A model generated the notes under the pieces. It saw nothing but the letters and a program-made list of their open reading frames with translations. It searched no databases and had not been told where the DNA came from. A stretch of 64,000 nucleotides of DNA from Brachycybe producta (lineage: Eukaryota; Arthropoda; Diplopoda; Playtdesmida; Andrognathidae). This document shows positions 1 to 64,000 of this stretch, in pieces; the stretch's first letter is position 1, and every line of letters starts with the position of its first letter. Position numbers and translations under genes: made by a program. Location of the stretch: assembly GCA_036925085.1 (NCBI GenBank), contig JAUPFP010000001.1, positions 18,475,342 through 18,539,341 of the forward strand, read 5' to 3'.

Positions 1-700
1 TCTGAAGCTGGTCACTTCGGAGTGTACAAGACATACCAATGGTTGCTTACTTGTTTGTACTGATTAGGTATGAAACGTGACATGGTGGAGTATGTTAAGT
101 CATGCTTGGTGTGTCAGAGAGTACGACAGTTCGCAAGAGCTCAAGGATCCTTGCAACTGATAGTTCCAGAGTACCCCTTTCTTGCCTGGGGAATGGACTT
201 CGTTGGGCTGTTTCCTGCATCCGTGGGTGGAGTCACCAATGTATTAATTATGGTGGACTACTTCACCTGATACGGCGTGGCAAAGGCAGTACGAAGGGCT
301 ACGGCCGCCATCAGCAAGCTAATGGGCTTACGGAGAGTACAAATAAAACCATGATGGAAACCATCAAGCGTTACCTTGATCCCCTCAAGGACCAACATGA
401 TTGGTGGGAGAAATTGTGGACCGCCGTGTGGGCCTACAACACTGCGGTGCAAGAGAGCATGGAAGTGTCTACGTACCAATTGTTGTTTGGGCGTGAGCCT
501 AGGTTGGAGATTGATAAACTCTTTCCTAATGGTCCGGTCCACGACTTGCCTGACCAGCAAGCCGTGGAGGTCTGGATGATGGATATGGCTGGGAAGCTCG
601 GCCAGGCCAAGAAGTGGAACTTCGCTTACAAGGCTGAACTGGGTACGGTGGTCCGGCAGGTTTCTGACCTAGTCTAGGAGGTAGTCACGAGAAAGTTCAG
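1..700 (+). pseudogene. Decayed Ty3/Gypsy integrase fragment
   Basis: Frame 1 from the window edge reads as the zinc-binding start of a retroviral-type integrase: GHF near residue 5, an in-frame TGA near base 61, then SCLVCQR and WGMDFVGLFP with the first catalytic Asp of the DDE core. After DYFT there is another TGA. The reading frame then shifts, and the sequence resumes in frame 3 at QANGLTEST (third catalytic region) and runs through YLDPLKDQHDWWEKL and VWAYNTAVQ to about 677. The part that should hold the second Asp (DRGTQF-type motif) is deleted. It resembles the integrase of the large element at 50897-62179 but is clearly a different copy. The 5' part lies outside the window. Confidence 0.85.
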
Positions 701-1174
701 GTGGTGCCAAATCTTGTCTTCCACTGTTAATTTAAGGTGATACCTTACTGAATTGTTGATATCGAAGAACGATTTTTTCTAAAAAAACACTCATTAGAAG
801 GTCAAGTTACAAGAAAATAGTATAAAAACACAAGAGTAATTGGAGGACACTTTTTTTCCGAAACATAACTTAGTATTTGTTTAGAAACAGATTTCTATAA
901 ATTGTTCGATAGGTTGTTTCATAGTAGAATGGCTGAGATTGACAAGTGAGGAAAACTTATTTTTCTTGGTAAAAAACCGTCTTCACTGTCTGCAGGACAA
1001 TTAGAGAACAAGTATAGTAAAAGTACCCTTTATAACTTGTAAACCGACTCAAAACTATTAGAAAGTCAGATAGAAAGAAAAGAAAAATCCACTGCAAAAC
1101 AAGCATCCTAAATAATTCTCTATGTTACCAGCCTGAGGGGGTCAAATGAATTACAATATGATAATGGTAAAAGA
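701..1174. other. No gene seen
   Basis: This AT-rich stretch follows the integrase relic. I see no sustained coding frame or clear repeat in it. It may be the decayed 3' part of the same retroelement. Confidence 0.4.
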
Positions 1175-1408
1175 GTTCCGCTATTCATCAAAATTGTACC
1201 CCCTAAAAAAATTTCTATGCACAATAAATGAAAGTCGATTTATTTTCGAAAATAGCTGAATAAATTAAGCGAGTGATACGAAATCACTTGCTTAATTTAT
1301 TCAAGTATTTTTTGAAAATACATCGACTTTCATTTCGTTTTATGTGCCCCTAAACCTCCTGCGCCCCCCCACAGTTGTGGGTCCTGCGGGTGCCTAGCTA
1401 CGCCAGTG
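1175..1408 (+). mobile_element. Truncated hAT-type MITE (CAGTGGCGTAGC family)
   Basis: The right end reads CTAGCTACGCCAGTG, the inverse of the CAGTGGCGTAGCTAGG terminus of the complete copies at 8130-8784 and 37730-38409. Internal sequence (ATTCATCAAAAT..., CCCCCTAAAAAAATTTCTATG) also matches 8590-8780. A palindrome of about 100 bp around an AAATTAAGCGAGTGATAC centre lies at 1230-1330. The left half of the element is missing. Confidence 0.7.
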
Positions 1409-2939
1409 ATTGCCTGTCAACCTTGCACCCATCTTTATTAAAAATTGAGGGGTTGATTTTATTAGGTGGTTTCAGATGCTCTAATTGGTCAGACTATTAA
1501 AACAAGATTCTGTGCAAAAAAAAAGTTGAGCCAATCTTTTTCTTACCAGAAAATCGGCCAGAATTTGAAATTCTTTCGAAAATTCTTTTCTGGAGTTATA
1601 TTCTTGGCTGATTTTCCGCATGTGTCCTGCGCTTAAAATTAAACGGGTGAAATATTTTAAAATAAGCTTTTTGTCAGTTTGAAAATGACCAAAGTCCTAC
1701 AGGTAGGGGTCCAGGTCTCTTGGATGGGCCTCAGATCCTGAAGGTTTCCTTATGTTTTACAGGACCATCTATAATGAAATCTGGGAATATTAATTTTTTT
1801 TTCCATCCTCAAGTGCCAGCAAACATGCTCCTCTAATGACGGGCATGTAAAGACAGGGAGATACAGTCGTTTGCCCCACCCTTTTATGAGCGTCAGACAA
1901 AATATCAACCAATTGGAAATTGAAAAGGACGGGGCATGTGACGTCAGACCACATAAACCAATAATAATGTGTCGGCACCTATAAAAGGAATGCAATGTAA
2001 TCGCATACCAATTAGCCTCCACCTCCAACCCTCTTCGTCATGTGAGCTCAATTCGTGTGAAATGGAATCGTCCAAAATGGATATAATATTATGCCTTTTC
2101 CACGTGGGTTGTTTTTTTTTTCTGATAAAAAATGACATTTAAAAAACACGTGTATATGTCATGAATAAAAAACGTAACAAAAAAATCGATTAAAAACAGG
2201 ATATTCCTTAAATTCTATTGGTTGAACGTCCTTTCATTTGATGCCTGTTAATCAAACAACAAGCGGTTTCCTGCTCTTTCATTCTTTTTGTCTACCTACC
2301 TACGTACTAGTCTGTAGAAAAGCGACTGGCCACTAGAACTTTAAACAGCCTTTTTCTGCTACATGCTCAAATGAAACAGAAACTGATAAGTTTCGAAACA
2401 AGAATATTAATATTTGAAACGTTACATTTTGGGCGCGGCACGTATGCGCCACCGCACCAAAGGCGCGCAGAATAATTCAAAATTTGTTCACACAGGCACC
2501 GAATTAGTTTTTGGCACGAAAAAAAAAAATATGACGTCATTTAGTTAAAGCGCTCATACAGTTGAACTGAGTAGCTTAGAACTCCCATATTAAAGAATGT
2601 ATAGGAATTTCTAGGGAACAGTGGTTATAAATGTCCGTAGTTCATAAACGCAACCCTAGATCCTGAGGTTAACAAGAATACCTTTTCAGGCCTTTTTTTC
2701 CTTTTTAGCTAGCACAAAAATACAAATTTTGATTGAACTGTTTGTTTACGAGGCTCCGAGAACACATAGTACGGTTCTTCATTGTCATTAAACCCGTAAA
2801 CCGCGTGCTTCAAATGTTGGTGAACTATGAACTCTTATAGAGGACACCCTGGAATGGATGTTCGTATAGTATGTGTTGTAAATAATTGCATTTGATGTTT
2901 TTTTTAATTTATAAAAATTTTGCTAAAATATAATTATAG
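1409..2939. other. Intergenic; one diverged foldback repeat
   Basis: No coding gene is visible. At about 1880-2020 there is a diverged copy of the dispersed foldback repeat seen at 11041, 15360, 38410 and 42750. It shows CCACCCTTTTATGAGCGTCAG, CCAATTGGAAATTG, TGACGTCAGACCACATAA and CTATAAAAGG. The remainder is AT-rich, with a short GC-rich patch near 2428-2470. Confidence 0.45.
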
Positions 2940-4596
2940 ATGCATGACGACGACAACTGGAACTACGAGAATGAATGTTCTTCAGCACAGAAAAAGGAAA
3001 GAGTTATGTTAAAACCGGGCCAAGTGGAACGTCTTCTTCACGAAATGGAACTGAGACCAGATTTAGTTGCAGGAAAAGGAGAAGGAAGGAAAGATTTTCA
3101 GAGACAGTGGATTGAGATTGCAGCTATCGTTAGTGCTCTTCCTGGTCCAAAGTTTACTGGAAATGAAATCAAGAAACGTTGGAGTCAACTGAAATATCGT
3201 ATGAAAACGAGAACGGCAGAGATTCAGGCTCACAAAGACGGAACGAATGCGGATGAAGAAAGATTAGGAAACGAAGAAGACGAATCGAGATGTCCGGCAC
3301 CATTATCGCCACTCGAGGAAAGAGTCCTGCAGATATCGCAGGGATTATGTGCCAAAGGAAAGCGATCGTACAACTGGGAAGACGGAAGTGTACAAGGAGA
3401 TGCCACAAATTCGGACGTCCCGCAACAGTTGGTTCAGGTTCATGGACTTTTTATTAAATAAATGACCCAAGGTTCCAACCAAATATGAAATTCAGTGGAA
3501 TTGTGAAGTATATAACCTTATTGAAACTTTAAAACATATGAATTTCTACCATTTTTTTAAATTCCCCAAGAATCAAAGGTTGTTGGGAACCTTATGATGT
3601 ATTTACTGGCAGGTTAATCCAATTTTGTTTTCGTAAAAAAAAGGTTTCAATCAAACGGGAGACGGATGGTGAAGAGTCGTTGGATCATTCGTCGCTATCA
3701 TCCGGTAATGATGAATGTCTAGAGTTGTTTTTTTGAAATTAGAAGAGAAAGGAATCACGTATCTTTAAAAGTAAACGTTTCATGACAAAGTTGGACAACA
3801 AAAAAAACACCAAACTTAAGCGTTTTCATCAATTTATAAGGAAAACAAAACGAAGAAAAACTTCAACAATGTTTTAGAAACTAGGGAGGGTAGCTCAATC
3901 ACCTAAGGGTGGCTTTTAACATAAGCTTTTTATGAAATTTACCCGTTTCTAGTCTCTAACACATTCAATTTTCTCGTTAGTGTTTGTTTCTCTTCTAAAA
4001 CTGCAGAAAACTGAAATCAAGAGTTCCAAAATCAGCTGTTTTATAAAGTATCCTAATCATAATAATAATGAAGTGCAAAACTGTAGTGAAACGTTTAATT
4101 TTTACAATATCGTCATGAAGATTGAAATATAATTCAAAAACCACTTAGAACTGATATTAACGATAACTGAAGGTGACAGAATATAACTAATGTTGAGTTT
4201 TACTCTTTGCTGCACAGTTCATATTGAAAATGGAGAGACTCAACCGAAGAAGAGACGAGAGTACAATGAAAACGGATATGCAGGAATACAAGATTTTGTC
4301 GAACTTCAGCAAGGAATCTTCTCAAGGTATTTTTCTTGTTATGATTATTTTTTCGGATCGATTCTTTTGTTTTATTCTTTAACTTTGTATGTAAATATCG
4401 TTCTTTCAGGATCGAAGCGTTCGAGTCTACCGTAAAAGAAGCTTCCAATTCGATCGCAGCCGCGATAAGAGAAGCGGCCGCTAAACAATCCGAACATTTA
4501 AAAGAACAGAATAGGCTTCTGAATTGTCTTCTTGTCGGTTTATGTCCGCAAATGCGAGATGCAGAAATCCCTTCAGAAAAACCCCAAAATTCGTGA
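2940..4596 (+). CDS. Myb/SANT-like DNA-binding protein, four exons
   Basis: Model: 2940-3437, 3644-3704, 4218-4326, 4410-4596. Phases 0, 1 and 2 join into one 284-residue frame. Residues about 24-105 look like a Myb/SANT-like trihelix domain: LKPGQVERLLHEMELRPDLV, then QRQWIEIAAIVSALPG and IKKRWSQLKYRMKTR, with the spaced tryptophans typical of MSANTD/NAIF1-type and Harbinger-associated proteins. A basic PKKRR stretch near residue 196 could be a nuclear localisation signal. The last exon (FESTVKEASNSIAAAIREAA...) is alanine- and glutamate-rich and probably forms a coiled coil, the usual C-terminal layout in this class. The likely role is a nuclear DNA-binding regulator; a domesticated Harbinger-type protein is possible. 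The donors at 3438 (GTTCAT) and the acceptor at 3642 (in an A-run) are weak, so the exon 1-2 junction is the least certain. An AATAAA-type 3' end is not obvious. Confidence 0.75.
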
Positions 4597-4837
4597 TTTG
4601 TATTTTTTGTAACCGTAATTTCATTTCACTTTTTTATTTATTTATAGTGGAAATTTTCGATAAAATTGTTTTCGAATGTGTGGACATTTTTTTCAAGAAA
4701 AATGTCCAAAAAAAATATCTAAATATACTTTCAATATCGCCAATTAAGTTGATTTTAAAGTGCAACCCGACCCTTGAACTCTTGTTATTCTATCTTTCAA
4801 GGGCAATATTAAGATAAACTTGAATGGGTTTTATAAA

Positions 4838-5587
4838 CTAGAAGGGTAGTTCAATGGCTCAAGGATATTTGCATGTTGATATCTTTCAAAATAAACTTTA
4901 TAGGCAAAGATTACAAAAAATATCTTTCGCTAAGTGTTGTCTGCTTAAAGTTGGGTTAATTCTCAAACTTGCATAAGAAGCTTATTTTGGAAGATTTCAA
5001 TCCCTTACAGTAAGATTATTTTCGTGATGAAATATTTTTTTAAAGGAGATTTTTATGAGAGTTTTTGTAAAAAAATAACTAAACTTTAAGCAGACGATAT
5101 ATTTTAATTATCAAATCTCGCGAATCTTGAAAAATATTTGAGATTTGACACCTCGAATCTTCGCGCTTTTCGAATTTTTCGAATCCTACCCTAAAAGAAA
5201 ATTGTTAAAAATTTTAGTAAAATTAGTTTTAACTCCATTGACGTCCAATAAGAACCATTCACTAATAAAAACGGCAATTGTTGCAATTTCTGTGGTACGT
5301 ACCCGGATCACTAATATCACCTTGTGGCGACCCTGAGTGAAACCACACTGTTTTTTATTATTAATAATTTAACATTTAATATTATTTCATTTATTTGTAT
5401 CTTCTTAATGAATAATGTAGGATTCTTATATGAAGGATTCCAGAACCTTTTAGAATTCGGTTTCGAGAAAATTGAAGATTAGTTCCACCTCTAGTAAAAA
5501 GGTTTTGAAAGATATGAACATGCAAATCTTATTCAGTGTTTCAGCTACCCATTCTAGTTTCTAACACACTTTCAATTTCCCCTTAGT
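4838..5587. repeat. Foldback repeat with internal ATTCG-rich element
   Basis: The left arm (ACTAGAAGGGTAGTTCAATG... through CATGTTGATATCTTTCAAAA) recurs inverted at about 5500-5556. Inside, 5110-5490 is a copy of the repeat at 23765-24235 (CTCGCGAATCTTGAAAAATA, CGAATCTTCGCGCTTTT, AGAACCTTTTAG). A third partial copy of the arm is in intron 2 of the SANT gene at about 3876-3990. It is probably a non-autonomous DNA element. Confidence 0.6.
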
Positions 5588-6047
5588 ATGTTGTTCTCAA
5601 ATACTACTTGAATAACCAGAGTTTGGTAAATGTGCTCTTCATAAATCATAAAACCTTTCTTTTTTTTAAAAAAAAAATCTGTAATCAGAAAAAGTAAAAT
5701 ATTATATATTGACAATTTGACAAGTTTTTTTTATTAATATATAAACATCACCATCGGCTTAATTATGACGTTCTAACATGTGATTCAACGACATAAAGCA
5801 AAAGAAAAAGCACAAATATAAAAATATAAGATAGTATCATCTTTCATACAAGTGACAAAGGGTAACTAAATTTTAGGAAGAGATAGATGTATTGGGCACA
5901 CTCTCATAATAACATCTCTTCCCATGATGCTGATCATGATGATATTATATTTCAATAATAACTACCGAAACTAATCAGATGCCAGCCATTTAATTCCAAG
6001 AGCGGCTCACGGTTTCTCTATTTTTTTCATTATTTCACGTTCTTGAA
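5588..6047. other. Upstream region of the sushi gene
   Basis: AT-rich, no coding frame. It should contain the promoter of the gene starting at 6048, but no clear TATA box is decisive. Confidence 0.35.
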
Positions 6048-6875
6048 ATGTTTAAGATCGTATCTTACGGTAACCTAATTGTTCTTCTTTGCAGTTTTGA
6101 TGTTTCTTGGGCTGGTAAGTGTGTCCTGTAATTACTAAAAAGGGGTTCAAAGAGTTCAAAAATAAAAGTGGAACGGATAAAAACATACACAGATATCGTT
6201 TTAGATTGCACACGGCCTCCGATTGTGGAACACGCTCGTCAGATTTCTTTCTACCTGTCAACAACTTATCCAAATGGTTTCAGAGTGAAATATGTCTGCG
6301 AAAGTGGTTACGTTATGCAATTTCGAGACACGATCCACTGTGATAACGGTTTCTGGATGTCGCAGTCGATGTTACAAGGTTTCAATCGATTAATGTTGCC
6401 TCAATGCAAATGGATGGACCACGACGGTAACTGAAAATACGAAAGGAATTTCACTCGCCTTCATAACGATTTCTATCTTTTGTTTAAAAAAGGTGGAAAC
6501 GGTAAAGAAGACGGAGGTTTAGATAACGTTCATTTTGGAATGAATCCAAATAAGATCTTTCTTGTCGTCATTGTGGTCACCGTTATTCTGACGGTTGTCG
6601 TTTGTTGCATTCGTCTGTCGAACATTACCGACATTCCACTTCGAAGAAGACGTGGTGTCCGTTTTACAATTGAACCACAGTCCATATCGTATAACAGTGT
6701 CGGAGATTACGAATCGAATGAACCACGTCCACCACCATCACCCGGCCCATCCTGTTCGGTAATCAGACGTCCGTCCGTATCGATTTCTCTCGAAGAATCA
6801 TTCGAGTGTTACTCGATGACACCGTCTTCGTCTAATAATAAACTAGAGGGGTTGCACGTTGCCGAAGTGGCTTGA
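6048..6875 (+). CDS. Single-sushi type I membrane protein
   Basis: Model: 6048-6114, 6193-6426, 6493-6875; both introns are phase 1, giving 227 residues. The first exon is a signal peptide (hydrophobic NLIVLLCSFDVSWA). Exon 2 is one complete sushi/CCP module: DCTRPP, YVCESGY, IHCDNGFW and QCKW supply the four cysteines and the conserved tryptophan. Exon 3 encodes a short linker, a transmembrane helix at about 122-140 (KIFLVVIVVTVILTVVV), a basic stop-transfer stretch (RRRR) and a proline/serine-rich cytoplasmic tail without an obvious PPxY. Expected topology is extracellular sushi domain and cytosolic tail. It lies head-to-tail with the three-sushi gene at 8027, and a broken copy of its tail exon lies at 10630-10830, so this looks like a small receptor cluster. 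Ligand unknown. Confidence 0.85.
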
Positions 6876-7255
6876 ATTTAGCATGTTCAAATTGCTTTTA
6901 TTTTCTAGTGGGATAATTGATTAATTGTACATGAGAAGAGGTGTTTCAACCTCTTCCTCGGTACTCGAATCAAGTGTTTCTTTTTTAACCTGATAATTCG
7001 CTATCAGTGTTCTTGTGATATTCATTTTTACATTTCGTAAAAGAAAATTTGTCATGAAAATATGAAAATAATTATTCTAGTTTCTAACGAACTTTTTTTT
7101 AAGTTGCTTATGAAAAAAAAGTTTATATTCACTTTATACATTTAAAGATTACTGTTGAACCTCTGCTGGAATGTTGGAAAGACTTTTTATGAAATAAATT
7201 GTGTATTATTGATATTTATGAAAATTAATTCAAAACTTTGATGAAAAAATGTATT
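6876..7255. other. 3' flank of the sushi gene, no gene seen
   Basis: AT-rich. AATAAA near 7193 could serve as polyadenylation signal. No other coding frame is supported. Confidence 0.35.
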
Positions 7256-7615
7256 TTAAAACTGATGATAAAACTGGGGTTTTGCTTAAACTGATAAAAT
7301 TCAAAGAAAATCATAAATCGCATGAGAATTTCGTCAAATTATCAAAACTGATGATAAAACTAGTTTGCCTAGACTGATAAAAAATGTATGAAAATTTCAT
7401 CAAATTGCCGAAACTGATGAAATAAACTGGGGTTTGACTAAACTGATGAAAAAAAAAATCAAATTCTATGATAATTTTATTAAATTGCTGAAACTGATGA
7501 AAAAACTGAGATTTGGCTAAACTGGTAAAACCCGGGGTTAACCTAAACTGATAAAATGCACACAAAAATCATGAATTTGCATGCGAATTTTATCGAATTC
7601 TCTAAACTTATGATC
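7256..7615. repeat. Degenerate tandem repeat, about 70-85 bp unit
   Basis: Four to five diverged units each carry AAACTGATGATAAAACTGGG, a CTAAACTGATAAAA segment and a CATGAGAATTT.TCAAATT segment (starts near 7256, 7338, 7410, 7488). Unit length varies. Confidence 0.65.
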
Positions 7616-8026
7616 AACTTGGTCCATTTCTACCAAGGATAATTAAGTTTATTTTTATAACCTAGCTATCCTTGACTTTTAAGCAGACGAAAATCAATTT
7701 TAAGACATTCCCACCCGTGACATCATAGCACCACGTGATATCTTCCCCCTCCCCACCCTCGGAGAAGATTAAAAAAACGAGGACACAAACAAGCGCACAA
7801 AAAAAACCATAGAATAACATAGGCGCCTGTGTAAAGAATGGAGAAGAGAAATTAGGTTTTTTTTTTCATCTAAATTATACCCCTTTGAGTGGACTAATCA
7901 CACAAGACACACGCAAGCTCGAATTTTACTATGATGTGCCTAGAACTGGTAACGGTATAGGTTGTCACATCCTTAAAGTGAATTTTGACATTTGTGAGAT
8001 TACAAACGAAATCAGATAAACTGCAA
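7616..8026. other. Upstream region of the three-sushi gene
   Basis: No coding frame. It contains a TGACATCA and a CACGTGAT element near 7717-7740, which could be bZIP or E-box sites; this is suggestive only. Confidence 0.3.
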
Positions 8027-10393
8027 ATGACCAATAAGATGGTCATAGTCAAGCGTAATCTGACAGTATTACTATTCGAAACACTGTGCCTTTTAGTGTT
8101 GGTGTCCATTGCAAATGGTAAGTTAATTTCAGTAGCGTAGCTAGGCTTGGTTGCGCTCCCCCTCTCCCTCTACTGTCACGTAAAACTTTGCGCCCCCCCC
8201 CCCCGGGCTGCTTAAAACGTTGCGCTCTCTTTAAGTCCCCCTTCACTTAGCCTCATACTGGGGGGGGGGGGGGGGGTTGAGGTGCTATTTTGATGAACGG
8301 CGGATCAGTAGGAACAGTCCGAAGGTTAGGTTTAGTAAAATGAAGCTTGTTGCTGGGGGCGCAGCCTCCCATTTTTTTAGCGTTATTAAATCAAATTGAC
8401 CATTTTTCCGACCGTTCCTCCCATTGAACAAATTACAGAACAGTCGGAACAATGGACTAATTTGATTTAAAAAAAAAAAGTCGGGGTCTGCGCCGACCCC
8501 CTGCAACAACTTAATTTTACTAAACCAAACCTTCGGACTGTTCCTACTATTTTCCGACTGTTCCTACCGTTGTTCGGACCTTTCCGCTGTTCATCAAAAT
8601 AGTGCCCCCTAAAAAAAATTTCTATGCACAATAAACGAAATGAATTTTCGGAATCACTTGCTTAATTTATTCAATTATTTTTGAAAATACATCGACTTTC
8701 ATTCCGTTTTTTTTGCGCCCCCAAACCTCCTGCCCCCCCCCCCCCCCCAGTTGCGGGTCTGGCGGGTCCCTAGCGACGCCAGTGGTTAATTTCGATACAG
8801 TGATTTACTGTGCCAAATGTAGAATTTAATCCTCATACTGGTACGCATAACAAGGTTCCAACTGTGGCACTCCTCGAGACATTAAAGATGCCACTAACGA
8901 ATACACTGGACTACGACTTCCAAACGGAAGATACAAGAGTGGTGCAAAAGTCACTTACACCTGTGGCGTGGGATTTACCAAAGGAAAAGACAGTAACGGA
9001 ACGTATACATGCCTTAAAGGAAGGTGGACTGGAGATGCGGATAATTTACGTTGTTGTAAAATACAAATTTGTATAGGTAAATGTCAATTCATTTAAATGT
9101 TGCCTTCGTATACGTATTGATGAATTCATTTTCCTTTCAGATCCGGACTTATTTTGCGTTTTACCACACGTCAGTGGTGCCAGTCCGGACATATTGGCTG
9201 GAAATTCGAGTTTTCCAATCGATAAGGGTGCAAAAATGGCTTATGGAATTGGAACTGTCGTTAATTTTAACTGCAACCAAAATTACTTATTGAGTAACGA
9301 TTCTACGGTTGGACCGTTTGAATGTATGCACGGTGGCAGTTGGTCTTCGGATAATTTCACAATATGTCACATTAAAGGTCCATCAGAGAATCGAAACTGA
9401 GACTTTTGTGTTTTTATTCATTTACTGTATGTTCGTCTTTCTGTTTTTAAAGAATGTGAACCACCTCCGACAGTTACGAACGCCCAGGCCGAGAAGTTTT
9501 TAAGCTGGGAATCGGGAAATCCAATCGGAACACAATACAAATACGTTTGTGCCTCTGGTTACGAAACGACTAGCGCTTTTTTGAATATGATCCGTTGTTC
9601 CGAAGACTTAAAATGGACAACAAGTTTTGGATTTGGACATACATTTAATTTTGGCTTGCCAAAATGTCAAACAAAATACGCTCCATCATCTCACGGTCTG
9701 TTAATGATTTTTAAGTTAACATTATAGAACTAAAATTCACACTTGATTCCGTTTTAATCGATAAAGGAACGAATTACGGAACCAATTATGGATCTAACAG
9801 TTACGAAACTAATAATTACGGTAGTGGTTATAGTAGTGGTAGCGGATATGGTAACAGCAGGAGTTCGACTAACAATTACAACTACAGCAGTACAAACCGA
9901 AGACAATGGACTCCAGCGAAAACGATTATGTTTGTCATTTTCATCGCATTCATTATAATCTTTTGCGTGGCTATTATCTGCGCACGATTACGACACTCTT
10001 ACGAAAAGAACAGCAGGACCCGTGCCGTTATTGTAAATGGTGTAATGACAACAGAATACGTCGGTCCGACCAGTTACACTGCACCTCCACCTACGCTAAT
10101 GACTGGACGGGTAATCTTTTCACCTCCCAGTGCACCACCTCCTCCATCACACGAGTCTTCTTCTTATCCGATGCAAGGCGGAAATCAGCCACCTGAAACG
10201 TACCCTCTAACAGCACCTTCACCAAGAGGCCCCACTCATTTTGACGTAATGTTGTTGTTTTAAGTTAATCAAATGGATGTTTCGATCTTAAATTGTTGCC
10301 ATTTTTTTTTGTTGTCATTTTTCTTAGGAACCACCACCCAGTTATAATGATGTTATTTATAAACAGAACACAACTCCATCGGCACCTCATTGA
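8027..10393 (+). CDS. Three-sushi type I membrane protein with PPxY tail
   Basis: Model: 8027-8117, 8855-9076, 9141-9377, 9453-9695, 9767-10245, 10328-10393, giving 445 residues. Introns 1-4 are all phase 1 and intron 5 is phase 0. Exon 1 is a signal peptide (LLFETLCLLVLVSIANG). Exons 2, 3 and 4 are each a whole sushi module (NCGTP...YTCGVGF...YTCLKGRW...; LFCVLP...FNCNQNY...FECMHGGSW...ICH; CEPPP...YVCASGY...IRCSEDLKW...KCQ). Exon 5 has a Gly/Ser/Tyr/Asn-rich stalk, a transmembrane helix at about 317-337, and a proline-rich tail. The last exon holds PPPSY, a class I WW-domain ligand, at residues 426-430. The combination of sushi, TM and PPxY resembles SUSD6, which recruits a Nedd4-family ligase, so ligase-mediated turnover of a surface partner is a reasonable guess. 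The exon 2 acceptor at 8853-8854 is weak but matches in phase and domain boundary; the donors at 9378 (GTCCAT) and 9696 (GTCTGT) are non-consensus. Intron 1 carries a hAT MITE. Confidence 0.85.
8130..8784. mobile_element. Non-autonomous hAT element (MITE) in intron 1
   Basis: The left end CAGTAGCGTAGCTAGG and right end CCTAGCGACGCCAGTG are imperfect terminal inverted repeats. They are flanked by the identical 8-bp target duplication GTTAATTT (8122-8129 and 8785-8792), the hAT hallmark. The interior is a foldback with GGAACAGTCCGAAGG / CCTTCGGACTGTTCC arms plus poly-C and poly-G runs. No transposase is encoded. The insertion starts 12 bp after the splice donor (8118-8119) and leaves GTAAGT intact. 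Confidence 0.9.
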
Positions 10394-10629
10394 ATCTCTC
10401 ATCCTATACAACCTTATTCGCCTTCGCTGTCTTCGATAACTAAATACATTCTCATACTTCGTATTTAAAGTTACCATTTTTAACTTTTATGTTTCTTTGT
10501 GAATTTTTTCTTTATCTGAATGTAACGCCGTTGTAATCTCACGCAGCAGTCAACACAAAAACAGACAACTTAAATAGGATCTTCCTTAAAAGTCAATGAA
10601 ACTATCAGTCCACAACAAAAACGGGAGAA
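10394..10629. other. 3' flank of the sushi gene
   Basis: AT-rich, no gene. The transcript 3' end is probably here. Confidence 0.3.
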
Positions 10630-10830
10630 TCCTTCGACCAGCCCTTAAAACCGAACGAGGAATTATGAATGACCAGGATTGCCGTTCATGGCCACCATCG
10701 AGTCTGTCGATTTCGGTGATCGACCCTTCCATAACAGTTTCTCTAGAGGACTCTTGTCTCTTTTGAGTGACACTGTCGACTTCAAGAGAGATGACATTGT
10801 TGCCAAAGTGCTAGCCTTAAATTCTATATG
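10630..10830 (+). pseudogene. Decayed sushi-receptor tail exon
   Basis: One frame reads WPPSSLSISVIDPSITVSLE and then a stop. This aligns with the tail of the gene at 6048-6875 (PPPSPGPSCSVIRRPSVSIS then LEES). The downstream ACGTTGCCGAAGTG of that gene corresponds to CATTGTTGCCAAAGTG here. Frameshifts and stops are present and no sushi or TM exon is visible next to it. It is probably the remnant of a third cluster member. Confidence 0.6.
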
Positions 10831-11040
10831 TTTTTTCGTACTAAACGAACAGCAACGGACTTTTTCAGTCAGTTTCTCTACATCACGACGTCTTGGAGGT
10901 TTTTAACGTATTATTAAGTCGGTTCTCGTTTAGTTTTTATGTAAAATTTTACATGCAAAGATGATAAAAAGACTATAATTATGTATAATGAATGTACTTA
11001 AATGTGTATTGTTATTTTTTAAAAAAAGTAGAATAAATAT

Positions 11041-11145
11041 GTGACGTTAGACTACATAACCAACCAATTAGAAGTTGCGTTCATCATAAAAAGGGCGGAG
11101 CCAACTTCTGTTCGTCCCGATTTCTAATTGCGTGTGAATAACTTC
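11041..11145. repeat. Copy of the dispersed AATTAGAAGTTG foldback repeat
   Basis: It shows TGACGTTAGACTACATAACC, CCAATTAGAAGTTGCGTTC, ATCATAAAAAGGGCGGAGCC and AACTTCTGTTCGTCCCGATT. The same elements occur at 15365, 37660, 38410, 39068 and 42780. It is one arm of the longer palindromic form seen at 37656-38550. Confidence 0.7.
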
Positions 11146-11447
11146 AGTCGGATAATGTGGACGGTTTGACCTTTGGTCTAAAGTTTGACACTACTCACCT
11201 GTATTATCTCCTGGTTTAGTTGGTTTGAGTTGCCCGACTTTAAGCCAGATTTCACTCCATGAAGTAATTAATGGTCTGCTGGAATCACTTGTAGGACTTC
11301 TAATGGACAATGCAGTGCCCAGCAGTGGCCACTAATAGTAAATACCATGCAACTCCTAAGGCTTATAGTATAATTATATTACTGCAATAGTAGATAAATA
11401 CTATATATGTTTTTTTTAGTTAATTTGATAATACCGTTACTACGACG
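11146..11447. other. No gene seen
   Basis: Region upstream of the CEP19-like sequence. A pyrimidine-rich TTTTTTTTAG at about 11410-11419 could be an old splice acceptor. Confidence 0.3.
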
Positions 11448-11983
11448 ATGAACGACGACGTGGACCGTGTTCGAGTGAAGAAATGTGGAGTTCGTTTCAA
11501 ACCGGCAGCTCTCGTCATCTACTACGAAGAACTCGGGGGGAAACAAGAAGTTACGCGAGCGAGTGATGCCTCTTCGTAATTTCACTTCGCTGTCGAGCGT
11601 CAAAGAGAATGTCGAATATCTCAAGGATCGACATTGAAGGTACTTGACGGAAGTGTTTTCGGTTCAGCTCGAAAGACTCGTTCGGATGATCCAGTTGTAC
11701 ACGGAAGGGTTCACCGTCGAGGAATCGCTCGCTCGGATCAAGGACGGGGAGGAGCAGACAGAAGAGGAAAGGATTGCCATCAATCCGAACGAATACCTTA
11801 ACAAATTGGATGACGAGAGTCTGCAAAGAAAAAAAAGCTCTGATGAATGAAACGTACGAAGTGAATAGGAAGAGGCCGGGCGACGACGACTTCGAGTACG
11901 ATGTAAGACGTGACTTTGAGAGTATAGGTCATGTGATAGAATCTTCCGGTTGGGACTCGGACAAAAATGATTCTACCTTTTGA
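11448..11983 (+). pseudogene. CEP19: CEP19-like sequence with two frameshifts and a stop
   Basis: The start reads KKCGVRFKPAALVIYYEE, the recognised N-terminus of centrosomal protein 19, which acts at the mother centriole and ciliary base with FOP/FGFR1OP and RABL2. The frame is lost near 11545 and resumes with RVMPLRNFTSLS. It meets TGA near 11635, continues through LTEVFSVQLERLVRMIQLYT, NPNEYLNKLDDESLQRK, is shifted again in a run of eight A at about 11829-11836, and ends ...SSGWDSDKNDSTF at 11983. All parts expected of CEP19 are present in order. Either this is a recently broken copy, a retrocopy, or the lesions are sequencing errors in homopolymers; the TGA is harder to explain as an error. 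Confidence 0.85.
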
Positions 11984-12827
11984 ATGAATTACATTTGTTT
12001 GTTTGTTTTTAATGTTGTGATTTTGAGCTAAACGTTTGAAAGAAAGTTAATGAAACATTTTTTTAAACTTGTTTCGTATTTTTTCATTCATAAGCTGCAG
12101 CTCCTTCGATCGAGTCCCAAGCTAAAAACCTTGTATGAGTTCTTGTTGGAATGACTGACTTGAGTTCGAAAAAAATTAAAAATGCATAAGTTTTTTCATT
12201 CAAACAATTGCAGTTTTTCAAGTTTTTTTCATACAAACAATTCCAGTTTTTAGTGAAATTTTTTTTCTCAGGATATCCAATCTGATAAAAGGCAGTACCC
12301 AAAAGGTTATTTTTCGAAAGTTTTTCTTCATATTTTAAAGTTCATATTTGCTTTGATTTGTTTGGTAGACTATAAATGAGAAATTTTGATAATGCGATGA
12401 CAAACATTTTAGGACACAATGTGTGTTTTAAAAAAACGACTTAATTTTTAAGCTGCTCGCCCACTAGCTCGGTGTCACGGCACGGCACCGACCTAGTGCG
12501 AGGGGAACAATCAAGAAGTTCCAGACTTTCTCCAGAGCGGTGTCGCTCCACACTTGTCTGCGCTTCCGCCCTAATGGACGGGGCTTCATTCATTTACATG
12601 CATTTTGTTTGGGAGCCGTTCTTTCTCTGCGCCGTGTCACTGATCTAGTAGTCGAGCCGCGTCACCAAGCAGCTTTAGTGTGATTTTTTTTGCATATAAT
12701 GCCGGATCAACATCATGCTGGCGAAAAGTGCAACATCAGTTCGAGACAAAAACACAACAAATATGTCAGAAAAACATATTTGTGACACCAACACAAACAA
12801 AATCTGGTTTTGTTTTTGTTTCTATAG
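11984..12827. other. Intergenic with one possible small MITE
   Basis: At 12450-12676 both ends carry AAGCTGCT in inverted orientation, and GTGTCAC-containing segments lie inside. This suggests a small terminal-inverted-repeat element, but the arms are short. Otherwise no gene is seen. Confidence 0.35.
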
Positions 12828-13052
12828 CTGTCCTGTAAACGTAAACTACACAACTGTTCTGTTGTTGTTTTAATATTAACTGTCCACTCGGCAGAAGATA
12901 AAGAGTTGAAAGAATGTTACCGTAGTATTGTTACAACACACAAACCTCTTCATGTTTACCGACTTACATCTGGAAATGGAATAGTTTGTGAAATTGTAGA
13001 CAAAAAACGAAAGTCGCAGAAATGTTTTAAAATTATTATCTCGAAACAATGA
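12828..13052 (+). CDS. Candidate small exon, unknown protein
   Basis: A 75-codon open frame follows a splice-acceptor-like TTTTGTTTCTATAG. It encodes a hydrophobic stretch (CSVVVLILTVHSAED) and then a Cys-containing segment (ECYRSIVTTHKPLHVYRLTS, VCEIVD, KCFKII) ending in TGA. It could be a signal peptide plus a short secreted domain, but there is no ATG and no neighbouring exon that I can link. I do not recognise the protein. Confidence 0.2.
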   Translation: MSCKRKLHNCSVVVLILTVHSAEDKELKECYRSIVTTHKPLHVYRLTSGNGIVCEIVDKKRKSQKCFKIIISKQ

Positions 13053-15049
13053 GTTTGTTTTTTGTCAGCTTGATGTGGATCTTCCTTTACAAACTTCAAA
13101 GTAAATTAATTACAGTAATTCGTTATGCTCGTAGGCTTGTGTGCATCTATTAGAAAGATCTTTGAATTGAAGGGACCCATCGTGCATGTATTTGACAGGT
13201 AACATTTTTTGTCAAGTGCCTCGGAACACTATCATTTTTAGAGCTTCGTCATAAAACCTTCGTATTTAACCACTTTATCAATGAAAGTCTGGAGAACAAT
13301 TGGAAATTAGTAGGTACTGATTGTTGTAGTGGATCGATAGATTAGCAGTTAACACCTTCTTCTTGCATGTTACCTTCCTACATAGACCCCCTTTCAATTG
13401 GCCAAAGTTTTGAATCTCGCATCGCACACACGCATCTTGCAGACTTCACTGGGAAAGTATTACTATGCAACATTTCCGTTGTCGCTCTTCCGGTTCATAT
13501 GTATGTAATAAATGTTCGAAGTTCCATTGTCCTAACTTCATTAATTTTGGAAATTTACTTTCCAACGCTGAACGAAATAAATCCATTTTCTACCTATGAA
13601 ATCGGCCGCTTTTAACTTAAAAACATCAATACTTGTTAGGTTGAATTTTTGTAATAAATACCGATAATTATTCACTTAAGTAACTTGAACGATTTATGAG
13701 TATTCAATTTCACAGTTCACCATGATACAAAACAAGTATTTTGTCAATTGTGTAAAAACTGAAAAAATTATCTATAATGAAAACATATCTTAAGGCTCCA
13801 GTTACAGTTTATTATCTCAACGGATATCCATTATCCGACAGAAAAATAAAATCGGATAGCCAGTATCCACCGATAGTAAAATTCACTATCGGAAACATCA
13901 CTAATTAATAGGAATGCCGTAATTTTGTGATTGCTTTTATCTATCACAAAACAATGAGAAAATTCGCTTGCCAAAAACATATCGTAAAGAAATAATTTCA
14001 ATACAAAATTATTTACATATAAATGATGCAAAGTGTAACTAGTTAGTAATTCAGTAGACACATTTTTTTCTCTCTCTCTTTGCAGAATCACACATACTGA
14101 AAAACCACCAGCAAAATAGAAATAGAATAATAAATTCTGTTTCCCTTGCACTTTAAGATGCACGGCACTTCTGGTAAATGTCTTAAGCTGGGTCCAGACT
14201 ACTCGTGCTTGGGCTTGTGACCCGGTTGACTTGTGAAAAATAAAAAGTCCCCAGATGGGAACCAACTTAAAGCGACCAGTAAAATACAGTGACCAAAAAA
14301 AAGTTTGTGGGATATCTTTTTTTTTTCTGGATGAGCTCCTCTGAAGTCTGTCTTTCCTTTTGGAAATACAGCTCTTTTTATTCAGTTTTTTGAGGGCTGG
14401 ATTCCAGTTTCCAAAGCTATGATTGGTTAGTTACATTAAAGACTGATATACAAAAAAATGAACAAAAATATAAGATTAATGGATTGGGCTTATAATGGAT
14501 TTAGAATTATTAAAATGATATATAGTGTAAGTTTACATGGGGTGCAAAACTGTTATATATAAAAAAAGGTAAAAGTATAATAATGTTAATGGTTTTTTGT
14601 TACTTTGTTGTAAATCACAATTTTTTAAGAATACAAAAAAAATTACACTTATGGCATAAAAAACACTAGTTAGGGTACTTTTAAGACTAAGTCTTTGACA
14701 ATGTGAAATATTGTCTTACTAATGTTTAATAGGTTTTTTGTTAAATATATATAAAAAACTGTCTGGGATTTTTTGTTAAAACATTTAAAATTATCCAAAA
14801 ACTGTTTTTTGGTACTCTACTAGAGCTTAAGATTTGTACCCCCTAAGAAAAAGAAAATATTAACAATAAAAATATGAGTGGGGAAGGTGCCTGAGCATTT
14901 TTAGTAAAAGTAGGGCAGCATACAAACAATTTAAAAAACTCTTATGTGCTTATTTGCACATATAAGATGAATTTGGTCTATAGAAGAATAAAAAATGTTA
15001 TGTGTATTTGCACTCATAACACAATTTTTCAGTGAACAAAAAATTAATT
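13053..15049. other. AT-rich intergenic region, no gene seen
   Basis: Open frames at 13367-13615 (+) and 13831-14265 (-) have no recognisable motif and low-complexity codon content, so I do not call them genes. Confidence 0.35.
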
Positions 15050-15207
15050 GTTATGTAGGGTTCATTCTCCATAATATTATTGGCTGTGGCAGATGCATGC
15101 TACAAGTTCACATTGGAGGATATGGGCAACAAAGTGATGGAGGGACATTTGCATCGAGTTCTTTAGGGCAGTCAATTAAGAAAGGGGAACTAGATGTTCC
15201 ACCTTAG
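15050..15207 (+). pseudogene. PIF/Harbinger transposase fragment
   Basis: The frame reads IGGYGQQSDGGTFASSSLG then QSIKKGELDVPP, matching the DDE_4-type nuclease segment of PIF/Harbinger transposases (usual pattern D-x-G-x-x-G-x-x-S-D-G-x-x). One base upstream the frame shifts; ADACYKFTLED lies in another frame just before it. Only about 50 residues remain. Confidence 0.65.
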
Positions 15208-15722
15208 ACTATTACATTACTGGACTGGCAACTCTCTATCTTCTAAATGTTAAAGTGTTAAATGCATGTTCATAGGCAAAAGTGATGCCAGCTCTGTCTG
15301 GTGGCATTATTTAAAAAAAAAATCGCGAGTGAAAGTCTGTTTTTTTGTGTGGTTCGACGTTGATTGATGTGACATCAGAGTACATAACCAACCAATTAGA
15401 AGTTTTGTTCATCATAAAAAGGGCCGAGCCAACTTCTGTTCTTCCCTCCTGATTTCTAATTGCCTGTGTCATAGCCTCCTATAGATAGTATCTATAGGAG
15501 GCTATGCCTCTGTAGTTCTTCATCAGCCATACTTTTTATACTAATATATAAAAATACACCCTACATAGCTACAAAATGAACTCGTCCAAAACTTGACTTT
15601 TACTATTAAAGTTCATATATCATAGTCCCGCTAGGGGCGCCACTTGGAAAACGACGGTGCATAACTGTCAAACACAAAATTTCGGGAGTTGCCAGTCCAC
15701 TCAAGTAGTAGTCTAAGGTTCC
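15200..15722. repeat. Region flanked by short inverted repeats
   Basis: CTTAGACTATTACATTACTG / GGACTGGCAACTC at 15205-15232 recurs inverted at 15681-15722 (GAGTTGCCAGTCC ... GTAGTAGTCTAAGG). Between them, 15360-15470 is a copy of the AATTAGAAGTTG foldback repeat. Confidence 0.55.
15470..15506. repeat. Perfect 37-bp hairpin
   Basis: The 18-bp arm CATAGCCTCCTATAGATA is followed by a single G and its exact inverse. It lies at the end of a dispersed-repeat copy. Confidence 0.85.
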
Positions 15723-15939
15723 ACTGCTAACGTGTTTACTAAGCAAAAAATTGTTCCTATTGTTATAACTTCGATATTTATTTATCTTTTACATCGAGAT
15801 ACTATTTTCTTTTAAAGTAACACAATATTCTTCATCTGTGGTGTTGTGTCCTCCGCATCTCGGTCTTCTCTGTCCTTTCTGTCTTCTCTGTTCAAAAAGG
15901 CACTCCTTGATGTAGTACCAGGATGTTCCAGGATCTTTT

Positions 15940-16092
15940 TTATTTTATTGAATTCCATGTTCTTTGTTTTAGGATGTTCTTTGTTATTGCACCTGGTCAC
16001 TAGTCTCAACAGTTGTCAACATAATTCCGCGTTCTTTGTTTTAGGATGTTCTTTGTTAATGCACCTGGTCACTAGTCTCAACAGTTGCCCAT
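15940..16092. repeat. Tandem duplication, about 73-bp unit
   Basis: GTTCTTTGTTTTAGGATGTT then CTTTGTTA.TGCACCTGGTC and ACTAGTCTCAACAGTTG occurs twice (about 15959 and 16032). Confidence 0.75.
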
Positions 16093-16529
16093 GGACGAAG
16101 AATATCAAACGATAATCAACACCCTTGATTGAGTTTGAGATTGATGATGACGTTAATGATGGTGATGAGGCATATTTTTACTTTACAGTTGTTTTAGTTG
16201 ATTCGTTACACTTAGCCAATCCTACTACCAATAGATTCAAAATCTATCTCCAATCGATTTATTAGAGATCAACGTGATAAATTACTTATGTGACTTAAAC
16301 ACAAGAATTATTTCAAGAATTGAATTGGAACCAATTATGTATATAGTGATTTCGTTTATGCTTTAGCCTTTATGATGAAATTTGGTTTTTTGATGCCACC
16401 AGTTTGTGTCTATAACACATTTTAGACTCTAACAGAATATTTGTTATAAGATTCGACAAGATTCGGTCAGATAGGAATGATAAGTTCTGTCTTTGTAGGT
16501 CGTTTTAGTAGTAAAGGGCATTTGGGTTT
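16093..16529. other. Downstream flank of the Gypsy relic
   Basis: No gene seen. It may include the unrecognised 3' end of the retroelement at 16530-18985. Confidence 0.3.
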
Positions 16530-18985
16530 TTATGCGAAATATCGGCTCATGCCATCGGCATTAGTGTGTTTTCTCCCGGGCTTGTATCTTACTGTAAAGT
16601 TATGACTCTGTAGGCTTAGACTCCAACGTAATAACCTAGAGTTTTTGTTGCTTAGTCGGTTTAACCAACTTAATGGGGAATGGTCTGATTCAATTACGAA
16701 ATTAGTGTTCCAGATATATGGTTTCAATTTTTCGATGGCCCAAATGATACAGGCACATTCTTTTTCCGTAGCACTGTAGCCCTCTTCTCTAACTGTTAGT
16801 TTGCGAGAAAGAAATAGGACTGGGTGCTCTTGGTTGTCATCTTCAGAAATTTGGGACAACACAATACCCATTCCACGGTTGCTGCAGTCAGTTTGAATTA
16901 TAAATTCCCGATTATGATTTGGTGATTTTAAAATTGGTTTGCTTGTCAAGCACTGTTTTAATCTCAAAAAAGCATCTTCCCTAGTCTCGTTCCATGTGAC
17001 TCTTTCAGGTTCAGTTTTTCGCAAGGCGTCGGTAAGAGGAGCAGCCATTCCTGAGTATCCAGATACATAATGTTGGTAATATCCCGTTAACCCAAGGAAT
17101 GCTCTAATGTCTTACTTTGTTACTGGTTTTTTGAAATTTGTTACTGCTTCGATCTTTATTTCAGATGGTCGTCTCTGGCCATTCCCTATAATGTGAGATA
17201 AGTATTCCACTTCTGCATTTGCAAATTGACATTTATCGGCACGTAATGTAATACCAGATTTGGCAAACTGTGTGAACACAGCACGCTGATGTTGCAAGTG
17301 TGATGACCAGTCATAGCTAAAGATAGCAGCGTCATCGAGATATGATAAACAAAATGTTTCCATCTCTTTTAGTAATTTGTCCATCAACAACTGGAAGGTA
17401 AAAGGGGCATTGTCCAAACCAAATGGAAGCCGCGTCGGTTCAAATTTTCTCTTTGGGGTGCTGAAAGCCGCATACCTGCTTGCCCTCTTGGTCATTTCAC
17501 ATTGCCAGAATCCCCTTAGCATGTCCAAAGTTGTGATATAAGTAGCTTTACTTATGATTTCTACCCTTTCCTCGATATTGGGGATTGGATGTTGTTGAGC
17601 TACTGTAAGTTTATTCAAATTTCTATAGTCGACACAAGGTCTTGGTTGTTTTCCTGGGATTTCTACCAGGATCATTGGGGAGGAGTAGGGGCTATTACTT
17701 TCTCTGATTACTCCCATTTCTAACATTTTATCCACTTCGTTATTAATGAGCTCCTGTTGGCGGGGGAGTGTCTGTAACTTCGCATAGCAATTATTTCGGA
17801 TGAGGTTAGTTCGATATCATGTTTGATTATTGACGTTAGTCCAGGTTTATCACTAAATAATGCTGAGAACTCATTTATTAGTTCGTTTAATTTTTTTTTT
17901 GTTCTAATGGTAGATCTCCAATTTTCTTTGCCCTTTTTAAGACATCCTCTCCAATTTGGTCATGAATTTCTTCGGGACGGGGTGGTAAATTGTAGAGACA
18001 ACTAGGTATTTCCATGTCCCCTTGCATTTATTCTACATTGAGGGACATCGCCACATATTCTAATCTTTCGTGAAAAGGTTTTAGCAAGTTTATGTGAAGT
18101 AAAGATTGTTTTCTTCGTCTCGTGGTTTTAGCCACAAGATAATTAGTCTCGCTAATCTTCTTAATTACTTCTTCCGGGCCTTCCCAGTGTACTTGTAATT
18201 TGTTAGTGTGCATGGGCCTTAATACAAGAACCTTTTGCCCCTCTTTAAATTCTCTTCGCTTAGCAGTTTTGTCATAATAACACTTTGCAGCAATCTTGGC
18301 TGTTTTCATGTGCTCCTCTACTATTTCCCTCGTGTTATGGAGCCAGTTTAATAGTGTTAACACGTATTCAACTACCATAACAGGTTCGGTATTTTCCCCT
18401 TGCCAAACTTCTCTGATTAGCATTAGTGGGGATCGTAAATTACGCCCATACACTAGTTCTGCCGGACTGAATCCTGTTGATTCGTGTGGGATCGACCTAA
18501 GCGCAAACATGGCTGCTGGGAGACATTTGTCTCAGTCTTTTTGGTGTTCAAAGCTTAAAGCCTTCAGTACTCGTTTCATAGTCCCATGCATTCGCTCTAC
18601 TGAGTTGGATTGCGGGCGGTAAGGGCTGCTATGAATCAACTTAACTCCACACTTCTTTAGTAATATATTCGTAAGATTGCTAGTGAAAACGGTCCCTAAA
18701 TCACATTGCACCTCTCTTTTCCAACCTATACGGGAGAATATGCAAATCAATGAGTCTACCACTGTCTCCCTATTTGCAGTTATCATGGGGGTTGCTTCTG
18801 GAAATTTTGTTGCACTACATAGCATAGTTAATGCATATTTGTTCCCACTTTCTGTAACCGGTAGTGGTCCCACCACATCAATAACTACTCTAGAGAATGG
18901 TTCGGTAATTACTAATTTCATTGGTGCCTTTACTATGTCTTTTGATTCTCCTACTATCTGACAGGTCTTGCAAGTTTTTACATGA
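16530..18985 (-). pseudogene. Gmr1-like Gypsy pol, INT-RT-RNase H order
   Basis: Read on the minus strand from 18985 downward: end of the integrase zinc finger (CKTCQ), integrase core (VVIDVVGPLP; CDLGTVF; SNSVERMHGT), one TGA near 18530, integrase C-terminal region (MFALRSIPHESTGFSPAELV, WEGPEEVIKKI) to a stop at 18028. After about 290 bp containing the usual pre-RT linker (FSDKPGLTSIIKHDIEL) in shifted frames come RT (MGVIRESNSPYSSP, CVDYRNLNKLT, LPFGLDNAPFTFQ, YLDDAAIF) at 17735-17112 and RNase H (TDCSNRGMG, ATEKECACIIWAIEKL, ESDHSPLSWLNRL, NADGMSR) at 17048-16530. Integrase before RT is the opposite of ordinary Gypsy elements and is the Gmr1-clade arrangement. YLDD is intact but several stops and frameshifts kill the element. 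LTRs and gag are not seen. Confidence 0.85.
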
Positions 18986-19194
18986 TTTTCGATTTTCTAT
19001 CCCCCTTTTAATATCAGCACCTGAAAGTCGATGACTGTTGTCCACAATCTCCAATCTCAGACTCTCTCGAGAACACGATATTCATCGAATATTGTTAAGT
19101 CCAAAAATGAACTTCAAGCTTTCTGATTGGTCAAAACGAATCTTTTTTAAATTAAAATAACCAATCGGTCAAGTAGCTATTGTTCGTCTGAGTT
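18986..19194. other. No gene seen
   Basis: Short unassigned region between the Gypsy relic and the foldback repeat. Confidence 0.3.
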
Positions 19195-19280
19195 GGAAAA
19201 GTTTGTCAAAAGTTGGATAAACAACAAAAATCCAACTTAAATTAGTTGGATTTTTGTTTATCCAACTTTTGACAAACTTA
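19195..19280. repeat. Foldback palindrome, about 35-bp arms
   Basis: GTTTGTCAAAAGTTGGATAA...ATCCAACT is followed closely by AGTTGGAT...TTATCCAACTTTTGACAAAC. The arms differ by a 3-bp insertion. Confidence 0.8.
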
Positions 19281-19690
19281 CAATACTGACGATTTTACAA
19301 TCCTGTAACAATGAACAATCAAGTCCATTTTATAGGGTTATAAAATTATCAGTATATTAAGTTGCATTTTTCTTTTTTATCCAATTTTCGATCAACATCA
19401 TATTACCATTGGACTGCCAACAAACCGCCAATGGTTGATTTTCCATCGTTACTGAGTTGGAAAATAGTCATTAAATTAAGTTCGATTTTTGTTGTTTATC
19501 CAATTTTTGTCCAACGTCATTTTACTGTTGGCCAGGCAACGAAAGCCCAACAGTTGATTGTCCTTTGTTACAGGGTTGTAAAGTCGTCAGAATTTTTAGT
19601 TGGATTTATGCGGTTTTTCCAATTTTTCACCAACGTCACTTCAATGTTGGAATATGGTCAGTATTCAACATATATTACGAATATGGTGAA
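19281..19690. repeat. Tandem array, about 115-bp unit
   Basis: About three diverged units each contain a TTGTTACAGGGTTGTAAA-like segment, TTAGTTGGATTT..., TTTATCCAATTTT.GTCCAAC and CA.TTTACTGTTGG. The arms of the palindrome at 19195 share the GTTGGATTTTTGTTTATCCA core, so they derive from the same array. Confidence 0.6.
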
Positions 19691-20330
19691 AATGTGTTGG
19701 AAAATCGTTGGCAATGTGTAGGAAACCTGTCATAAATAACTGTTGGCTCAACTATATCCATCCAAATAGCCAACCAGACCAATAACCAACCATTGCTATC
19801 AAATTTCCACATTAGGCCAAGATATGTGTGCTACGATACGGTGTAAAGGCGATAAGCACATTTACAGGGAATTAAGAATAAAACCACATTTTCGGGACGA
19901 AAAAACTCACCTTATTTAGCTTAATCGACTTCATTGTAGACCCTTCTGATGATTACCGAAAATTGGTTGGTTTCGAAAGTGTGCGAATATTAAAGCCAGT
20001 GTAGCAATATTTCACTAGAAGCGCATGAGAAAATAATGCTAATTTTATATTTATTCCACTTTCCAATCTAATGCAGTTATTCTGCACATTCTCTTAATCG
20101 TCAAGTCATCCAGCTGGTTATTTATAGAAATAGTGTTACAACAAATTACTTTTTTAAAGTAATGCATTGCAATTACTAATTAATAATTGAAAAACTAATT
20201 ACTTGCATTTAGAATATACTACATATACTGCATATGGAAACGATAAATGAAGTAACAGAGAAAGAACATTATGTCATCAAATGCCAAAACATTAAAAAAA
20301 ATTACAAAACTGTATGCAACAATAATACTG
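19691..20330. other. No gene seen
   Basis: AT-rich intergenic sequence without a recognisable frame or repeat. Confidence 0.3.
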
Positions 20331-20700
20331 AAATGCACGTTCAACTCAGTACACCTGTAATCAGCTGGAGAGCCATGTGGGAAGAGGATAATTGCCGATC
20401 ACAAATGATTGTCATTTAGACGTCATCATCAAATTGAAATCGTCCTACACAGAACTATTTTACAGGAGGAGCGTCCCATAGTCTAAATACATTTGGAAAA
20501 AAGGACCAAAAATCTGCATCAATTCTTGCTTTCAATTTTGTTGATTGGCTTTGAATGGCCATGAATTTCTAGTGAGGAATGCGATCTAACAATGCAATGT
20601 TTTCTTCAATTAGCGTACATTCAAGTCGGATAGTGCTTTGCTTGCTCTATGGTTTGCAAATTTTTACCACTGTAGTTCATCTATCATTAGGATTACACTG
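20331..20700 (-). pseudogene. Diverged 3' end of CR1-like LINE
   Basis: It aligns base by base with 36270-36540 of the LINE at 36250-37578: ACACCTGTAATCAGCTGGAG, GAAATCGTCCTACACAGAAC, AGGACCAAAAATCTGCATCA. It is an old 5'-truncated copy, highly diverged and non-coding. Confidence 0.75.
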
Positions 20701-20727
20701 TCAGAAAACATGTAAATTACCTTTAAC

Positions 20728-21538
20728 CAGGGTGGCAGTGATTTAAATCACATTGATTTAAATCAAATGATTTTTTTTAAAAAAATCAAATGATTTTTTA
20801 AAAAAAAAATATTCACATTTATTTCAACATTTAAATTCTACAATAAAAATAAAACAGTTCCAGGCATTTTTCTCTATGTTTAGAGATTAATGCATTATTT
20901 TTTTGGAAGATATACTTGAGGAAGTATCCCCAATTGACTGGTGGAAAAATTATTAAAGAGATACATACATATAAATAGTAATAGTAATCTATTTAGGAGC
21001 CTCAGAGGTAAACTGTGTTAAGTCACCAAACCTAAATTTTACAGTGGAGTTGTTTGAAAGTTTTTCTCTTCATTGATGGAATAGGACTTAACATAGTATA
21101 CCGCCATCTAGCGGCCGATGTCTAAAACCTTCGACTTAACACTGTTTACTGCTGGTAGAACTTGACAAGCTGTTTTAAAATTTTTTTTACATCTTATGAA
21201 GATGTAAAATCGTGTTTTTTTAAAAAAAAAAAGTGACTTAACACAGTTTATCTCTGAGGTACTGATTTACTTTGGGAACTGAAAAGGCTGCAAAGCTCGT
21301 GTTTACGTTTAGAAAGTTAAATTAAAAGTGCTTGAAGAGTGCTTTTTTCTTGTTTTGTAATTATTTTACTAACAACTTAACAATTAACAATGTTATTATT
21401 ACTCATTTTTGCAACCACCGTCATAAAAAAAATTTAATATTTCACATAAATGAAAAAAAATCAAAAAAATCTGATTTAAATAAAAAAAATCGATTTATTT
21501 GATTTTTTTTAAAAAAATCAAAAAAATCAGCCACCCTG
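20728..21538. mobile_element. Non-autonomous hAT element with nested inverted repeat
   Basis: The ends CAGGGTGGC / GCCACCCTG are flanked by the perfect 8-bp duplication CCTTTAAC (20720-20727, 21539-21546). The subterminal regions are rich in GATTT/AAATC. Inside, 21002-21260 is a second inverted repeat with arms CTCAGAGGTAAACTGTGTTA / TAACACAGTTTATCTCTGAG, probably another element inserted into it. No coding capacity. Confidence 0.85.
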
Positions 21539-21845
21539 CCTTTAACAAATGTTGCAGCTCTATGCTGTACCTTTTAAAGGCCTGTGGCACAGGGAAAAAA
21601 GTCTAATTGCAGAATGTGAAATGCATTGTCAAAACCCAAAGATATAAACCAAAAACAAGTGCAATGTGTTATTGGTGTAGCTGAAATAATGCATTGTCAA
21701 AAAATTAAGAGCCCCATAATACAAGTTTATTTTCATGCATAAAAAACCTCTACAAACGAGTTTCCCATTGTCTTACCATTCCTATGAACAAACGACCAGT
21801 AATATGAATCGGTCCATGCAAAACCCATATATATATATCACTCTG

Positions 21846-22220
21846 CACAGCTTGTTTTCACGGCGATAGTTCTTTCATGTGAGTAGCTGTCATGAAAATT
21901 GCGATAGTTCACTCTCACGATAGCAACTGTCTACATGTCTTGAAGTAACATGATAGTTGTGTCACGACAGTGTGACGTCTACTTCACAGATATTATTGAG
22001 TCAACAACAGTGTTGCCTCTCCCTCCAGAAGCCAAATTTCCCTACAAGGGGTCACTCAACAACTATTACTATTACGACAGTAGTATCAACTATCTAGTAA
22101 AATGAGATTGTGTGATAGCGCTATCACAACAATGTGATAGTGACTACCATGTGGTCTTCACGATGATAGTTCTCGTGATAGTTGCTGTTATGACAGCAAC
22201 TATCGTGAAAACGAGGCGTT
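21846..22220. mobile_element. MITE with CGATAGTT subterminal repeats
   Basis: The left end (TTGTTTTCACGGCGATAGTT) and right end (CAACTATCGTGAAAACGAG) are inverted. Many CGATAGTT and GTGATAGT copies lie inside in both orientations. The target duplication is not clear. Confidence 0.65.
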
Positions 22221-22260
22221 AGGACAAAAGCCTTCTATCGTCCGTTTAAAAATGTTTAGA

Positions 22261-22510
22261 CTAAAATCTGGGTCTCCCTAAAACGCAAAAATTGCAGAAA
22301 CTGTAAAACATTTTAAATGAGTTGAAACTGCAGAAAGTCATGTAAATTGTCCAAATTAATGTTAAATTACTGAGACAAATGTGAAATGACCCAACACAAT
22401 TTGAAATTGCAGAAACTCGTGTAAAATGGCCCAAATTAATGTTAAATTGTAGAAACTTACTAATTTGCGTCATTTGAAATAAGTTTCTGCAATTTCACAT
22501 TAATTTTAGT
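22261..22510. repeat. Degenerate tandem repeat
   Basis: AAATTGCAGAAACT, TGTAAA.T..CCCAAATTAAT and GTTAAATT recur with a spacing near 65-70 bp, about three times. Confidence 0.5.
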
Positions 22511-23764
22511 CATTTCGATCAGGATTAAAGGATGAATGGATCAACATTGCTGGGTAACCTGAAATTGAATGAATATACAGTAGAACTCGATAAACACTGT
22601 ACTAACATGGGTGTATAACAACTTAATAATTTATTTTAAATCAAACCAAGTGATATTTTGACATTTTGGGAGAGCTTGTCGGAGTGTTTCTGAGAAGAAA
22701 GTGGAAGAAATTCAAGCTAACAATGAGGCACATGTAGAGGTTTCACAAAGGTGAAAAATAAGATATCACAACTTACATGGAGCAAACACATCATTTCTAT
22801 ACAGTACTAAATGAAAATAAAAACATCAATCAATAAAAACAATCACTCTGAGGATATTCAGTCGGTTTTAAACAATAATTTTTTTTCTTAAAAATACAAA
22901 AAGATTCTGAATTGACAATGTTAAATGGAAGAGCGTTTAGTCTGCGTCAAATTGATCAAGTTGATCGTACATTTGCTATTGTTTCATTTTCCTATCATTC
23001 ATACTTTCTGCTATGCAATCTCATAAAATGTGGGAGCGTAGAACGGAACACCCTGTATATCAACGTAACGTCACACCACAGGATAAATCGATGAATAACG
23101 GAATGTTCCGAATGCACCTAAGTCTTTGATCAAAGATGCATCGAAAAAATAAGCGGTGACATTCGTTTACAAAAGGGAATTGTGCTTATATAGCATGCTC
23201 CAGTGTATGTTTAAATTACGAAATATGACAATGAGCTCGATTAACTATTACCAAACATTTAATCGTTCCATCTCTAATCTGAATGAGTACAAAAATTAAC
23301 CAAAAATGAAAATATTTCATAAAGAAAAACCATAGCTCAGTAAGACGAAAAAAAAATTATGCTTTTTTCATCAAAAAGACTTGCTTAAAGGCTAGAGTTC
23401 TTCCGATGATAAGCCTCACTTCACCTAGTTTTCGGAGATTTTTTTATAGCCTCTGAACAGACTTTTTGTTTGAAAAAAGCATAATCTTTTTGCCCAACAG
23501 ATTAGTGTGTCGGAACCTTTAAAACCATCTCAAACCATTTTATGCTGACAACATTTTTAATTTATGTTCCTAAAAGTTTATTTTAAACATATATCAACGT
23601 GAAAATAATAAGTGGTTCAGTAACTTCAGTTACTGTTTTCAGTTACTTTCAAGTTGATATTGCTCCAGAACAAAAGTACGAGTAATCAAGATTTCGATAT
23701 AGCTGTATTTAAACCACATTAAATAATAATAATAGAAAAGTACTAGAAACTTTAAAATAGTATT
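22511..23764. other. AT-rich intergenic region, no gene seen
   Basis: No coding frame with recognisable content and no clear repeat boundaries. Confidence 0.3.
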
Positions 23765-24235
23765 TTTTTTAAGGGATGGACCATTCGAATCTCGCGAATC
23801 TTGAAAAATATTTGAGATTCGAAAACTCGAATCTTCGCGCTTTTTTCGTCTTTCGAATCCTAACCTTAAAAAAAAACGTTAAAAACTTTGGTAAACTTAG
23901 TTTTAACTCCATTGACGTCCAATAGAAGCGTTCTCTAACAAAAAACGGCGATTGTTACAATATGTTCTGTATGTTCTATATGTTCTGTACCCAGATCACC
24001 AATATCATCATCTTGTGGCGACCCTGAGTGTCACACGGTTTATTATTATTAACAATTTAATATTTAATATTGTTTCATTTATTTGTATCTTCTTAATGAA
24101 TAATATAGAATTCTTATATCAAGGATTCGAGAACCTTTTAGGATTCAGATTCGAGAACCTTTTAGGATTCAGATTCGAGAACCTTTTAGGATTCAGATTC
24201 GAGAAAATTTAGGATTCGTCCCACTTCTAGCAATT
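23765..24235. repeat. ATTCG-rich repeat, second copy
   Basis: This is the same family as 5110-5490. It begins AGGGATGGACCATTCGAATC and ends GGATTCGTCCCACTTCTAG, an imperfect terminal inverted repeat. At about 24120-24205 a 24-bp unit (GATTCGAGAACCTTTTAGGA...) is repeated three times; the first copy has a single unit. Confidence 0.65.
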
Positions 24236-25264
24236 TGCCTTTATAATACTGTATTAAGCCAAACCATCAATCAAATTCACCATATTGTATGACGAAACCT
24301 GGTGCGCGTTATCTAGCAGTTATACAATTTACAAACTTTCAATTATTTTTAATTAAATAAGTTTTACAACAAATACACTTATGGGTCACCCTTATACCTT
24401 GTACACACATGAGTTAAATGAGTTGAAATTAAATGTGTTTAGGTTAATTATACGGAATCCAGTTAAAGACATGAACCAAATAAAAATTGACTTTATTATT
24501 AATATTTTAAATTAAAATACTAAATCAATATTATGTCAATAGTTTATATATTATATTTAAGTATTAACTCAATATTTTCAGACTATTATCTGAATAAATT
24601 GAATTCGACATATTGTTTGTTTGCCCTTCACATGGCTGTGTAGAATACGTTTATTTTTTTAAATGCATTATCAGGTGTGTATTAGGTATTAGAAGAAACT
24701 TCTGATGTCAGCAGGGATTAAACAAAAAAAATTAGGATTATGTCATTTTCTGCAAGGATAGGATGGGTATTTTTTGGTATGTGAATCGGAATTGGTATCG
24801 AAAACATTTTAGGAAAAAGCATTACAATTGTCAATTGGAATCGGTATTGTGAAAAGGTATTGGAATCGTACTCGAAATCGAAAATATTCAATTTAATGGT
24901 AGGGAAATCGGAATTTATATTTTTTCCAACTGCGATCCCTGTATTTTTGTCTGATAAAAAAGGAGTAATATCAAAAGAATGCAAGAATCCTTTTGTTTAT
25001 ATTGAGGTTTATTACACGACACCATTTATTCCGATATCATTTGCCTGAGATGTGAGATCCCATATATGCATTAGGTGTGGCCCTTATGTAGGAGACACTT
25101 TTAGCGGGATAACCCGGATAAGTAGTACCGTGTAATAAGCCTCATTGTTAAAAACACTTGTCATAGACTCATTACCAATTTTTATCAGACAAAAATGACA
25201 CAATCCAAAGCTTTTCGTTAATCAATCTGACGTCACGACTCACAAGCTTCCTCTAAGCTTCCTA
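24236..25264. other. AT-rich intergenic region, no gene seen
   Basis: It contains GGAATTGGTATCG-type short irregular repeats at 24780-24910. No gene is supported. Confidence 0.3.
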
Positions 25265-25705
25265 TATACACCGTGAGTCAGGAAATCTGGCACCCTTTTT
25301 AAACATTTAATAAGTCGGTCAAAAATCATCCGATTATTACGAAATTTGGCACAATTGTAGATGAAATATTAACTAACATTTTGCCTATTTCAATTTGTGT
25401 TCAAAATGTCCACCGCCAGCTGCAACACACGCGTTTAGTCGGATCCGCCACTTTTGCACTGCAGCGGTTATGATGCTTTGGTCTAGCTCACTCCAAGCCT
25501 GCGTTATCCGATTTTTCAGCTCATCAACGCTGTTTATTTTGCTTCGGTAAACCTTTTCTTGTATGACGCCCCAAATGCCATAGTCCACGGGGTTGAGGTC
25601 GGGACTATTGGGTGGCCACAAAGTCGGTTCAATGAATTCGGGTGTTTCCTTTGTGAGAAACGCAACCGTATCCTTGGCAGGGTGAGCAGGTGCTCCTTCC
25701 TGACA
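25265..25705 (-). pseudogene. Mariner transposase C-terminal fragment (DD37D-type spacing)
   Basis: On the minus strand the sequence QEGAPAHPAKDTVAF leads into LWPPNSPDLNPVDYGIWG and NACVAAGGGHFEHK, ending at 25385. This is the C-terminal third of a Tc1/mariner transposase. Thirty-seven residues separate the second catalytic position from the Asp in NPVDYG. The second catalytic Asp is Glu here, which should abolish activity. The 3' end carries ACCGTGAGTCAGGAAA, probably close to the terminal inverted repeat. The N-terminal two thirds are missing. Confidence 0.8.
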
Positions 25706-25800
25706 TGAAGGAAATGTCAGAATTCTTCATTTTCCAGCAGGTTGAATCACCTGCTCACACTGCCAAGGATACAGAATTCACTTGTATTACAAACTTGTAT
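25706..25800 (+). pseudogene. Mariner transposase fragment, opposite orientation
   Basis: FQQVESPAHTAKDTEFT on the plus strand matches the same QDGAPAH region as the adjoining minus-strand fragment. The two mariner pieces thus meet head to head at about 25700, where AAGGAAATGTC... joins the reversed sequence. Confidence 0.65.
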
Positions 25801-26033
25801 TTTTGAGAAACAGGGTCCTCATGATGACTTATGGGCACCATGTGTCCTTGTATTCCTCGGAAGCATCTGAACTAGCTCGATCCTACCCGCTTTGACCTTC
25901 TGTCACATGCGAAGGATCTAATTTCCAGTACCTAACATCAATGGTAAAAATAAATCTTACTTAAAATTGGCTTCTTTTTTTAGGCCTCAAGAATTCCAAA
26001 TTTCGGTTACTTTGTCAGATTACCGAACGCCAT
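25801..26033. other. No gene seen
   Basis: Short unassigned region before the LTR. Confidence 0.3.
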
Positions 26034-26789
26034 GTTGTCCTCCTGAAATGATTATTAGACTTGTTACACAAAAGAAATTTTCTAAACGTATAAATAATTC
26101 CTTTATTACCGAAACAAAATAAGGTCCAGCAAAATGCTCGATGATGTTGTTTTCTATAGCTCGTTACTTCTCTGCATCATGCGGTGCCCGAACGGAGAAG
26201 TTTCGAGCTACAGAAAGAGTCGGATGGCGATCGATTGCAATCATCCTCCTGCATGGGTGTGAAATCTGTGCAGAAGGATGGTGGCCACCTTTCTCTTGGT
26301 CGACGCTGATATGGATCTTCCTTCTTGTTGTTACCCAATGGAAGATGCTGTAGCTGCTCCAGGATCGTATGTCTCCTTGCTCTATGGTATCCCCGGCCTC
26401 TGTAGAGAAATATTAGTTACCAAACATAGAGACAACGCTGTTTACCATTATAGACACTTTATTCATCCTCATACAGAAACACTAAGTTTACAAGAATGAA
26501 TTGGTTTCATTAAAAGTGCATCCTCATACCCATGATGTGGTACGGATATAAATCGACATAATACAACAAGTTGAGCAAAAGTAAGGACGATGAACAAGGA
26601 GGAACATGGTTCTTTTATACCTTGGACCTGTGTACACCTACGAGGTGTTATCAGGTCCAAGTGACCACGGTCCTTTGATTATCAATCCGCCATCAGAATA
26701 TTAATTAGGAGAGGAGGGAGGGACAAGCAGGAGTTGTTTACCCACCGGCTATGGTTTTGGCGGGAACGAGGGTTGCTGGGTGTTACATA
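26034..26789 (-). mobile_element. Gypsy-type LTR, minus orientation
   Basis: Read on the minus strand it starts TGTAACACCC at 26789. It has TATAAAAGAACC at about 26620-26609 and an AATAAAGG polyadenylation signal near 26108, in the order expected of U3-R. It is preceded (on its strand) by a purine-rich GTTGGGGGTA, a polypurine-tract candidate. The flanking CTTTGCTTGGAGTACGTCC resembles the corresponding flank of the large element at 51931-51958. The 3' end of the LTR near 26034 is a guess. Confidence 0.6.
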
Positions 26790-27013
26790 CCCCCAACTTT
26801 GCTTGGAGTACGTCCTCGTACTTCAGCCAAGGGTGGAAGGGTTATGAGCATGTACCTTATACAGAGGTAAATTCGGAAAGGCACTGGCACAACAGTGTCA
26901 GTGTCTTTTAATGTACAAAAAGGCTGAAACAATGAACAAAGATATATACATTTCTGTGGAAAAGAACATTCCGTGTTTATAACATTTTTATTTTTTTTAT
27001 TAAATTTTCGATT
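26790..27013 (-). other. Residual retroelement 3' region and spacer
   Basis: Non-coding. The first 100 bases look like the internal 3' end of the LTR element. AATAAAAAAAATAAAAA (minus) at about 26986-27002 probably provides the polyadenylation signal of the next gene. Confidence 0.4.
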
Positions 27014-27766
27014 TCACCACCTGGATGGGTGGTGGCCCCATGAGTGCATGTGGCGAACGCAGCTATCCCTGTTGCGGAGGGTGGGGAAGGTCCTGGATCC
27101 ATGAATTCTTGGAGACTGGATTTCATCGGTAGCAGGAGGCAGCGGAGAGCCACTGGCCCTAGTTTTCCGGCAGGTCCCAGTGGAAGATATTGTGGAAGCC
27201 CCGTCCCCGATAATCTTCCTAGAGGACCGCTTGTTGTGCAGGGTGGCCCAGGCGGCGTCCCACAGAACGGCAATCCTATAGCGGGGGTCTGGTTCTGGGA
27301 TGTGGAAACGACCAGAGCGGAATGGTTTCTCACCTGAGAGTCTGAAGACGGAGTTGACAAAAGCCCCCAAAAGGGCGGATGTGGCTGCATCAACGCCATA
27401 AAGTGAATACCAGTCTTGATATTCAGAATAGTACCACGGGGGTTTAATCATTCTCCTGGCATGATCCAAAATTTTCTTAACGAAGGTTGTTTTCCCGCAA
27501 TTGCTGGGACCGGCAATAATCATCCTAAACGGTGCCTTCAATGGAATGAAGGAACCCTCTTTTTCCATGATCGATACGGAATCTTGCGGTAGTTGTATAT
27601 TGGCAGGTGCTTCCGTTTTAGTAGAAATAGCGATGTTCGTTGTTTCGAGGATAAGCATAAGAGCCCCTATGCAGCCCATAACGATGTATTTTATACTCGG
27701 TTTCCTTTTTTGCGGCATCACCGTTTCCTCTATCGTTAAGCGCGATATTTCATGTTGCTCTACCAT
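27014..27766 (-). CDS. P-loop NTPase, virus-like
   Basis: A 250-codon frame. Residues about 27-48 form a hydrophobic segment (YIVMGCIGALMLILE). Residues about 80-100 contain a Walker A site: FRMIIAGPSNCGKTTFVKKI. It is followed by PPWYYSEYQDWYSLY, a context seen in small P-loop ATPases carried by mobile DNA viruses and virus-derived transposons (packaging-type ATPases). The C-terminal half is notably GC-rich compared with all neighbours and reads FHIPEPDPRYRIAVLWDAAW. The last 80 residues look low-complexity, and a second open frame overlaps them (26977-27399), so a frameshift near the end is possible. A CAG|GTGAGA donor-like site lies at about 27333. Role inferred: nucleotide-driven DNA handling. 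Not a known host gene to me. Confidence 0.5.
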   Translation of the reverse strand: MVEQHEISRLTIEETVMPQKRKPSIKYIVMGCIGALMLILETTNIAISTKTEAPANIQLPQDSVSIMEKEGSFIPLKAPFRMIIAGPSNCGKTTFVKKILDHARRMIKPPWYYSEYQDWYSLYGVDAATSALLGAFVNSVFRLSGEKPFRSGRFHIPEPDPRYRIAVLWDAAWATLHNKRSSRKIIGDGASTISSTGTCRKTRASGSPLPPATDEIQSPRIHGSRTFPTLRNRDSCVRHMHSWGHHPSRW

Positions 27767-27907
27767 TTTAGCTTCAAGAATGTAACGAGAATGAGTACAT
27801 AACGTGATATTTATTCAGTATTAGTACAAGCTTTGAAAATTTCACATCGCCACTCATATTCTAACCAATGGTCAATCAGATACAAAATTCCTTGAATGAT
27901 GACGCTT

Positions 27908-28177
27908 CTAATCGGTTTGGCATATTCGATCCAGCGGTTTAACACAAATAAGACATTCACACTCGAATAAATCATTTATTTTTTTCCGTTCGTATACCTC
28001 GGGATACATCGTACAAAAATGTGTCGGAACTTGACTTCCATCACCCGCTTTTAGGAGTTCGTCTTGATGAACACAGTCAGCACACGCTTTATTCCAACCT
28101 GGTAATTTTATCATGGTTTTTATCGCATCACGAGCTTGCGCGCGAATACCAGGAAAATCCGTTGGCGTATACAACAT
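27908..28177 (-). CDS. Small Cys-rich protein, unknown
   Basis: An 89-residue frame with CADCVHQDELLKAG, THFCTMYPE and ECECLICVKP, a cysteine spacing that suggests zinc binding. The ATG is preceded by TTTATTTTACTCAG, a good splice-acceptor-like sequence, so a 5' exon may exist. It sits 30 bp from the stop of the upstream gene and about 140 bp before the P-loop gene, with AATAAA at 27811-27816 (minus) serving as its likely 3' signal. Function unknown. Confidence 0.45.
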   Translation of the reverse strand: MLYTPTDFPGIRAQARDAIKTMIKLPGWNKACADCVHQDELLKAGDGSQVPTHFCTMYPEVYERKKINDLFECECLICVKPLDRICQTD

Positions 28178-28206
28178 TCTGAGTAAAATAAATTGTACAT
28201 ATTAGC

Positions 28207-28743
28207 TTATTTCTGTTTTTGTACCCATAATCTAAAAATATAAGCCTCATTTTTTGCACAATGTGCTATTCCATTTCTCCGTTTTTTATGACGACTACAC
28301 GTAAAGTCAACTTCTTGAGGGCCAAAGATTGTCAGTAAATTCTCATATTTTATACAAAGGCCTAGTTTCTCGAGGTTTATGCTAGGAATATTTAATTTCA
28401 TTAATAATTTTTTTTCCACAGTGCCCCCCTTATAAGCAAATAAGGCATTTGAATTTTTCTCAGAGGCATGCGTATACAAGCTACGTAAAACATTCAGTAA
28501 TGTTGAAAATGCGACATCATCGGTATCATTTCTATAAGAAAGACCATGAATATGTGCCGTCACGAATTGCATTGTTCTGACATCTTTTTTAGTAAACAGT
28601 CTATTTTGAGGAAGTCGAATAAACATATTCATCGGAGGTGGATCACCGATAGTATAGTATCCCTATTCTTTAATGTAAAAATCACTTCCAATTTGAAACC
28701 CGTCACAATCAATAACGGTGGATATATTGCCGAAAATAGACAT
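28207..28743 (-). pseudogene. Exonuclease-like protein gene with one stop
   Basis: The frame opens at 28743 (IDCDGFQIGSDFYIKE), meets TAG at codon 27, and then runs 150 codons to 28207. Motifs are IDCDGFQ, FVTAHIHGLSY, FAYKGGTVEKKLL, INLEKLG and a terminal Cys/His cluster (CSRHKKR, AHCAKNEAYIF). The layout resembles RNase H-fold DEDD exonuclease-like proteins found scattered in animal genomes as mobile or virus-derived genes. It may be a single-nonsense pseudogene, or translation may start at the later ATG (28632), which would lose the first acidic motif. I give the family with low certainty. Confidence 0.4.
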
Positions 28744-28779
28744 TCTGGAAATTAATTTTTCATTCATAAGGCTGAATCA

Positions 28780-29085
28780 AACTGAGAAAAAAAACGTACC
28801 TAATGTCGTGAAATCCGAGGCTTCGGGTAATGAGTAGATCTTGCCATAGCATATACGTTTCTCCAAGTACTTATACCCCTTAGCTTATTCCATTCTTGTT
28901 TCCAAGGGGTGTAAATAAATCTCAGCCTTGACAAAACAAGAATAGACATGTTCAGACATGTTTAGGCTTGTTCAAACATGCCTCGATGTGGTCCAAAGGG
29001 TGTGTCTAAATCATGAACTTATGAAAAACATGTATAGACATGATGACTCATCTGTCTAATCTGTCCTACTGAAATACTCCTGATT
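28780..29085. promoter_or_regulatory. Divergent promoter region
   Basis: This 300-bp gap separates the minus-strand gene group (28743 and below) from the plus-strand RING gene. It contains the p53-type element at 28944-28983, a TATAAGTACTTGG on the minus strand at about 28866-28878, and further CATGT-containing motifs at 29030-29045 and 29082-29090. Confidence 0.4.
28944..28983. promoter_or_regulatory. p53-family response element, four half-sites
   Basis: AGACATGTTC, AGACATGTTT, AGGCTTGTTC and AAACATGCCT follow each other without spacer. Each fits the p53/p63/p73 half-site RRRCWWGYYY perfectly, giving two complete sites. They lie 103 bp upstream of the first ATG of the RING gene. Variation falls only at positions the consensus allows. 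Confidence 0.65.
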
Positions 29086-29700
29086 ATGTACCATGTCTGG
29101 TCCCCGTTAACACTATTTCTCATACCTAATGTTAATTTTTCGGAACATGATAATTCCCGAGCCTATTGTCAAACCTTGGTTGGGCATGATGCAACTATGT
29201 CTTCTTATAATTCATGTATTTCATTTGTAGACATTGCATCTGATTCTGAAACGGAGCCTGAAACTGTATCGAATGCCTCTACAAGAAGTGCTGCAGTTAA
29301 TAGACATCCAATTGTCTATCTCGATGACTCCAGTAAGTAATTAGATTGGTCGTAAAAAAATTTTAAAAAAAATAATGAAATTGCAACTGCAGATGACACG
29401 ACCGATAGTGAAATTCTCCTCCAGCTGATGGGAAATCCACCTGTAAGCCGAAAAGAAGAACTTCTGGAGAAACTACTACCCTACGATGATGAAGAAACGG
29501 CGACTATCAAATATTGTACTATTTGTTTAGTGAAGGGTGCACGGGTTGTATTTGACCCTTGTAAGCATCAAGCTGCCTGTAAAGCATGTACAACAACGTT
29601 ATTAGAAATGGAAAGTTTTTTATGCCCAGTGTGTAGAAACCCCATTTCAAATGTAATTGATGTTTACCAGCCCTTAACAGACTTATTGCCAATTGAATGA
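29086..29700 (+). CDS. IAP-type RING finger protein
   Basis: Model: 29086-29332 joined to 29393-29700, a 60-bp intron with GTAAGT donor and TTGCAACTGCAG acceptor; 184 residues. A later ATG at 29197 would give 147. The N-terminal part is acidic and Ser/Thr-rich (DSETEPETV, DDTTDSE-like). The C-terminus is a C3HC4 RING: CTICLVKGARVVFDPCKH, CKAC and CPVCRNPIS, ending close to the C-terminus as in IAP and MEX3-type RINGs. Expected activity is E3 ubiquitin ligase. There is no BIR domain. AATAAA begins within 15 bp of the stop, so the 3' UTR is very short. It converges on the BCL-2-like gene. Whether host or viral in origin is not settled; IAP-like RINGs are common in DNA viruses. Confidence 0.8.
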
Positions 29701-29742
29701 ATATCATCTAAAATAAATCCTGAAGTTCTTTTATATATTGAA

Positions 29743-29828
29743 CACTTCTGCAACAGACCTCTGCCTGCCTTGGGATACCAAGTTTGCTATCCCTAAGCAG
29801 GCAGAGGTCTGTGGAATGCAGAAGTGTC
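29743..29828. terminator. Large hairpin between convergent genes
   Basis: ACTTCTGCA...CAGACCTCTGCCTGC pairs with GCAGGCAGAGGTCTG...TGCAGAAGT. The 15-bp core arms are perfect and extend to about 35 bp with small bulges, and the inner TTGGGATA / TATCCCTAA continues the stem. It sits between the stop codons of the RING gene (29700) and the BCL-2-like gene (29885), so it could separate the two transcription units. It may also be a small foldback insertion. Confidence 0.6.
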
Positions 29829-29884
29829 ATTCGTTATTATAAAGAAATGAAACAATACTGCAAAAAATTTCAGCATGTAACATT

Positions 29885-30361
29885 TTATTGCATTCGTATT
29901 AATAAATATAACAAAGTGCTAATCATCAGTAATTGCGGAACCACATGAATAACGTTACTCGGAGCGTCGTTAGGTGTTGCGTAGACATCCTGCATCGCAG
30001 CCCATGATCCATTATCTCGAAGCCACGATGCTGATGACTTGAACACGTATTCACCAATATGCACTGCCGTTGCTTCCTCGAATCCGAATCTTGCCAGTTG
30101 GAGAACGAGTGCGTAAGTCACTATTATTTTACCGAATGATGGTGATCCTCGATAAACTTCATCCAACAAGAAGGTTAATTCTTGGTTCAAATGTGACACA
30201 GTTTTTAAAGTTGTTGCTATGGATTCGAAAGCTTGAATATCCTTATTTCGAGCTTGTTCGGCGAGTTTGTAAATTGTTCGTGAAAAGTTGGAATTCACGG
30301 TTCCGTGCGATTGTTTGGCCATATGATACACATCAATGGCAATTTTAGTAGATTCCTGCAT
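29885..30361 (-). CDS. BCL-2-like apoptosis regulator
   Basis: 158 residues. A BH3-like helix at about 29-47 (TIYKLAEQARNKDIQAFESI), BH1 at about 67-88 (DEVYRGSPSFGKIIVTYALV), BH2 at about 112-127 (SWLRDNGSWAAMQDVY) and a hydrophobic C-terminal anchor at about 136-156 (VIHVVPQLLMISTLLYLLI) are in the canonical order. BH1 has FGK in place of the usual NWGR. The C-terminal anchor predicts mitochondrial or ER membranes. Pro- or anti-apoptotic action cannot be told from sequence. The AATAAA signal overlaps the stop codon. A 5' UTR intron is likely (donor GAAG|GTAAGAAG near 30458, acceptor TGTGCTTAG near 30385). The ATG chosen follows that acceptor. Its compact arrangement with the RING and P-loop genes suggests viral ancestry. 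Confidence 0.8.
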   Translation of the reverse strand: MQESTKIAIDVYHMAKQSHGTVNSNFSRTIYKLAEQARNKDIQAFESIATTLKTVSHLNQELTFLLDEVYRGSPSFGKIIVTYALVLQLARFGFEEATAVHIGEYVFKSSASWLRDNGSWAAMQDVYATPNDAPSNVIHVVPQLLMISTLLYLLIRMQ

Positions 30362-30479
30362 GTTGAACACCTTCGTAAAAGCTAAGCACAACTAACATTA
30401 AAAAGTATAAAAGTGGTTGGCCTTCATATATTCATAGTATGAATTAAAACTTCTTACCTTCTATATACAAAACAACAAA

Positions 30480-30770
30480 GTCGTGAAAACAAGTTTCTTT
30501 TATCATCACAGTAGGTGGAAAGGTGGTAGAAAAAAGTTTTAAACTTCTTTCTCTGAGAAGCAAAAAAACTGGGTCAAAGTTTTTTCTCTCTGATGAAGCA
30601 TTAAAATGGCTTTGAAACGAGTGATGCAGAAATGACTCAATAATAGTCTATGGGAGATTGGAATGTGGTGCCCGAAATGAGGTCACCTTAGTAGTCTATG
30701 GAGAAAAGTGATGCAGTAATGTATTTCCCTATACTACTTTTCCCTACTGTTATTACTAGACACTAATTGG
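30480..30770. other. Upstream flank of the BCL-2-like gene
   Basis: No coding frame. AGTCTATGG occurs twice (30647, 30692), and similar phrases occur near 31291 and in the LTRs at 51581 and 61838. Confidence 0.3.
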
Positions 30771-31086
30771 TAGGGCTCGGATTTTTATGCAAAATCAAGC
30801 AAATGTTTCTCAATCTGTGGCCCAAGAGCCAATTGTGATGTAACAATTTCTCTCCTTTTAGATCAACCAACAATTTTGTATTTTTTGCAAATAAAAACAC
30901 TAGTTAGAGGCTAGAACTTTCTAGTTGACAACTGATAGTAAGCACAGATCTAGCCTATAACCAGCCTTTTTGATTAAAAAAGGCATAATTGCAGTTTGCT
31001 CTAATGATTATGATTACTTCATAATTGGCACATGGGCCACAAATTGAGAAACAGTTGCTTTATATTGCATAAAAATCCGAGCCCTA
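30771..31086. mobile_element. hAT-type MITE
   Basis: Terminal inverted repeats TAGGGCTCGGATTTTTATGC and its inverse continue inward (TTTCTCAATCTGTGGCCCA / TGGGCCACAAATTGAGAAA). The perfect 8-bp duplication CTAATTGG flanks both sides (30763-30770, 31087-31094). It has no coding capacity. Confidence 0.9.
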
Positions 31087-31157
31087 CTAATTGGTCATTA
31101 CCGGTCAAACGGGACTTTCAATATTTATTGTTATGCCCACACTCCCTCCCTTCCTTT

Positions 31158-31445
31158 GTACAAAAACATCAATTCAAAAGTCAATTACAAATTAGTCAAT
31201 TACAAATTAGTCATTTGCACAGTAATTGCCTCTAGTAGCAAAAAAAAAAATCAAGATGGCCGTCGATAGGGAACGTCAAAAATCTTTAACATGAAGTCTA
31301 TGGGAAAATAGGTGAAATAATTAAGTTTTTTTTTACATTACTCGACGGCCATCTTGATTTTTTTTTTTTTGCTACTAGAGGCAATAACTGTGCAAATGAC
31401 TAATTTGTGATTGACTTTTGAAATGATATTGATTTTGTGTTGTTC
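31158..31445. repeat. Foldback element, about 85-bp arms
   Basis: ATTCAAAAGTCAATTACAAA...CAGTAATTGCCTCTAGTAGC...ATCAAGATGGCCGTCGA is repeated inverted at about 31343-31430. The loop contains AGTCTATGGGAAAATAGGTG. The left arm has a short internal duplication (CAATTACAAATTAGT twice). Confidence 0.8.
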
Positions 31446-31489
31446 CTAATGAAGTGTGGGGGGCGAACGCCTAAGTTTGCCTAATAATT

Positions 31490-32470
31490 AAACAGGCCGG
31501 CCATGATGAAATAACATCTAAATGAATCTATAAGCCTACATCTCCAGGTTGATATCTATTTGAAGTGTTTGCAGATATCCGCAAATTTCTGGAATCTGAT
31601 CCGATACATCCGATTCATTAACTTTTTTTTTAAAAAATTCTTTATAAATTTCTTTTAATTTTTTTCACAACTTCATTTTATTATGTGAACAATCAACTGA
31701 AATTTTAAATGTGTATAGCATTTGTTACTTTTAGTTATAATTTCAATAATTCGGTAACAGATTAACACTGACGTGGTCACAGCTTGTTAGCATTCACTGG
31801 TTCCTTTATCTGCGTCACTCTATATTTTGGTAATAAATTCAGGTGTTTTTTTTTGGGGGGGGGGTTATAACCATTTTAAAAGGTGCTTCCTTATTATGGC
31901 AACGTGTACCAATCACACGAAGCTCTTTTTTTTATCCAATTCTCAAAAGGAAACAAAAGAAAAATACAAAAATAGAACCTATTGCCTAAATGAGGAAGGA
32001 GTAGATTTAGAGACCTACATTGAGTACAAATTTGAAACGCACCCCATTCCACACTAAATGGTTCACAAGTTCGCATGCTTACCAAGAAAAGAAACTGGCC
32101 CATTAACGGCTTTAATATGTTTATTTTATTGATTGGTCCGTAAGGAATTTGTTATAGTTGTATTTAAGTGTGAAATAATATATGTGGTTCAGTTCGATAC
32201 ATTTGTAAAGAACCCCATGAGAGAAATGATGAAACGCCTTCCAAACCCGTGATGCCCTCCCACAAAGGGCACCAAATTCACGAAGCCCACCAAGCCCATG
32301 AAACCCACTAGGCCCACGAAGTCCACAAAGCCCACCAGGCCCATGGGCCTTAACATAAAAATGCCGGCCCATGGGCTTTATGTACAGGTCTCTAGAGTAG
32401 ATTATGTGGTTTTATCATCATTTATGGTAACTCACTTGAAGTTAAATTTTATCAGAATCTTTCTAAACTA
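31490..32470 (-). repeat. Inverted partial copy of the secreted-protein gene 5' region
   Basis: The reverse complement of this segment matches 35160-36000 and 40800-41640: GAGATGTAGGCTTATAGATT, the GGCAACGTGTAC region, CCTATTGCCTA and the GTGGTTTTATCATCATTT 5' UTR. It covers the promoter and first untranslated exon of the secreted cysteine-rich genes but no coding exon. The TATATAAAG box of the intact copies is not preserved. The MITE at 32007-32394 interrupts it. Confidence 0.75.
32007..32394. mobile_element. hAT-type MITE with proline-codon-like minisatellite
   Basis: The ends TTAGAGACCTACA and GTACAGGTCTCTA are inverted. The 8-bp duplication GAGTAGAT flanks the element (31999-32006, 32395-32402) and the uninterrupted site is visible in the sister blocks. 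The interior (32240-32350) has short irregular repeats of CCCACCAAGCCCATGAA-like sequence. Confidence 0.8.
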
Positions 32471-33219
32471 CTTTTAAGGGTTCGCTTAAGAGGCTCCCAT
32501 CGCAAAAACTACTTCGAAAAATCTCCACAAAGAGCGCTAGCATCGTTTTTCTATTGAGCCCATAGACCCAATGTTAAAGAAAAAACGTTAATTTTTAAAA
32601 TACACAGTAGTCGTGGCGGCAGTATGTTTATTTTTCATATTTAAAGTTGTCCAATTTTGATGGTTCAAAGTGCAATGTGCACCTTAGATATATGCTGATC
32701 TAGTGATAAAATAACAAAAAAATTAGTAAGTGTTTTTCTATTTTTAAAAACTATTTCATAATCGTGAGAGAAAAAAAAAATCCATTGAAATGGGGGTAAA
32801 ATACGTAATGATACGTAAGCATGAAATCGTATTCGCAATGAACTGTACAGTGATGTTGAATTGTGTTTGCATTCGTTTTAAGTCGGTGGCGATCAATCGC
32901 ACCGGCAATGAGTTGTAACAAAAGTGAATTGTATCTACGGTCAATTGAGATGACGATGAGTTGTTGTGGCATTCAATTGTCGAGGCGTTCGATTCTTAAA
33001 GACAAATTTCACCTAGGTTCAAAATCGTGAATTCACGGTGAATTTTACCAATTGAGTTTTCAAAACGGGACTTCTCTGGAAACACGAAAATTATAATGCT
33101 ATATATAGCATTGAACTGTTGAAAACGGTAAGAAAAATGCCAGATCCAACACAGCTTTTAGAGATCGAGAAGCTCTAATTGGTAATTAACTAATTATATC
33201 TAGCTGCGACATCACAACC
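32471..33219. other. No gene seen
   Basis: AT-rich. 32640-32770 is similar to 50150-50290 (repeat relic). No coding frame is supported. Confidence 0.3.
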
Positions 33220-33312
33220 AATGCGACTGCCTAAAATTTTCAAATTTAACTGTAGCTTAAAGTATTTCCTGATCATGGCTTACTACAATTACCACTAGTT
33301 ATTTATTTGTTA

Positions 33313-33741
33313 TTAATAATGGGCAAGGACTCAAGGAGGTTCATGCAAATGCATGTTTAGTATTCTGGCTCAGAATTCATGCTAAATGAGATACGAACAT
33401 GATTCATATCATGCTAAAAAGCTAAATATATGAATTTTATAATGCATGTTTTTGCATATTTTGTCATTTTTTTTTTTCAAAACATGCAAATTTTGACAAA
33501 ATTGGCAAAAAAAAAAGTGCATAAATTGTAATTTTTGCAATAAAAAATTGCAAAAATTACAATTTAAAAATTTAAAAATGTTGCTTGTTTGCCATTGCGA
33601 TTTTCTTCAATTTCCATGGGTGAAATTTTGAATAAGATTTTTTATAGTGCATATTTAATGACATATTTAGTTGTTTTTATTGCATTAATACATGCATATT
33701 TTGTTGCTTTTAAGTGCATGAACCTCCTTGGCAGTCCTTGC
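33313..33741. mobile_element. hAT-like MITE, GGGCAAGGACT family
   Basis: GGGCAAGGACTCAAGGAGGT and ACCTCCTTGGCAGTCCTTGC are inverted ends. Flanking GTTATTAA / GTTATTAT is an imperfect 8-bp duplication; the empty site is visible at 38890 and 39300 (TTTGTTATTATCC). Halves of another copy are at 43590-43677 and 48172-48257. Confidence 0.75.
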
Positions 33742-34224
33742 CCTAGTTATTATCCGAAACTGAAACACGAGGATAAATGCAAATGCAATTTTTATTTTAA
33801 CTAAGAGAAGATTATGCAAAATAGACATATGGTGTATTTGAAAATAAGTTGTGCTATGCATCAGACTTGTTTTTATTTTTCAAACAGATGTTGCATCGAT
33901 TCACAAACTTCCCAATCCAATTTGAAACAAAATAACGTACTTTTTGCAACATATTTAAAGTTTAGCAGTCATATAGTGAAAGAAGACATATTCCACACAT
34001 TCTGATTTAACAATGCAACCGCAACGTGCTCGGTTATCGTATTCTCATAGGTACAATAACGTGGCTATGAGCTTTTTTTTCTGGGCGCTTAACTAACGTT
34101 GCAGATAGATAGCTAAACAATCAGAATTTAGGAATGTGGAAATAATAATTAAGCTAAAAAAAACGAAAAAAAAAAAATTGTCACACTTTTTGACGATCAC
34201 CTTAGTGGGGACAATTCCTTCACT

Positions 34225-35270
34225 CTAGTCTTCTATCTTAAAATGAGTGCCGATCCCAACTTCATTATAATGATGAACTTTTGTAACGGACCTCCCAGTA
34301 GTATCTGTGTGAGGATGACGACAGATGCACTCTTTTTTGTGTTCGTTATATTCCGCACGGCTGTCATGACTACCCATGTCATGACAGAAACTAGTACAAG
34401 TCTCGTGTGACGTGATTGAGACCGCTTGTTCCGTACCACTTCGAAGTTCTGGAAACAAATCTTTTGTTTGCATCCTATAGAAATTTGCTGTTGTGGGGAC
34501 ATCGCTGCGGTAAAAACAGTCGCATTGTCCGGTAGTTTCATTCAAAATGCCCCTTCCGGTTGCTTCTTCTTGCTGACAGAATACTTGGCATTGCCCTTGC
34601 AGCATTTCAACAGTTTCATTCTCCATTTTGAAAGTTTCAATTATATGCCCTAAATAATAATGAGTCTTGTTAATTGTTTAAAAAATAATTAATACTCGTT
34701 TTCACAAGGACAGTTTTGCAATAGTTGCTGTCATGACAGCAGCCCATATGGAACAAATACCATATTATAGGCCTATGGCTGAATATTATCATTCATGAAT
34801 GCATGGTATTAAATATCATTGTGTGTGAGTGCTGTTTATTCGAAATTGAAATTAAAAACTAGAATTTCACCACCTATTTCACTTAAATTTCATTTTCTAG
34901 TCGTTTCTTACCACTAACTGCATCAATTTCATCGAGCAGTTGGAATGCAATCAAGAGTAATAGACCGAGGCCTACAGTAGACATAACGAGTTTTCCAAAC
35001 ATTGTGACACCTAGATAACATTTATTTACAATTATTCAGTATGTTCTTCGTTAAATTCAGATATATCACTTAAATCATTAAAAAAACTTTTCTTACTTTC
35101 AAATATTATAAGTTAAATGAAAATTTTATGATTTTTAAATAAAAAAAAATGAATGTTTGGACTTGGCATGCCAGTCTTACCTTTGAAGTAAGCCCTTAAA
35201 AGTAGTTTAGAAAAGATTCTGATAAAAAGTGACTTCAAGTGAGAGTTACCAGAAATGATGATAAAACCAC
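34225..35270 (-). CDS. Secreted Cys-rich protein, copy A
   Basis: Coding exons are 35002-34912 (signal peptide: MSTVGLGLLLLIAFQLLDEI) and 34649-34225; the intron is phase 1 and the product 171 residues. A 5' untranslated exon is likely: TATATAAAGG at about 35293-35284, then a CAAAG|GTAAGACT donor at 35180, with acceptor TTATCTAG just before GTGTCACAATG. The mature protein has two modules, each CxxxC followed by CxC (CQVFC...CDC and CTSFC...CIC), joined by an N-glycosylation-bearing stretch (NETT). CxxxC/CxC is the core spacing of two-disulfide CS-alpha/beta-type folds, but I cannot assign a family. Role unknown; secreted effector or structural peptide are both possible. Two nearly identical genes follow at 39827 and 48780. 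Confidence 0.75.
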
Positions 35271-35299
35271 GTAATCTACTCCACCTTTATATAGGCAAT

Positions 35300-36249
35300 A
35301 GGGTCTATTGTTACAGTTTTTTTAAAGAAAACAGATGGGTTTCGAAAAAACAGTTTCATGTGATTTGTACACGTTGCCACAGAAAGAAAGCACGTTTTAA
35401 AATGTGTATAACAAAAAAAAAATCAATTTCTTGTTAAAATATACGGAGTGACGCAGATAAAGGAACTAGTGAATGGTAAAAACCTGTTGCCATGTCAGTA
35501 TTCATCTGTTACTAAAGTAGTTACCCGAGTTAGTTTATTTTGTGTTTTTTGTGGCAATTCAACTACTCGAGTAGTGGTTGTTTGCACAAAGTTCTAATGT
35601 ATTTTTACACAAAGTCTACGTGATGGTTTAAAGTGTTGTTTATGTTCGTGCAAAGAAAGGGGGGGGGGAGGGCAAGATACGTGGCAATAGGTTATTTTTC
35701 CGTGTTAACCGAGTTTGTCCGTATATGAGCTGTTGTTCTTAATCCACGTTAGCTCGGATTAATCGAAATTATCTTATCGAACGTATCACCTGCTACACAT
35801 TTAATATTTCAGTTCATTCTTAACATTAAAACGAAGTTGTACAAGAAATTAATAAAGAATTAAAAAGAAAGTTAATAAATCTGATGTATCGAATCGGATT
35901 CCAAATATTTACGGATATATACGGTGACATATCTCAAATGTGGTACCAAAATCGAGATGTAGGCTTATAGATTCATTTAAATTTGAATTACTGGTTACTG
36001 GTTAATTTTCACAATTCTAGAGTGCGTATTTTCCAAGAACATTCGCTTACAAAGAGAAGGAGTGAAGGAGAGATAGAGAGTGTCAGCAATAAGCGAATTA
36101 TGATATTAGAAGAAGATATATTTTATTAATAACATTTTTTTATTTTGTTTAATTCATATTAAACAAGAAAATTAAACAAAAAACATGTATTTTTTGTGAT
36201 ACTCGCTTTTATAAAAAAAAGGTAAAAAAAGTAAGAAAAAACAAGATCT
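35300..36249. other. Upstream part of duplicated block A
   Basis: 35300-36000 is shared with 40930-41640 (block B) and, inverted, with 31490-32000. It has no gene. 36240-36275 is the ATTCA-type repeat tail of the adjoining LINE. Confidence 0.5.
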
Positions 36250-37578
36250 AATTCAATTCAATTCAATTCAATTAAATACACCTGCAATCAGCTCGAAAGC
36301 CATGTGGCAGGGAGAGATTGCTCCCAATCACGACTGATTGTCATTATTTAAAAATAAAACATCATCATGAAATTGAAATCGTCCTAACAAAGAACTATTC
36401 ACAGGAAGAGAATTCCATAGTCTAATAAGATTAGGAAGAAAAGACCAAAAATATGCATCAGTCCTAGCCATTAATTCTTTGAAAGTTTTTGAATGCCCAA
36501 ATCTACCTTTACGAGGATTTCTAGTTAGTAAACCATTAAGCAGGGTAATGTTATCACAAGACAGCAAACGTCCCAGAAGAGCGAGGCTTTGCTCATTTCT
36601 TCGGCCTGCTAATGATTCCCATTCTAGCTCTTGGAGCATAGACGATACGCTGTCAGTATACGCATACCGTCCCTTTACAAATCTTGCAGCCCTACGCTGC
36701 ACCATTTCTATTTCTTGTTTTAGATTATTTCTAAATGGGTTCCAAATTGGGGAACAATATTCTAAGATAGGTCTAACTAGGGTAAAGTAACAGACCTTCT
36801 TTACATTTTCTTTACAATGTTTAAGGGTGCATTGGACAAACCGCAGCCTTTGATTAGCTTTGGTTATATGATCTTTCCAAAGCATGTCCTTGGACAAGGT
36901 TAAGCCAAGATATTTGATGGTATCAACATGGGTTAGCTGAACATCTCCCATTGTGTAATCTGCCATGAACGATTCTCGCTTTCGAGAAACTCGCATAACA
37001 TTGCATTTACTCCTATTCAGTTGTAAATGCCACTCAGAGCACCACTCTTCAACACTGTCTAGATCTCTTTGGAGAACTTCACTATCCTCATTATCCCTAA
37101 TCCTCCTGTAAACAACAGCATCATCTGCAAACAAATGCATCGTACTGTTGCATCTGTCTGACAGATCGTTTATGAACAGAAGGAAAAGCAGTGGTCCAAG
37201 AATGCTACCCTGAGGTACACCAGATGTTACTTTAGCCCAGTCTGACACAGCACCATCAATTTGGACTCGCTGTTGTCTATTTGATAAGAATGATGATGTC
37301 CACGAAATTACTTGTTTATTTAAGTTAAAAGTCATCATTCTTTTAATTAGTAGTGAATGCTTCACTGTATCAAATGCTTTTGCAAAATCTAAAAATACCA
37401 AGTCAAATTCGCCCTTACTATCCAAGCCAGATTGTATGTCTTGGATGAATAGTGCTAACTGGGTATCACATGATCTGCCTTTTCGAAAACCATGCTGGTT
37501 TTCATGAATTAATTTATGGTTTTTTAAATGCTTGATTGTATTAGAATAAATTTTATGCTCGAGAGTTTTACAAACAAT
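36250..37578 (-). mobile_element. 5'-truncated CR1/jockey-type LINE
   Basis: On the minus strand the RT starts before its first motif (HENQHGFRKGRSCDTQLALF), with VFLDFAKAFDTVKHSLLI, VPQGSILGPLLFLLFINDL, FADDAVVYRR (catalytic ADD intact) and the C-terminal region (LEYCSPIWNPFRNN, RRAARFVKGRY), ending at 36328. The frame is open for over 400 codons. The upstream endonuclease ORF is absent, so it is a 5'-truncated copy. The 3' end is a run of ATTCA/TTGAA units (36250-36275). A second copy is at 43678-44841 plus 48102-48172. Confidence 0.9.
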
Positions 37579-37581
37579 GGA

Positions 37582-37729
37582 GGTCTTGTTGGTGTAGTGG
37601 TTAGTGTCTCAGCCCATTGGTTATGTTGGTCATGGGTTCAATCCCGGTGCACAGACATTTAGAAATTGGGACGAACACAAGTTGGCTCCGCTCTTTTTAT
37701 GACAAACGCAACTTCTAATTGGTTGGTTA
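37582..37729 (+). repeat. tRNA-derived SINE-like element
   Basis: TGGTGTAGTGG (37590-37600) is an A box and GGTTCAATCCC (37635-37645) a B box, in the spacing of an RNA polymerase III internal promoter. The T-arm folds with about four pairs; the acceptor stem has four pairs at best, so it is not a functional tRNA. It leads directly into the dispersed AATTAGAAGTTG repeat (37656-37729), which suggests that repeat is, or hitch-hikes on, a SINE body. Confidence 0.6.
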
Positions 37730-38409
37730 CAGGGAGAAGCTAGGGAACCGACAGACCCGCAACTGCCGGGGGGGGGGGGGGCGCAGGCGGTTTGGGGGTG
37801 CAAAAACGAAATGAAGGTCTATGTTTCTGATTCGGAATCACTCGCTTAATTTATTCAGTTAATTTCGAAAATAAATCGACTTTCATTTAATATTTACTTT
37901 TAAAAACTACATACTTGCAACAGTAAATCTTCATAGCGATCAATGGGCACGGTGGAACGGTCTGAACAACGGCAGGAATAGTCGAAAAAATTGTAGGAAC
38001 AGTCGGAAGTTCAGGTTTAGTTAAATTAAGCTTGTTGCAGGGTGGTTGTGGGCGCAGACCCACACTGTTTTTAAAGAATTATTAAATCAAATTAGTCCAT
38101 TGTTAGACTGTTCCCTAATTTGATTAACGGGAAGAACGGTCGGAACAATGGACAAATTTGTTTTAATAATTCTTTAAAAAATGGGGGGCTGGGCCCCCAG
38201 ACCCCCTGCGACATGGTTCATTTTACTAAACCTTTCCTTCCGACTGTTCCTACTGCTGTTCCGACTGTTCTGCTGTTCATCAAAATAGCACCCCCCCAGT
38301 ATGAGGGCTAAGTGGAGGGGAGCTAAAGGGAGCACAAACTGTTAAGCGGGGAGGGGGGTTCGCAAAGTTTTAAGTGGCGGGGGTGCAACCAAGCCTAGCT
38401 ACGCCACTG
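37730..38409. mobile_element. Non-autonomous hAT element (second full copy)
   Basis: The same family as 8130-8784. The left end is CAGGGAGAAGCTAGGG and the right end CCTAGCTACGCCACTG. The perfect 8-bp duplication GTTGGTTA flanks it (37722-37729, 38410-38417). The interior has the same foldback (GGAACAGTCGGAAG / CTTCCGACTGTTCC). It is inserted into the dispersed foldback repeat. Confidence 0.9.
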
Positions 38410-38550
38410 GTTGGTTATGTAGTCTGACGTCACATGCTCCGCCCTTTTCAATGTCGAACCACACAACAAACCAATTAGAAGTTGCCGGTCATCATGACAA
38501 GGGCAGAGCCAACTGAAGTTCGTCTCAATTTCTAAATGCCTGTCGAGTGC
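38410..38550. repeat. Second arm of the interrupted foldback repeat
   Basis: TATGTAGTCTGACGTCACAT, CCAATTAGAAGTTGCCGGTC and GCAGAGCCAACTGAAGTTCG, ending TTTCTAAATGCCTGTC. Together with 37656-37729 it forms one palindromic element of about 200 bp split by the hAT MITE. Confidence 0.7.
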
Positions 38551-39210
38551 CGTCACAAGTCAAAGTCATATTAAGAAGGGATAAATTTAGTGCACCACCA
38601 GTGGCGACTTTTCACTAAATTTGTATTCCTACGCCATTTGTTTTCCTACTCAAAGGCTTTCCTTTGAGTCATTTTTGAAATAAGCAGGGACTACTTTTTG
38701 TATTATACATGCATACAACTTAAAATTGTTGGTGATGTGGCTAAAAACATCCAGTGGGGGCAGTCATTTTTTATACTTTCTTAATATAGCTCGGACTATA
38801 GTGCCGTGATCCTGTTGAAATTTTCAAATTTAACTGAAGCTTCAAGTTTTTCCAGATCATGGCTTACTACCATTTACCACTAGTTATTTATTTGTTATTA
38901 TCCTAAACTGAAACACGAGGATAAATGCAAATGCAATTTTTATTTTAATTAAGAGAAGATTATGCAAAATAGACATATGGTGTATTTGAAAATAAGTTGT
39001 GCTACACATCAGACTGTTTTTATTTTTCAAACAGATGTTGCAATGATTCACAAACTTCCCAACCCAAGTTGATTATGTAGTCTGATGTCACATGCTCCGC
39101 CCTTTTCAACGTCGAACCACACAACAAAGCAATTAGAAGTTGCTGGTCATCATGACAAGGGCAGAGCCAACTGAAGTTCGTCCTGATTTCTAAATGCCTG
39201 TCGAGTGCCG
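38551..39210. repeat. Partial block copy and another foldback-repeat copy
   Basis: 38815-39060 repeats the 3' flank of the secreted-protein block (GTGCCGTGATCCTG, CCAGATCATGGCTTACTAC). 39068-39205 is again the dispersed repeat. The same flank then restarts at 39210, so a tandem duplication including the repeat took place here. Confidence 0.65.
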
Positions 39211-39826
39211 TGATCCTGTTGAAATTTTCAAATGTAACTAACTATAGCTTCAAGTTTTTCCAGATCATGGCTTACTACTATTACCACTAGTTATTTATTT
39301 GTTATTATCCGAAAATGAAACACGAGGGTAAATTCAAATGCAATTTTTATTTTAAATAAGAGAAGATTGTGCAAAATATGCATGTGGTGTATTTGAAAAT
39401 AAGTTGTGCTACACATCAGACTTGTTTTTCTTTTTCAAACAGATGTTGCAACGATTCACAAACTTCCCAATCCAATTTGAAACAAAATAACGTACTTTTT
39501 CAGTCGTGCGCGGTTGCAACATATTTAAAGTTTAGCAGTCATATAGTCAAAGAAGAAGACATATTCCACACATTCTGAAATTCAAAATTGTTAGAGGTTA
39601 ACAGATTTAACAATGCAACCGCAACGTGCTCGGTTATTTTATTCTTATATAAAGGTTTACAATAACGTGGCTATGAGCTTTTTTTTTCTGGGCGCTTAAC
39701 TAACGTTGCAGATAGATAGCTAAACAATCAGAATTTAGGAATGTGGAAATAATAATTAAACTAAAAAAAACGAGAAAAAAATTGTCACTTTTTGACGATC
39801 AACTTAGTGAGGCCAGTTCCTTCACT

Positions 39827-40920
39827 CTAGCCAACTGTCTCATATGAAGTGCAGAACCCAACCTCATCATAGTGATAAACCTTTGTAATGGACCTCCGAG
39901 TAGAATCTGTGTGAGGCTGACGACAGATGCACTCTTTTTCTTTAGCGTTATATTCCCCATGGCTGTCATGACCAACCCTGTCATGACAGAAACGAGTACA
40001 AGTCTCGTGTGACGTGATTGAGACCCCATGTCCCGTACCACTTCGAAGTTCTGGAAACAAATCTTTAGTTTGCATCCTATAGAAATTTGCTGTTGTGGGG
40101 ACATCGCCGCGGTAAAAACAGTCGCATTGTCCGGTAGTTTCATTCAAAATGCCCCTTCCGGTTGCTTCTTCTTGCTGACAGAATACTTGGCATTGCCCTT
40201 GCAGCATTTCAACAGTTTCATTCTCCATTTTGAAAGTTTCAATTATATGCCCTAAATAATAATGAGTCTTGTTAATTGTTTAAAAAATAATTAATACTCG
40301 TTTTCACAAGGACAGTTTTGCAATAGTTGCTGTCATGACAGCAGCCCATATGGAACAAATACCATATTACAGGCCTATGGCTGAATATTATCATTCATCA
40401 ATGCATGGTATTAAATATCATTGTGTGTTTGAGTGCTGTTTATTCGAAATTGAAATTAAAAACTAGAATTTCACCACCTATTTCACTTAAATTTCATTTT
40501 CTAGTCGTTTCTTACCACTACCTGCATCAATTTCATCGAGCAGTTGGAATGCAATCAAGAGTAATAGACCCAGGCCTACAGTAGACATAACGAGTTTTCC
40601 AAACATTGTGACACCTAGATAACATTTATTTACAATTATTCAGTATGTTCTTCGTTAAATTCAGATATATCACTTAAATCATTAAAAAAAAAATTTTCTT
40701 TCTTTCAAATATTATAAGTTATATGAAAAATTTATGATTTTTAAATAAAATAAAGTGAATTAGTAAACTGTTGTATGTTATGGACTTGGCATGCCAGCCT
40801 TACCTTTGAAGTAAGCCCTTAAAAGTAGTTTAGAAAAGATTCTGATAAAAAGTGACTTCAAGTGAGAGTTACCAGAAATGATGATAAAACCACGTAATCT
40901 ACTCCACCTTTATATAGGCA
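39827..40920 (-). CDS. Secreted Cys-rich protein, copy B
   Basis: Exons 40606-40516 (signal peptide) and 40251-39827 have exactly the lengths of copy A, giving 171 residues. TATATAAAGG lies at about 40916-40907 and the untranslated exon is conserved. The first module is the same as in copy A except one residue (RGDV for RSDV). The second module differs at many positions (CTRFCHDRVGHDSHGEYNAK; CRQPHTDSTRRS), and the C-terminal ten residues are unique (FCTSYETVG), adding an extra cysteine. No stop or frameshift, so it is probably expressed. Function unknown. Confidence 0.75.
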
Positions 40921-40929
40921 ATAAGTTCT

Positions 40930-41700
40930 CTATTGTTAGTTTGTTTTTAAAGAAAACAGATGGGTTTCGAAAAAACAGTTTCATGTGATTGGTACACGTT
41001 GCCACAGAAAGGAAGCACGTTTTAAAATGTGTATAACAAAAAAAACTCAATTTCTTGTTAAAATATACGGAGTGACGCAGATAAAGGAACTAGTGAATGG
41101 TAAAAATCTGTCTCCATGTCAGTATTCATCTGTTACCAATGTAGTTATGCGAGATGCTTTGTTATCCGAGCTAGTTTCTTTTGTGTTTTTTGTGGCAATT
41201 CAACTACTCGAGTTATGGTTGCTTGCACAAAGTTCTAATGTACACGTGTATTTTTACACAAATTCTAAGTGATGGTTTAAAGAGTTGTTTATGTTCGTCC
41301 AAAGAAAGGGGGGGGAGGGCAAAATACGTGGCAATAGGTTATTTTTCCGTGTTAACCGAGTTTGTCCGTATCTGAGCTGTTGTTCTTAATCCACGTTAGC
41401 TCGGATTAATCGGAATTATCTTATCGAACGTAGCAAATGCTACACATTTAAAATTTCAGTTCATTCTTAACATTAAAACGGAGTTGTACAAGAAATTTAT
41501 ATCGAATTAAAAAGTTAATTAATCTGATGTATCGGATCGGATTCCAAATATTTATGGATATCCGTGACATCTCAAATTTGGTAGCAACATCGAGATGTAG
41601 GCTTATAGGTTCATTTACATTTGAACTTCAATTTGAATAATTACTCTGCAAGCAGCCCACAAGGGATTATGACAGAGGGACCATTCAGTCCAAAAGCAGC
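40930..41700. other. Upstream part of duplicated block B
   Basis: Shared with 35300-36000. No gene seen. Confidence 0.5.
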
Positions 41701-41787
41701 ATAGAACAATGCATTGTCAAAATAAACAAGTATTTCTTGTGATACTAATCCCCCCTTTTTTGAATATAATAAGTTCAATTTGCAACA

Positions 41788-41902
<115 letters not shown>

Positions 41903-42084
41903 TTTGTTTAATAGTAGGCCTATATCCCTAAGAATTTCCCCAAATCATAACATTCCCCATGATGCACAGCATCCTCTGGAAGCAAATTCTATTGTGTGTA
42001 CCCTTCTCTTTCTACAAATGACCAGAAATACAAGTCTGTTCATGCAAAAATCTCTCCTAATTTCATAGAGTGGTCACCCTCAAG

Positions 42085-42377
42085 CATAGGCGTAAATTGG
42101 GATTGAAAAGTGGGGTGGCAAGAGTTGGGGGACCAAGAACAAAAAAAAGATCTAGTATCGCATTGCATTTTTGGAAGAATTGAACTGTTAGGGCATTAAA
42201 AATGCTGCCATGCTGGCCAGCATGAACAGGAACAGATAAATAGGTGACAAATGAGTGAACTTGTATCTTGTTTTTATTGCAAGTTAAACTTCTAAAAAAA
42301 ATTAGAAATAATAATTAAAAAATAAAATTAATTTATGTTTTTTTCCCGTGCCCCCCCCCTCCTAATTTACGCCTATG
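42085..42377. mobile_element. hAT-type MITE, CATAGGCGTAAATT family
   Basis: The ends CATAGGCGTAAATTGGGA and TCCTAATTTACGCCTATG are inverted. Flanking CCCTCAAG / CCCCCAAG is an 8-bp duplication with one mismatch. The interior is AT-rich with a terminal poly-C tract. Confidence 0.8.
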
Positions 42378-42749
42378 CCCCCAAGGTTTGTAGAGTAAGT
42401 AAGGTGTGCCTATAATATTCAGCCAATAGGAAAGGACCACCTGGTACACCTCTGTGATATCACAAGAATTTCAGCTTGGAATACCAGACCATTGCATTCA
42501 ATGTTATGTACGTTGAAAATCAGTGTTTTGAAATGTTTTCAGGTTGTGAAAAAACATCAAATGTTTTCTTTTGATTTGTTTTTATTACAGAATATTTATT
42601 AAACTATTATAATGTATATAATAACAATAATTTATTACATTTTTATTCACATATAACACAATTAACATACATTTTCTATTGACATTTTTTGTTATATTAT
42701 ACAGTGCAGTATATAATAACTAGTGGGGTAAGCCGTCATAAATGACGGG
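42378..42749. other. No gene seen
   Basis: AT-rich spacer. Confidence 0.3.
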
Positions 42750-42905
42750 AACAAAATTCACAGGCAATTGTGCACAGCATTAGAATTTCTTTTCCTCCGC
42801 CCTTTTATGACCTCAGACCAAGTAACAAACCAATTAGAAATTGATGACGCTTATAAAAGGGCTCGGCAAACGAAATTCTAGTGCTGGGCAGAACGGACTG
42901 TATCT
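42750..42905. repeat. Complete palindromic copy of the dispersed repeat
   Basis: CACAGCATTAGAATTTC...CGCCCTTTTATGACC is followed by CAATTAGAAATTGATG and the inverted GCTTATAAAAGGGCTCGG...GAAATTCTAGTGCTG. Confidence 0.6.
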
Positions 42906-43589
42906 GATCTATGCGTAACACAAAGAAATACCGATCAATCAACGTGAGGACAACGCAAACGTCACCAATCTAAGAATCAAACCTATCTTCAGGATTCACA
43001 AACACGGAATTTGAAAATACAACCATTTTTTTAAACAAAAATGCGCGCATTTCAAGTTATTAGCCGCCGCCGCATATGTCTGTTTTAGCGGCGAAAACAT
43101 TAGCTGTTAATCGATCTATATTTTATTTCAATAATATCGATACATTCGATATCGAACTTCTATCAAGCAACATAACGTCATATTTTTTAATTTAATTTAT
43201 CAACTGAGAGTGTACGAATGTGGCGTTCCCCACCTTGTATTTCAACAGGACAAAGACGCCATTTTAGTTCACCCTTCTCACCCAGCACTGTATCTTTGTT
43301 GCTCACAAAAAGCATCCAATTTTGTTTCACAACTTAAAAAAAAAAATAATGTCCTAAATTGAAGTTAAATTCACTCAAAAAATATTATTTTAAATATAAA
43401 ACATGTATATATAGATAAAACTCATTGGTGACTGAAAATTGTGGAAATATACTGTTTATAAGGGATATAAATTGATATAAATGATACTCTGAACCACTTA
43501 CGCACCTCGTACATCCTTTAATGTTGAGAGAAAATTTTTCTAAATATTAAAATTATTTGACAAAAAATCGATTGTTTTGATTTTGAAAA
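42906..43589. other. No gene seen
   Basis: AT-rich. No coding frame. Confidence 0.3.
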
Positions 43590-43677
43590 TTTAAAAATGT
43601 TGCTTGTTTGCCATTGCGATTTTCTTCAATTTCCATGGGTGAAATTTTGAATAAGATTTTTTATAGTGCATATTTAA
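43590..43677. mobile_element. Left half of a split MITE
   Basis: TGTTGCTTGTTTGCCATTGC...TATAGTGCATATTTAAT matches 33580-33662. The continuation (ATGACATATTTAGTTG..., 33659-33741) is found at 48172-48257, so the two LINEs between them were inserted here. Confidence 0.8.
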
Positions 43678-44841
43678 TTTTGCAAAAGCATTTGATACAG
43701 TGAAGCATTCCCTACTAATTAAAAGAATGATGACTTTTAACTTAAATAAACAAGTAATTTCGTGGACATCATCATTCTTATCAAATAGACAACAGCGAGT
43801 CCAAATTAATGGTGCTGTGTCAGACTGGGCTAAAGTAACATCTGGTGTACCTCAGGGTAGCATTCTTGGACCACTGCTTTTCTTTCTGTTCATAAACGAT
43901 CTGGCAGACAGATGCAACAGTACGATGCGTTTGTTTGCAGATGATGCTGTTGTTTACAGGAGGATTAGGGATAATGAGGATAGTGAAGTCCTCCAAAGAG
44001 ATCTAGACAGTGTTGAAGAGTGGTGCTCTGAGTGGCATTTACAACTGAATGGGAGTAAATGCAATGTTATGCGAGTTTCCCGAAAGCGAGAATCATTCAT
44101 GGCAGATTACACAATGGGAGATGTTCAGCTAACCCATGTTGATACCATCAAATATCTTGGCTTAACCTTGTCCAAGGACATGCTTTGGAAAGATCATATA
44201 ACCAAAGCAATTGCCAAAGCTAATCAAAGGCTGCGGTTTATCCAACGCAACCTTAAACATTGTTAAGAAAATGTAAAGAAGGTCTGTTACTTTACCCTAG
44301 TTTGACCTATCTTAGAATATTGTTCCCCAATTTGGAACCCATTTAGAAATAATCTAAAACAAGAAATAGAAATGGTGCAGTGTAGGGCTGCAAGATTTGT
44401 AAAGGGACGGTATGCGTATACTGACAGCGTATCGTCTATGCTCCAAGAGCTAAAATGGGAATCATTAGCAGGCCGAAAAAATGAGCAAAGCCTCGCTCTT
44501 CTGGGACGTTTGCTGTCTTGTGATAACATTATCCTGCTTAATGGTTTACTAACTAGAAATCCTCGTAAAAGGTAGATATGGGCATTCAAAAACTTTCAAA
44601 GAATTAATGGCTAGGACTGATGCATATTTTTGGTCTTTTCTTCCTAATGTTATTAGACTATGGAATTCTCTTCCTGTGAGTAGTTCTTTGTTGGGACGAT
44701 TTCAATTTCTTGATGATGTCTTATTTTTAAATAATGACAATCAGTCGTGATTGGGATTATTTAAAAATAAGAAATCATCAAGAAATTGAAATCGTCCCAA
44801 CAAAGAACTACTCACAGTCGTGACAATCAGTCGTGATTGGG
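43678..44841 (+). mobile_element. CR1/jockey-type LINE, 5'-truncated, interrupted
   Basis: Second copy of the LINE at 36250-37578, about 97 percent alike by eye. It starts inside the RT (FAKAFDTVKHSLL), has FADDAVVYRR, and stops at 44263 (TAA in NLKHC*) with further lesions after it. 44680-44815 contains a 65-bp inverted duplication of its own 3' UTR (GTTCTTTGTTGGGACGATTT...). Its last 70 bp are displaced to 48102-48172 by the RTE insertion. Confidence 0.9.
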
Positions 44842-47800
44842 CCCGTGGGGGTGGTTGGTCCCCTATTGGGTGCCTCCCCAGGTGGCGGATAGGGGAATGC
44901 CCACCAGATATGGAGGGTACTGAGGGCATAAAATACTCAGGGCAGACCAAAACCAAACCACGCCATTGCCGGTCCCCCAGCCCGGGTGCAAAAGTTGAGG
45001 GTCGACGTCAGGTTGGCAGCCGGTTGTAAAGATTTGCCAAAACATATGATGTTGGTTCGAAATAGTATTCCGAATATGGCTAGGGCGTCCCCGCCATAAG
45101 CGACGCGCAGCTGCAATGCCCGGTGGCTGTGACAAATTGGCAAGGGCTACCCCACAGTGGATGGGTGGGGCTAAAGAAGCGAGTCCAGCATCAACAAAAA
45201 GGAGGTCTTGGAAGTAGTGGTAGAAGTGGAGGTACTAAACTTAGGTTTGGCACCTGGAATATAGGGAGTTTGACAGGGAAGACTAGGGAGTTATCTAGTG
45301 TTCTAAAGGCTTGGAGGGTAAATGTTGCATGTCTGCAGGAGACAAGATGGAAAGGGGATAAATCCAGGGACATTGGGGATGGGTATAAATTAATTTATGC
45401 AAGTAGTGAGGAGGGTAGACATGGAGTGGGAATTGTCCTAGATCAGGAACTCAGACATAGTGTGGTTGAGGTTAGGCGGATAAATAGTAGGCAGTAGGCA
45501 GTAGGTAGTTTGGGGTGGCATTGTTATAAATGTAGTTAGTGCATATGTCCCCCAGGTTGGATTAGATACAGCCAGGAAGCTAGTATTCTGGGAACAGTTT
45601 GATGACCTAATGTTGGGCCTGAGTAGGAAGGAACGGGTAATAATTGGTGGGGACTTTAACGGACATGTAGGTAGAGGTAGGGAAGGGTATGAAGAGGTAC
45701 CTGGTGGGTGGGGCTATGGAGAGCGAAATAAAGCAGGGGAGAGTATCCTGGAGGCAGCAGTGGCACATAAGTTAATTTTAGCAAACACACTATTCCAGAA
45801 CCGAGAGGAACATTTGATTACTTTTAAGAGCAGGGCAGGAGAATCCCAGATTGATCTCTTCATGATTCGTAATGAGGATAGAAACAAGTGCAAGGATTGT
45901 AAAGTGATACCGAGTGAAAACTTAGCGGGACAACATAGGCTAGTAGTGTTAGACCTAAAACCTAGGGGTGCAAAACAGGTGGTCAGACATAGAGGAGAGA
46001 CAGCAATTAGGTGGTGGGCATTACCAGACAAGGTGGAAGAGTTTAAGAAAATGGCAGGTAAGATAGCATGGGATTTAGATGGCACTGCAGGAGAGCTGTG
46101 GACAAGGGTAGCACAACAGATCCGTGATTGTGGAAACGAGGTACTAGGGACAGTACGAGTAGGGGGTCTCGATTAGACAGAGAAACTTGGTGGTGGGATG
46201 AGGAGGTACAGATGGCAGTTAAAAAGAAGAAAGATGCTTTCAAGACTTGGTGGCACGATGGAAGCAGGGAGGCCCAGATAGAATACAAGCGTGCCAAGAT
46301 AGAGGCCAAACAGCAGGTAGCCTTAGCAAAGCATAAGAAATATGAGGACATGTATGCCAAGTTAGGTACCAGAGCAGGAGAAATGGCAGTATATAGAATA
46401 GCTAGGGCTCGGGAGAATAAAGGCAGAGATATTGAAAAGGTGGTGAGTGTTAAGGATAATGGGGGCAAAGTATTGTGGGGTAGGGAGCCAGTACGAAACA
46501 GATGGGGGAATATTTTAGTAAGCTTATGAATGAGGGGGTAGAGCAGGAGCCTATCACTGGAAGAAATAATGATAGAGAAGTGGAGCAGGTTAGGGCTGAG
46601 GAAATTGTTCAGGCATTGCGAAAAATGAAGCTAGGGAAGGCTTTAGGGCCAGATGAGATACCAGTAGAGGTGTGGAAGGTCTTGGGGAATGTTGCCATTT
46701 CCTGGCTCACAAAGTTATTCAATAGATTGGCTATGGGAGATAGAATGCCAGGTGCATGGCGGGACAGCTGGTTAGTGCCTATTTTCAAAGGGAAGGGTGA
46801 TGTTCAGGAATGCGGGAACTATAGAGGTATTAAATTGATGAGTCATACGATGAAGCTTTGGGAGAGAGTAATTGAAGCTCGAATACGGGGTAAAACTGCA
46901 ATTGGGGGAAGTCAGTTTGGGTTTATGCCAGGAAAATCCACAATGCACCCTATTTTTGCCGTAAGGCAAGTTATTGAGAAGTTTTGGGCTGCCAAGAGAG
47001 TTACACATGGTATTTATAGATCTAGAGAAAGCCTATGACAGAGTACCATGGACGTTATTGTGGGAGGTCTTACAGAAGAAGGGGGTGGGTGAGAGTTATA
47101 TAGATATGGTGAGGGACATGTATAGGGATGCACGGACAAGCGTTAAGACTGCCTGGGGGTTTTCTGACAGTTTTCGTGTTAGGATTGGTGTGCACCAGGG
47201 CTCAGCGCTTAGTCCATATCTATTTATTTTGGTCCTGGATGAGTTACTGGCAGGGGTGAGGCAGGAGGTTCCCTGGTGTATGCTGTTTGCAGATGACATA
47301 GTCTTAGTTGGGGAATCCAAATTGGAACTCGAGATAAGGTTAGAGGAGATTAGGAATGCCTTGGAATCAAAGGGGTTGAAAATAAGTAGGGCAAAAACGG
47401 AGTACATGAAATTTCAGTGGGATGGAAAAGAACAGTTGAATGAGGGGATTAGACTTGGGGACAGTTTAATGCAGCAGGTGCATGACTTCAAATATTTAGG
47501 ATCTGTGCTGCAAGATGATGGGAGCTTAGACTTAGACATCACAAACCAGATAAAAGCAGGTTGGCATAGGTGGAGGCAGGCTAGTGAGGTTTTATGTGAC
47601 AGGAAGTTACCTATAAAATTGAAGGGAAAGTTTTATAGAACAGTAGTCAGACCAGCTATGCTGTATGGGTCAGAATGTTGGGCAGTCAAGAAGGTGCATG
47701 AGGATAGAATGCAGGTAGCTGAGATGAGAATGCTAAGGTTTATGAGTGGGGTGACCAGAAGGGATAGGATCAGAAATGATTTTATTAGGGGTAGTGTAGG

Positions 47801-48101
47801 GGTAACAAATATAGTAGAAAAGATGCAGGAAAATAGGCTGCGGTGGTTTGGGCATGTCCTCAGGAGTGGAGAAGATGGGCTGCTGAGACAGGCAATGAAC
47901 TTAGACCTGGGAATAAAATGGGGTAGAGGAAGACCCAAGCAAACCTGGGATGTGGTAGTAAAATGGGATATGGTGGCATGTGGGGTCACTGGGGGCTTGG
48001 TGCAAAATCGAAACGAGTGGAGAGTTAGAACCAGCAAGGCCGACCCTGCTGCTTGCGAGATAAGGTACAGGAAATGATGATGATGATGATGATGATGAGT
48101 T
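44842..48101 (+). mobile_element. RTE-clade LINE, near full length
   Basis: About 3.26 kb, flanked by GTGATTGGG on both sides (ending 44841; 48102-48110), a target duplication in the CR1 3' UTR. It has an APE endonuclease (FGTWNIGSLTGK; LQETRWKG; IGGDFNGHVGR) in frames 45123-45497 and 45610-46176, then RT (GPDEIPVEVWK, FGFMPGKSTM, VFIDLEKAYDRVP, VHQGSALSPYLFILVL, MLFADDIVLVGE) and a C-terminal region (LYGSECWAVKK, RWFGHVLR) to 48077. At least four frameshifts break what should be one ORF. It ends in (ATG)n at about 48074-48098, as RTE elements do. Confidence 0.9.
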
Positions 48102-48257
48102 GTGATTGGGAGCAATCCCTCCCTGCCACATGGCTTTCGAGCTGATTGCAGGTGTACTTAATTGAATTGAATTAATGACATATTTAGTTGTTTTTATTGC
48201 ATTAATACATGCATATTTTGTTGCTTTTAAGTGCATGAACCTCCTTGGCAGTCCTTG
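48102..48257 (+). mobile_element. Displaced CR1 tail and right half of the MITE
   Basis: 48102-48171 is the CR1 3' end (GGGAGCAATCCCTCCCTGCC, TTGAATTGAAT tail). 48172-48257 is the right half of the GGGCAAGGACT MITE, ending TTGGCAGTCCTTGCCC. Confidence 0.8.
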
Positions 48258-48779
48258 CCCTAGTTATTATCCGAAACTGAAACACGAGGGTAAATGCAAA
48301 TGCAATTTTTATTTTAACTAAGAGAAGATTATGCAAAATATACATATGGTGTATTTGAAAATAAGTTGTGCCACACATCAGACTTGTTTTTATTTTTCAA
48401 ACAGATGTTGCAACGATTCACAAACTTCCCAATCCAAGTTGAAAAAAAAAATAACGTAGTTTTTCAGTCGTGCGCGGTTGCAACATATTTAAAGTTTAGC
48501 AGTCACAGTGAAAGAATACATATTCCACACATTCTGAAATTCTAATTGTTAGAGCTTAACAGATTTAACAATGCAACCACAACGTGCTCGGTTATCGTAT
48601 TCTCAAAGGTACAATAACGTGGCTATGAGCTTTTTTTCTGGGCGCTTAACTAACGTTGCAGATAGATAGCTAAACAATCAGAATTTAGGAATGTGGAAAT
48701 AATAATTAAACTAAAAAAAACGAAAAAAAAAATTGTCACACTTTTTGACGATCAACTTAGTGGGGACAGTTCCTTCACT

Positions 48780-49850
48780 CTAGTCTTCTGCCTTAAAATG
48801 AGTGCAGAACCCAACATCATTATAGTGATAAACCTTTGTAACGGACCTCCTAGTAGAATCTGTGTGAGGCTGACGACAGATGCACTCTTTTTCTTTAGCG
48901 TTATATTCCCCATGGCTGTCATGACCAACCCTGTCATGACAGAAACGAGTACAAGTCTCGTGTGACGTGATTGAGACCCCATGTCCCGTACCACTTCGAA
49001 GTTCTGGAAACAAATCTTTAGTTTGCATCCTATAGAAATTTGCTGTTGTGGGGACATCGCCGTGGTAAAAACAGTCGCATTGTTCGGTAGTTTCATTCAA
49101 AATGCCCCTTCCGGTTGCTTCTTCTTGCTGACAGAATACTTGGCCTTGCCCTTGCAGCATTTCAACAGTTTCATTCTCCATTTTGAAAGTTTCAATTATA
49201 TGCCCTAAATAATAATGAGTCTTGTTAATTGTTTAAAAAATAATTAATACTCGTTTTCACAAGGACAGTTTTGCAATAGTTGCTGTGATGACAGCAGCCC
49301 ATATGGAACAAATACCATATTATATGGCTGAATATTATCATTGATCAATGCATGGTATTAAATATCACTTCATGTTTGAGTGCTGTTTATTCGAAATTGA
49401 AATTAAAAACTAGAATTCCACCACCAATTTCACTTAAATTTCATTTTCTAGTCGTTTCTTACCACTAACTGCATCAATTTCATCGAGCAGTTGGAATGCA
49501 ATCAATAGTAGTAGACCCAGGCCTACAGTAGACATAACGAGTTTTCCAAACATTGTGACACCTAGATAACATTTATTTACAATTATTCAGTATGTTCTTC
49601 GTTAAATTCAGATATATCACTTAAATCATTAAAAAAAACTTTTCTTACTTTCAAATATTATAAGTTATATGAAAAATTTATGATTTTTAAATAAAAAAAA
49701 GTGAATGTTTGGACTTGGCATGCCAGGCTTTACCTTTGAAGTAAGCCCTTAAAAGTCGTTAATTCGAAAGATTCTGATAAAAAGTGACTTCAAGTGAGAG
49801 TTACCAGAAATGATGATAAAACCACGTAATCTACTCCACCTTTATATAGG
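48780..49850 (-). CDS. Secreted Cys-rich protein, copy C
   Basis: Exons 49553-49463 (signal peptide) and 49204-48780; 171 residues, the same exon lengths as copies A and B. TATATAAAGG is at about 49849-49840. The second module is almost that of copy B, while the C-terminus (THFKAED) is like copy A. In the first module the leading cysteine is replaced (QGQVFC instead of QCQVFC), so one disulfide is probably lost there. A glutamate replaces glycine before CDC. The reading frame is otherwise intact. Confidence 0.75.
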
Positions 49851-49979
49851 CAATAGGGTCTATTGTTACAGTTTTTTTAAGAAAACAGATGGGTTTCAAA
49901 AAAACAGTTTCATGTGATTGGTACACGTTGCCACAGAAAGGAAGCACGTTTTAAAATGGCTATAACAAAAAAAAAACCT

Positions 49980-50896
49980 TAAGAGCCTATATGTGTGACG
50001 CCATTTTGAATATTAGCAGATGACAATTATAGTTCCACTTTTCGCCGTTTAGTGGCGCCCCACAGCTATGCCATTGAAACCAATGAGAAAGAGAAAATCC
50101 TATTTTAAAAAATACATGGTTCAGGCAAATGTTTTGTTTTCTGCAACAAAAATTGTGATTTTCAAAATTCAAATTGCAATATGTACATAACAATATTGCT
50201 CATCCAGTGATACGTTGGTACAAGTTTATAATTAGTTTTTCTATTTTTAATTTCATTTTAAAATCTCGTATTTTTTTAGCTCATGTTAAATCCCATAGGC
50301 GACAAACGCTCCTCCGTTTATACATTTTATAGGATCTAAATTTCCCACTAACCATAAGTTTCATGATACCCTAAAATTTGACCATTAATTGTATACGACT
50401 CAAATTACTCACCATTGTAGATCAAAAGTTGCTCTTCCTTTTTTCAGTAGTGCATATTTACCCAAAAAAGAGCCGTTATTAAAATATACCCACTTTTATC
50501 CATCGATAAGAGAGAAAATGGCGGAAAAAAGTGTATCAAAATTGATTTTTTGCCACATGTTGACGTCACAGCTACAGAAGCGCCTACATGCGAAGATTTT
50601 TGTAAGTTTTTTTTCACTGTAGGCGTAACCTTTTCGTTTCAACCATGGCACAGAATAAGGATATATACAGAAGGAAAACTCTAGAGCGGCGCCTTTGAAG
50701 TTGCTGCGACAGAATTTCATGACCTTGGACTGAAGCTTCTTTTATTTTAACCGGTTACTTGATGGCCGCCATTTTGAAATGTATTACTATGTTTGGTAGT
50801 TTTGTGTTATTCATTTGATTAAATGGAAACATTAGGAGGAAACAAATACTTTTTAAACGTGAAAAATTTGAAGAAAAAAAAATACTTTGAAGAAAA
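49980..50896. other. No gene seen
   Basis: AT-rich spacer between block C and the Gypsy element. GACGCCATTTTGAA (49998) and GGCCGCCATTTTGAAA (50763) are similar short motifs. 50150-50290 resembles 32640-32770. Confidence 0.3.
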
Positions 50897-51922
50897 TGCA
50901 AGATTCCTCCCCTCTTGTCTTGTAACACTGCCGGCTCTCGCCGTCTGCTCATGAGATAGCAGACGATATTTTCGCTGTTATTCAAAAGAGGGAAGTTCCA
51001 GCGCAGGTAGTGCTCCTTGCACTATGAGCACTCCTGGAGTTCTATGGGGATCGCGGCTGTCGACTCTCAATCAGCGCAGCCGTTTCTTTCAGTTATTGCT
51101 GTTGCGGGGGGGGGGGGGGGGGTTGCAAACTTCATATAAAGCAATTTGGATAAAGGAGGTTTTATTCAAATTATTTAGTTAGGTTCACAGTACATATGAT
51201 TAATGGCAACCCAAAACGAGGAGAGTATGGCCTATGTCGTCCCTGTAGGAGTTCGGCCTCAGTTGTCTTCTGCGTCTTTCGTTTTCGTTTCGGCGGTGGT
51301 GGCTCCTTTCGTCCAAGCGCCGTTACTAAATTCAGCTATCTGTTGTCGTCTGCTTGTCTTTTCAATACATATATCAGAGATGCTATTTTCATTTACAAAT
51401 GTGCAGACCGGACAGAGCCTCCGGCTGCAACGCACATCAAGGCAGACTCGACTCTCTTCGAAAGTGAGAGGCCAAGAATATATACACGTGCTAACCAAGT
51501 CACGTGATATATCTCCGGCCAATCATTTTCGAAGTTAAACATATCGATTAAGGACATTTTTAAATCGGGCCACCATAGTAGTCTATGGTGACCACAAGAA
51601 ATACATTAAATCAGAGTTTATTTCAATATCTAGCATTGGGCCAGAAATGGGGTTTACTGTCCCAATGCTAGCCTATGCGAAAGTTGTAAACGATCGAAGA
51701 AAGTTTGTTAGCAATAAAAGATTCGAAGAAAGTCTCAATAAATGCTCTTTATTTAAAAGGGGTTAAGTGGAAGTGGCTTTTATGCCTTGGGTAAAAAGTA
51801 AGAGATTGAGGGCAGACCACATCCGGTTGCTATGACAACACAAGCAAGAGAAAGACGGAGGTAATGACGTCACTATGCATGACGTCACGCCAATGTTGCT
51901 AGAGAAAGATGGGGTCGTTACA
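50897..51922 (-). repeat. 3' LTR of the Gypsy element
   Basis: 1026 bp, TG...CA. It contains a poly-G run (51106-51122), ACACGTGC, TGACGTCA twice near 51865-51887, and a direct AGTCTATGG phrase. It is the same length as the 5' LTR. Confidence 0.95.
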
Positions 51923-51930
51923 CCCCCCTC
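51923..51930 (-). other. Polypurine tract
   Basis: GAGGGGGG immediately precedes the 3' LTR on the minus strand, the usual plus-strand primer position. Confidence 0.8.
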
Positions 51931-52778
51931 AACCAAAATGAAGCACGTCCTCGTGCTTTGAACATGCGTCTTGAAACACGAAGTGTTAGAAAAAGGAAGG
52001 ATGACTCCCCAAAAAAACTTCCCCAAGCCCCCCATCAATCAACGCGCCTATCAAAAAGACACATGTGTTTGTTTACATTACAATCAATGTATATAACTCG
52101 ACTTCCAATGCAACCCAGAAGCGCCCTTCACCACATGCGCTAAAATCGCAAGACATAACGGAATCGGTTGTTATTTACACTCCCAAACGCTGCCTTATGT
52201 TAAAAGAAAACGACAGACAATACAGCAGGTATCAGAAAAAAATATTTCGTATTCGATAAAACAACAAAGAATAATAACACAGTTACAAAAATATACGTTA
52301 AACAAGATACATGTTAAAACACACGATGACCGTCTTCTCGTATTGGGTTTTGAATTAACCATTAAAAGCGCAAAAAAAAACAATATAATAATACAATATC
52401 GTAACACCAGTTATGAAACCAAAGGCAATACCATAAGAATGATAACAAAAAGAGTTTGGAATTCGACTTGAACTCAAAAAAAAAATATAAAAGAAAAAAA
52501 AAATGACACATGTTTATGATCGAGATATAATGATTACATTTATCAATATAAGCATGGAAAAAAAACGTTAGGAATCCAAAAAAAAACCCAGATTTTCTTC
52601 CCAAGGAACTGTATTACCACCTGATTTAAATGCTATACAATATTTGCATATAACTTCATATAACAATATAACTTCTGCAAAATAGACTGACAAATGATAA
52701 TATAATAAAAATGATTAGGAGGCCGTTCGAACATGGTAATACCTGCAAAGAGATAAAACATCAAGCAATCGTAAAACA
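51931..52778 (-). other. Non-coding 3' internal region of the Gypsy element
   Basis: A/T-rich 850 bp between the end of pol and the polypurine tract. I see no env-like frame with signal peptide and transmembrane segment here. Confidence 0.5.
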
Positions 52779-55700
52779 TTAATTATCCCCCAGATCCCAG
52801 GGTTCGGCCCATTTGTTTTTTCTTGGGTCGAGATCGGTCCCTCGGAGACGATTTAGAAGTTCAGCAAACGTCTCGCTGTCGTCAGCTGGTGGGATTCGAT
52901 GCGTGGTTCGAACCTTTTCTCGAAACAGCCGTCCAAACGTCTCAGCAGCCCTGTCCTCGTCGGTCCCCAGGCTTGATCCATAGTTGAATCGTAACGATGG
53001 CTGCGGGTCCTCCCGTAAGTGGACCAGAGCCCGTATCCATTTTTCCAAATTGAGTTGAAGGACATTCTTGGGTTTCGGGTGGGGGTTTGTATAAAACGTG
53101 CAGACCCCGCTCGATGTGTTGATCCATATGATCCCGTAATCCTTTCCGTGTCGAATACCGATTGCGTGTGCTCTTCCCGGGACTTGCGCTGTCCAACGCA
53201 GGGGAATCGGATCGTTAACGCAATACGATCCCTCGTACTGGAACTCGTCCCCTGTTTCGTACAACTCTCCTTGCATCAGGATCATCATGTTATTGAGGAC
53301 CTGATCCCGTCGGCCATACCCATAATAAGGATATCTTCCTGAACCCATGGTCCGTTCTTCTATCATCTTGGCAACACCAGGCAAGTGGAGTAGGCGCAAC
53401 CGTTCCTTTTCTAAGGCGGCGATCCGTCGTCGGCCATCCCAAGTTCCGAAATTTCGCAAGGTATCTGCTGAGGAGAGAGGTGCCATCATTTGTGGTTGGT
53501 CAATTTCATAGCTCGAGAAATAGAGAGCCGGTGTAGAAGAACACAGGGCTTTCGGGCTCGATACTTTGAAATTGGCTCGTTCCAGCATCGTCTTTCCTCT
53601 TCCTTGTCCAGGAGGCACCGGAGGTAGCGGCTTCTCATTGACGACTCGAGTTTCTCGAAGGATCAGATTTTGTAAAGTTTGTTCAACCTCATACATCCGA
53701 CGACATAAGTTTAACTCATATCGAGTGGGTGGATTCCCCAAAGGCTGCCCGGAGGAGCTGTTTTCGTCGGAGGATAAGCTGATCCCATCCGAAGAATTCT
53801 GCTCGGCTTCGCTGAGCTCTTCAACTTGCTCCACCTCCTCGATCTCTATCAGTTGGTCGTTCATTCCATCGCCCATTAAATTTTCCTGGGTTGTCGGCCC
53901 TCTGTATCGTACTAGTCGATAATCTTCGCTGTCCGAGTACTCGACTTCAGACTTCATCGTTTTTCGGTCTGACATAATTCTTCCAACAAGTAATTTAACT
54001 TTCTCTTTGAGATTTTGGGAAAACAAAGAAATTGATGTTGCTTGGTGTTTTCTCCCAACTTGAATATTTAGCCTCGTGTTATGTAGAAGATTTAGAGATA
54101 AAACTTTAATTAACAACGGGGTTTCCTTTCGTAATTTAGGGGTCTTTAGCTTATTGGCTGACTGCTGTGATGAGATCACTTTTGTTGCCCGTTTAGACCC
54201 CTGGAGGGTTGTTATTTGACCTGTTACTTTTGTGTTGATTTTGCAAAGTTTCTTTGCATCCGCTTCGTTCACGTCCGCGCCCCACACTTCCGCTTCCGTT
54301 TCATCTTTTTCCTTTTCCTTGATTTCCGTCTTTCTGTGCTTTGTTGGATGATTGTCGCGTCGTAGATAGTGAGTCCAGATATCGCTGAGGTCTGAATCCA
54401 CCTGCGGAGGGTTCCATACCTTCCAGGCAGTACTCCATGGTCTGTGCTTCATTTTTTCCGTAAATACCTTGTAACCCGAATTTCCGTATAATTTAGGTTT
54501 TAGGGAGGTAATGGGCCAGCCACTGCTCCGTAGATTGGTGATCGTCACTACGTTCCAGCCGCCATTTTTTTCTTGTTTCATCAATTCCGTCTCCGTGAGG
54601 CAAATTACGTCACTTCCTTGTTTTGATTCCAAAGCATGGGGGATTCCTTTTCTCGTCGCGTGATGACTTTTCATTGGGGGATTGTAAACAATTCCACCAG
54701 CCGGGTGCCTTTGACGTTTTCCCATTTGCGGTTTATCCATCTCCGCTTCGTTTTTAATGCCTTTTTCCTCCTTGAGGACATATTTTGCGTAGGAGTGGTT
54801 TTCCATTTTAAAACTTCGGATGCCGCTGCCAGTAGGTGCGTAATTCACAACGATCTCGTCTTTTTGCTCGTATAAGCTACAGGCGCGGTTATTTCTTTTC
54901 TGTTGAACCATGTTGGGAGAGGCAGGCGTCAGTCCCTCTCGATTATCTCTGTATTGGACCTCGGTAACCCAGTTACATGGCGCTTCCGTTTCGATTCTTT
55001 CCATATTAATCCAGCGAACGTGATTATTGACAGGTGAATTATCCAAGATTACGAGGTTGTTTTCGGGTTTGCGTAGGTCACAGGTGCGATAATATTTCTT
55101 GAGGTTAACCACGTTGAAGGTGTCACGGGCTAGTTTTCCTCTTCCGTCTTGAAACTCAACTTCGAATACCAAGTGGCTCAATTTCCTCGTGACGACTCCC
55201 GGTCCTTTGAAAGGCAGAGCTAACTTCTGAGCTAATCCTAGCTTTGGAGCGTAGTCTCTAATTAACACCTCGTCCCCTACATTGAACTCATCCGGTGCTC
55301 GTCTTTTTGAATCATACTGTTTCCTTTGTTTCTCTTGCGCAGTTCGTAGGTTTGCATGAGCATCTTTTAGCTCAGGCCGCTCCAACAGGTTGATTTCCTC
55401 TCGTGAGGCTATCTCGGGAGCGGATGGCACTACGTTGTCAATCGGCTCTCGAGCTTTTCTCCCAAACATCAATTCAAATGGAGTGTATTTCATGGATGAC
55501 TGTATGGCTGTGTTGTATGCCCATACAGCATCATCGAGTGCGCTGTGCCAATCTGTTTGGAATTTCAAGGGATCAAGATACCTTCTTATGATTTCAATCA
55601 AGGTTCGATTACACCTTTCGGCAAGCCCGTCTGCTTGTGGGTGATACGCCGTGGTATAATGGTGCTTGATACCATATTCTTTCAGACAAGTATCTACTTG

Positions 55701-57353
55701 TTTACTGGCAAACTGTGTTCCTCTGTCCGAAATTATGTCTGAGGGTGTTCCGAAGCCTCTTACGAAGTTATTTTTTATGAAGGTGACAATTGACGAAGCA
55801 GTTGCTCTCCGAACTGCTTTGGCAATTAGGAATCTTGCCGCGTAGTCGACTGCAACTAAAATGTGTTGGACTTTCGCGGTCGATGATGTCATTGGCCCGA
55901 TGAAATCCATACCCCATTTTTCAACTGGCTTCTCTACACAGATCGGCTCTAAAAATCCTTGTGGCCGCTGAGGTGGCTTCTTTGATCGCTGACAGATGTC
56001 ACATGTCTTGACATACTCGTAGGTGTCCTTCTTCATCTTTTTCCAGAAAAATCGCCTATGTAGGCGTCCATACGTCTTGAAGAAACCCAAATGACCTGCT
56101 CCAGGTTCGTCGTGAACCATTTCCATAATGTGTCTTCGCAGTTGCTTTGGTACGACTGTCAGGAGAATTGGTTGCGGAGTGCCCAGCACGTTGGCATACA
56201 GTAGTCCTTGAAAAATTGAATATTTCTTGCTGAGCGGTGTATTTGGTTGTTCCATGAGCTCGTGACAAATTTCCGAGATCTCGGGGTCTTTTTGTTGCTC
56301 CTCAGCCCAATTCCAGGCTGGCAACACAGCGTAAATCACTCCATCATCCATTTCGTGCTCGACATTCTCTGGTAAATCTTTATCTATTGGTGTGTTGACA
56401 GGATTTCGGGACAAGCTGTCTGCATCGACATGTGTTATTCCTTTCTTGTACACAACCTTGTACCGGTATTCCTCGAGGAGTAACTGCCATCTTCCCAACC
56501 TTCCTTGTAGTCGTGGTGCTTTCCGTAAATAGCAGAGGGAGTTGTGATCAGTGACAACGGTAAAGTCGCGATTAAAGAGGTAGGGTCTGAACTTTGTAAT
56601 TCCGAAGACAACCGCCAGGCACTCTTTCTCTGTTGTGGTGTACCGTGTCTCGGCGTCCTGTAGAGTTCTGCTGGCAAAAGCCAGAACTCGTTTTACATCT
56701 CCTTCTTTCTGTTGATAGAGCACGACACCTAGTCCATGCCCACTTGCATCTGTATGCAACGATATCTCTGCTGTCGGATCATACATGACCATGACCGGAG
56801 CTTCGATAAGGAGCGCTTTTAGCCTCTTGAAGGCCCTGTCTGCCTCATTAGTCCATGTAAACTCGTTGTCTTTTTTCGTTAGATCGTATAAGGGTTTGGC
56901 AGCATAAGCAAAGTCTTTTATGAACCGGCGATAGTATCCAGCTAATCCAAGGAAACTTCGAACTGTAGTTACGTTTGTCGGTTGTGGAAAGTCACGAACA
57001 GCAATAACTTTGTCTTCTTCTGGGGCGACTCCATCTTCGCTGATGATGTGGCCCAAGTATGATACTTTGTTGTATCCGAAGAAGCATTTTTTCGGCTGCA
57101 GTGACAAGTTAGCTTTTCTTAATAAGTCCAGGATTGTTCGGAGACGTTCCAAAAAGCTTTCGAAGGTTCGACCAAACACGATGATGTCGTCCAAGTAGAC
57201 GAGGCATGTTTCCCACTTTTGGTCGGCAAGCAAGACGTCCAATGCACGTTGCATTGTTGCTGGCGCGTTGCAGAGACCAAAAGGCATCTTCTTAAATTCG
57301 TACAGTCCGCACGGGCTTATGAATGCAGTCTTCTCCTGATCCTCCTCCCTCAC
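52779..57353 (-). CDS. Gypsy pol: RT, RNase H, integrase, long C-terminal extension
   Basis: A 1524-codon frame continuing pol after a frameshift. RT: MPFGLCNAPATMQRALD and YLDDIIVF (catalytic DD at about residues 54-55). RNase H from about 200 (LHTDASGHGLGVVLYQ, TTTEKECLAVVFGI, DADSLSR). Integrase zinc finger at about 395-440 (AGHLGFFKTYGRL, CDICQRS), core with MDFIGP, SDRGTQF and ADGLAERCNRTLIE, then the C-terminal beta region (FKGPGVVTRKLSHLVFEV). From about residue 760 to 1524 the frame stays open with no family I recognise: a basic stretch, an acidic Ser/Glu-rich patch (SDSEDYRLVRY, EQVEELSEAEQNSSDG), PPVPPGQGRGK and a globular-looking end (WIRALVHLREDP). Such a long post-integrase region is unusual; it has no TM helix, so it is not an envelope. 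Confidence 0.9.
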   Translation of the reverse strand: MREEDQEKTAFISPCGLYEFKKMPFGLCNAPATMQRALDVLLADQKWETCLVYLDDIIVFGRTFESFLERLRTILDLLRKANLSLQPKKCFFGYNKVSYLGHIISEDGVAPEEDKVIAVRDFPQPTNVTTVRSFLGLAGYYRRFIKDFAYAAKPLYDLTKKDNEFTWTNEADRAFKRLKALLIEAPVMVMYDPTAEISLHTDASGHGLGVVLYQQKEGDVKRVLAFASRTLQDAETRYTTTEKECLAVVFGITKFRPYLFNRDFTVVTDHNSLCYLRKAPRLQGRLGRWQLLLEEYRYKVVYKKGITHVDADSLSRNPVNTPIDKDLPENVEHEMDDGVIYAVLPAWNWAEEQQKDPEISEICHELMEQPNTPLSKKYSIFQGLLYANVLGTPQPILLTVVPKQLRRHIMEMVHDEPGAGHLGFFKTYGRLHRRFFWKKMKKDTYEYVKTCDICQRSKKPPQRPQGFLEPICVEKPVEKWGMDFIGPMTSSTAKVQHILVAVDYAARFLIAKAVRRATASSIVTFIKNNFVRGFGTPSDIISDRGTQFASKQVDTCLKEYGIKHHYTTAYHPQADGLAERCNRTLIEIIRRYLDPLKFQTDWHSALDDAVWAYNTAIQSSMKYTPFELMFGRKAREPIDNVVPSAPEIASREEINLLERPELKDAHANLRTAQEKQRKQYDSKRRAPDEFNVGDEVLIRDYAPKLGLAQKLALPFKGPGVVTRKLSHLVFEVEFQDGRGKLARDTFNVVNLKKYYRTCDLRKPENNLVILDNSPVNNHVRWINMERIETEAPCNWVTEVQYRDNREGLTPASPNMVQQKRNNRACSLYEQKDEIVVNYAPTGSGIRSFKMENHSYAKYVLKEEKGIKNEAEMDKPQMGKRQRHPAGGIVYNPPMKSHHATRKGIPHALESKQGSDVICLTETELMKQEKNGGWNVVTITNLRSSGWPITSLKPKLYGNSGYKVFTEKMKHRPWSTAWKVWNPPQVDSDLSDIWTHYLRRDNHPTKHRKTEIKEKEKDETEAEVWGADVNEADAKKLCKINTKVTGQITTLQGSKRATKVISSQQSANKLKTPKLRKETPLLIKVLSLNLLHNTRLNIQVGRKHQATSISLFSQNLKEKVKLLVGRIMSDRKTMKSEVEYSDSEDYRLVRYRGPTTQENLMGDGMNDQLIEIEEVEQVEELSEAEQNSSDGISLSSDENSSSGQPLGNPPTRYELNLCRRMYEVEQTLQNLILRETRVVNEKPLPPVPPGQGRGKTMLERANFKVSSPKALCSSTPALYFSSYEIDQPQMMAPLSSADTLRNFGTWDGRRRIAALEKERLRLLHLPGVAKMIEERTMGSGRYPYYGYGRRDQVLNNMMILMQGELYETGDEFQYEGSYCVNDPIPLRWTAQVPGRAHAIGIRHGKDYGIIWINTSSGVCTFYTNPHPKPKNVLQLNLEKWIRALVHLREDPQPSLRFNYGSSLGTDEDRAAETFGRLFREKVRTTHRIPPADDSETFAELLNRLRGTDLDPRKNKWAEPWDLGDN

Positions 57354-59278
57354 TCTGACCTGCCAATGTCAAACCTGCCTAAGTCAAGTGTTGCGAAATA
57401 TCGACTATTTGCCAGTGAATCCAAAGCATCGTCGATTCGTGGTAGTGGATAGGTATCCATTTTTGTGTTTGCATTAAGCTTACGATAATCTACGCAGAAA
57501 CGATGTCGTCCATCTTTCTTTCTTACGATCACCACAGGGCTGGCATAGGGGCTCTTGGAAGGTCGGATGACTCCTGCATCGAGCATCTCCTTTATCTCCT
57601 TCCTCATAATTTCACGTGCCTCTGGTGCAGTCCTTCGCAGCGGTTGACGTACAGGGCGTGCATCTCCGGTGTCGATTTCGTGCTCGGTGAGATTTGTTTC
57701 TCCTAACTCGCTCAAATCGAATGCAAATGACTCCCTATGTTCGGTGAGCAAATCCTGAAGAGCAATTTTCTGGTTGGATGTTAGGTTTGGCCCAATATTC
57801 AAACAGTCCTCAAAGTTTGAATCTTTCCCATTCTTATTTCTTAGGGTCCCTCGGATAGTCTTCTCGGCCTCCTTCGTGGTTGTGGGAAGTTGCCGGGGAT
57901 CTATCTCTGGAGCCGTTTCATTTTTGTCGTGAAGAGCCGTATCGAGGATTTCCGCTGTGCCAATTCCTTGATGTGCACCCAGTGTTAACGTCCTTGAAGT
58001 AGTATTCCGTATCAATACTCTCATTTTTGGTTCATCATTTACCTCTAATATTCCGGGAGCTGTCATCACACCTTTTTTCTCCCAGATCTCCGGGTTGACA
58101 TCGATGAGGACCATCTCTCCTTTCTGCGGACAATCCTTGCATTTTACGTCGACCAGTCTTTCTTCCCAAGGGTCGAGGCGAATTCGGTTGATTAACCGCA
58201 GCGTCAAGGGTTTACCAACTGCTGTCGGAGTGGTCGGGATGACCAGTGATCCATCTTTAGAAGGGCTCTTGCCGCTGGTCGTTCCTTCTACCTTAACTTT
58301 TTGAAATACTTGGGGTGCATCTACCGGCAAATTTTCCATTGGCGAATACTGTTGGACAGTTTGAGGGTTCCCTACTATTGCTGAACTCCCTCCTTCCATC
58401 ATGTCTTCTTTGAAAAAGATCGCTTTCTTTTCCATATCTACCATCAATCGAAATGCGGCACCGAGGTCGTTTCCAAGTAGCGCCTCCATTTGCCCGTTAA
58501 TGATAATTATTCTGGTTGTGGCCAATTTCCTGTAGAGTCTCACTTGGACTTCTGCTGACCCAACAATTTTTATTTTTGACCCTCCAACCGTGTTAATCGT
58601 TTCGTGGATTGGTGTTGGATCAATTTTCAGGCCTATCATTTTGGCCACATTTTCGCTCAGGATGCTAATGTCAGCACCCGAATCTACCATCATCTCTACG
58701 GCAATCCCATTCATTGTGACGAAAATTCGTGGAGGACCGTATTCCGGGATTCTCGATTGAATCTCTTTTGCCTCCGGTATCATCATCACTATTTCTTGCC
58801 TTTCCTGCCTCGGCTGCATCTTAGTACCTTCTTCCTTGCTTGCTTCCTCTCGCTCACCATGCTGTTCCGTTACCACTCCACTCACTGGAAGTAAATTTAG
58901 TGCATTCGTTAAGCTCTTGATCGCGTCGATCAATGTCGAGGTTATGGTCGGTGCGGACTCCTTCACTGGTCCTCTGCTAGAAAGATGCCTTTGTGTTTCC
59001 CTTTCTGCATTTCCGGCTCTCGCGCCTCTCGTGGAATCGTTAGAGGTGGACTTGCAATCAGGGCGATGATCCGATGATGAGGGGCATTCTTTATGGTCTC
59101 CCTCCTTCATCCTGTCTCTACTGGTTCCCATGTTCTGTGGTGGACTTCGTGCACCACTCAGAACTTTCGTTGCTACTCGTACTTGCACTAATCTCTTTTC
59201 CAACTTCTTCTCCGAGGTTGTGGGTTTGAAAACAGGCGGTCCGACACTCGGTTCGTCCTCCGCCCGTTCTAGTTTAAC
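57350..59278 (-). CDS. Gypsy pol N-terminal part: protease and start of RT
   Basis: The frame overlaps the end of gag in the -1 phase and is open to TGA at 57350. About residue 170 (counted from 59203) carries the retropepsin site MMVDSGADISILS. The RT begins with ILDAGVIRPSKSPYASPVVI-like sequence and FCVDYRKLNANT, then the frame is lost between YFATLDL and the downstream WQVRV-type region at about 57370, so the following frame must be reached by a frameshift. Usually these domains are continuous in one ORF, so this is either an inactivating indel or a sequence error. Confidence 0.9.
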   Translation of the reverse strand, partial: VKLERAEDEPSVGPPVFKPTTSEKKLEKRLVQVRVATKVLSGARSPPQNMGTSRDRMKEGDHKECPSSSDHRPDCKSTSNDSTRGARAGNAERETQRHLSSRGPVKESAPTITSTLIDAIKSLTNALNLLPVSGVVTEQHGEREEASKEEGTKMQPRQERQEIVMMIPEAKEIQSRIPEYGPPRIFVTMNGIAVEMMVDSGADISILSENVAKMIGLKIDPTPIHETINTVGGSKIKIVGSAEVQVRLYRKLATTRIIIINGQMEALLGNDLGAAFRLMVDMEKKAIFFKEDMMEGGSSAIVGNPQTVQQYSPMENLPVDAPQVFQKVKVEGTTSGKSPSKDGSLVIPTTPTAVGKPLTLRLINRIRLDPWEERLVDVKCKDCPQKGEMVLIDVNPEIWEKKGVMTAPGILEVNDEPKMRVLIRNTTSRTLTLGAHQGIGTAEILDTALHDKNETAPEIDPRQLPTTTKEAEKTIRGTLRNKNGKDSNFEDCLNIGPNLTSNQKIALQDLLTEHRESFAFDLSELGETNLTEHEIDTGDARPVRQPLRRTAPEAREIMRKEIKEMLDAGVIRPSKSPYASPVVIVRKKDGRHRFCVDYRKLNANTKMDTYPLPRIDDALDSLANSRYFATLDLGRFDIGRSE

Positions 59279-60849
59279 GGGAGGCTAGCCGAAGTGGTCG
59301 GTGCGATAGGAAGGGTAGGTACTAGTATTCGGCCCCCATGTAGGTTGGCGTAACCCATCTCTTCGTTTGTTAGGTGCCTGACAACAGGGGTTGTTGTCAG
59401 GGTAGCGGCTGCAGCAATGGCAGCTGCTCTCTCCACCTCTTGTTGCTGCTTTATGTCATCCCTTATGTGGCGGACTGTGGAGTCGGGTGGTCCATTCCGC
59501 CGGGGTTCGGGGCAAAACTTGCTCAGATGCCCAGGTCTCTGGCAATTGTAACAAGTGCGTCTTTCGGGTCCTTGGTAGTCCCGGTATCGACTCTCGTTTC
59601 GGGAAGTGCCCTGGTTTCTTTCTTGACTGAATCCCGTGCTCTGTCGTGGCTGTTGAGATGGCTGACCTCTTGCTGCTTGTTGCGGCGGGGGTTGGCTTGG
59701 TGGGCCATCTTGTTGCCTCTTCTGTAAGTTATTTGGTTGCTGCCGTTGCGTTTGGCCTCCTGGGGATTTATACGTGACAGAGGACTGTGATGGAGGTCCA
59801 AACCCTCCATTTCGTAGTGTCTGTGGTGGTTGCTGGGTGCTCGTTGACGTGTCTCTGGGGTAGTTGGCCTTAGATTTAAGTACTAGTTGTCCAGAGGCAA
59901 TTAAATCAGCTTCCATCCAGTGAGCACGCTCCATGTACTCATCGGCAGACATTGGGGGCAATCCACAAAGTTTCGCCGAAATCTCTTTTCGCATCCCTCT
60001 GCTTAATTGAGAAATATGAAGTTCATCCCCACTGTTTGGGGCAATTTTGTCGCATAATTCTACGCAGCGATATGCAAATTGATAGAATGGTTCGTCGTCT
60101 CGCTGCACCAGGCTCAGCAGTTGTTTCATCCATTGTCGGCCATGTTTGGCACGACCAAATTTCTTCACAACGTGTCCTCGCATCTCGGCCCAAGTTGCCA
60201 TTGAGGTGGTCTCCATTAACTTCGATACAAATCGCAATGCATACCCATCCAGGCATGATGAGAAATAGCTACAGCATTCACCATCAGTCCAACGGTGTAA
60301 ACGGGCCTTCGCTTCAAAGTTCTCAAGATATTCGTGGATATCTTCCACACCATTAAAACGTTTAAACCCTTGCAACGGGTGCCAAGCACCAGTCTGCCGC
60401 CATTGTCGGTCACAAGGGGGAGCGCGTGTCCAATCAGGCTCAGCACCGGGTGCCGCGGTTGTGGGTGGCATTAATTGTCTCGAGGTGTCTACTTGCAAGG
60501 TTGGTGCAAATATTGGTGTAGGCTCAGGGGCCATTCGTGAAGGTCCTGCTGTGCTTGCTTCTTGTATATAATGTGGTGTTGCTATTTGGGGTGGTGGCCC
60601 ATGTGTTGGCCCCGTGAAATAGTTCGAAAGGCTCTCAAACAGGAATGCACGTTGTTCCGGTGTGTATCTTAATAGGAGGAGGCCCATAGCGGTAGCCTCT
60701 TGCTCCATGTTGGGGATTTCATGCGAATAAGAAGGAGTTTCAAGACTCACCCCACCATGCTGTACAGTGCCGGTCGGCTGGTCTTCAGTGGTCCTTGTTT
60801 CTTCAGTTACCGATGGCCCATCAGTGGATGTGTTTGGTACATTATCCAT
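59269..60849 (-). CDS. Gypsy gag
   Basis: 526 codons. The middle region (about 150-330) has the retrotransposon gag pattern: WHPLQGFKRFNGVEDIHEYL, FEAKARLHRW, MRGHVVKKFGRAKHGRQWMK. A Gln/Pro-rich stretch follows, and then a CCHC zinc knuckle (CYNCQRPGHLSKFC) at about residue 445, which binds the RNA genome. The frame ends at the slippery heptamer. It is intact. Confidence 0.95.
   Translation of the reverse strand: MDNVPNTSTDGPSVTEETRTTEDQPTGTVQHGGVSLETPSYSHEIPNMEQEATAMGLLLLRYTPEQRAFLFESLSNYFTGPTHGPPPQIATPHYIQEASTAGPSRMAPEPTPIFAPTLQVDTSRQLMPPTTAAPGAEPDWTRAPPCDRQWRQTGAWHPLQGFKRFNGVEDIHEYLENFEAKARLHRWTDGECCSYFSSCLDGYALRFVSKLMETTSMATWAEMRGHVVKKFGRAKHGRQWMKQLLSLVQRDDEPFYQFAYRCVELCDKIAPNSGDELHISQLSRGMRKEISAKLCGLPPMSADEYMERAHWMEADLIASGQLVLKSKANYPRDTSTSTQQPPQTLRNGGFGPPSQSSVTYKSPGGQTQRQQPNNLQKRQQDGPPSQPPPQQAARGQPSQQPRQSTGFSQERNQGTSRNESRYRDYQGPERRTCYNCQRPGHLSKFCPEPRRNGPPDSTVRHIRDDIKQQQEVERAAAIAAAATLTTTPVVRHLTNEEMGYANLHGGRILVPTLPIAPTTSASLPLN
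59272..59278 (-). promoter_or_regulatory. Candidate -1 ribosomal frameshift site
   Basis: The heptamer G TTA AAC directly precedes the gag TAG stop in the correct gag phase. A -1 slip reads GTT AAA CTA and enters the pol frame, which is open upstream through this point. GUUAAAC is a functional variant of the X XXY YYZ slippery class. Confidence 0.65.
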
Positions 60850-61135
60850 CCTGGCACAAGTTTAATAGAAAAAGTTCCAATGGTCGTCACACGTTGCACA
60901 CACCAGTTCAGTTCCAATTTTTTTTGTTGAGAAAGTAACACCAAAAAAAAAAAATAAAATTTTAACACAAGCTCAACCTTGAATAAGAATTTAGAATCAG
61001 CTGCCGAACCAAAAAAAAAAAAAATTCCACAAGAAAATTTCACGATTTCACGACTTCAAATTTCCCGCCACTTTAAAATTTCGAATTTCGCGGTTGTTCC
61101 GTTCAAATCAGGGTAACAATGTTCGAATTACTCTA

Positions 61136-61151
61136 CCCCGCACCTCCACCA
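61136..61151 (-). other. Primer-binding site
   Basis: TGGTGGAGGTGCGGGG starts two bases inside the 5' LTR. The leading TGG pairs with a tRNA CCA end. The tRNA is not identified. The identical 16 bases follow the other LTR at 63633. Confidence 0.75.
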
Positions 61152-61153
61152 AG

Positions 61154-62179
61154 TGCAAGATTCCTCCCCTCTTGTCTTGTAACACTGCCGGCTCTCGCCG
61201 TCTGCTCATGAGATAGCAGACGATATTTTCGCTGTTATTCAAAAGAGGGAAGTTCCAGCGCAGGTAGTGCTCCTTGCACTATGAGCACTCCTGGAGTTCT
61301 ATGGGGATCGCGGCTGTCGACTCTCAATCAGCGCAGCCGTTTCTTTCAGTTATTGCTGTTGCGGGGGGGGGGGGGGGGGTTGCAAACTTCATATAAAGCA
61401 ATTTGGATAAAGGAGGTTTTATTCAAATTATTTAGTTAGGTTCACAGTACATATGATTAATGGCAACCCAAAACGAGGAGAGTATGGCCTATGTCGTCCC
61501 TGTAGGAGTTCGGCCTCAGTTGTCTTCTGCGTCTTTCGTTTTCGTTTCGGCGGTGGTGGCTCCTTTCGTCCAAGCGCCGTTACTAAATTCAGCTATCTGT
61601 TGTCGTCTGCTTGTCTTTTCAATACATATATCAGAGATGCTATTTTCATTTACAAATGTGCAGACCGGACAGAGCCTCCGGCTGCAACGCACATCAAGGC
61701 AGACTCGACTCTCTTCGAAAGTGAGAGGCCAAGAATATATACACGTGCTAACCAAGTCACGTGATATATCTCCGGCCAATCATTTTCGAAGTTAAACATA
61801 TCGATTAAGGACATTTTTAAATCGGGCCACCATAGTAGTCTATGGTGACCACAAGAAATACATTAAATCAGAGTTTATTTCAATATCTAGCATTGGGCCA
61901 GAAATGGGGTTTACTGTCCCAATGCTAGCCTATGCGAAAGTTGTAAACGATCGAAGAAAGTTTGTTAGCAATAAAAGATTCGAAGAAAGTCTCAATAAAT
62001 GCTCTTTATTTAAAAGGGGTTAAGTGGAAGTGGCTTTTATGCCTTGGGTAAAAAGTAAGAGATTGAGGGCAGACCACATCCGGTTGCTATGACAACACAA
62101 GCAAGAGAAAGACGGAGGTAATGACGTCACTATGCATGACGTCACGCCAATGTTGCTAGAGAAAGATGGGGTCGTTACA
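61154..62179 (-). repeat. 5' LTR of the Gypsy element
   Basis: 1026 bp, the same in length and sequence (as far as compared) as 50897-51922. Confidence 0.95.
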
Positions 62180-62189
62180 AAAATGAATA

Positions 62190-62707
62190 TCGTTTTGAAT
62201 AATCAAATTCAAATTGTTTTAATCTTAATTAATAAAAGTATATGTAATCAACATAAAATGATAAATGTAATTTTTTTATTTGGATTATTTTTTTAATAAA
62301 TGTTATTTTTAAATTTCAGTTTTTATTTTTTTTTAATAAATTTCAGTTTTTAATTTCGTTTTTAAATTTTAGTTTTGAATTTCAGTTTTCAATTTCGTTT
62401 TTAAATTTCAGTTTTTATTTTTTTTAATAAATTTCAGTTTTTAATTTTGTTTGTAATTTTAGTTTTGAATTCCATTTTTAAATTTCAGTTTTTAATTTCA
62501 GTTTTTAATTTTATTTTTAAATTTTAGTTTTAAATTTCAGTTTTTAATTTCGTTTTTAAATTTTAGGTTTGAATTCTATTTTTAAATTTTAGGTTTGAAT
62601 TCTATTTTTAAATTTTAGGTTTGAATTCTATTTTTAAATTTCAGTTTTTAATTTTATTTTTAAATTTGAGTTTTTAATTTTATTTTTAAATTTCAGTTTT
62701 ATTATTA
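62190..62707. repeat. AT-rich minisatellite
   Basis: Irregular repeats of TTTTTAAATTTCAG, TTTTGAATT and TTTTTAATTTCG, with units of 12-24 bp and about 25 repeats. Confidence 0.8.
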
Positions 62708-63628
62708 TGTAAAATAAATACATGGAATATTGAAACGATACGTCCAGGAGCGATCCTGGCTCGTTTAGTTATTTTTGGATCGTTTGTTATTTTTAGAGTG
62801 GCCTGGAACTTTGTCAACCCTCTGTACTCACGTACAGAGGATTGACCCAGTTCCATCAGCTGATGACGATGCCAATATCCTGTCTTGGGTCTTGGGTCCC
62901 TTTTTCCTCCCAGTCCCACCCCTTAATACAAAGAGATCGACTTGATAAGCCTCAGCACCGGGTCTATGGGGTGAAAACTTTCTTTTGTAATTTTGTTTTG
63001 ATTACGATGAATCACTTGTCTATATTTTAGTGACCACTGGTCAATCATGTTGATTGGCCAGTTTGGTTTTTAAGTTTGATTTTGCCCAATCAGAGAATAC
63101 TGAGAAAGTGTTCTCAGTATCCTCTTTTTGGGTATAAATAACCATGTATTTTTGTGTAAAAGCAGACTTGAAGAAGCAGTCTTGAAAGCATTCTTTGGAC
63201 ACAGACATTATGCCCAAATTTGCCTAGAGATGATGAGATGTAAATAAACTGGAAATTATAGTTAAAAAGTTGTTGAAGTTATTTTTATCTTTTAAAAACA
63301 AAACGAAGGACTTCAACATTTTGTCATCTAGCACTGTCAACCCAGGTGTAAACCTGGCTCTCCAGTACTAGATGAGACTTCTGAAGACAGCACGATCAAC
63401 CAGCTTTTTACGGGCGAAAGCCCGGGGAGTAGCAGACAACAAAAGATCCTTAAAACTGTAAAGGTTCTTGAAAGAGGAACTTGTGAGGAAACGTATGGGA
63501 CTAATTTGTTCCCTTCCTCCCGAACCATAATAGAATTAGTGGCCTAGCCAACCACTTTCCGATCGCCCGAAAGAGCGCTACGATACTTTTTGATAATTCT
63601 ATTAGACCCCTGAATGTGGTTCGTTACA
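62708..63628 (+). repeat. 5' LTR of a second Gypsy-type element
   Basis: The end is fixed by GGTTCGTTACA followed four bases later by the same primer-binding sequence as the large element. GGGTATAAATAACC at 63131 is a TATA box and AAATAAACTGG at 63240 a polyadenylation signal. The start at TGTAAAAT (62708) is a guess, at the edge of the minisatellite. It differs in sequence from the 1026-bp LTR. Confidence 0.6.
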
Positions 63629-63632
63629 AATT

Positions 63633-63648
63633 TGGTGGAGGTGCGGGG
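63633..63648 (+). other. Primer-binding site of the second element
   Basis: TGGTGGAGGTGCGGGG, identical to 61136-61151. Confidence 0.75.
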
Positions 63649-63729
63649 TAGTTGAATACCTTGTTACTCCATAAGCTACAAAGATCGTGTTGAAAAGCAC
63701 GCGGCATAGAGAAAACATCGACGTCAGAA

Positions 63730-64000
63730 ATGACCAGTCTACAGAAACTACTCAAGGACTTGAGGGATCTCGAGAGACTGAGGGAAGAAAGACGTCGAAA
63801 GAAGAAGACTGCCGCGTTGAAGAAGATCGTGAAGAGGCAACGTACTCAACTGGAGGAGGCCAAGGACGAAGCTAATGTACTTCCACCGACTCCTGTTGCT
63901 GTCAAGCCTGAGGTACAGTCCAACGATGGAAGCAAGACGCCAGAACACGCCGCCATTGCCGACATCATTGGGAAACTGTCTAAAGAGAAACAAGATGAGT
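63730..64000 (+). CDS. Gag N-terminus of the second element (partial)
   Basis: An open frame from ATG at 63730 to the window end, 90 codons. It starts MTSLQKLLKDLRDLERLREE, a highly charged heptad pattern that should form a coiled coil, and continues with a basic stretch and a Pro/Val-rich linker. Position 80 bp after the primer-binding site makes it gag. The rest lies outside the window. Confidence 0.65.
   Translation, partial: MTSLQKLLKDLRDLERLREERRRKKKTAALKKIVKRQRTQLEEAKDEANVLPPTPVAVKPEVQSNDGSKTPEHAAIADIIGKLSKEKQDE

Follow-up and report, generated by a model that had tools for sequence, protein, structure and literature searches.

An Endogenous Adintovirus-Like Element of Brachycybe producta with a Candidate p53-Family Response Element in Its Promoter Region

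Introduction

Why should four copies of the p53-family half-site RRRCWWGYYY stand in a row, without a single spacer base, between two divergent genes of the diplopod Brachycybe producta, and to whom do these genes belong? The array lies in a 64,000-nucleotide stretch of contig JAUPFP010000001.1 (hereafter the window), for which a preliminary description proposed an apoptosis-gene locus wired to p53, p63, or p73. Here, we examine the array itself, the element that surrounds it, its recurrence in related elements, and the p53-family protein of the host, and we weigh the readings that these data allow.

Results

A Contiguous Run of Half-Sites

The four contiguous, perfect half-sites with zero spacing announced in the preliminary description are present as described (table 1), and they contain the arrangement by which a p53-family response element is recognized, namely two decamers with a short spacer or none. 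The unusual feature is the contiguous run, single decamers being without enrichment: the window holds 21 matches to RRRCWWGYYY against 17.0 expected from shuffles, and 21 or more were reached in 24 of 100 shuffles. When full sites were scanned with zero spacer and with C4 and G7 demanded in both halves, four overlapping 20-mers with at most two mismatches were found in the window, all inside 28934–28983, and the remaining 60,680 bases held no full site with two mismatches or fewer and one with three. No comparable full site was found in seven stretches of 6.9–7.0 kb at three other copies of the element (L042–L048). A p53-type full site is thus present beyond chance, a perfect one having arisen in none of 1,000 dinucleotide shuffles of the 350-bp region. 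The decamers are not independent, however, as they look like a 10-bp tandem repeat, so that the product of four single-site odds overstates the case.

Table 1. Position of the decamer array and of neighboring features, counted from the first base of the window.
Feature	Position	Strand	Remarks
Adintovirus-like element, shortened	~27438..30739	.	Approximate extent; right terminal repeat ~30426–30741
Nuclease-like viral gene, left of the array	28207..28767	-	The exonuclease of the preliminary description; function putative
TATA-like box of the nuclease-like gene	28871..28878	-	TTATACCC on the plus strand; invariant in 24 sequences; 28878 changes once among 33; would serve as TATA box of this gene
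Degenerate decamer abutting the array	28934..28943	.	20-mer 28934–28953 has 2 mismatches; slight variants in the compared sequences of families A–C
Four abutting RRRCWWGYYY decamers (p53-family half-sites)	28944..28983	.	Starts 28944, 28954, 28964, 28974; zero spacing; all perfect
Decamers 2 and 3 of the array	28954–28973		Perfect in 36 of 40 copies
Two degenerate p53-like decamers	29026..29045	+	Presumably what is left, in shortened form, of a second repeat unit, of which the older copies L037–L040 have a longer version
RING gene, exon 1, right of the array	29197..29332	+	45 codons; gene model from reading the sequence, splice sites predicted
RING gene, exon 2	29393..29703	+	C3HC4 RING finger (PF13920, E 6.6e-12)
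Bcl-2-like gene, beyond the RING gene	29885..30391	-	PF00452, E 0.0015, below cut-off

An Element Repeated Throughout the Genome

The layout of the neighboring genes is broadly the one first described, with a nuclease-like gene on the left, a RING gene on the right, and a Bcl-2-like gene further right. However, rather than forming an apoptosis locus of the host, these genes belong to a high-copy endogenous adintovirus/Maverick-like element. Positions 28880–29060 have at least 44 matches in the 295-Mb genome (68 candidates, of which 40 were scored), and as four of these 44 are second matches at the same place, 40 copies remain, that of the window included. All 40 match window stretches between 27.4 and 30.7 kb. 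The preliminary description had named a generic tandem repeat at random sites as the finding that would speak against a regulatory site; the sequence is repeated indeed, but the array occupies the same position inside the element across the 40 copies.

The window copy is truncated, the element continuing leftwards in the three copies that were followed further, and one complete copy on contig C62 measures about 16.4 kb from its end coordinates. The two ends of this copy, both of which lie inside the same tandem satellite, match each other in inverted orientation over 204 bases (83%), and the right end of the window copy matches the opposite end of the C62 copy over 332 aligned bases (82%). Such terminal inverted repeats are shared with adintoviruses and Maverick–Polinton elements, with which the element also has in common a family B DNA polymerase (PolB), an rve integrase with a C-terminal chromodomain (L045; PF00665, 2.1e-15; PF00385, 3e-8), and a weak match to adenovirus protease, below cut-off, found in the C62 copy along with a dUTPase. 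The nuclease-like and Bcl-2-like genes complete this gene set, which in some families includes the RING gene. At the left end of the C62 copy, about four tandem versions of the terminal repeat, of ~310 bp each, were also observed (L048, 4917–6168).

The PolB assignment concerns residues 650–1154 of a frame in L048, with which 7,939 of 7,985 scored candidates matched at E ≤ 0.001, PF03175 being found on some of the 120 listed; the frame has a YTDTDS motif, which we take to be that of family B DNA polymerases, and gave no direct polymerase match in Pfam, PHROGs, or a PDB sequence search. An N-terminal OTU-like domain of PolB is part of the adintovirus definition (PMC11071296). In Pfam, the PolB-like frame matched no OTU family, Endonuclease_7 being its only match and below cut-off, and two frames of 464 and 449 aa, considered for hexon and penton capsid proteins, matched no Pfam family above cut-off. 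In viral contigs, no match was obtained to a piece of PolB, to the alignment of nuclease-like sequences, or to a 25-mer from the array; the sole viral-contig match to RING exon 2 (L041) was rejected as a chance match on a phage contig. The phage collection and Rfam returned no match, and neither RING exon 2 nor the Bcl-2-like protein found a homolog in protein searches.

As for the flanking genes, the nuclease-like gene adjoins the site in every family examined, and its open frame has 151 codons in the window copy against 189 in many others. For the gene described as IAP-type, the IAP label, which calls for a BIR domain in addition to the RING, is not supported by the second exon, where PF13920 and no BIR family was matched. 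The Bcl-2-like gene counts as a Bcl-2 family member because its homolog in the related family D1 passes the PF00452 cut-off (E 9.8e-11, 42.5 bits against 31.4), the window protein being 33% identical to that frame (E 4e-16); the corresponding frame of family D2 stays below the cut-off (E 2.6e-6), and PF00452 was not matched on that of family E1. A single-sequence fold of the Bcl-2-like protein was uninformative (mean pLDDT 40.7) and was left unused.

Variation among Copies

Across the 40 copies, four strict decamers are found in 12, three in 9, two in 18, and one in 1, and with CGTG and CACG cores allowed, four are found in 28, three in 9, and two in 3, counts which lean towards conservation since these copies are the most similar to the query. 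The differences from copy to copy mostly oppose CGTG/CACG to CATG at decamers 1 and 4, and in the type of copy encountered most often, two decamers are strict and the other two have CGTG and CACG cores. According to PMC2807882, a G at core position 5 is tolerated by p63, p73, and fly p53, so that the commonest variants would be covered and 28 of the 40 copies would then keep all four half-sites. In the older copies L037–L040, additional promoter units of ~85–90 bp stand in tandem, which contain degenerate decamers and a TATA-like CTATAAATC.

Base by base, the conservation of the array within families A–C is modest at best. Among young copies, the variability of the 40 bp is 0.046 against 0.024 and 0.025 in the two flanks, a difference that argues against tight constraint. 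In the comparison of young with old copies, it amounts to 0.103 against 0.084 and 0.194, and decamers 2 and 3 (0.025) are better kept than the array as a whole; 20-bp segments as conserved as these two decamers make up 10.2% of all segments and 4.4% of intergenic ones, and segments as conserved as the whole 40 bp 39.7% and 20.3%, respectively. When changes were counted by parsimony in 33 sequences, the register of family C having been set by hand, decamers 2 and 3 underwent 17 changes in 20 bp (0.85 per column) against 1.38 per column in 202 flank columns, a level matched by 3.9% of random draws of flank columns and by 38 of 236 contiguous 20-bp segments. The comparison of array with flank columns gave P 0.02–0.07, and the C4/G7 columns had 0.63 changes per column against 1.13 in the other array columns (P 0.065 against flank columns).

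Recurrence across Diverged Families

Related loci were hand-picked from at least 151 matches, as sets of 20, then 7, then 17 upstream stretches, mostly of open frames; the shuffle test took 7 of the first 20 loci and all 7 of the second set. Of the 17 upstream stretches, L088, L095, and L099 were left out of the family counts; they do not resemble the gene start of the alignment, and sites with five mismatches or fewer are absent from them. In its nuclease-gene part, family B is ~83–86% and family C ~76–77% identical to the window, and both keep the array whole or in part, family C (in which L092 has a perfect site) being one decamer short, as is copy L036. Among 20 further loci of families A–C, four successive decamers, none with more than one mismatch when CGTG and CACG are allowed, were found in 15, and a run of two in the other five (L060, L062, L063, L065, and L074). 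For 10 regions of these families, the best full site had 0–1 mismatches and was matched by 0–1 of 1,000 shuffles. The RING gene of the window found no DNA match in any of seven family C loci, and the Bcl-2-like gene was matched in six of them. With regard to the latter, families A and C are 86–89% identical (L067–L073 against window 29881–30370), compared with ~76–77% in the nuclease-like part, an excess hinting at gene exchange between families or at stronger constraint.

Beyond families A–C, the nuclease-like protein is 53% (D1), 54% (D2), and 45% (E1) identical to that of the window, and two abutting half-sites are found without the four-decamer array. The full site has three mismatches in both D1 loci (8 of 1,000 shuffles each), three, three, and four mismatches in three D2 loci (5, 5, and 12 of 1,000), and two mismatches in one E1 locus (1 of 1,000), where it overlaps the end of a Bcl-2-like frame, so that coding constraint may contribute. 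In all of them, every C4 and G7 is kept, 16–18 of 20 positions agree, and the site lies at +134 to +204 from the start of the nuclease-like gene. Additional loci have the site in three of three cases for D1 and three of five for E1, L096 having none and L098 a half-site only. Family E2 is the exception, no full site having been found in six of six loci (L083, L085, L086, L087, L093, and L094).

At the E2 locus L083, where the site is absent, a PC4-like transcription coactivator frame (654–950, minus strand; PF02229, 7.5e-10) sits beside the nuclease-like gene, in the place that Bcl-2 occupies in other families. A tie between site and Bcl-2, suggested by this locus, was dropped, as at four loci of another Bcl-2-bearing family (L104–L107) the ~1 kb examined is devoid of a full site.

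A p53-Family Domain in the Host

The genome encodes a p53/p63-like DNA-binding domain. On contig C133, PF00870 was matched by three stretches within 0.9 kb, each above cut-off, the first of which has one TAG that we read as a splice acceptor. Once joined, these exons match an unnamed DNA-binding domain in 7pc6 (E 2.6e-57), p63 (2e-53), p73 (5.7e-53), and p53 (best 2.5e-45). The motifs NRRP and CACPGRDR, which we take to be DNA-contact motifs, are kept, and the frame downstream of the domain presumably reads as a p63-type tetramerization helix; the first ~20 positions of the domain, including its first loop, were not found at this gene.

Discussion

Taken together, the most likely account, and in our judgment a fairly probable one, is that the 40 bp serve an adintovirus/Maverick-like element as a p53-family response element within its promoter region. 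The site lies between a TATA-like box, which would serve the minus-strand nuclease-like gene, and the point where the divergent RING gene begins, in what would be a promoter region shared by both. There, p53/p63-like tetramers of the host would bind two or more abutting decamers, decamers 2 and 3 forming the core, and alter how the nuclease-like gene is transcribed and, in elements that have one, the RING gene. Viral gene expression could thereby follow the DNA-damage or apoptosis signal of the host, presumably to the benefit of the element, which also carries a Bcl-2-like gene. Since a site of this kind is retained at a comparable position in several of the related elements, the element may be responsive to the host's DNA-damage alarm. 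That even diverged families have the site in a comparable place lifts the reading above a curiosity, and the modest base-by-base conservation and the exception of family E2 hold it back.

Mobile elements with p53-type full sites inside them, spread by the elements themselves, have a precedent in the human retroelements LTR10B, MER61, MLT1H, LINE-1, and Alu (PMC4287438; PMC5031199). In contrast to these, the site described here is housed in a DNA virus-like element integrated in an invertebrate genome, next to the promoter of a nuclease-like gene, and turns up again in families that have diverged strongly. A search of the literature on p53 together with adintoviruses or Polinton/Maverick elements turned up no promoter with a p53-type site, the sole adintovirus passage on p53 concerning an E4orf6-like gene. 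The p53 response element of Drosophila reaper comes close in layout, with two decamers whose cores are CATG and CAAG/CTTG, but reaper is a cellular pro-apoptotic target gene, whereas the gene here is viral.

A p53-family protein could also bind the site mainly to silence the element, in which case the site would reflect restraint by the host rather than a viral sensor. This reading, which overlaps with the main one, has a precedent in a review, according to which p53 restrains transposons in fly and zebrafish and the p53 sites of LINE-1 and HERV LTRs are mostly negative regulators, with an activating exception (PMC5031199). That the commonest copy type retains just two strict decamers, with CGTG and CACG in the others, fits with it as well, although such altered cores would still suit p63-like proteins. 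Furthermore, a purely silencing site should tend to vanish from the element, yet this one recurs in several families. We regard silencing as the main role as unlikely.

We likewise have little confidence that the array amounts to a repeat with a period of 10 bp, or to the binding site of another factor, and fits the degenerate p53 consensus by accident. Its tandem structure does gain and lose units, as illustrated by the decamer missing from L036 and family C and by the further units, with degenerate decamers, of older copies, and CATG-rich palindromes suit other factors too. However, the C4/G7 columns change less than the other array columns, albeit with borderline support against the flanks, two abutting half-sites persist in families D1, D2, and E1 in the absence of a four-decamer array, and full sites are absent elsewhere in the scanned stretches. 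More improbable still is that the window copy owes its four perfect decamers in part to a neutral process, in which CpG decay from CGTG/CACG to CATG perfected decamers 1 and 4 in some copies. The creation of p53-type sites by CpG deamination is reportedly the subject of a paper, and the copies do differ mostly in this manner, but decamer 1 is already CATG in family B and in the older copies L038, L040, and L066 (CGTG in L039) and decamer 4 in L038, L040, and L066 (CCTG in families B and C), so that CATG is not simply decay, and decamers 2 and 3 are independent of it.

Returning to the p53-family response element, a bolder version, to which we give a low probability as a whole, would be that in one lineage of adintovirus-like proviruses of animals, which carry a Bcl-2-like gene of their own, a response element for the p53/p63 family of the host has been kept to switch on early genes (nuclease-like and RING) upon damage, as an animal counterpart of SOS prophage induction. 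SOS-induced prophages are integrated viruses that read the DNA-damage regulator of their host, in bacteria via LexA/RecA, and the analogy is one of working alone, without any claim of homology. If integrated DNA viruses of an invertebrate were controlled by the p53-family protein of the host, the link between genome-damage signaling and mobile DNA would extend from retroelements to integrated DNA viruses. The many natural copies, with their differing decamer states, constitute a ready-made allelic series.

Finally, other mobile sequences were observed alongside. The window holds frames of an LTR retrotransposon, probably Gypsy-type, at 52779–60849 on the minus strand (gag with a zinc knuckle, aspartic protease, and RT/RNase H/integrase), and two inverted copies of an RVT_1 retroelement, 97–98% alike, at 36322–37388 and 43677–44756. 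As to the host itself, COX1 with TGA codons and the gene order COX1, COX2, and an ATP6-like frame point to an arthropod. Besides a COX1-like copy on contig C442 (L053), three more (L054–L056) lie on the large contigs C1 and C17 and are probably nuclear insertions of mitochondrial DNA.
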